From assembly GCA_030595185.1 (NCBI GenBank), contig JAUVDT010000009.1:1-37739 (forward strand): 37,739 nucleotides of DNA, given 5' to 3'. Both the position numbers and the translations under genes were made by a program. The notes under the pieces are model-generated. The model was not told where the DNA came from and did no database searches. It saw only the letters and a program-made list of their open reading frames with translations. This document shows positions 1-37,739 of this stretch, in pieces; the first letter of the stretch is position 1; each line of letters begins with the position of its first letter. Origin of the DNA: Gammaproteobacteria bacterium. Lineage in GTDB: Bacteria; Pseudomonadota; Gammaproteobacteria; SZUA-229.

Positions 1-480
1 AGGATTCTTTATTCTAGTAGGTCGGGAAAACTTTTGCCTACACGGATGTAGGTAAGGGGCGTGAGCATGGAGCGGAAGCTTCCCGACTTTTTAAATATTA
101 AGTCAAAATCAAAGGCGTCGGTAGTCGACCGACAACGAGTAACCTTTCTTGTACGCACAAGAAACGTCACCCAAAGACAGCGCCCCAGTTCACAAGCCCT
201 CATTAAAAAACAATGAGGTTCCCTCGTCAGTCGTAATATTAACGGCTGCTCGACAACTGCTCCTGCGTTGTTCTACTTACGGGCGTCCTGCCCTAATGCG
301 TAACTCGCAAATCATGAACTACATGATTCACTCAGACATCCACAGCAGACAAAATTGTATGGAACAATTTTGACCAGCTTCAGCTGGCCCGAAGGGTGAA
401 GGACATGGACGTCCTGAATAAAACCCCGCAGATATTACGCCTTCTTCGGCTTGCTCAGATGGGGAGGGTAATTCAAAAGC
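1..480. repeat. Non-coding mosaic of short palindromic/dispersed repeats
   Basis: Contains CCTACAcggaTGTAGG, enclosing GTCGGGAA...TTCCCGAC, GTCGACCGAC core, TTTCTTGTacgcACAAGAAA hairpin and CCAGCttcaGCTGG-like hairpin. Part (about 75-150) resembles 2685-2760. Small ORFs here show no family signal. Confidence 0.5.
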
Positions 481-611
481 TTTAAATCAAAACATTAGAT
501 AAAGTATTGTATTGGGAGTATAAATAATTACCATTTGTTGCGGCCCCCTTTTTTATTTTTTATACATGAAAAAAGTGACAGATAATAGACAAGAATTCGT
601 ACACTATTAAT

Positions 612-642
612 ATGATTATATCGACTTAATCGATATAATCAT
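612..642. promoter_or_regulatory. Perfect inverted repeat ATGATTATATCGA-cttaa-TCGATATAATCAT upstream of GGDEF/EAL gene
   Basis: 13-bp perfect arms, 5-nt spacer, ends 31 nt before the ATG at 674; no T-tract follows. Confidence 0.6.
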
Positions 643-673
643 TACCTTGGCAGTCTAATTAGGTACATGGCAA

Positions 674-2626
674 ATGGTTCATAATGTTTCCTTTAGCATT
701 GAAAATCAGGCAAAAATACATGCTGAGCAAATGTCTCTCATCGATAAAGAGTCTGTTGTATCAATCATTGGTGGTCTATGTACGGCGATATTTTATACGT
801 ATGTATTGAACGACAAAGTTCCATCCAATATATTATATATCTGGTTATCGATAATCAGTGTTGTTTATGTATTACGCTGGATAATAACCAGATACATCTA
901 TCCACTAAAAAATGCGCCAGAGAGTAATAGCTATAACTGGGAAAAAGTATACGTGCTGGGCACTGCGATTGCGGGAGCATGTTGGGGTGTAGGTAGTTAT
1001 TACATCTTTCCTGAGGATAACGTATTACTTGAAGCTGTCATTGTATTAACAATTGGCGGTCTTGTAGCTGCTGCATCGGTTGCTTATTCACCCAGTCGTT
1101 ATATTGGCTTTGCCTTTGCTTTTCCTGCAATAATTCCATTAAGTGTTTACTTTTTTTCAAAGCCCGGAAATGAATTTTTTTATATGGGTATGCTGATTTC
1201 AATTTATTTAGTGGTTATGGCAGCATCTAATCGCATGATGCATATTTCTAGCTCAAAAAGTATCAAATTAAAATTCAAAAACCAGGGGCTAATTGAAACC
1301 CTAAAAAATAAAATTATAAAAATTGAAGATATGTCGGGTGAAATGTCCTATCAGGCTTCTCACGATATGTTAACTGGTTTGGTAAATCGACGTGAATTTG
1401 AATCGATTTTAGAGAAAGCAGCTCATCATGTGACAATAAGTAAGAGAACATATGTTGTTTGTTATATTGATCTGGATGATTTTAAAATTATCAATGATAC
1501 TTGTGGGCATGTGGCGGGTGATGCCTTTATACAAAGTGTTGCTAAGTTGATAGATGAAACAACCAGAGGTACAGATCGCGTAGCGCGTATTGGTAGTGAT
1601 GAGTTTGGTTTATTGTTGCCAATGTGCAATATTGGAAAAGCTTGTGAAATTGCCGATGAAATTCGTAAAAAAATAAAAGCATTTGAGTTCTTGTGGGAAA
1701 ATAAACGACTGGATCTCAGTGCCAGTATAGGTTTGGTCGAAATAAATGAAAACACAACGAATATGTGTGATGTGTTGAAATCGGCAGATGCTGCCTGTTA
1801 TGTTGCAAAAGAGTTAGGTAAAAATAGAATTAGTGTTTTTAAAGAAGATGATGTAACTCATACGCGACATATAGATGATCTGCAAGGAGTGCAAGCCGTA
1901 AAAAAATCACTTTCTGAAGATCGCTTTGTTCTATATGCCCAGGAAATACGTTCAACAAGCAATGATGAAATAAAGTGGCATGGTGAACTATTAGTGCGGA
2001 TGCTAGGTGAGGATGATGAAATTATTCCTCCCGGAAAATTTATACCGGCAGCGGAGCGATACAACTTAATGACAGAAATTGATAAATGGGTTATTAATGA
2101 GTCCTTTGACTACGTCAAAAAATTGGAAGAAAAGTACAAAGGGTCTGTGTTGTGTGCAATCAACTTATCAGGTCAGTCAGTTTGTGATAAAGATTTTTTT
2201 GAGTATATTTTGGCTAAATTCATAGAGAAAAAAATATCTCCATTATCAATATGTTTTGAAATCACAGAAACCGCAGCAATTTCAAATTTTTTACATGCTG
2301 AAAAACTACTGAGAGAATTAAAGTTGATGGGTTGCCGTTTTTCGCTGGATGATTTTGGTAGTGGTCTGAGTTCGTTTGGCTATTTAAAAAGATTGGATGT
2401 GGATTATTTAAAGATTGACGGAAGTTTTGTTAAAACGATGATGGACGATGTTAAAGACTATGCCTTGGTGAAATCAATCAATCAAATCGGTAAAGAGATG
2501 GGAATGAAGACGATAGCTGAGTTTGTAGAAAATGAAGAATTACATAACGCTCTTATCGAACTAAATGTAGATTATGTGCAGGGTTATGGTATTGCCAAAC
2601 CGGTTCCGTTAAGCTCATTGATATAA
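674..2626 (+). CDS. Membrane GGDEF/EAL protein (c-di-GMP turnover)
   Basis: 650 aa; hydrophobic N-terminal TM region; GGDEF domain with RIGSDEF in place of GGDEF; EAL domain with ELLVR, NLSGQS, FEITET, LDDFGSG, YLKIDGSFV, AEFVE, QGYGIAKP. Confidence 0.93.
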   Translation: MVHNVSFSIENQAKIHAEQMSLIDKESVVSIIGGLCTAIFYTYVLNDKVPSNILYIWLSIISVVYVLRWIITRYIYPLKNAPESNSYNWEKVYVLGTAIAGACWGVGSYYIFPEDNVLLEAVIVLTIGGLVAAASVAYSPSRYIGFAFAFPAIIPLSVYFFSKPGNEFFYMGMLISIYLVVMAASNRMMHISSSKSIKLKFKNQGLIETLKNKIIKIEDMSGEMSYQASHDMLTGLVNRREFESILEKAAHHVTISKRTYVVCYIDLDDFKIINDTCGHVAGDAFIQSVAKLIDETTRGTDRVARIGSDEFGLLLPMCNIGKACEIADEIRKKIKAFEFLWENKRLDLSASIGLVEINENTTNMCDVLKSADAACYVAKELGKNRISVFKEDDVTHTRHIDDLQGVQAVKKSLSEDRFVLYAQEIRSTSNDEIKWHGELLVRMLGEDDEIIPPGKFIPAAERYNLMTEIDKWVINESFDYVKKLEEKYKGSVLCAINLSGQSVCDKDFFEYILAKFIEKKISPLSICFEITETAAISNFLHAEKLLRELKLMGCRFSLDDFGSGLSSFGYLKRLDVDYLKIDGSFVKTMMDDVKDYALVKSINQIGKEMGMKTIAEFVENEELHNALIELNVDYVQGYGIAKPVPLSSLI

Positions 2627-2631
2627 TGAGT

Positions 2632-2650
2632 TGGGTTTATAAAAAACCCA
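2632..2650 (+). terminator. Candidate terminator after GGDEF/EAL gene
   Basis: TGGGTTT-ataaa-AAACCCA stem directly after stop codon; only a delayed T-run. Confidence 0.45.
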
Positions 2651-2663
2651 GGTAGGAATTTTT

Positions 2664-2911
2664 TGTAGGTTGGGGTGAGAATGCGAACCCCAACTTTTAA
2701 AGAATAAGTCAAAATAGTCGGTCGACTATCTGCGCTGTTGACTTTGATCTTATTTAATAATTGGGAGAAGCTCAGCTCGTAGACCTCATCTACGTGACAG
2801 ACTTTACGCCTTAGGTTGGGTGCAGATTCATCACACTCCCTGATAAACTATTAGCTAAACAGTTTATCGAGAGAGATACAAGGTTGGGTTGAGGAACGAA
2901 ACCCAACAAAG
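2664..2911. repeat. Cluster of TAGGTTGGG...CCCAAC palindromic elements
   Basis: TAGGTTGGGGTGAGAATGCGAACCCCAAC (2666-2694) and AAGGTTGGGTTGAGGAACGAAACCCAAC (2880-2907), with a GTCGGTCGAC-containing palindrome between. Confidence 0.65.
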
Positions 2912-2933
2912 AATTTATCCATATAACCAGTAT

Positions 2934-2987
2934 TTACTCATCTGGTTTCATTTCAATTTCTAATGTTTCTCCATTATCGAGCTTCAT
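2934..2987 (-). CDS. Possible 17-aa micro-ORF MKLDNGETLEIEMKPDE
   Basis: ATG on minus strand with AAGGA about 6 nt upstream; in-frame upstream stop; absent from supplied ORF track because of length. Confidence 0.2.
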   Translation of the reverse strand: MKLDNGETLEIEMKPDE

Positions 2988-3191
2988 TTGTCGTCCTTGT
3001 TTTTATTGATTTCTATACTGACAATAAATAGCTAATACCACAATAGTTATTTATGACCTACTTATGTCCATTTAATTCGTTAATAGTGCGTTAAGTCACT
3101 GATTTTATATATAAAGCATCTATACTTGATGTTAAATATAATAATAAGTTCTATAACATAGCCAATTACACTGGCTTAGCAGTACTAAAGA

Positions 3192-4565
3192 ATGCATTTA
3201 CTTAATCATATAAATAGTTTAATTAACTGGTTTCAGCCAGATCAAACCCTTATTGAAAAGCTGTCTGTCGGCAAGCATGAAGGTGCGCGTTTATGTCGGC
3301 TTAATATAATTACATCATTAATTACTTCTATTGTTATTTTCATTATGTTTTTGATCAGGATGAAAATTGAAGGTTTGATGAGTGTTACGCTTTATAGTCT
3401 TCTTGCTGCAAGTATCATTATTTCTACATTACCTTTTATTATAAAGCGAACTGGTAAATATCAGATTGCTAATATTGTTATTGTCACTATTGCGCTTATT
3501 GTTATTCCTATCCGTATTATTGACACTGGGGGGCTCAGTTCTGCTGTATTAAGCTGGTATCTAGGAGCGTGTCTGATTTTTTTTGTTATTGGATCTACAA
3601 GGCTGGGTATCATTGCCTATGTGATTTCAATCTTTGAGTTGTTTATGATTTACCTGGCGATAAAATTATCCTGGGTGACGATTGTATTTAAGCCATCTGA
3701 TGATGTTCAGTTCTGGGTTTTTAGTTTAGCGCTCACATTGAGCATTGCTGTTATTTATTGGTATGAAAAGCAGCGGTTGAAAAATATTCAGGAACTGAAA
3801 GAGAAGAATCAAAAAATATCTTCCGATAATAAATTGTTGGCGACCCAAAAATTTAAGCTTGAAAGGGCTAATCTGGATAAGTCGACTCTGCTTAATGTAC
3901 TGTGCCATGATATTGGAAACCCGCTTCAGGTTATTCTTTCATTTGCGGAATTTATAGAAGATGATCAGCCTGAGAACCCTGAAGTGAAAAATATTATTAA
4001 AGGGGCTACTGTCATTAATCAAGTTATTGATCATGTAAGGTTGCTCCAGGTTGCTGACACTAAGGCTAACGGTCTGGAATTGTTGCCTGTTAAACTCAGT
4101 GAATGTATTGAGCAGGCCATTTTTATTTTTGATAACAAGCTTCAGGAAAAAGAACTGTCGATTAGCTATGACAAAGCTTTAATGGAAAAAATGGCTGTAA
4201 TTGCAGAACCTGTTTCGCTGAGTAATTTTGTTATTAACAATATTTTTTCTAATGCCATTAAGTTTTCAGAAAAAGGCAGCACTATTAATGTTAATGCTGT
4301 AATTGATAATGAATTTATTCATTTATCGATACAGGATCATGGTATTGGTATGCCACCGGAAATTTTAGATAATTTGTTTATTGTCAGTAAATTAGCAACT
4401 CGTCCCGGTACACAGGGTGAAACAGGCACTGGTCTGGGCATGAAAGTGATGAATTCTTATGTTAATAGTTTTGGTGGGCGTATTGAGATTGAATCTGTGT
4501 CACAAGATATTGATACGCGTAATCACGGTACAACGTTTCATATCTGGCTAAAAAATGGAGAATGA
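3192..4565 (+). CDS. Sensor histidine kinase with 6-TM N-terminal input region
   Basis: 457 aa; about 6 hydrophobic segments; H-box CHDIGNPLQ; N-box NNIFSNAIKF; G-boxes DHGIGMP and GTGLGM; no REC or HPt. Confidence 0.88.
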   Translation: MHLLNHINSLINWFQPDQTLIEKLSVGKHEGARLCRLNIITSLITSIVIFIMFLIRMKIEGLMSVTLYSLLAASIIISTLPFIIKRTGKYQIANIVIVTIALIVIPIRIIDTGGLSSAVLSWYLGACLIFFVIGSTRLGIIAYVISIFELFMIYLAIKLSWVTIVFKPSDDVQFWVFSLALTLSIAVIYWYEKQRLKNIQELKEKNQKISSDNKLLATQKFKLERANLDKSTLLNVLCHDIGNPLQVILSFAEFIEDDQPENPEVKNIIKGATVINQVIDHVRLLQVADTKANGLELLPVKLSECIEQAIFIFDNKLQEKELSISYDKALMEKMAVIAEPVSLSNFVINNIFSNAIKFSEKGSTINVNAVIDNEFIHLSIQDHGIGMPPEILDNLFIVSKLATRPGTQGETGTGLGMKVMNSYVNSFGGRIEIESVSQDIDTRNHGTTFHIWLKNGE

Positions 4566-4691
4566 CTTGATGAAAATATATTTTTTTCAAACGCTAGCTA
4601 TAAGATAAATTAAAACACTATAGCTGCCTAATTATAGCTGAAGTGTTTATTGATTCTGTCTGATGAAACTGGAATTAATGTATCTAATAAA

Positions 4692-5741
4692 TTAGATCGT
4701 TTCTGTATTCACATCTTCTTTTTTATTTTGTACTTCTGAGGTAGATCGTCGATCACTTGCTTTACGACGGTCATGTTTAATAGATAATCCTTGATTATCA
4801 ATAAACGGAAGTTTTACAGCATTGAGTACTCGTCTGTCTTGCTTGGTGCGTAATACACGATTACGCCCACTGTCTGTAGCGGTTTTTTTGCGGCGTCTAT
4901 CTTGCGCAAATACCAGTCGCTCCATAATACGTATTTCTCGTTTTGTCAGGTTTAGTGCGGCTTCTACCCATATCTTTGTTATATCAAGTAATTCATCATA
5001 AGAGATCGGACTGAAGCGTTGTCTTGCTGCGTTAATTGCTCTTAAACCATTGCTCGATCGAGAATGTTGTTTGATATATTGACTAACTGTTTGTTTGCCT
5101 TCGCCATCTTCAGCCAGTACGTCGACAACACCTATTTCATATAACTCATCTGCTCGATACACTTTTCCTGAGGTGATCATTCTTTCTGCTTCGACTATGC
5201 CAATACGACGTGCAAGTAAACTGTAAGCGCCCATACCGGGAAAAAGATTAAACAGAATTTCTGGCAAGCCAAGTTCAGCACTGCGTTCGGCAATTAAAAT
5301 ATTGCTGGAAAGTGCCGCTTCAAACCCACCGCCAAGTGCCGATCCTTCAACAAGCGATATAGTAGTAAGTGGTCGATGCATATTGACTGCGTTGTTATAT
5401 AAAATATCGATACAAGATGTTGCGTATTGAAGCAGATGATCACGATCCTTATTTAAGATATATTCTGCAAATAAATTAAGGTCACCCCCTAGGTTAAATG
5501 TATTGGGAACCTGAGAAGCAGTAATAATATAGTTTATTGGATATAATGCTGAAAATTGTGGTGATTCAAAACTATCAAAAATTGATTGTTGTAATTGTTT
5601 TAACTCAGACAATAAGGTTGGTGTGATGCATGGCCTAGGTTGTGGGTTCATGTAACACCACAAAGAGCCCTGATCAGGATCATAACGAATATTTAGTTGT
5701 TCGTAATTTTTGAGAATAGGATTTAGTTTATTAGGCGTCAT
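4692..5741 (-). CDS. rpfF: RpfF-like crotonase-fold DSF synthase with C-terminal DRR-rich extension
   Basis: FNLGGDLNLF, ALGGGFEAALS, GLPEILFNLFPGMGAYS and IWVEAALNL match the RpfF pattern; the two Glu (FEAAL and GLPE) are 20 residues apart as in RpfF. Confidence 0.83.
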   Translation of the reverse strand: MTPNKLNPILKNYEQLNIRYDPDQGSLWCYMNPQPRPCITPTLLSELKQLQQSIFDSFESPQFSALYPINYIITASQVPNTFNLGGDLNLFAEYILNKDRDHLLQYATSCIDILYNNAVNMHRPLTTISLVEGSALGGGFEAALSSNILIAERSAELGLPEILFNLFPGMGAYSLLARRIGIVEAERMITSGKVYRADELYEIGVVDVLAEDGEGKQTVSQYIKQHSRSSNGLRAINAARQRFSPISYDELLDITKIWVEAALNLTKREIRIMERLVFAQDRRRKKTATDSGRNRVLRTKQDRRVLNAVKLPFIDNQGLSIKHDRRKASDRRSTSEVQNKKEDVNTETI

Positions 5742-5968
5742 ATCAACTGCAACTTTTTAATGTTTGTATTAAAGTTTTTATTATTATAAATAGACTATAG
5801 AAGAGAACTTCTAATCTCTCCATTATAATTACGTTTTATAGGATAAAAGAGTAATAAAAAGGGTATTAAAGGTTGGAATAATGCTAAATACTTATCATTT
5901 GTATTAAATTATTTTGTTTTTTAGTAATAATTAAAGGCAGGCCTATACGGATATGAATCTCCCCCAGT

Positions 5969-6360
5969 TTAACGGATACTTTTAATCAGAGGCAAAAGTC
6001 TCTTATTAATGCCTTGAAAATATTCATTACCATTGATGAGTAATGCGATAAATACTAACGTCATAATAATGCCTGCGTAAACGGCGACATGAATCAGACG
6101 TAGCCAGACTGTTAGTAGTGCCAGATTTTTATTGACCTCTCTTAATAAAACATACAACACCCGTGCTACGGTGATATCCAGAATTATCATGATGATGTCA
6201 CTGGCTATACTCAGGCGAAATAAAGATTCAGAGGCTTGCAGGTTTTTAAAGGTGGCGTTAGCGTCATTAGGGATGATCAGTTGCATACGAAAAAAAACTC
6301 GGCGAAGATGCCAAGTACAATAATGCCGAGATAACTAATGCCGCCGATAATAGCTATGTT
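5969..6360 (-). pseudogene. DUF4386-like membrane protein remnant
   Basis: ORF 5969..6286 (ASESLFRLSIASDIIMIILDITVARVLYVLLREVNKNLALL) resembles DUF4386. N-terminal IIGGISYLGIIVLGIFAEFF lies in another frame, broken at an 8-A run (6290-6297). C-terminus also short. Confidence 0.6.
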
Positions 6361-6947
6361 TTTTTAGATAGCATTGGAGTAGAGGTAGTCATGTATAAAG
6401 TTCCATTTACTGGTATAACAGATTCTTGTTATAGCGACTTAAATGTTAATACTATAACAATGCAAGTGCTTCATCATCTGGTTTTTAAATCAATGAGTCA
6501 GGCTCGTAAAAGGTGCTGCAAGAACTCAGGATCGACCAATATAGATAACTGAATTGTGTATTTAATCACCAATGACTAGGCTTTAATTTGTTTATATATT
6601 ATTCGAATTTCTTTTAAATAATTCATATGTTTATGTCAAGATTAGTTTTTAATCAAAAACTGGAAAGATCGCTGTAGCATAGCTTTCCAAATATTCTTAT
6701 CAGCTTTCCCACAAACTTATCCACAAGTATTGTGAATAAAAAAACAAAGGTGATGTTATAAAAAATAAGCACTCATGCATACCGCCTTATTAATAAGCCT
6801 TAACAAAAGCAATGGATATCAAAGCATTCATTCATTTCTTTTTATGAGAAAATATCAAACTCGGTGATATCTGATTTTTAATCAGATTTAAAGCTAATAG
6901 TCAGTTTATTCCTTACTGAGTGTTCATTAAAAGCGATGTTTTTTTGA

Positions 6948-6976
6948 CTTGAAAGTATGAAGCCTCACCTCCATAT
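6948..6976 (+). promoter_or_regulatory. Candidate sigma32-type promoter of htpX
   Basis: CTTGAAA (6948-6954), 13-nt spacer, CCTCCATAT (6968-6976), close to the heat-shock consensus. Confidence 0.55.
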
Positions 6977-7002
6977 TCTCAACGTGTCTACTTTGAGAAT
7001 AT
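6973..7002 (+). promoter_or_regulatory. 9-bp palindrome/hairpin ATATTCTCA...TGAGAATAT upstream of htpX
   Basis: Perfect 9-bp arms, 12-nt loop; overlaps the candidate -10 and includes the GAGAA purine tract before ATG 7010. Confidence 0.6.
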
Positions 7003-7009
7003 TTAACTA

Positions 7010-7894
7010 ATGAAACGAATTGTTTACTTTTTGCTAACCAATATAGCCATCATGCTGGTATTAAGTGTGGTGTTACAGCTATTAGGTGTTGAATCTATCC
7101 TTCAAAATAATGGTACAGATCTGGATCTACAGGCTTTATTGATCTTTTCAGCCGTATTTGGAATGGGTGGTTCTTTCATCTCTTTAATGATGTCTAAATG
7201 GATGGCAAAACGTATGAGTGGGGCTGAAGTTATTAAGCGGCCTCGTAACGGTACTGAACAGTGGCTTGTGGACACTGTGCAACGACTGTCTCAAAAAGCG
7301 GGCATAGGTATGCCGGAAGTTGCTATTTTTCATACTGAGGAAATTAATGCCTTTGCCACGGGTATGAGCCGTAATAATGCCCTGGTAGCTGTGAGTAGTG
7401 GTTTACTGAGTAATATGAGTGAGAATGAAGCAGAGGCGGTTATTGGGCATGAAATTGCTCATGTGGCGAATGGTGATATGGTAACGCTGACTTTGATTCA
7501 AGGTGTTGTTAACAGTTTTGTTATTTTTATTTCACGTATTGTTGGTTTCTTTGTCGATCGTGTATTGCTTAAAAATGAACGTGGGCATGGCATGGGTTAT
7601 TACATTGCCTCATTTGTTGCGCAAATTGTCTTTGGTATTTTAGCAAGTGGTATTGTGATGTACTTCTCTCGCTGGCGTGAATTTAGAGCAGATGAGGGTG
7701 GTGCTGAATTGGCGGGTACTCGTAATATGATTGCGGCGCTTGAGAAATTAAGGCGTAATTCTGGTGCCAGTGAAATGCCTGAGCAAATGGCTGCTTTTGC
7801 TATTTCTGGTGGAACAAAAAGTAGTTTTAAAAAGTTTTTTATGAGTCATCCTCCTTTAGAGGATAGAATCAGGGCTTTAAAAGCAACGTTGTAA
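7010..7894 (+). CDS. htpX: Membrane zinc metalloprotease HtpX
   Basis: HEIAH motif, [41 protein letters not shown]-terminal SHPPLEDRI. Confidence 0.97.
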
Positions 7895-7924
7895 TTTTTA
7901 ATGTTGAAGAGTATTGGTTTAACT

Positions 7925-7962
7925 AAAAAGCCATTCCTTATTGTTTAGGAATGGCATTTTTT
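7925..7962. terminator. Bidirectional rho-independent terminator
   Basis: AAAAAGCCATTCCT-TATTGTTT-AGGAATGGCATTTTTT between convergent htpX and DUF302 gene. Confidence 0.88.
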
Positions 7963-7968
7963 AAATGC

Positions 7969-8433
7969 TTAATTATTACCAGTAGCGAAATTGCTCAATT
8001 TGTTTAAAGCACCTGTCATTTTTTTAAGAATCTTAGCGCGGTCTTTAATGTGGTGACGTTCCGCAATGAATGCAGGGTCGTTGTAGCTTAGATAGACATT
8101 TCCTTTAGCATCTTCCCATGCCAACGCTTTCATTGGTAAATCGATACCTGCCGTTTGGTTAGATGTAAACATGTGGCTTCCTAACTTAGGGTTACCAAAC
8201 ATCAGTAATTCTGTTGGGCGTAATGGAATGTTAACCGCATTGGCTTTTGCACTGTGTTTCCAGCGTAAAGCGACGGTGATGCCTTTCTTTTTTAGGATGT
8301 TTTCAAGACGATCTAATGTAATTGATACTGAGTGTTTGCTTTTTTTAGTGATTAGGCCGTCTTCGTGTCCCGCGTTAGCGATGAGTGGTGATAAACCGAG
8401 TAGAAATGACAACGTAATAATGAGTTTTTTCAT
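7969..8433 (-). CDS. Secreted DUF302-family protein
   Basis: Signal peptide MKKLIITLSFLLGLSPLIANAG; LLMFGNPKLGSHMFTSNQTAGIDLPMKALAWEDAKGNVYLSYNDP is typical of DUF302. Confidence 0.85.
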   Translation of the reverse strand: MKKLIITLSFLLGLSPLIANAGHEDGLITKKSKHSVSITLDRLENILKKKGITVALRWKHSAKANAVNIPLRPTELLMFGNPKLGSHMFTSNQTAGIDLPMKALAWEDAKGNVYLSYNDPAFIAERHHIKDRAKILKKMTGALNKLSNFATGNN

Positions 8434-8470
8434 AGAAATATCCTTTTATTTATTTTTTATTAGTAATTTA

Positions 8471-8516
8471 CGGTCGTAGTGTACGACCGGTCGAGCTCAA
8501 AAAAGTTTACTTTTTT
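8471..8516. repeat. Two adjacent hairpins in intergenic gap
   Basis: CGGTCGT-agtgt-ACGACCG (8471-8489) and AAAAAAGT-tt-ACTTTTTT (8499-8516). Both lie downstream of the minus-strand FimX-like gene and may terminate it. Confidence 0.5.
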
Positions 8517-8528
8517 CTTGTAGAGAGC

Positions 8529-10616
8529 TTAGCCTGCCATTTCTGAGAAGTCGTAATTCAACTCTGCCATTGGCTCTTGTAAGAAATTACCTTGAATGAA
8601 GTTAACACCCATCCCCCAAAGTACAGATAAGCTGCTGGCATCATGAATACACTGTGCGATAGTGAGCTTACCCATTTTAGTTGCTGTTTCTGTTATGTTT
8701 TTAACAGTTTCCTGATTTTGAGTATTGGTAGAAAGCTTGTCCATAAATGAGCTTTCTATTTTCAGGTAGTCAACAGGAATATGTTTTAATAACTGGAATG
8801 GATTCATACCAGTGCCGAAATCATCTAATGCGAAGCCACAATCAAGAGCGGCCAGACCTTCACCTAATGCTTTAGATTGTTTAAGGTTGGTGACGGCAAC
8901 TGATTCTTTTATTTCAAAAATAATGGCGTTTTTATTAATATTTGCAGCATGAATTTTTTGTTCTAGCCATGGCAGTAATTTTTCATCACGTAATGATGCT
9001 TCGCTGAGCTTAATAAAGAACTTAGTATCTTTCTTGGCTTTTTTCTGTGCCATTAATACTTTTAGTGCGTTGCTAATAACCCAGCGATCAACTAAAGGCA
9101 TTAAGCCACTTCTTTCTGCAGCAGGAATGAAATCATCAGGCATAATTATTGCACCTTTTTTATCTTTCATTCGTACATAAACTTCGTAACGCTCTTCTAT
9201 ATCACCATGCAAACTTATGACAGGCTGATAATTAAGAACAAACATGTCATTTTTAAGAGCAGCTAATAATGCGCTTGATACTTTTGTGTCGACTTCTTTC
9301 TGTGTTAGCTCACCTTCTTTAGGAACATAGACAGAAACTTTATTGGGGCCTAATGCTTGTGACTCTTCGGCTGCTTTTTCTGCACGTAAAAGAATTTCAC
9401 TGGATTCAGGAGATTCTTTCTCAATTAAACTGATACCGATAGTGCACGTTGTATTTGTTTTTGTGCCATTAATTTCTGTGTTGAACTGTTCAATGGCTTC
9501 TCTTAATTTGTTACCATAAGTTTCAGCGTCTTTACGATTTGATTTTTCATGAATGATGGTGAAATTATGGCCATCAAATCGAGCCAGTACATCATTGGCA
9601 CTGCATATTTTTTTCAGTAACTCTGCAATATCGATTAATAATTGATCACCGCCAATAACACCGAGTTTGGTTTTCATGTCGTGGAAGTTATCTAAGCTTA
9701 AGTAAAGCAGGGCAGACTCAGTTTTGTCTTTTTTCGCTTTAGAGATTATTTTTTCTAAAGAGTCGAGGAAAAACTGTCGGTTATAAAGGCCTGTAACCTG
9801 ATCGCGTTGACTCAATAAGTTGATTTGTTTTTCGAGTTCTTTTTGGTCTAATTCATTTCGAATAATAATTTGAATACAAGGCTCACCATCAATTGAAGCA
9901 GGTGAAAATTCTATTTTACCGTTGAATTCAGTACCGTCGGCATTTTTCATACCGCTTTCGAAAGATTCTATTGTTGATTTCTTGCCATAATTACGCAAAA
10001 ACTTTTTGAAGTTATTTTGATCATCGCTGCTGACCATATCCAGAATCGGAGTACCTTCTAAATCTTCATTTTCTTCGAAACCAAATAGTTCAAGGTAAGA
10101 TTGGTTGGAGTAAATGTGCATACCTTCATGAATATAAGCAATGGCGTCACGTGAACTGTCCATTAACGATTCAATGCGTTTCTTACTTTCAAGATAAGCG
10201 ACTTCTATCTTTGCGAGTCGCTTGTTGTTTTTAATTTGCAATAACTCACGGTGAAGTACATTTTTGAGGTGTGCTTCATTATTAAGGTCTATTTGATCAT
10301 TTGCGCCCTGAGACATGACAAGGTCTAAGTCATTGGCATTACCTTCTCTGCAAGCGGTAAGCACGGAGGTAGTATTAATAAGCTTATGATCTGTAAGAAT
10401 TTTAATTGTGCTTGGCAGGTCGATAAGCTCCATGCCATTGCTATAGATTAAAAGATCTGGAGTGGTTTTTTTAAGTGCTTCTTCTAGGTCTTCATCATCT
10501 TCTACACGAACTGAGCGTGCTGTAGTACCTAAACTACGGATGGTGCTGACTAGTTTTTCTTCGTTGTTGAAAGAATCGTCAATCACAATCATGTTGACGG
10601 ATGTTTCTTTACTCAC
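8529..10616 (-). CDS. FimX-like REC-PAS-GGDEF-EAL protein, catalytically degenerate
   Basis: N-terminal REC-like, PAS (DSSRDAIAYIHEGMHIYSNQSYLELFGF), degenerate GGDEF (ARFDGHNF), EAL domain with EVYVR, IKLSEAS, FEIKES, LDDFGTG, AQCIHD. Confidence 0.85.
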   Translation of the reverse strand: MSKETSVNMIVIDDSFNNEEKLVSTIRSLGTTARSVRVEDDEDLEEALKKTTPDLLIYSNGMELIDLPSTIKILTDHKLINTTSVLTACREGNANDLDLVMSQGANDQIDLNNEAHLKNVLHRELLQIKNNKRLAKIEVAYLESKKRIESLMDSSRDAIAYIHEGMHIYSNQSYLELFGFEENEDLEGTPILDMVSSDDQNNFKKFLRNYGKKSTIESFESGMKNADGTEFNGKIEFSPASIDGEPCIQIIIRNELDQKELEKQINLLSQRDQVTGLYNRQFFLDSLEKIISKAKKDKTESALLYLSLDNFHDMKTKLGVIGGDQLLIDIAELLKKICSANDVLARFDGHNFTIIHEKSNRKDAETYGNKLREAIEQFNTEINGTKTNTTCTIGISLIEKESPESSEILLRAEKAAEESQALGPNKVSVYVPKEGELTQKEVDTKVSSALLAALKNDMFVLNYQPVISLHGDIEERYEVYVRMKDKKGAIIMPDDFIPAAERSGLMPLVDRWVISNALKVLMAQKKAKKDTKFFIKLSEASLRDEKLLPWLEQKIHAANINKNAIIFEIKESVAVTNLKQSKALGEGLAALDCGFALDDFGTGMNPFQLLKHIPVDYLKIESSFMDKLSTNTQNQETVKNITETATKMGKLTIAQCIHDASSLSVLWGMGVNFIQGNFLQEPMAELNYDFSEMAG

Positions 10617-10704
10617 AAATTACTCCAGAGGCCTTGTTAGCGATTCCATGTATTCTAATCTGTAATCACTTATTTTGGAAATTTGATTCAATAAATAGCC
10701 TTAT

Positions 10705-12558
10705 TTACAGTGATGACCAGATAGAGTCAAAATCATCATCGTCAGCATTATTGGGCTCGTGCTTTTGTGCAACGGCTGGAGCGGGCGCTTCGGGGGCATG
10801 TTTTCTTAGAGTTGGGCCTGTTTCTATTTGCGTAAACTGGAACTGAGTAAAGGAACCGGTATGCTCAGCTACGGTGCTTAGCTTGATATCAATAGAGCGT
10901 TCGTAAACATTAATTTTTAGCGTATCACCTATTTTAAAAGCATGTGATGGCATCAGTAATGTTGTTGGTTGTTTGATGGGTTTTATCCCTGGCAGCATTA
11001 AACACTCAAAAGGGTCTTCATGTTCTTTACCCATGCGCTGGATAGTGGCAGTGATTACTTTTGGTGATAATACTTGTACGCCAATATCAAGACCGGTTCC
11101 CTGTGTGTATTGCATCCAGCGAATAATGCCCGCACGCCATTGATAACTATGGTCGGCTTCTTTCTCACGAATACCTATTAACTCACCCACCTGAGCTTTT
11201 GAGGTGGTATCTGAGTCCCAGTGAAGGCTATAACCACCGGCTGAAATATTAATCACCTGCCAGTGTAAATCATCGCTTTCTTTATGCAGGAGATAACTGG
11301 CTTCTTCACGTGCTTTTAATTCACCGATAAAAGTGTCGGTTAATACGTTACCCGAGGCGATAATATCCCAGGCATTAGGCAAGCTCTTCATGCTTGAATT
11401 AAAGTTGGGATGAGTGATCAGTGACGGGTCGTAATTATCTGCACGGTCATAATCGAAATCGGTATCGATAGTCTCAAGAGAAAAGCCTGAGCCAGGTGAA
11501 CTTGGTTCTTCTTCTACCGGGTGCAATTCATCATAAATAGCGCTGTAAATAGATTTAAGGCCAATGGAAGCAGCAATGTTGCCAGGTTTATCGCTACGAG
11601 AAAACCGGCGTTTAGCGCAAACGCTCCAGGAGGTCGCTAATGTTCTTAAAGTTTCCTGAGTTAACCCGTCATTGGTAGAAATGGTGTCATAACCCTTACT
11701 TTTATCTGAAGAAAGCGATTTAATTTGTTTTACCAAAGCCTCGGTGTCGAGTGAGATAAAGTTTACATCGTTTTGATGTGACGCGGTGTTAATACAAGTT
11801 GGTGGTGCATCAATTTTTAATTGAATGGCAAAACAACGGTCTTGTTCAGATGCAGGAGGAATGCTTTTTAAGTTGACTAATAAATTCCACTCATCCAGCT
11901 GTTTATAAACGCGTTCAGTTTCACTATGCCTTAGAGCATGAGGGCGCGCCAGAGAAAATAGAACCAGTTTTTTATATGCTTGTTCTATGGAATTAGCGGG
12001 AGCTTTTTTATCTTGTCCCGGGATATTCTTTTTCTGCCAATCTTTACTGCAAATAAACTGGTAGATATGGTTGGCATCCCACCAGCTACCTCTAGGTACG
12101 CTCGCGTATATTTGGCTGGCTCTCAAAATTAAAAGAGCGGTATTAGAAATAGCGCGGTAAGCCGCTAAAATGGTATTTTTTTCATCCAGCTTGGCAATGC
12201 CATTGGCTACTTCAAAAAGAATGATTTTATAACCGTGGATAAGTTCACGCAGTAGAGCCTGGTTTAAATTAATAATCTTAAGGCTTTTATCCGGTAAGGG
12301 TAAGCTGCGATTGATGAAGTGTTTGTGAAGATTATCCAAAATAAGTTCAATTGGCTCATGAAACAATTCTAAATTGGCAATACGGTACTTAGGCGGCATT
12401 TCCTGGCGATTTAGATCCACCAGTGAATTATAAATTTGTCGTGTCATATCGCCCATGCTGGCTCGTGGAAGTTGAGCCAACCATTTTTTTACCTTACGTG
12501 GATGATTTGGGAATGCTCCTTTCACCGCTGGCGTTTGGTTGGGAATATGAAGTTTCAT
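10705..12558 (-). CDS. Large protein with C-terminal PilZ-like domain
   Basis: 617 aa; WQVINISAGGYSLHW matches the [DN]xSxxG half of PilZ; long uncharacterised N-terminal region. Confidence 0.65.
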   Translation of the reverse strand: MKLHIPNQTPAVKGAFPNHPRKVKKWLAQLPRASMGDMTRQIYNSLVDLNRQEMPPKYRIANLELFHEPIELILDNLHKHFINRSLPLPDKSLKIINLNQALLRELIHGYKIILFEVANGIAKLDEKNTILAAYRAISNTALLILRASQIYASVPRGSWWDANHIYQFICSKDWQKKNIPGQDKKAPANSIEQAYKKLVLFSLARPHALRHSETERVYKQLDEWNLLVNLKSIPPASEQDRCFAIQLKIDAPPTCINTASHQNDVNFISLDTEALVKQIKSLSSDKSKGYDTISTNDGLTQETLRTLATSWSVCAKRRFSRSDKPGNIAASIGLKSIYSAIYDELHPVEEEPSSPGSGFSLETIDTDFDYDRADNYDPSLITHPNFNSSMKSLPNAWDIIASGNVLTDTFIGELKAREEASYLLHKESDDLHWQVINISAGGYSLHWDSDTTSKAQVGELIGIREKEADHSYQWRAGIIRWMQYTQGTGLDIGVQVLSPKVITATIQRMGKEHEDPFECLMLPGIKPIKQPTTLLMPSHAFKIGDTLKINVYERSIDIKLSTVAEHTGSFTQFQFTQIETGPTLRKHAPEAPAPAVAQKHEPNNADDDDFDSIWSSL

Positions 12559-12672
12559 TAAATCTTAACTACCTGTAACCTAAAAAATTGTAAAAAAGTT
12601 ATTTGTACATATTAAATAATATAACAAAAACAACAATTTGCAGTGATTTGTTAGGCTTAATTCACATAACTT

Positions 12673-13650
12673 TTACAAAATGCGCGTTTTTGCTTGTTCA
12701 CCTGCAATTTCTTTTACCAAATTAGGCATAAGATAACCGGGTAAACCCTGTCGAATTTCATCCATTAGTGAGATTGCGTCAGCTTCTTTTACAAAAAAAT
12801 GCGCAGCACCCTGAACGGGATCCAATAAATGCAAATAATACGGCAAAATGCCGTATTCATACAGTTTTTCGCTTAATTCGATGAGTATTTTGGCCTGGTT
12901 GTTCACATTAGCCAGTAAAACAGATTGATTTAATAACTGTATTTCACTTTGCTTTAATTGTTTAAAAACACCTTTATTACTCTCATTTAATTCATTGGCA
13001 TGATTAATATGCGTGACCAATGAAACCAGAAAACGGCTGTTTTGTAATATTGAAATTAATTCACTATCTATTCGTTCAGGTAAAACACTCGGTATCCGAG
13101 TATGTATTCTTAGTCGTTTAATGTGTTCGATTTGTTCAAGTTGCTGAATTAAATAATTCAACTTCTCATTAGAAACCATTAACGGATCACCACCACTAAG
13201 AATGATTTCGGAGATCTCACTATGTTCACGTAAATAATTGAATGCGGGTTCCCAATTTTCTTTATTAATTTGCGCATCGGAATAAGGGAAGTGTCGTCTA
13301 AAGCAATATCGGCAATGAATTGCACAAGCACCGGTAACAATAAAAAGTACTCTATTTTTGTATTTATGAATTAAGCCGGGTGTTGCCATTGCATCCATAT
13401 CACCAACGGGGTCATGAAGATAACCTTCTGTTAATTGAGTTTCATTGGCATGGGGTAATACTTGTTTTAAAAGTGGGTCATTCTCGATATCTGACAAATT
13501 AGAAAGAAAGCCGGTGGGAATTTTAATTTTGAATTGTTGATTAGCATGCGATGAAAAGACAGTTCTTAGCTTTTCATTAGCGGTTGTTTTAATTAAGTCA
13601 TCGACTGATTTAATGTTATTGCATAATTGTTGTTGCCAGTCGATGCTCAT
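12673..13650 (-). CDS. epmB: EF-P lysine 2,3-aminomutase, radical SAM
   Basis: CAIHCRYCFRRHFPY (CxxxCxxC), ILSGGDPLM, RIHTRIPSVLPERI; adjacent to efp and epmA. Confidence 0.95.
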   Translation of the reverse strand: MSIDWQQQLCNNIKSVDDLIKTTANEKLRTVFSSHANQQFKIKIPTGFLSNLSDIENDPLLKQVLPHANETQLTEGYLHDPVGDMDAMATPGLIHKYKNRVLFIVTGACAIHCRYCFRRHFPYSDAQINKENWEPAFNYLREHSEISEIILSGGDPLMVSNEKLNYLIQQLEQIEHIKRLRIHTRIPSVLPERIDSELISILQNSRFLVSLVTHINHANELNESNKGVFKQLKQSEIQLLNQSVLLANVNNQAKILIELSEKLYEYGILPYYLHLLDPVQGAAHFFVKEADAISLMDEIRQGLPGYLMPNLVKEIAGEQAKTRIL

Positions 13651-13757
13651 AAAAACCTAAACTAACCTGTAAAAAGATCCATATTATACGGCCTGTTAGT
13701 GTATTAATGAGGGCTTTTTCGGTATTATTGCGCCTTGGTTTATTCACGGTGATATTT

Positions 13758-14327
13758 ATGGCGACTTACAGTACAAACGAATTTAAAAACGGCTTAAAGC
13801 TATTGTTGAATGGTGACCCTTGTTCCATTACTGAAAACATATTAGTTAAGCCGGGAAAAGGCCAAGCCTTTAGCCGTGTAAAAATGAAAAACCTGAAAAC
13901 AGGCCGTACTATAGAAAAAACCTTTAAATCAGGTGAATCGGTAGAGGCTGCTGATGTTGAGGAAGTCAACGTAGAGTTTTTGTACGGTGACGGTGAATTA
14001 TGGCACTTTATGCAGCCAGAATCATTTGAACAATTCGCGGCGACTGAAACAGCGATGGCTGAAGCGGCTAAATGGGTGAAAGCCCAGGAAGAGTGCGTAA
14101 TGACACTTTGGAATGGCGAACCAATATCGGTTACACCACCAAACTTTGTTGAATTGACTATTGCTGATACTGACCCGGGTCTTAAAGGCGACACGGCGCA
14201 AGGTGGTACTAAACCTGCGACGCTAGAAACAGGTGCGGTTGTTAAAGTGCCTTTATTTATTGAGATTGGTGAAATGCTTAAGATTGATACTCGTACTGGT
14301 GAATATGTATCACGCGTTAAATCTTAA
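13758..14327 (+). CDS. efp: Elongation factor P
   Basis: [24 protein letters not shown]...[13 protein letters not shown]-terminal [27 protein letters not shown]. The track ORF starts upstream at 13707; MATYS start preferred. Confidence 0.96.
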
Positions 14328-14345
14328 GCAGACCATAACGAATAC

Positions 14346-15314
14346 ATGAGCACTCAACACTGGCAGTCTGTTGCTGATATTGAGCTAATGCAAAAAAGAG
14401 CCCGCATGCTGCAAAGTATTCGGGCTTTTTTTGTGCAACTTGATGTCATGGAAGTGGATACGCCATCAATTTCTATTGCGGCAGTGACGGATTTACACAT
14501 AGAAAGTTTTGTTACCAACATGCAGCATCAAAACTACTATTTACAAACATCACCAGAATACCCAATGAAACGTTTATTGGCATCGGGCTATCCATCTATT
14601 TATCAAATTTGTAAAGTTTATCGCTGTGAAGAACAGGGCATCTTCCATAACCCAGAATTTATGATGCTGGAGTGGTATCGCCTCGGTTTTGATTACAAAC
14701 AATTGATGCAGGAAGTCAGCAGCTTGCTTGATTTATTATCAAAAGAGAACGAGTTGAGTACCCAGACGGACAAGGTCAGCTACCAGCAAGCGTTTATGCA
14801 AAGCGTTGGTATTGATCCTCTTAGTATCAGTGTTGAAGATTGTCGACAATGCTGTGTACGGCAACAAATAGACGTACCGCAGGGTATGTCGGATGACAAT
14901 GTTGATGAGTGGCTGGACTGGATTTTAACGCAAGCCGTGGCACCCGCGTTCAATCGAACAGGCTTTACGATTTTATACGATTACCCCGCATCACAATGTG
15001 CATTAGCCACTATTAGCGCGGATGGTAGTGTGGCGGAGCGCTTCGAAGTATTTTATGGTGAGCTGGAGTTAGCTAATGGTTTTAATGAATTAACCGATGC
15101 GCATGAACAACGTCAGCGCTTTGAAGCCGATAATAAGAAACGTCAGTTGGCGGGTTTAGATGTTATGCCGATAGATGAGCACTTTTTACAGGCATTGGAA
15201 GCAGGCTTTCCAAAATGTGCCGGTGTGGCAATTGGTCTGGATCGTTTGTTAATGGTGCTGACAGGAAAAGCCGAAATCAGCGACGTGCTGGCTTTTCCTT
15301 TTGACAGGGCTTAG
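14346..15314 (+). CDS. epmA: EF-P lysine ligase EpmA (GenX/PoxA)
   Basis: Class II LysRS-like: YLQTSPEYPMKRLLASG, YQICKVYRCEEQGIFHNPEFMMLEWYR, GVAIGLDRLLM. Confidence 0.96.
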   Translation: MSTQHWQSVADIELMQKRARMLQSIRAFFVQLDVMEVDTPSISIAAVTDLHIESFVTNMQHQNYYLQTSPEYPMKRLLASGYPSIYQICKVYRCEEQGIFHNPEFMMLEWYRLGFDYKQLMQEVSSLLDLLSKENELSTQTDKVSYQQAFMQSVGIDPLSISVEDCRQCCVRQQIDVPQGMSDDNVDEWLDWILTQAVAPAFNRTGFTILYDYPASQCALATISADGSVAERFEVFYGELELANGFNELTDAHEQRQRFEADNKKRQLAGLDVMPIDEHFLQALEAGFPKCAGVAIGLDRLLMVLTGKAEISDVLAFPFDRA

Positions 15315-15320
15315 ATTCTA

Positions 15321-15348
15321 GTCGTAAGTCGTAAGTCGTAAGTCAGAA
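15321..15348. repeat. Tandem 7-bp repeat (GTCGTAA)n
   Basis: GTCGTAA x3 plus GTCAGAA right after the epmA stop. Confidence 0.8.
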
Positions 15349-15359
15349 GTCGATCATAA

Positions 15360-15442
15360 CTTCGTCATTCCAGCGATGTTTAAGCTGGAATCCAGTGTTT
15401 AAGTTTTTGGATCCCAGCTAGAGGCATGCTGGGATGACGAAG
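15360..15442. repeat. GTCATTCC-type palindromic element, copy A
   Basis: CTTCGTCATTCCAGC...GCTGGGATGACGAAG ends with internal CTGGAATCC/GGATCCCAG; resembles 32031-32114. Confidence 0.75.
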
Positions 15443-15476
15443 GTTGTTTGCGACAGGTGTTTCTTTTTGTTTGGTT

Positions 15477-16325
15477 TTACTTAAACGTACCTAATGCTTG
15501 TCCCATCATTGTCGCTTTACCCGGAACAATGCTTTCATCAAAAGTCACATTATCTTGTGTTAACAAAATTATTGTTGAACCAAGGTTGAAGCGACCCATT
15601 TCAGCACCTTTTTTCAGGCTGATTTTTACGTCATCATATTTGCGGTGTTTTACTTTCCAGCCACTCGGTGGTGTTTCACAACCACCCCAAACTGTGTCGA
15701 TGCCCGATACATTTATCGCACCGACTAAAATCATGATCATAGGGCCAGCAGCGGTATTAAATTTACACACGACACGTTCATTGCGTGCAAATAAACGCGG
15801 CACGTTTTCAACAGTCCACGGTGCAACGCTGAACAAACGACCCGGTACATAAACAGTGTCGGTTAATTCACCGGCTAATGGAATATGAATACGGTGGTAA
15901 TCAGTAGGCGATAAATAAATGGTGCTGAACATGCCGTTTTCAAATGGTTCGGCTAATTCTTTAATGCCGCCAACTAATTCAAGTAATGAATAATCCTGAC
16001 CTTTTGCCTGGAAAATGCGGCCGTTTTCAATTGCCTGAGCCTGGCTTACTCTGCCATCAACAGGGCAAACTAAGGTGTTTTTTCCACGCGCTTGAGGCCG
16101 TGCAGAAGGCTCTAGTTCACGCGTAAAAAATGCATTCAGTGACTCAAATTCATGCGGGTCTTTGATAATGGCATCATCAAGACTAATAGGGTGCAAGTGA
16201 CTATAAAGATCGATGAAACGGTTCTTTATTGGTGGCCAGGTAATATGAGCCAGAAAATAAGAAATCCAGGATATAAAGTGGTGAGGCAGGATATAAAAGA
16301 TCAGTGTTTTAATTTTAACATTCAT
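15477..16325 (-). CDS. psd: Phosphatidylserine decarboxylase proenzyme
   Basis: YLSPTDYHRIHIP, NVSGIDTVWGG, autocleavage motif LGST (GRFNLGSTIILL). Confidence 0.96.
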   Translation of the reverse strand: MNVKIKTLIFYILPHHFISWISYFLAHITWPPIKNRFIDLYSHLHPISLDDAIIKDPHEFESLNAFFTRELEPSARPQARGKNTLVCPVDGRVSQAQAIENGRIFQAKGQDYSLLELVGGIKELAEPFENGMFSTIYLSPTDYHRIHIPLAGELTDTVYVPGRLFSVAPWTVENVPRLFARNERVVCKFNTAAGPMIMILVGAINVSGIDTVWGGCETPPSGWKVKHRKYDDVKISLKKGAEMGRFNLGSTIILLTQDNVTFDESIVPGKATMMGQALGTFK

Positions 16326-16348
16326 AAGTGAGTATCAGTAAACCGGTT

Positions 16349-16813
16349 TTAGTGATGTTGGTGTTGATGTGTGTTTGCTTGAGATGACTTTTTCACAGTC
16401 GCTGTCATTGTTTGTTCTGTACCGTTGGATAACTGAATAGTTAGCTGGACTGTATCACCACTTTTTAGCTTTCTTTTCGGTTTGAACATCATCAAATGGT
16501 AGCTGCCGTGTTTTAGCGTTAGCATTTGATTGGCCTGCACAATAAGAGATTTCTGCGGTATCATGCGCGCCATACCGCCAACTTCTTTGCTTAAGTGCAT
16601 TTCAATGCGAGCATAGTCTGGGCTGCTGATGGAAACGATTTCAACGGTTTTGTCACTGGCATTATGAAAGCTGGCAAAGCCTGCGTGAACGCGGCTAACC
16701 GGAGGCATTTCGGGGATCCAGGCGTTATGAATCATTAATGATTCGCTAGCTTGTGAAAGGGTGCTAAACATTGTTAGCAATACAGTAAACATCCAGATTA
16801 AATATGATCGCAT
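16349..16813 (-). CDS. Periplasmic copper chaperone PCu(A)C family
   Basis: Signal peptide; MHLSKEVGGMARM...HGSYHLMMFKPK copper motif; His-rich C-terminus. Confidence 0.92.
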   Translation of the reverse strand: MRSYLIWMFTVLLTMFSTLSQASESLMIHNAWIPEMPPVSRVHAGFASFHNASDKTVEIVSISSPDYARIEMHLSKEVGGMARMIPQKSLIVQANQMLTLKHGSYHLMMFKPKRKLKSGDTVQLTIQLSNGTEQTMTATVKKSSQANTHQHQHH

Positions 16814-16909
16814 ATAATTTCTTGGTTAAGCTAAAATTGCTAGCTATTATAGGTGGCTGTGGCGATGAGTGAAAGCGTAATTTTTTAGACTACATGTGGA
16901 GCGACCTGA

Positions 16910-17857
16910 GTGTCTGATACAAAACCTACAATTTCTTTTGATGTGTCGGCCGTAGCGGCAGAGTTACTCAGCATGCGTGATCTTATTCGTTATGGGGTTA
17001 GCCGCTTTAATGAAGCTGAACTCTGGTATGGACACGGCATGTCCAATGCTTTGGATGAAGCCGTATTTATTGCACTATCTAGTCTACATTTACCACTCAA
17101 TATTACCGAAAGTTATTTTGATTCACGTCTAACGTTAGCAGAGCGTGAGCAAGTGTTGGCGTTGTATCAACGCCGAATCATCGAACGTATACCGGCTGCG
17201 TATTTAACCAATGAAGCCTGGTTTACCGGCTTAAAATTTTATGTAAATGAAAATGTGTTGGTGCCGCGTTCACCAATAGCAGAACTGATCGAAAACCGTT
17301 TTGAACCATGGGTTGATCCTGAACAAGTCGATAGTATTTTAGATTTATGTACCGGCAGCGGCTGTATTGGTATCGCCAGTGCTTATGCGTTTGAATGGGC
17401 TGATGTCGATATTGCTGATATTTCACCTGCTGCATTAGATGTTGCCCGACAAAATGTGAAAAACCATCAATTAGAAGATCAAGTCACAGTTTATGAATCT
17501 GACCTCTTTTCGGCGCTAGAAGGCCGAAAGTACGACATTATCGTAACAAACCCACCTTATGTGGATGCTGAAGACATGTCGTTATTACCTGATGAATTTA
17601 AAAGTGAGCCTGAACTGGGCTTAACTGCTGGAAATGATGGCCTGGATTTAGTTAAAGTTATCCTTAATCAGGCCGCTAACTACATGAACCCTAATGGTAT
17701 TTTGGTGGTTGAGGTTGGTAACTCGCAGCATGCGTTGGAAGAGTTATTACCAGAAGTAGATTTTTACTGGTTAGAGTTTGAAAGGGGCGGAGACGGTGTC
17801 TTTCTTTTGACTTATGAGCAATTGTTACAACATAAAGACTCATTTCAATTCAGTTAA
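16910..17857 (+). CDS. prmB: Ribosomal protein uL3 N5-glutamine methyltransferase
   Basis: VPRSPIAELIE, DLCTGSGCIGIA, VTNPPYVDAEDM. Confidence 0.95.
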   Translation: MSDTKPTISFDVSAVAAELLSMRDLIRYGVSRFNEAELWYGHGMSNALDEAVFIALSSLHLPLNITESYFDSRLTLAEREQVLALYQRRIIERIPAAYLTNEAWFTGLKFYVNENVLVPRSPIAELIENRFEPWVDPEQVDSILDLCTGSGCIGIASAYAFEWADVDIADISPAALDVARQNVKNHQLEDQVTVYESDLFSALEGRKYDIIVTNPPYVDAEDMSLLPDEFKSEPELGLTAGNDGLDLVKVILNQAANYMNPNGILVVEVGNSQHALEELLPEVDFYWLEFERGGDGVFLLTYEQLLQHKDSFQFS

Positions 17858-17877
17858 ATTCTAATAAAACCCAGTCA

Positions 17878-17915
17878 CTGATAATTTTGTAGGATTTTTC
17901 TTACAAAATTATCAG
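17878..17915. repeat. Perfect 14-bp hairpin after prmB
   Basis: CTGATAATTTTGTA-ggatttttct-TACAAAATTATCAG; no downstream T-tract. Confidence 0.75.
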
Positions 17916-18014
17916 ATGATTCCTCAAAAATACCACAATATTTTTTTAAGCTGCTATATCTATTGGTAAGCTTTTAAGCCGCTAAAATTTTCTGGTATTC
18001 AATTTGGAGAACCA

Positions 18015-20075
18015 ATGAGCACTTTTCTTGAAAAATGCCACCTAAATAAAATTCCTTTCATTGATAGTTCCTCTATTCGAGGCCGAATACTATTTGGCTT
18101 TGGGATGATAATTGCTGTTTTGTTAATTGTCTCTTTAAGTACGCTTAGCCGTTTTGTGAACTTAAGTAACGGTATCAGTGACGTAACAGAAGAGATTCAG
18201 CCGGTTGTATTATCAGCACAGAATTTAGAAACCCGTTTGGAAGCCATAGGTAGCGCGCTGGGTTTTTATTTACTGACAAAAAACAATGATTATAAAGAAG
18301 CCTATTTTTCACATCTTGATGACGCCAGTAAATTAGCTACAGAACTTGGTGGTTATGATTTTGTTATGAACAATAATGCTTATCGATCTGGCATTGAGAA
18401 TGTATCTGCTAATTTACAAAAATTATCTGTTTATAAAAACCGTATGGTTGAATTAGTGGCTAGCGATGTTGAAAATATTCCTGCCTTAAAAATATCAGTT
18501 GAAAAATCAAATCCTCTTGCGCAACAAATTCAGGCAATGATCAGCCAAATGATTGGTTCTGATCTTGAAGAAGATAATGAGGATGGTAAACGGAGTGATT
18601 ACAGAAAAGCATTGTATGACTTGCGTTATTACACTGCTCAGTTGTTAGGGGAATTGAGAACTTTTTTGGCATTTAGAGCCAAAGTAAATATAGACAATAT
18701 GTCATCTCTCAGGGATGTTATGGCGACTAAACTTAAAACGATTACAGATAATCCTGAGCTGTATACCTTTGAACAAGAAGAAGTCATCGACAATTTAGTT
18801 AAGTCTATTGAGGGTTTTAAACAAGGCCTGGATATTATTACTGAAGTGCATGCTTCAGAGAAATATCGTACGGATATTTATCTGGTTAAAACTGAAATTG
18901 GCCCTATCGTTCAAAGCATGCAAAAAGATTTAGGTAGCTTGGTTAATGAGCTAAAAGAAGTGATTCATTCAACCAGTTCTGAATTGCAAGAAGAAGCCAA
19001 TGGTGCCAGTGCAGAAGTATTGATATGGATGATTATCGGCATAGTGGTTGGCATATTGGTTGCCTTTTTCATGTCCAGAATGATTACACTTCCTATTAAT
19101 GCTGCAGTTCACGCAATGGAAGATTTAGCCGAAGGTGAAGGTGACTTGACCCGTCGCCTTGATGAAAGCGGTAAGTCGGAAATAGCAGTGATGGCAAAAG
19201 GCTTTAATAGTTTTGCCAGTAAAGTACAGGCTCTTGTTTCTCAAGTGGCTAGTAGTGTTGAAAATTTATCGACTGTCGTGAGCGATGTATCAAACATTGT
19301 TGATCAGACTCAAACTGGTTCACAGCAACAACGCCAGCAAACAGAACAAGTAGCAACTGCTATTACTGAAATGACAGCAACAGTACAGGAAGTGGCTTCG
19401 AACGCGAATTTAGCGGCTGATTCTGCTCAACAAGCAGATGATAATGCTAAAGCAGGTCAGCAAATTGTAGGCGAAACAGTGTCCTCTATTAATTCACTAG
19501 CAAATGAAATTGAAACCGGCTCTAACGTTATTAATAAGTTATCGCAGGATGCACAATCAATTGGTTCTGTGTTGGATGTTATTAAAGGCATTGCAGAGCA
19601 GACTAACTTACTTGCCTTGAATGCGGCAATTGAAGCGGCGCGTGCAGGGGAGCAAGGACGCGGTTTTGCGGTAGTTGCCGATGAAGTTAGAACTTTGGCG
19701 AGTCGAACTCAGGAATCTACAACTGAAATCGAATCAATGATTGATAGTTTGCAAGTACAGGCGCGTGCTGCGGTAGAGGCGATTACCAGTGGGCAAGAAA
19801 AAGCGGCTGCGAGTGTTGAACAAGCGTCTAATGCCGGCAAATCTTTAAATGAAATTACTGATTCTGTAGCGACTATTACCAGCATGAATATTCAGATAGC
19901 AACTGCATCTGAAGAACAAAGTGCTGTTGCTGAAGAGATTAATCAAAACGTGGTGAATATTAGCCATGTTGCTGAATCAAATGCAGAAGCATCAAATCAG
20001 TTATCTTCATCCAGTCAAGATCTAGCGCAGTTAGCATCTGAACTGCAAGGCTTGGTTTCACAGTTTAAATACTAG
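18015..20075 (+). CDS. Methyl-accepting chemotaxis protein
   Basis: Two TMs, HAMP, and MCP hairpin tip [40 protein letters not shown]. Confidence 0.96.
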
Positions 20076-20100
20076 CAAAAGCCCAAATCAGGCGTTAAAG

Positions 20101-20320
20101 TCAAAAAAACAGAACCTACCGCAGACGACTGCATGGACGCAGGAGGTAGAGTAACGCAGGAGCGGTTACCGAGACGCAGAGCGCGCGGAGAAAACCTTTT
20201 ATATATCTATCACTTATTTAGGTAAAGTAATGTGCATAGGCTGTTTCAGGATAAGATTACCTTATTTTTTCTTTGTTTTTCCTCTGTGCTCTCTGCGCCT
20301 CTGCGGTGAAATCTTTTGAT
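20101..20320. repeat. Imperfect inverted-repeat element in MCP-aroC gap
   Basis: ACCGAGACGCAGAGCGCGCGGAGAAAAC (20168-20195) versus TTTTTCCTCTGTGCTCTCTGCGCCTCTGCGGT (20276-20307). Confidence 0.55.
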
Positions 20321-20479
20321 TTTGATTTTTATGATAGCTTCAGGATGGTTTGCGGCATTCAAAACAGGATTTTGCTTGATTGTCTTGATGCGGCCTTGGC
20401 GAATCCTTGTCGCTTTTGCGGTCAAATTATTGTTTCTTCATGCTAGAATAATCGAAAACAACTAATAGAGATTCTCTGC

Positions 20480-21580
20480 ATGTCTGGAAATACCATCGGC
20501 AAACTATTTACTGTAACCACCAGTGGTGAAAGTCACGGCCCGGCATTATTGGGTATTGTTGATGGCTGCCCTCCGGGTTTGGAACTGACAGAAGCAGATT
20601 TGCAAGCCGATTTAGATCGCCGAAAGCCGGGTACCAGCCGACACACAACTCAGCGCCGTGAACCGGATCAAGTCAAAATACTATCGGGTGTGTTCGAAGG
20701 TAAAACCACGGGTACGCCAATTGGTCTAATGATCGAAAACGTTGATCAGCGTTCAAAAGATTATGGAAATATTGCTGATACCTTCCGCCCCGGTCATGCC
20801 GATTACACGTATACACAGAAATTTGGTTTCCGTGATTACCGTGGTGGTGGTCGCTCTTCAGCACGTGAAACTGCAATGCGTGTTGCAGCCGGTGGTATTG
20901 CAAAAAAATATTTAGCCGATCGTTATGGAATTAAAATTCGTGGTTATTTATCTCAGTTAGGCCCTATCAAAATAGAAGATTTCGACTGGGAAGAAATTCG
21001 CAACAATGCTTTTTTCTGTCCTGATAAAAACAAAGTTTCCGAGATGGAAGACTACATGGATGCACTTCGTAAAGAAGGTAACTCTGTAGGTGCAAAAATT
21101 TCAGTGGTTGCTGAAGGTGTGCCGCCGGGTTTAGGTGAACCTGTTTTTGATCGATTAGATGCAGAAGTTGGTTACGCCATGATGACTATCAATGCGGTTA
21201 AAGGCGTGGAAATTGGTGATGGTTTTGATTGCGTTGCCGCTAAAGGAACTGAGTTCCGCGATGAAATTACACCAGAAGGCTTTTTAAGTAATCACGCCGG
21301 TGGAATTTTAGGCGGTATTTCTTCAGGTCAAAACATTGTGGCGCATATTGCATTAAAACCAACATCCAGCATGCGTCTTCCAGGTCGCAGTGTGGATATT
21401 AATGGCGAAGCAATGGAAGTGGTTACACATGGTCGTCATGACCCATGCGTTGGTATTCGCGCTACGCCTATTGCTGAAGCTATGATGGCATTGGTATTAA
21501 TGGATCACATGATGCGTTTTAAAGCTCAATGTGGTGATGTTGAATGTTCGACACCTGTCATTCCTGCTGGCATTAGTTAA
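20480..21580 (+). CDS. aroC: Chorismate synthase
   Basis: [73 protein letters not shown]. Confidence 0.98.
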
Positions 21581-21607
21581 TGCTGGCAGTGCGCTAGTCG
21601 CTCCATT

Positions 21608-22759
21608 ATGGAGCAACCCCAAACTGTTCCTTATTGGCGCTTATCCGGTTTTTATCTGGTTTATTTTGCTGCTCTCGGCGTACTGGTTCCTTTCTGGGGG
21701 CTGTATCTCAAATCTTTAAATTTTGATGCTCGCCAAATTGGTGAGCTTATTGCCATTATTATGGCGACCAAGATTATTGCGCCTTATATTTGGGGTTGGA
21801 TCGCCGACCACACTGGCAAAGGTATGCAAATTGTACGGCTTGCAAGTATCTTGTCATTTCTTATTTTCGGACTGATTTTTTACGACCAATCGTATTGGTG
21901 GGTTGCAGCGGTGATGATGAGTTTCAGTTTTTTTTGGAATGCCGCATTGCCGCAATTTGAAGCAACCACTATGAATCATCTCGGTGAAAATGAGCATGAT
22001 TACAGCAAAGTTCGTGTATGGGGTTCTTTAGGTTTTGTAGCGGCTGTTGTCATTATGGGCATGTTACTTGAAAGTCAGTCGATTAGCCTTGTGCCTGTCA
22101 TGCTGCTTGTATTGTATGCGGCAATTATGCTGAGTAGTTTTCTGGTGCCCGAGTCGTCTCATGCACCGCATCAACATATTCAAAGCAGTATTCTCAGTAT
22201 TATCAAACAACCACAAGTTATTGCATTATTGGTGGTGTGTTTTTTAGTGCAATTAAGTCACGGGCCTTACTATACGTTTTATACTATTTATCTTGAAGAC
22301 CACAATTATGCCCGCAGTATGATCGGTTGGTTATGGGCTTTAGGTGTCATCGCCGAAGTCATCGTATTTTTATATATCCACAAATGGCTTCCAAAATACG
22401 GGCATCGGTATTTGCTGGTTGTTGCGCTGTCTTTAACGACTATAAGGTGGTTAATGATTGCTTATTTTGTGGAGTATCCATCGATGATTATTCTGGCGCA
22501 ATTATTACATGCCGCAAGTTTTGGTATTTTTCACGCCGTTGGTATCTCTTTGTTTCACCAAACCTTTGTTGGTAAACATCAGGGCCGTGGTCAGGCATTG
22601 TATGCCAGTGTTAGTTTTGGCGCAGGTGGGGCGGCAGGTAGTTTATTAAGCGGATTGAGTTGGGATACACTGGGCTCAACTAATACTTTCTTGATAGCGG
22701 CTGGGGCGGCATTTTTATCGGTAGTGGTCACACATTTCTACATCAGGCCTCATAATTAA
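21608..22759 (+). CDS. MFS transporter (3-phenylpropionate/HcaT-like)
   Basis: 12-TM pattern; YWRLSGFYLVYFAALGVLVPFWGLYLKS, FWNAALPQFEATTMNHLG, KVRVWGSLGF. Confidence 0.85.
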   Translation: MEQPQTVPYWRLSGFYLVYFAALGVLVPFWGLYLKSLNFDARQIGELIAIIMATKIIAPYIWGWIADHTGKGMQIVRLASILSFLIFGLIFYDQSYWWVAAVMMSFSFFWNAALPQFEATTMNHLGENEHDYSKVRVWGSLGFVAAVVIMGMLLESQSISLVPVMLLVLYAAIMLSSFLVPESSHAPHQHIQSSILSIIKQPQVIALLVVCFLVQLSHGPYYTFYTIYLEDHNYARSMIGWLWALGVIAEVIVFLYIHKWLPKYGHRYLLVVALSLTTIRWLMIAYFVEYPSMIILAQLLHAASFGIFHAVGISLFHQTFVGKHQGRGQALYASVSFGAGGAAGSLLSGLSWDTLGSTNTFLIAAGAAFLSVVVTHFYIRPHN

Positions 22760-22827
22760 TGTTCAAGTTACTATTGAACTAGTTATTCATTACCTACTCT
22801 AAAAATAAAAATACAGGTAGTAATAAA

Positions 22828-23184
22828 ATGGCTAAAAAACTTATCTTTGTCTATAACGCCGATAGTGGTTTGTTCAATACCGTTACTGATATCGCGCATA
22901 AACTCTTTTCTCCTTCAACCTATGATTGTCAGTTGTGTGCCATTACGCATTCGGCCTTTTCAATGCGAGATGAATGGAAGACATTTCTAAACAGCATTCA
23001 ATACGAAATGGAATTCTTACATCGAGATGAGTGGAAGACACAGCATAGTGATCAGGCTGAGGACTTACCTGCCGTCTATTACGGTAATGAAACGGTTGAG
23101 TTGTTAATCGGTAGTGAGGAAATTAACCAGTGCGATTCCATTGAAGAGTTAAAACAACTCATAAAAGACCGCTTACCTGAATAA
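22828..23184 (+). CDS. Small conserved hypothetical protein
   Basis: 118 aa; AGG upstream; KKLIFVYNADSGLFNTVTDIAHKLFSPSTYDCQLCAIT. Confidence 0.7.
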   Translation: MAKKLIFVYNADSGLFNTVTDIAHKLFSPSTYDCQLCAITHSAFSMRDEWKTFLNSIQYEMEFLHRDEWKTQHSDQAEDLPAVYYGNETVELLIGSEEINQCDSIEELKQLIKDRLPE

Positions 23185-23293
23185 ATAAACCAGCTTATCG
23201 CGGTAACTTGTTAGCAGATTGTACATATATTAAGCTGTGATAAATAAAACAGATATTACTTCGGCGATATATTTAAAATTGGGATTAAGGAAG

Positions 23294-24079
23294 ATGAAAG
23301 TTAAAAACGCATTGGCAGCATTGCCATTGGTTTTAAATGCATGTGGTGGTGAGGAATCCTCAAGCAATTTTACGCCAAATGAATTAGGTCAGGGTATATG
23401 GGAAGGGGGGTTTAGTAATTCACCTATTGCAATTACATCGGGATCAGGGTCTGTTACGCAAAACGAATTAACACAAATTGAACAGCCCGGCGTTGGTTTA
23501 TATACAAGTGATAATAAAGTTTTCTTTTATGATATCGATAACGATATTTTGTATACAAATGATTCACCAGGTTTTGTAGGCCAAAATATAATTTTTGGAC
23601 CTAATTATTATATTTCAGGGACTGAGAGTGGCACTACAAGCTTTGATGGTAATGCATATATATCTACAAAAATTAAAGGGAACATATCTGCACCATTTAA
23701 TAGTGATTATTTAATGGTGTTTGATGATAAGTATTTTCGAGGTGCTGATTTAAGCAGGTTAACTGGCGATTGGTCCTATTCTGGTTCAAATGGAGTTTGG
23801 GACCTGGCAATTACAGCCGATGGTAGTTTTACTGGTACTTTCGATACACCTAGTGCGCCTACATGCGCAATTAGTAGCGGTGCTTTTTCAATAATTAATA
23901 CTGGTAGTAAAAACGAATATTCTGTAGTTGTGACATTAGACGGTAACTGTGGTTCTTTTACTGGTAGTTATAATGGTTTAGCTGCAACTATCGATACAAA
24001 TAACGCAAATGATACGTTATCGATGGCTATTTATAATATCGATAATGGCTTTTATATGAAGCCAGTCAAACAACCATAG
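23294..24079 (+). CDS. Putative lipoprotein of unknown function
   Basis: Likely start MKVKNALAALPLVLNAC (lipobox-like LNAC); beta-rich, Gly/Ser/Thr/Asn-rich body. Upstream ORF start at 23237 less likely. Confidence 0.65.
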   Translation: MKVKNALAALPLVLNACGGEESSSNFTPNELGQGIWEGGFSNSPIAITSGSGSVTQNELTQIEQPGVGLYTSDNKVFFYDIDNDILYTNDSPGFVGQNIIFGPNYYISGTESGTTSFDGNAYISTKIKGNISAPFNSDYLMVFDDKYFRGADLSRLTGDWSYSGSNGVWDLAITADGSFTGTFDTPSAPTCAISSGAFSIINTGSKNEYSVVVTLDGNCGSFTGSYNGLAATIDTNNANDTLSMAIYNIDNGFYMKPVKQP

Positions 24080-24207
24080 ATATTTATCAAATAAACCTTA
24101 AAAAACACTATAAATATTAATGTTTTATCAGTAATTTTTTAGTTAACTTCTATACTTTATGGCAGAAATTGTGAATAACACGATCAGTCCATAAAGAGTT
24201 CTAAAAA

Positions 24208-25041
24208 ATGAATAAAGTACACAGTCGTTTATCTCTCATTAAAAGCTTAGCGGTTTTAGTGATTTTACTGCTTAACCAGCCGCTATCAGCTGAGCCTATC
24301 CGCTTTGGTTCTGTAGCAATGGATATACCGGCAGTGATGCATAAGCGTCTCGTACCATTAACCGATTATCTCAGTAAAGAGCTGCAACAACCTGTTGAGC
24401 TTAAGCTCTCTCCTAGTATGAAAACAGCGATTAAAGAAATATCAGACAATACAGTTGAACTGGCTTATTTAACACCCGTTGCGTACATTAAATCGCATGC
24501 CATGGGTAAAACCCGGCTCATTGTGAAAACAGTAACAAATAATAGAAGCTCTTTTCAACTTATGATCGTTGTTAAAGAAGACAGTCCGATAAAAACAATT
24601 GAGGACTTAGTTGGTAAAAACTTTGCTTTTGGTGATCCTGCTGCATTGTTACAAAGAGCCGTGGTGGTTGGAGCTGGTGTTAAACTGGATACATTAGGTT
24701 CTTATAAGTTTGTTGGTCATTATGACAATATAGCCCGCGGTGTTATGCGTGGTTTTTATGATGCCGGTATATTAAAAGACACAACTGCTTTTAAGTGGCA
24801 GGGAAAAGGTTTGAGAATCCTACATAGCTCAGCGCATTTGCCGCCTTATAATTTAGCGGCTAGTTCTGAACTGGATGAAGAAATATTTCAAAAACTTAAA
24901 AAAGCATTTTTGTCTCTTAATGTAAATAACCCCGAACATAGAAAAATTATTAAAGCACTGGATAAAAAATACGATGGCTTCGCTGCTACCAATGATCAAG
25001 AATACGACATTATTAGAACCTTAACTAAGCCTTTTGAATAA
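24208..25041 (+). CDS. PhnD-type periplasmic substrate-binding protein
   Basis: Signal peptide; IRFGSVAMDIPAVMHKRLVPLTDYLSKELQQPVEL, ELAYLTPVAYIK, VVKEDSPIKTIEDLVGKNFAFGDP. Confidence 0.88.
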   Translation: MNKVHSRLSLIKSLAVLVILLLNQPLSAEPIRFGSVAMDIPAVMHKRLVPLTDYLSKELQQPVELKLSPSMKTAIKEISDNTVELAYLTPVAYIKSHAMGKTRLIVKTVTNNRSSFQLMIVVKEDSPIKTIEDLVGKNFAFGDPAALLQRAVVVGAGVKLDTLGSYKFVGHYDNIARGVMRGFYDAGILKDTTAFKWQGKGLRILHSSAHLPPYNLAASSELDEEIFQKLKKAFLSLNVNNPEHRKIIKALDKKYDGFAATNDQEYDIIRTLTKPFE

Positions 25042-25063
25042 AAATAATAATAAATGATTTGTA

Positions 25064-26992
25064 ATGACATTATATCGATTACTACCTAGAAAACTTGATT
25101 TACAGGTCGCGGTTATTTGCGGCATATTGATGGCTGTTATGTTACCAATATATGTGATCAATGAAGTGCAAGATGAAATTAGTTATGTTGTAGGTACAAA
25201 ACTACAAGAAACACGAGTAGTTGCAAAAAATATTTCTCAAACAAGTATTAAATATTTGCTAATTAGAGACTACACCTCACTCGATTTATTATTACAAAAT
25301 GCTGCCAGTTATCCTGGGGTTCTGAATTTACAAATTACAGATAAAGATGGTCGAGTGTTAAGTGATGTTGCCGTCGAAAATGAAATAGTGAATAGTCGCT
25401 TCGATGCTAAAGTTTTGACACCACCGAAAACTATACTAATCAATCAATATGATAAAGAAATTGTTTTATGGGAGCCGGTTAGTAGTGGATCTTTGATTGG
25501 CTGGGTACGCTTCCATTACAGTTTAGAATCTACATATCAACACGCCTATCAGCGTATGTATGACTTCCTGTTTAATGCAGGAGTTCTTATTTTATTAATG
25601 ATAGGTTTGTTGTTACTTTTTTTAAGAAAGCCAATGAATCAGCTAGGTGAAGCGGCTGAATTCGCAGATAATATAAGTGATAAAACAGGTAATACTATGC
25701 CTGTTGCTCATCGTTCTATTGAGTTGGAAAAAATCACCATTGCGCTGAATAATGCATCAAAGAATTTATATGAAAAAGAACAAATCATTAATCAGGTTGT
25801 TAAAGATTTAGAAACACAAAAGCATGCATTAGATGAGCATTCCATTGTCAGTATTACTGATGATAATGGCTATATATTTTATGCAAATGATAAATTCTTA
25901 AAAATTACTGGCTATAAAAGCAGTGAAGTTATTGGTAAGAAGCATGACCTGGTGAAATCGGGTGTTCATACCGATGCTTTTTTTAAAAATATTTGGAAGA
26001 CTGTTAAACAAGGGGATATATGGAAAGGGGAAATCTGTAACCTTAATAAATCGGGTCAGATGATCTGGTTAAGTACCAGTATTGTTCCGTTTATGGATGA
26101 ACTTGGTAACCCTTACCAGTTTGTAGAAATATCAACTGATATAACAGAAAAAAAACAAGCAGAGAACGAGCTTGAGCAAAAAAATAAAATTTTAAAGGAG
26201 CTAACTGAACATCTGGAAGATATAGTGCATACGCGTACTGCTGAATTGGAAAAGGCGAATGAAGAACTTGTGTCTCTTAATAATATTAAGTCTGAATTTG
26301 TATCGGTAGTATCACATGAGTTACGAACACCATTAACATCAATTAAATCTTTTGCAGAGATTTTAGAAGATGATATTGATGACATGAGTTCTGAAAATCG
26401 GCGGCGTTATCTAAAAATAATTAATGATGAAGCAGATCGTTTAGGGCGGTTAATAAATGATGTCTTAGATTTACAAAAAATAGATTCTGGCATGATGCAA
26501 TGGAAAGATGAGGTTTCTAATCTAAAACTGATTCTTGAGAATAGTTATAATTTATTCAAGGCCGCGTTTGATAAAAAAGGCGTAGACTTTCTTGTTCATA
26601 TTGATGAAGGTGAATTTAATGTCAATATTGATAGTGATAAGCTGGCTCAGGTTCTTACTAATGTTCTTTCAAATGCATTGAAATTTACCCATGATGGTGA
26701 AGTTTCAATAAATTTGTCATCGGTTGAAATTAAATTAAATGAAGATGATGTTGTCAGAGGATTTGAAGTATCAATTGATGATAATGGAATTGGTTTGCCT
26801 GATGATGAGATGGAGCAGATTTTTGATCGCTTCCATCAGGTTGATAGCTCTGAAACGCGAAATCATGGTGGTAGTGGTCTTGGTTTGAATATTTGTAAAG
26901 AAATAATTGAGCATTATCATGGTCAAATATGGGTCGAACATAATAAACCCAAAGGTAGTAGTTTTAAGTTTGTTTTACCTGAGTTTGTTTAA
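25064..26992 (+). CDS. PAS-containing sensor histidine kinase
   Basis: TM - periplasmic domain - TM - PAS/PAC - HisKA (SHELRTPLTSIKSF) - HATPase (NVLSNALKFT, DNGIGLP, GGSGLGLNI). Confidence 0.95.
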   Translation: MTLYRLLPRKLDLQVAVICGILMAVMLPIYVINEVQDEISYVVGTKLQETRVVAKNISQTSIKYLLIRDYTSLDLLLQNAASYPGVLNLQITDKDGRVLSDVAVENEIVNSRFDAKVLTPPKTILINQYDKEIVLWEPVSSGSLIGWVRFHYSLESTYQHAYQRMYDFLFNAGVLILLMIGLLLLFLRKPMNQLGEAAEFADNISDKTGNTMPVAHRSIELEKITIALNNASKNLYEKEQIINQVVKDLETQKHALDEHSIVSITDDNGYIFYANDKFLKITGYKSSEVIGKKHDLVKSGVHTDAFFKNIWKTVKQGDIWKGEICNLNKSGQMIWLSTSIVPFMDELGNPYQFVEISTDITEKKQAENELEQKNKILKELTEHLEDIVHTRTAELEKANEELVSLNNIKSEFVSVVSHELRTPLTSIKSFAEILEDDIDDMSSENRRRYLKIINDEADRLGRLINDVLDLQKIDSGMMQWKDEVSNLKLILENSYNLFKAAFDKKGVDFLVHIDEGEFNVNIDSDKLAQVLTNVLSNALKFTHDGEVSINLSSVEIKLNEDDVVRGFEVSIDDNGIGLPDDEMEQIFDRFHQVDSSETRNHGGSGLGLNICKEIIEHYHGQIWVEHNKPKGSSFKFVLPEFV

Positions 26993-27028
26993 TAAATAGT
27001 TGATGCATAGTTGTGTGTGGTGTAGGAA

Positions 27029-27427
27029 ATGGTTATGAGTGGTAAGGCTACTAAAAAAGTTCTTATTTGTGATGATGAACCTCTTATTAGAGAGGCAATG
27101 TCTTATGCTGTTGAAAAAGCTGGGCATCAATTTGTGTTAGCAGAAGATGGTGTGCAAGCTTTTGAAATGGTTGTTTCAGAAAATCCGGATTTGGTGTTGC
27201 TAGATGTTGGTATGCCGGGTATGAGTGGGTTTGATGTCTGTAAAAAAATAAGAGAACTACCAAATGGTGATAAGTTTTTTATCATGATAGTTAGTGCTTT
27301 TGGGCAAGCAGCAGATAAAGAGAAGGCTGCTCAGTCTGGTGCAGATGATTATTTAAGTAAACCATTTAGTCCACGAGATCTTGTTGCAAAACTTGAGAGT
27401 ATTTTGTCCTCTGATGTAAAGAAATAA
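27029..27427 (+). CDS. Single-domain response regulator (REC only)
   Basis: ICDDEPLIREAM, LVLLDVGMPGMSGFDV, KPFSPRDLVAKL; no output domain. Confidence 0.93.
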   Translation: MVMSGKATKKVLICDDEPLIREAMSYAVEKAGHQFVLAEDGVQAFEMVVSENPDLVLLDVGMPGMSGFDVCKKIRELPNGDKFFIMIVSAFGQAADKEKAAQSGADDYLSKPFSPRDLVAKLESILSSDVKK

Positions 27428-27510
27428 ATTTTAACGTTGCTGTAGTTATTGAAAAAGCAAAAAATATGCCAATGAAATTAAAAAATATTTGGTTTCTTAG
27501 AGGTAAGCGA

Positions 27511-27879
27511 TTAACTCTCAACCCATTGGTGAGCGCTTTCTTTGGACTTAAATATTTCACAATCAAAATACATATTAGTCATTTGAGACTCATAATGCTT
27601 AGCTAGTTCAAGCAAATCTTTCCGGGTAGCGACAATAGCAATCTTAAGTTCAAGCTTTGATTCTGAGATGACGTCATCTGAAACAGCATATGCTTTTGTA
27701 TGGCCTAATTCGATGGTGTGCCCGGTGACTGATATAAAGTCGTTTATGATATATTTCAGGTCAGAGAATTTTGGGTGTGCCTGTAGATCGAAGTTAGATT
27801 GTAAAATCTCTTCTCCGCTTATTGTTCCATTAAATTTTCTAATAACTCCATTTTTTTTCCATAGAATTGTGTGTGGCAT
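27511..27879 (-). CDS. Conserved hypothetical protein (STAS/SpoIIAA-like fold possible)
   Basis: 122 aa; complete ORF on minus strand, W-rich alpha/beta pattern; fold guess only. Confidence 0.55.
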   Translation of the reverse strand: MPHTILWKKNGVIRKFNGTISGEEILQSNFDLQAHPKFSDLKYIINDFISVTGHTIELGHTKAYAVSDDVISESKLELKIAIVATRKDLLELAKHYESQMTNMYFDCEIFKSKESAHQWVES

Positions 27880-28012
27880 ATGTTATATAGTCGTTTTAAT
27901 TGATAGTTAAATAATAAATTATTACGATTTAATGATAATATCTTTTTATTAAAAAGAGTTTGTTAATTTATAGCATATTTAAGCCCTTAAAATATACAAG
28001 GATGAATACTAT

Positions 28013-29257
28013 ATGAGGTATCTAGTCGTCTTTTTTGTTCTGGTTTCTTTTGCCGGCTCGATAAGTGCTAGTTGGTATTCAGACAGAAGACGTGATCAAT
28101 TTCCTAAAGAAGATGCTTATTTAGTAGTACCACTTCCATATAGCTATCCAGGAATCGGAGAAGGTTTTTTCTTATTGGGAAGTGCGTCAAATTTATTCGA
28201 TACAACTGCAGATGCTCTATTTGTAGAAATTACAGGAGATGCGTCAGGACGAGTCGCCAAATTTGATGAGGTGCCGTTGCTCGGTAATGAGCTTTTTTTA
28301 TCCATACAGGTAAGTGATATAGATAGAGCAGCAGTCAATGAATATGCTGTACGTGGAATGGATGGTTCTGATGGTGATGATTATACGATTCTTGACGTAG
28401 GGGAGGCTGCAGAAAATATTTTTCGTCTGGATTATTCATTAAATAATCGTCGCTTTAATTATTTCTATTCGCGTACAGTATTTGAATCTTCGTTGAATGC
28501 TGTTCTTGATTCCAGTGGTAACTTAATTCAGCAATTAGATTCATCTTTTTCAACTCGAAATGTTAGTCATTTATTAGGCTTTTCTATTGATCTAACAGAT
28601 GATTATCTTGATCCTCGTAAAGGCTTTAGATTTGGTATGGATTATATTGATCATCCAAATGAAGATGAAGTTAACAATCCTGATTTTTACGTTATCAATT
28701 ATAATTTTTTGTATTATCTACCGCTTAGTAAAGCAGATACTTTAGTTGTTAATTATTTTCAATCAGATGCGCATGTAAGAACGATTGGTAATACTAACGA
28801 GGCTGATATTCGTAGTGAATTAGGTTTAAATTGCAGTGCTAATGTTGAATGTTTGCAGACAGAGCAAACATTGGTTGATAATTTGGTTTTGGCTCGTACT
28901 TATGGAAGTGCAATGACATTAGGAGGCTTGGAGCGTTTGCGCTCATATCCACAATCACGTTTCACAGGCGGTCATAGTGCCTTTCTTGGTGCAGAATATC
29001 GATGGAATTTGACAGAAGAAGCAGTACCTTTTAATTATTTCTTTTGGAAAGATGTGAGAACAGGTAAGCAGATTGCTTTTTTTGCTGAAGCCGGTAGTGT
29101 CTCAGAAGTATCATCTGAGCTTTGGGATGAACAGCGTTATACCTATGGTGTTGGTTTTAGGTTATTAGCTGCATCGGGTAGCGTATATCGTGTAGATATA
29201 GCAACAGGTGATGAAGGAGTGGAAGTAGCAGTCTTTTTTTATTACCCGTGGAGATAA
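28013..29257 (+). CDS. Omp85/BamA-like outer membrane beta-barrel lacking POTRA domains
   Basis: Signal peptide; DDYLDPRKGFRFGMDY and GGLERLRSYPQSRFTGGHSAFLGAEYRWNL resemble the D15/surface-antigen domain; ends in aromatic FFYYPWR. Confidence 0.72.
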   Translation: MRYLVVFFVLVSFAGSISASWYSDRRRDQFPKEDAYLVVPLPYSYPGIGEGFFLLGSASNLFDTTADALFVEITGDASGRVAKFDEVPLLGNELFLSIQVSDIDRAAVNEYAVRGMDGSDGDDYTILDVGEAAENIFRLDYSLNNRRFNYFYSRTVFESSLNAVLDSSGNLIQQLDSSFSTRNVSHLLGFSIDLTDDYLDPRKGFRFGMDYIDHPNEDEVNNPDFYVINYNFLYYLPLSKADTLVVNYFQSDAHVRTIGNTNEADIRSELGLNCSANVECLQTEQTLVDNLVLARTYGSAMTLGGLERLRSYPQSRFTGGHSAFLGAEYRWNLTEEAVPFNYFFWKDVRTGKQIAFFAEAGSVSEVSSELWDEQRYTYGVGFRLLAASGSVYRVDIATGDEGVEVAVFFYYPWR

Positions 29258-29287
29258 ATTTTAATATAACTAAGGAAGGTAAATTTA

Positions 29288-29803
29288 ATGAGTATTTTAA
29301 ATGAAACAGTTTCGAAGGTGTCAATTGGTGATGTAGCGGCAATTTGTGCGTTTGCATTTTCTATTATTAGTTTGCTTTTATCTCGTCATATGCAAATTAA
29401 AGCAAGAAATCGGCAGAGTGCTTCAGAGTCATTGGCCGGTTTTGCAAATCTGGAGCAAATGATAAAAGATGTACCCAGTGTATTACGGTTTCATGGTATT
29501 CAGGAAGAAGAATTAAAAATAGCCAATGTAACTGCAGAAGAAATGAGTTACTTTCTGTCTAATATGACCACGGGCGGTATTTATTATCGAACGACTGCCA
29601 AAGTAGGTTTAATCAAGTTTTTCGGTGAGCAAGGTTATTATGGTGAAATGTTCAAACATGAAGCAACTCGTAATGCCTGGGCAGTTTGTAGGCGTTGTCT
29701 TGCTCCATCAGATTATCGAACGCAATTAGATAAACTTAGCAAGCTTAATAACGGGCCCTTGTCCGCATTATCAGATTACTATACAAGAGAAGCTGCTAAT
29801 TAA
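29288..29803 (+). CDS. Membrane-anchored hypothetical protein
   Basis: One N-terminal TM (VAAICAFAFSIISLLLS), soluble helical remainder; AGGAAGG RBS upstream. Confidence 0.6.
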   Translation: MSILNETVSKVSIGDVAAICAFAFSIISLLLSRHMQIKARNRQSASESLAGFANLEQMIKDVPSVLRFHGIQEEELKIANVTAEEMSYFLSNMTTGGIYYRTTAKVGLIKFFGEQGYYGEMFKHEATRNAWAVCRRCLAPSDYRTQLDKLSKLNNGPLSALSDYYTREAAN

Positions 29804-30279
29804 GGGGCTTGTTTGCTAGTGTTCACATTTAAGCTTGAATGAGAGCGAATACTAAGAGGTATTTGCGGTGCGACTGGCATACCTAATTGTCGGCCAATAC
29901 CGGTCATATCAATCAGAGTGTCTACGCTGGTGATTTTATTATCTTCTATTTCCCAAATTGAAACAGCCGGGAAAGTAATAATTTTATCGCTAGCTGGGAT
30001 GCCATAAAATGTTTTTACAACCGGTCCAAAGAAACTGATTTGTGTCATGACGCGATTGTCTTCACTCATGATTAACTCTATATCGACCGATAAATCAGGC
30101 ATTGCGTCACGTAATATATGAATGAATTCAATATATTGGTCAGCATCTAATATTTCATCGGTGAAAGTTGTTTTATAGAAAAAACGTTCAGATAAGAAAC
30201 TTTTTATTTTATTAAACTCACCCTTGTTCCATGAGAGGTCAAGGTGTCTCAAAATCAGGTTTTTATTGTGCATAGACAT
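29800..30279 (-). CDS. SnoaL-like / ester cyclase family protein
   Basis: Nuclear-transport-factor-2-like pattern: YIEFIHILRDAMPDLSVDIELIMSEDNRVMTQISFFG...IWEIEDNKITSVDTLIDMTGIGRQLG. Confidence 0.75.
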   Translation of the reverse strand: MSMHNKNLILRHLDLSWNKGEFNKIKSFLSERFFYKTTFTDEILDADQYIEFIHILRDAMPDLSVDIELIMSEDNRVMTQISFFGPVVKTFYGIPASDKIITFPAVSIWEIEDNKITSVDTLIDMTGIGRQLGMPVAPQIPLSIRSHSSLNVNTSKQAP

Positions 30280-30614
30280 GTTGTCATCCTACTACTGCAA
30301 AACGGCTAATAACTTTTTTAAATTTGTTAATTTCTCAGCCATATTATCGAAAAATGCGGTCAGATGCTAGATAACTATGTCCTATCTTTACTTTGAATGC
30401 GGCTTACAAGTGGCTATGCTTAATGATAATGGTCTTAATAAAGGTGAACTTCGTCGATATAGGGGTATAGCTTAATCACTGGTCTATAATTCATTCAAAC
30501 CCGTATTAATATGATGTGGCGATGATGAAGTAATCAATCTCACGAAGAGTGTTGAAATCCTCTATAATTCGCGCACCATTTTCTGACCGTAGCAATCTCC
30601 ATAGAGGACTTCCA

Positions 30615-31877
30615 ATGATATTTTCGTCTTTAGACTTAGCGCCCGAGCTTCAAAAAGCCCTTGATGCATGTGGTTACAGCCAGATGACTCCGATACAGCA
30701 ACAAGCTGTTATTCCTGCAAGGCGTGGAAAAGACATATTGGCTAATGCTCAAACAGGGACAGGAAAAACAGCTGCTTTTGCGATTCCTATCCTGCAACAA
30801 ATGGTTGATCGTCCAAATTCAAATTTACCCGATAGCCCACGTGCGCTTATTTTGACACCCACTCGTGAGCTTGCTGAGCAATTAGCGGAAACGATAGGTG
30901 CTTATGCTCAATTTATGCCATTAAAAGTAACAGCGGTATACGGTGGCGTTAAAGTGAGTTCGCAAGAGAAAAAGCTGAAGGCAGGTGTAGATGTGCTTAT
31001 TGCGACTCCAGGGCGTTTAATGGAACATCTTGTGCAATGTAATGTGAACCTTGCTGGTGTTGAATTTGTAGTGCTGGATGAAGCTGATCGAATGTTGGAT
31101 ATGGGTTTTATTGCAGATGTTCAGACTCTGCTACAAAGAACTAAAAAGAAGCGTCAAACATTATTGTTTTCGGCAACTATGTCCCAGCCTGTTAAAGAGT
31201 TAGCCAACAAGTTACTTCATAACCATGAGGTAGTGAGTGTAGCTAAACAAAATGCCATTGCGGATACCATCGAGCATGTGGTTTATCCTGTTGAAGAACG
31301 CAGAAAGGCAGAGTTATTTGTTGATCTGATCGATGAAAAGAACTGGTTTAAAGTATTAGTTTTTACCAGTACGAAAGCGCAAGCTGATGAACTAATGCTA
31401 AGTTTGAAAATGGCTAAAATTAAAGCGGCTCTTTGTCACGGTGATAAAAGCCAGGGCTCACGTCGACGAGCAATAGCTGATTTTAAAGCCGATAAAATAC
31501 AGGTTTTAGTCGCAACAGAAGTGGCAGCACGTGGTTTGGATATACAAGGCTTAGAACACGTTGTGAACTTCAACTTACCGTACTTAGCAGAAGATTACGT
31601 GCATCGTGTTGGCCGAGCCGGTCGAGCAGGCATGAAAGGCCAGGCTATTTCATTAGTTAGTCGTGAAGAAGAACGCTCTTTGGCTAATATTGAGAAAGTG
31701 ATTGGCGGAAAAATAAAGCGCATAAAAATGCCTGGTTATGAAGTAGGTGACCGTAATGCAATTCTTAAAAATATTGAAAAACATTCACGACCTGCGAGAA
31801 CGAATAAAGCCAGCCAAACTAAAATAGTTCGTCATAATGATGGTAACAAGAAGCCAGGGAAAAAGAAAAAGAGTTGA
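30615..31877 (+). CDS. rhlE: DEAD-box ATP-dependent RNA helicase RhlE
   Basis: AQTGTGKTAAF, PTRELAEQ, VLDEADRMLDMGF, SATM, HRVGRAGRAG. Start MIFSSLDL preferred (AGAGGA RBS). Confidence 0.95.
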   Translation: MIFSSLDLAPELQKALDACGYSQMTPIQQQAVIPARRGKDILANAQTGTGKTAAFAIPILQQMVDRPNSNLPDSPRALILTPTRELAEQLAETIGAYAQFMPLKVTAVYGGVKVSSQEKKLKAGVDVLIATPGRLMEHLVQCNVNLAGVEFVVLDEADRMLDMGFIADVQTLLQRTKKKRQTLLFSATMSQPVKELANKLLHNHEVVSVAKQNAIADTIEHVVYPVEERRKAELFVDLIDEKNWFKVLVFTSTKAQADELMLSLKMAKIKAALCHGDKSQGSRRRAIADFKADKIQVLVATEVAARGLDIQGLEHVVNFNLPYLAEDYVHRVGRAGRAGMKGQAISLVSREEERSLANIEKVIGGKIKRIKMPGYEVGDRNAILKNIEKHSRPARTNKASQTKIVRHNDGNKKPGKKKKS

Positions 31878-31966
31878 TCTTAAAGGTTGCTGGGCATTGG
31901 CAATAATATTGCTCAGATAATCCAATGTCGAAAATCATCCTGAAGCGGTCGTAGAGTCAAAAAATA

Positions 31967-32189
31967 TTTACCGCAAATGAACGCGAATACACGCAAAAAA
32001 GTCAAAACCTTTTTTATAATAAAAATTGTCGTCATTCCGGTGGTGTTTTAGCCGGAATCTAGCGGCTTTAGTTTTTAAGTCATTGGATTCCGGTTAAAAC
32101 ACCACCGGAATGACAGGCTCTTTATCTTGTATAAATAAACCTAAAGTCTTTTGACTTTTTTGCGTGTATTCGCGTTCATTTGCGGTAAA
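31967..32189. repeat. Nested palindrome: 41-bp outer arms enclosing a 29-bp inner palindrome
   Basis: Outer arms 31967-32007 / 32149-32189 are perfect reverse complements; inner arms 32031-32059 / 32086-32114 differ at one position. Confidence 0.9.
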
Positions 32190-32270
32190 AACAATATCTC
32201 TTAAATGTACGCTCTGTACTATTAGTCGTCATGTGTTACTTGAAAGTATTGATTCGTGTTGTTAGTACAC

Positions 32271-34694
32271 TTAAGTATCTAAAATTTCTCTTACTTTTTG
32301 TAAAAGTTGTAAAGAACTAAAAGGTTTGTTTAGTTGTTTTTGTAAGAGGTTGTCTTGATCTTTGTTTTTAATGTTATCGCTAAAGCCACTTATTAATTGT
32401 ATTTTTAATTTAGGGTTTAATTTCTTTGCTTCTTTAGCTAACTGAAGGCCATCCATTTTGGGCATAATGACATCAGATAATAAAAGATCGATATGGTGTT
32501 GTTCAAGTATTTTTAATGCATCTTCTCCATTATTGCTCTGGTGAATTGTATATCCATGAGTGGATAATATTTGAGAAGAAAGTTCCAGTAATGACTCTTC
32601 ATCATCGACTATCAATATGCTTTCAGTTCCTGAAGGTATTTTTTTAACATTTAAGTCCGAGTTGTTTGTTTTATTGTTTTCTTCGTTGCTGGCTTGATAA
32701 CGAGGAAGATAAATTGATATTCGTGTGCCGATACCTTGCTCAGAATAAACATGTAAGGTACCCCCTGATAATTGTACAAAACCATAGACCTGGCACATAC
32801 CGAGTCCTGTTCCTTTATCACCTTTTGTAGTAAAAAATGGATCGAATACTTTCTTACGAGTTTCACTGTTCATGCCGACACCAGTGTCAGTAATTGAAAT
32901 TTGAATGTAATCACCTGTATCCAATTCAGTGAATTTTTGGTCTATATCATCAAAGTGAATGTTCTCGGTACTTATACTTAATGAGCCTCCGTCGGGCATA
33001 GCATGCATGGCATTAATGCAGATATTGAGAATGGCATCTTGTAAGAGGCTTTTATCAATATGAACTGGCCAGAGGTCTTTAGATAAATTCAGGTTTAGCT
33101 CTATACGCGCAGTTAGTGTCTTTTCTAGCATGTGCTGCTCGGACAAAATTAATTCATTGATGTCTGTAATGCTAAGGTCGTGAACTTGTTTACGTGAAAA
33201 GGCGAGTAGTTTTGTTGTTAGTTTTCGGGCACGCTCACCTGCATTGTATATTCGGTTAATGCTTTCGAGCTGTTCAGGTTGGTTGGTGAATTTTAATGTT
33301 AATAGTTCTGCATAGCCTAATATAATGCCCAGAAGGTTGTTGAAATCGTGTGCTATGCCGCCAGTTAGTTTTCCTAGCGCATCCATTTTTAAGCTGTGTT
33401 GTAGTTGTTCATCTTTTAATTTCTGTTCAGTTATATCGTTAAAGACCAGGACGATGCCTCGAATATTTTTTTCAGCGTCACGTATTGGGGCGGCAGAATC
33501 TGAGATGTGGTATTCGCGATTATTTTTAGAGATAAGAATAATATCTTTGCTTAGGTGTAGTGTTTCCCCATTTTTTAAGGTGCAAGAAAACGGGTCCTTT
33601 ATTGATGTTCGATTAGATGCATTAATTATCTTGAATATGTTTTTAATGGGTTCGCCAAAAGCTTCTTCAAGCGACCAACCTGTTAGTTGTTCTGCTACAG
33701 GGTTCATACGAACAATATTATTTTTATCATCAGTTGTTATAACAGCATCGCCAATACTATTTAAAGTTAGTGAAAGGTGCTCTTCTTTTTGTATGAGTTC
33801 AGCGTGGTATGTATTAAGTGAGTCATAAATAGACATTAACTCTTTAACCCGAAATATTTTCTTCAACTTGTTTTTGTTGGCTTGGTCTGGGCTTGTTCGT
33901 AAAATATCTATATATTTTTCTACCTCTTTCATGGGTGTGCCAACAATATATATAATGGCAGTATATAAAAGTAGTGTGGGAATAAGGATAACAAGTATTA
34001 AATTAATGAGAGATGATCTCATTTGTTTTTCAAGTAAAATAATGCCTTCAGTTTTATGTAATCTATAATAAAACATTTCGGGTGTTATATTGTTTATGTA
34101 TTGATTTTTATTGGTGTCTTTGAAAACAAGTGAATCAAGTTCGATGTAGTGGAAAGGGCTGAGTGTTTTTAATAGTGATATGGTTTGTAATTGTGTACTG
34201 ATGTAACCAATAATCTGTTTATCATCATTGGCGTTGAAAATGGGTGATATATAAATGATTTCTTGAGGGCTGGTAATTCGAAATGTAAGTTTATCAATGC
34301 CATTGATATCGATTGAATAAGGCAGGGTGCTGTTATTTAGTTTGGTTAATGCATTGCCTGTAATGTCATACAGCATTAAATCAGAAGTGTGTTTTTGTAA
34401 TTCAAAAGCCAGTTGTTTGAAACGAACACTATACCAATATGCAAATATTTCTGGGTTTTCTATTTGTTGTCTAACCTCTTGCCACTGGCTTAATGTGGAT
34501 GCGCTGTTCTGGATATTTTTAAACGTTAGATTAATTGCATGTTTAAGTTCTGTTTCGGCTGATTTTTTTTGAGAGTTTTCTATCTCCTGTTGTGTATTGT
34601 TAAGGTTTGAATTTATTTTATATGAAAATGCAAGTATCAAACTGATAATGATAAATGCAAAGATGATGGCGTATTGTCGGACGCTTAATAGCAT
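32271..34694 (-). CDS. Hybrid sensor histidine kinase (TM-PAS-HisKA-HATPase-REC)
   Basis: Two TMs, PAS (LTLNSIGDAVITTDDKNNIVRMNPVAEQLTGW), H-box GIAHDFNNLLGIILGYAEL, DTGVGM, GTGLGM, C-terminal REC ILIVDDEESLLEL...DLLLSDVIMPKMDG. Confidence 0.95.
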   Translation of the reverse strand: MLLSVRQYAIIFAFIIISLILAFSYKINSNLNNTQQEIENSQKKSAETELKHAINLTFKNIQNSASTLSQWQEVRQQIENPEIFAYWYSVRFKQLAFELQKHTSDLMLYDITGNALTKLNNSTLPYSIDINGIDKLTFRITSPQEIIYISPIFNANDDKQIIGYISTQLQTISLLKTLSPFHYIELDSLVFKDTNKNQYINNITPEMFYYRLHKTEGIILLEKQMRSSLINLILVILIPTLLLYTAIIYIVGTPMKEVEKYIDILRTSPDQANKNKLKKIFRVKELMSIYDSLNTYHAELIQKEEHLSLTLNSIGDAVITTDDKNNIVRMNPVAEQLTGWSLEEAFGEPIKNIFKIINASNRTSIKDPFSCTLKNGETLHLSKDIILISKNNREYHISDSAAPIRDAEKNIRGIVLVFNDITEQKLKDEQLQHSLKMDALGKLTGGIAHDFNNLLGIILGYAELLTLKFTNQPEQLESINRIYNAGERARKLTTKLLAFSRKQVHDLSITDINELILSEQHMLEKTLTARIELNLNLSKDLWPVHIDKSLLQDAILNICINAMHAMPDGGSLSISTENIHFDDIDQKFTELDTGDYIQISITDTGVGMNSETRKKVFDPFFTTKGDKGTGLGMCQVYGFVQLSGGTLHVYSEQGIGTRISIYLPRYQASNEENNKTNNSDLNVKKIPSGTESILIVDDEESLLELSSQILSTHGYTIHQSNNGEDALKILEQHHIDLLLSDVIMPKMDGLQLAKEAKKLNPKLKIQLISGFSDNIKNKDQDNLLQKQLNKPFSSLQLLQKVREILDT

Positions 34695-34699
34695 AATGA

Positions 34700-35560
34700 T
34701 TAGTGTTTTATTTTATTGGTAAGTATGTTTTCAATGGCATCATTTAGATCAAACTCATGTGTTTTATCAAAAAAATGATTTGCACCTTCAATTGAGGTGA
34801 CATTGTTGTATTTCTTTTGCAGTTGATGTCGCCAGTTGCTGTCGATTCGTTTGTCTTTAGTGCCAATGATGATGGATATCTTGTTATTGAATTTTTCTAT
34901 AACTTGATTGGTTTTTTCTGTATTCCAATTGTAATAGGATAAAAAATTACTGGCATAAGTTGGATAGGTTTTACAATAATTTAGGGCATAAGTACCAAGT
35001 TGGTCCTTGTTCTTGTTCATTAAACCAACCGCCAGTTTAGCATGTTCTTTCGTTTCGTTAGCAGCTGGTCCAGATGCATAGTATGAAAGGCTAATTAAAA
35101 TAATGTGCTTGATGCGTGCTGTATTATTTTTGTTAATGTAATTTAGAATGACGGGGCCACCTGCACTGTGTCCGATAAGCGTCACTTTTTTTCCTGTTTT
35201 TTCATATAACCAGTCTATCCATTGTTTCAACTCTTCTGCGTCGCTATCTAGTGAATGCGTGTGAATTGCTTCACACGACAAACTTTGCATTCTGTTATTG
35301 ATTCCAAGCGACAGTGTTGGGTTAAGTAAGCTGTATTCTAATTCGTTTAAAGTGCTTGCTAATCTATTAATCGTTGAAAACTCATTTGTTTGTAAAAAGC
35401 CGTGTAAAAGTAAAACGGGGCTTTCATCGTTTTCACCGGGGAGGTATATGGCGGACATAACATTATTAGACGCATTTTTTAATTTTATAGTCTCGGCATA
35501 ACTTAATATCGTGTTAACTAGTAGAAAAATTCCTACCAGAATTGTATTGAGTCTCGTCAC
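34700..35560 (-). CDS. Secreted alpha/beta hydrolase
   Basis: Signal peptide; VLLLHGFLQ; nucleophile elbow GHSAGG; GTKDKRID and GANHFF. Confidence 0.9.
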   Translation of the reverse strand: MTRLNTILVGIFLLVNTILSYAETIKLKNASNNVMSAIYLPGENDESPVLLLHGFLQTNEFSTINRLASTLNELEYSLLNPTLSLGINNRMQSLSCEAIHTHSLDSDAEELKQWIDWLYEKTGKKVTLIGHSAGGPVILNYINKNNTARIKHIILISLSYYASGPAANETKEHAKLAVGLMNKNKDQLGTYALNYCKTYPTYASNFLSYYNWNTEKTNQVIEKFNNKISIIIGTKDKRIDSNWRHQLQKKYNNVTSIEGANHFFDKTHEFDLNDAIENILTNKIKH

Positions 35561-35655
35561 GGGTATCTTCCTTAAAGGTGCTTGTTTATTACTTGTACCA
35601 ATATATTAGCTTATTTATATTGATTTATATTAATAACTTAATATTGTTTCTTGTC

Positions 35656-36537
35656 TTAATGAGTTTTATTTAACGGGGCTATTTTTAATACTTTCAACAT
35701 GGCCAGGCTGGCTGAAGACAAGGTTCGGTTACGGTGATAAACAGCACCCAGTTCACGTGACATGTGTACGCCTTCTATTTCAAATTCTACCAGTTCACCG
35801 TCTATCATACTTTTAGGTAATACTCCCCAGCCGAGACCAATTGAAATCATCATTTTTATAGTTTCCATGTAATTGGTTTCCAGAGCGATGGGCGGCATGT
35901 GTTTTAGTGACAATTGTTGTTCTATCATCGAGCGGGTAAATGTTTCATGTGAAGGTAAAATAGCTGGTTTATCGATAAGGTCTTCCGTCGTTATCTGTTG
36001 TCTACTCGCTAATACATGTGTTTTTCCGACAACGACAACGAGTGGGTCATGCCAAATTAATTCAGTAACCAAATTATTGGATGCCTTTCTTGGCAAGGTG
36101 ACAATGGCAAGTTCCAGTTCGCCATTTTCAATCATTTCACAGGCTTGTTCAGAATCCATAAAATGCAGGTCTAGTTCGACGTTTTCGTGTGCGGTACTAA
36201 ATGCCCGTAAAACGGGAGGGAGTCGATGCAGTCCAATGTGATGACTGGTGGCCAGTTTGAGTTCTCCACCGAGTTGTCCGGAGAGCCCTTGTATGCTCTG
36301 GTGACTGCGTTTTATCTCTTCAATAATTAGTCGGGCGCTGGGCAATAATATGGCGCCTGCTTCCGTAAGAATGATGGATTTGCCAATACGGTTAAATAGT
36401 GTCGTACTATAATCGTGTTCCAGTGCAGCGATGCGCTTACTGACGGCGGGTTGGGTAATATTAAGCTGCTCGGCTGCTTTCGAGAAAGATTGGTGCTCGA
36501 ACACGGCGATGAAGGCTTTAAGGTTTTGTATGTCCAT
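35656..36537 (-). CDS. LysR-family transcriptional regulator
   Basis: N-terminal HTH MDIQNLKAFIAVFEHQSFSKAAEQLNITQPAVSKRIAALE; divergent from leuC. Confidence 0.95.
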   Translation of the reverse strand: MDIQNLKAFIAVFEHQSFSKAAEQLNITQPAVSKRIAALEHDYSTTLFNRIGKSIILTEAGAILLPSARLIIEEIKRSHQSIQGLSGQLGGELKLATSHHIGLHRLPPVLRAFSTAHENVELDLHFMDSEQACEMIENGELELAIVTLPRKASNNLVTELIWHDPLVVVVGKTHVLASRQQITTEDLIDKPAILPSHETFTRSMIEQQLSLKHMPPIALETNYMETIKMMISIGLGWGVLPKSMIDGELVEFEIEGVHMSRELGAVYHRNRTLSSASLAMLKVLKIAPLNKTH

Positions 36538-36552
36538 TCTGATTATCTCATG

Positions 36553-36569
36553 TATTCCTATTGGGAATA
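36553..36569. promoter_or_regulatory. LysR-type T-N11-A palindrome
   Basis: TATTCC-TATTG-GGAATA, 15 nt upstream of the LysR start, in the LysR-leuC divergent intergenic region. Confidence 0.55.
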
Positions 36570-36670
36570 GTTTATATGAAAAATATGAATTTGAGTAATT
36601 TGTTTGTCGGGCGTATTATCAGTGCTCGATACTGGGTCTGAGATTTGGCCTGATGAGTTTGGAGAGAATA

Positions 36671-37739
36671 ATGGTTGCTAAAACACTTTATGACAAATTA
36701 TGGGATGCACACGTGGTTCGTACTGAAGAAGATGGTACGGCACTCATATATATAGACAGACATTTAATTCATGAAGTGACTTCACCTCAGGCGTTTGAAG
36801 GTTTGAGGATAGCTAACCGCAGCCCATGGCGTACAGACTCTTTATTAGCAGTTCCAGATCACAATGTGCCAACAACAGCGCGCGATGAAGGCATTACAGA
36901 TCCAGTGGCTAAGTTACAAGTTGAGACACTGGAGAAAAATTGCAAAGAATTTGCGATCACAGAATTTACTATGGACGATATCCGCCAGGGTATCGTACAC
37001 GTTATTGGCCCAGAGCAGGGTGCAACATTACCCGGTATGACGGTGGTTTGTGGTGATTCACACACTTCTACGCACGGTGCTTTTGGTGCATTGGCCCATG
37101 GTATCGGTACCTCTGAAGTTGAACACGTGATGGCAACTCAGTGTTTGATTCAGAAAAAAATGAAAAACATGCTGATCTCAGTTGATGGTCAGGTGCCAGC
37201 AGGTGTTACGGCTAAAGACATCGTATTAGCGATTATTGGCGAAATCGGCACAGCGGGTGGAACGGGTTATGCAATCGAGTTTGGTGGTGAGGCGATTGCA
37301 GCATTATCAATGGAAGGCCGTATGACAGTTTGTAATATGGCAATTGAAGGTGGTGCTCGTGCTGGCATGGTCGCCGTTGATCAAACCACAATCGACTATG
37401 TAAAAGGTCGCCCGTACTCGCCAACCGACGAAACTTGGGATCAAGCTGTGGCTAACTGGAATGATTTAGTTTCAGATGAAGGCGCACATTTTGATAGCAT
37501 CATTAGATTGGATGCCGCTACTATTAAACCACAGGTTACCTGGGGGACATCACCAGAAATGGAAGTAGCCGTTGATGCCAATGTACCTAACCCAGATGAT
37601 GAAGCCGATGAAGTAAAAGCCAATGGTATGCGTAAAGCATTGGCTTATATGGATTTAAAAGCAGGCATGGCTATTACTGATATTGATGTTGATAAAGTGT
37701 TTATTGGTTCATGCACAAATTCACGCATCGAAGACATGC
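36671..37739 (+). CDS. leuC: 3-isopropylmalate dehydratase large subunit (partial, runs off window)
   Basis: GGAGA RBS then [93 protein letters not shown] at edge. No stop before window end. Confidence 0.97.

Follow-up and report, generated by a model that had tools for sequence, protein, structure and literature searches.

The 349-residue protein encoded at positions 4692–5741, on the minus strand of the window (the whole stretch of 37,739 nucleotides analysed here, which is the entire contig C9 of a 2.17 Mb draft genome, 69% complete), is a genuine member of the RpfF family of DSF synthases, an assignment on which family models, the tree, the residues of the pocket, and the fold agree. Its signal is probably read not by the histidine kinase encoded convergently next to it, but by an RpfC-type hybrid kinase encoded at an unlinked position in the same genome, on contig C69.

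Several features characterize the protein as an RpfF. A sequence-only reading of this DNA had recognized an RpfF-type protein by the motifs GGGFEAAL and GLPEILF, and the two glutamates that they carry are indeed found 20 residues apart, as E141 and E161, with the same numbering as in Xcc RpfF. Their status as a hallmark is another matter: both outgroup crotonases carry them too, and they are therefore not specific to RpfF. The most discriminating of the pocket residues that were compared is W258, which is present in all 73 RpfF rows that have a residue at that position and in neither of the two ordinary crotonases used as outgroups. When the seven residues G85, L136, G137, G138, M170, W258, and L276 from the published list of the DSF synthase pocket (PMC9864630) are taken together with E141 and E161, all nine are identical, with the same numbering.

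The window protein scores 383.5 bits with the NCBIfam model NF006452/PRK08788, above the cut-off of 177. With the xanthomonad RpfF equivalog NF053515, it reaches 205.8 bits for a cut-off of 550. The latter cut-off is lineage-narrow, because the RpfF of L041, which belongs to the window's family and is linked to rpfC and rpfG, scores 261 bits and is also below 550. In a 76-row tree, the window protein lies inside the RpfF family with the enzymes from Xanthomonas, Stenotrophomonas, and Burkholderia and with that of structure 7zq7, and not among ordinary crotonases, from which the family is separated by a split supported at 100/98. Its nearest relatives are the RpfF proteins of L047 (66% identity) and L048 (62%), with which it forms a clade (100/100).

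The nearest solved structures by sequence are 5fus, 6dgn, 7zq7, and 3m6m (E-values of 1e-55 to 1e-49), and the next crotonase structure after these four DSF-synthase sequences follows at 1e-15. An AlphaFold model of the protein has a mean pLDDT of 79, with core blocks mostly between 82 and 96. When this model was compared with the PDB using Foldseek, all 12 DSF-synthase chains ranked first (E-values of 1e-25 to 1e-21, target-based TM of about 0.9), and ordinary crotonases followed only from 1e-14; the fold is thus closest to that of DSF synthases. The best of these matches are BCAM0581/DfsA of Burkholderia cenocepacia (5fus) and the RpfF of Cronobacter (6dgn). Both of these enzymes pair with RpfR, a PAS-GGDEF-EAL protein, whereas no RpfF-linked RpfR was found here. 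A PAS-GGDEF-EAL gene is located at 8529–10616, and its orthologue is syntenic in G001 and G002, both of which lack RpfF. The RpfF of Xanthomonas campestris (3m6m/3m6n) and RpfF-1 (7zq7) share with the window protein the crotonase fold, E141/E161, the pocket residues, and the tree family. The window copy is about 36–38% identical to them and differs by an extra basic C-terminal tail and by the lack of an adjoining rpfC or rpfG.

This rare tail covers about residues 288–349 (positions 4695–4880, minus strand). It is some 60 residues long, basic, and follows the pattern R..DRR..(FP/LPF)..(H/N)xG..(D/N)RR....RR. Model confidence is low in this region, with pLDDT values mostly of 41–64 from residue 281 onward. 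Among all the ORFs of the loci that were retrieved, a profile of the tail matched 13 proteins, all of them RpfF: those of the window, L047, and L048, and those of ten loci of the window's family.

DSF-synthase activity and the nature of the signal are assigned to the window protein by analogy. As for characterised RpfF enzymes, its substrate would be 3-hydroxyacyl-ACP drawn from fatty-acid synthesis. BCAM0581 is a bifunctional dehydratase/thioesterase that converts 3-hydroxyacyl-ACP into cis-2-enoyl-ACP and then into the free acid (PMC4504480). If the window enzyme works in the same way, it would dehydrate 3-hydroxyacyl-ACP to cis-2-enoyl-ACP and hydrolyse the latter to release a free cis-2-unsaturated fatty acid. 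This fatty-acid signal would then most likely be sensed by the RpfC-type kinase of C69, a pairing that we infer, and the output of the circuit may be c-di-GMP, the membrane GGDEF-EAL protein encoded at 674–2626 (plus strand) being a candidate link. In Xanthomonas, the N-terminal sensor region of RpfC binds DSF, which activates autophosphorylation (PMC5391125).

The gene convergent to rpfF, at 3192–4565 on the plus strand and separated from it by 126 bp, encodes an orphan membrane histidine kinase of 457 residues. The sequence-only reading had described it as a convergent multi-TM kinase devoid of REC and HPt, with a GGDEF/EAL gene upstream. This description holds: about 6 hydrophobic helices precede the H-box, HisKA and HATPase_c are the only domains given by Pfam, and the upstream gene is the one at 674–2626, in which Pfam recognizes both GGDEF and EAL. 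The same reading went on to propose that this kinase is a reduced DSF receptor paired with RpfF, and this part is not supported. When its membrane input was compared with a profile of 33 RpfC input sequences, no similarity was detected (hhalign probability of 0.2, and of 0.1–0.2 over all such comparisons), whereas RpfC-type kinases outside the profile scored 98.8–99.9. The idea that the window kinase is a shortened RpfC was rejected on this basis. Its input gives a weak match to MASE7 (E-value of 0.01), and the protein resembles generic membrane HisKA kinases in its HisKA and HATPase domains and possibly in a MASE7-like input. A kinase tree in which it was included, with a branch of length 10, was set aside for the question of its placement.

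A more elaborate form of the proposal is that the convergent kinase is a reduced DSF sensor of a non-RpfC type, whose phosphate would go straight to a response regulator from another locus. DSF receptors that are not homologous to RpfC do exist, including BCAM0227 and RpfR (PMC4504480), and the kinase adjoins RpfF in the convergent orientation known for rpfF/rpfC. Nevertheless, we consider this proposal very improbable. Besides the unrelated input, no response regulator lies beside the kinase, and no orthologue was found in the sets of 58 relatives, 369 class genomes, and 399 phylum genomes, which overlap, or in plasmids. More precisely, searches with the full-length protein gave no hit among 57 relatives (threshold 1e-25) or 398 further genomes of the phylum (1e-30), the membrane region gave none among 368 further genomes of the class (1e-4), and plasmids likewise gave none (1e-20). 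The pairing with RpfF, for which synteny in relatives had been suggested as a check, thus recurs nowhere in these sets, and the RpfF proteins closest to that of the window, those of L047 and L048, are accompanied by a true RpfC instead.

The context of the two genes also bears on their pairing. In three genus mates, the gene order of the contig is largely kept from position 7010 on, and different genes are found opposite 674–6286. The edge of this variable segment is marked by an M48 peptidase gene (7010–7894, plus strand), the first of the block that is syntenic in the genus mates. Between this block and rpfF lies a short DUF4386 ORF (5969–6286, minus strand), which matches positions 23–112 of the 210 in the Pfam profile PF14329; covering about half of the family model, it is likely the remnant of a decayed gene. 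Because other genes occupy this place in the genus mates, the GGDEF-EAL, kinase, and RpfF genes and the DUF4386 remnant constitute a lineage-specific segment. The kinase and RpfF may have arrived together in it, which would be consistent with a functional pair. However, the genus mates share the remainder of the contig but not the GGDEF/EAL-kinase-RpfF stretch, so that the two genes probably converge by coincidence within a variable segment, and the kinase looks like an unrelated sensor carried by it.

A mis-binned contig was ruled out as an explanation for this segment, given the largely conserved gene order from 7010 to the end and a chorismate synthase, encoded on the same contig, that is 92–94% identical to the copies of the genus mates. 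As for RpfF itself, its identity of 66% to a gene from another taxonomic family, compared with 42–52% to homologues from its own family, suggests from sequence that it was acquired by horizontal transfer.

A better receptor candidate than the convergent kinase is found in the same genome on contig C69 (44089–46146), and its presence further weakens the pairing proposed by the sequence-only reading. It is a kinase of 685 residues composed of an RpfC-type input, HisKA, HATPase, REC, and Hpt, the last being borderline (23.1 bits, just below the cut-off of 24.6). This kinase is the one strong match in its own genome to the input of the L047 RpfC (E-value of 6e-32), and its domain order, and nearly its spacing, are those of that protein. 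Compared on its own, its input region aligns with the profile of RpfC inputs at a probability of 99.3 (E-value of 1e-20). In a 53-row kinase tree, it belongs to a five-member clade (SH-aLRT 99) together with the RpfCs of L047 and L048 and with kinases from G031 and G003, although on a long branch (2.26), and all five genomes of this clade carry RpfF. The domain content is also that of the RpfC of RpfC/RpfG systems, from which the C69 kinase differs by its size (linked RpfCs typically have 830–900 residues) and by being unlinked to RpfF. No match to RpfG was obtained in the 18 kb around it. We thus regard the C69 kinase as a good receptor candidate, and as no more than that. With a convergent neighbour that is no relative of RpfC and a much better candidate on another contig, this case shows how weakly adjacency combined with two catalytic glutamates supports the pairing of a signal with a receptor.

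The distribution of RpfC-type inputs calls for some caution. Among the 58 relatives, all seven genomes with such an input at an E-value of 1e-31 or better, a threshold chosen post hoc, carry RpfF. Weaker RpfC-type inputs occur in 11 relatives devoid of RpfF, and such an input alone is therefore no proof of DSF sensing. These RpfF-less kinases include L116:6193–8199 and L118:4646–6655, in addition to those of nine further relatives; the two named examples, which were examined, form a separate branch. It is possible that they are eavesdropping receptors, or that they respond to another ligand. In most genomes of the window's family that have a tailed RpfF, no RpfC-type input reached the threshold applied, and tailed synthases may thus act without RpfC. 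Another receptor could also be missing from the 69%-complete window genome.

A different partner for the synthase would be the membrane GGDEF-EAL protein encoded at 674–2626. According to this alternative, the signal is made and is directly perceived by that protein, which would act through c-di-GMP with a logic similar to that of RpfR. A membrane GGDEF-EAL gene is conserved beside tailed RpfF in L030, L033, L034, L035, and L037, and the membrane domain of the window protein matches theirs (hhalign probability of 96, E-value of 3e-9). This match is non-specific, however, because the membrane domain is found in 42 of the 58 relatives, in up to 10 copies. The idea that the window protein is specifically related to the GGDEF-EAL proteins linked to tailed RpfF was thus rejected, its membrane domain being one of a large paralogous group. 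In addition, its gene lies 2 kb from rpfF, with the kinase gene in between. We therefore regard a direct receptor role of the GGDEF-EAL protein as unlikely, and the C69 kinase is retained as the preferred receptor candidate.

Most of what is known about DSF signalling comes from plant and opportunistic pathogens. RpfF relatives were detected in 64 of 369 gammaproteobacterial class species genomes, mostly beside RpfC, and the system thus looks common outside those pathogens. At the 57 RpfF loci with enough flanking sequence, an RpfC-like kinase is encoded within three genes of RpfF in 43, in convergent (35), divergent (6), or identical (2) orientation. Convergence with RpfC is therefore the common layout, and one that the window does not have. 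In L047 and L048, RpfF stands in divergent orientation to an actual RpfC, complete with HisKA, HATPase, REC, and Hpt. The genome holding the closest relative of the window RpfF, G137, also contains a second RpfF (L049:7379–8138), which is cut by the contig end and groups with the clade linked to ketoacyl synthase (KAS) and methyltransferase genes.

In the window's family, tailed RpfF genes are mostly divergent from genes for a FabF-like ketoacyl-ACP synthase and a CMAS-type (cyclopropane-synthase-like) methyltransferase. This arrangement is seen, without RpfC, in L029, L030, L033, L034, L035, L037, and L039, with an ACP also present in L030 and L039; a membrane GGDEF-EAL gene is near most of these loci. 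In a survey of about 400 genomes, the methyltransferase family was found in 8 of the 58 relatives and in 2 of the 369 class genomes, representing three taxonomic families, and all 10 carry RpfF. Two complete rpf loci from two other taxonomic families, L094:7671–15152 (G116) and L098:7728–15019 (G393), harbor the KAS and methyltransferase genes between rpfC and rpfG, accompanied by an ACP in L094. Such an arrangement suggests a DSF signal whose acyl chain is modified.

Gene neighbourhoods of this kind can be read in two other ways. First, the window protein could be a biosynthetic crotonase or thioesterase devoted to lipid or natural-product chemistry, and not to quorum sensing. The RpfF-like genes of relatives do adjoin genes for a ketoacyl synthase, an ACP, and a methyltransferase or, in L027, for a P450 and a fatty-acyl-AMP ligase. 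None of these biosynthetic genes adjoins the window RpfF, however, which groups with the RpfC-linked proteins of L047 and L048, and in L094 and L098 the KAS and methyltransferase genes are part of complete rpf loci. A purely biosynthetic role thus seems unlikely. Second, the tail-bearing RpfF subfamily could be tied to a new class of chain-modified DSF, in which a ketoacyl-ACP synthase dedicated to this purpose and a CMAS-type SAM methyltransferase, in some cases with an ACP, would yield a methyl-branched or cyclopropanated cis-2-enoic acid. The methyltransferase was not found in the window genome as assembled, which led us to reject the presence of a KAS/methyltransferase cluster there; the modifying enzymes would have to be lost or unassembled. 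For the window, this second possibility is put forward tentatively, as less likely than a DSF-family synthase whose signal is read by the C69 kinase. Our literature search found no report linking rpfF with cyclopropane or methyltransferase chemistry relevant to this locus. As a lead to new DSF structures, the KAS/methyltransferase rpf loci of the relatives are more novel than the window locus.

Finally, two loci of the genus mate G003 deserve mention. In L027 (4926–9313), an untailed RpfF comes immediately after the genes for a cytochrome P450 and for a fatty-acyl-AMP ligase that includes an ACP domain, in the order P450-FAAL-RpfF-MoaB. The window genome retains the P450 and the ligase (L124:1617–5658), with an endonuclease-like gene at the site where L027 has RpfF. 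As the RpfFs of the two genomes also belong to different clades, the G003 locus was rejected as the source of the window RpfF. The other locus, L114:6476–8143, encodes a naturally reduced RpfC of 432 residues, which consists only of an RpfC-type input, HisKA, and HATPase and is preceded by a separate single-REC protein. It corresponds to the sort of reduced receptor proposed by the sequence-only reading, but in a relative.
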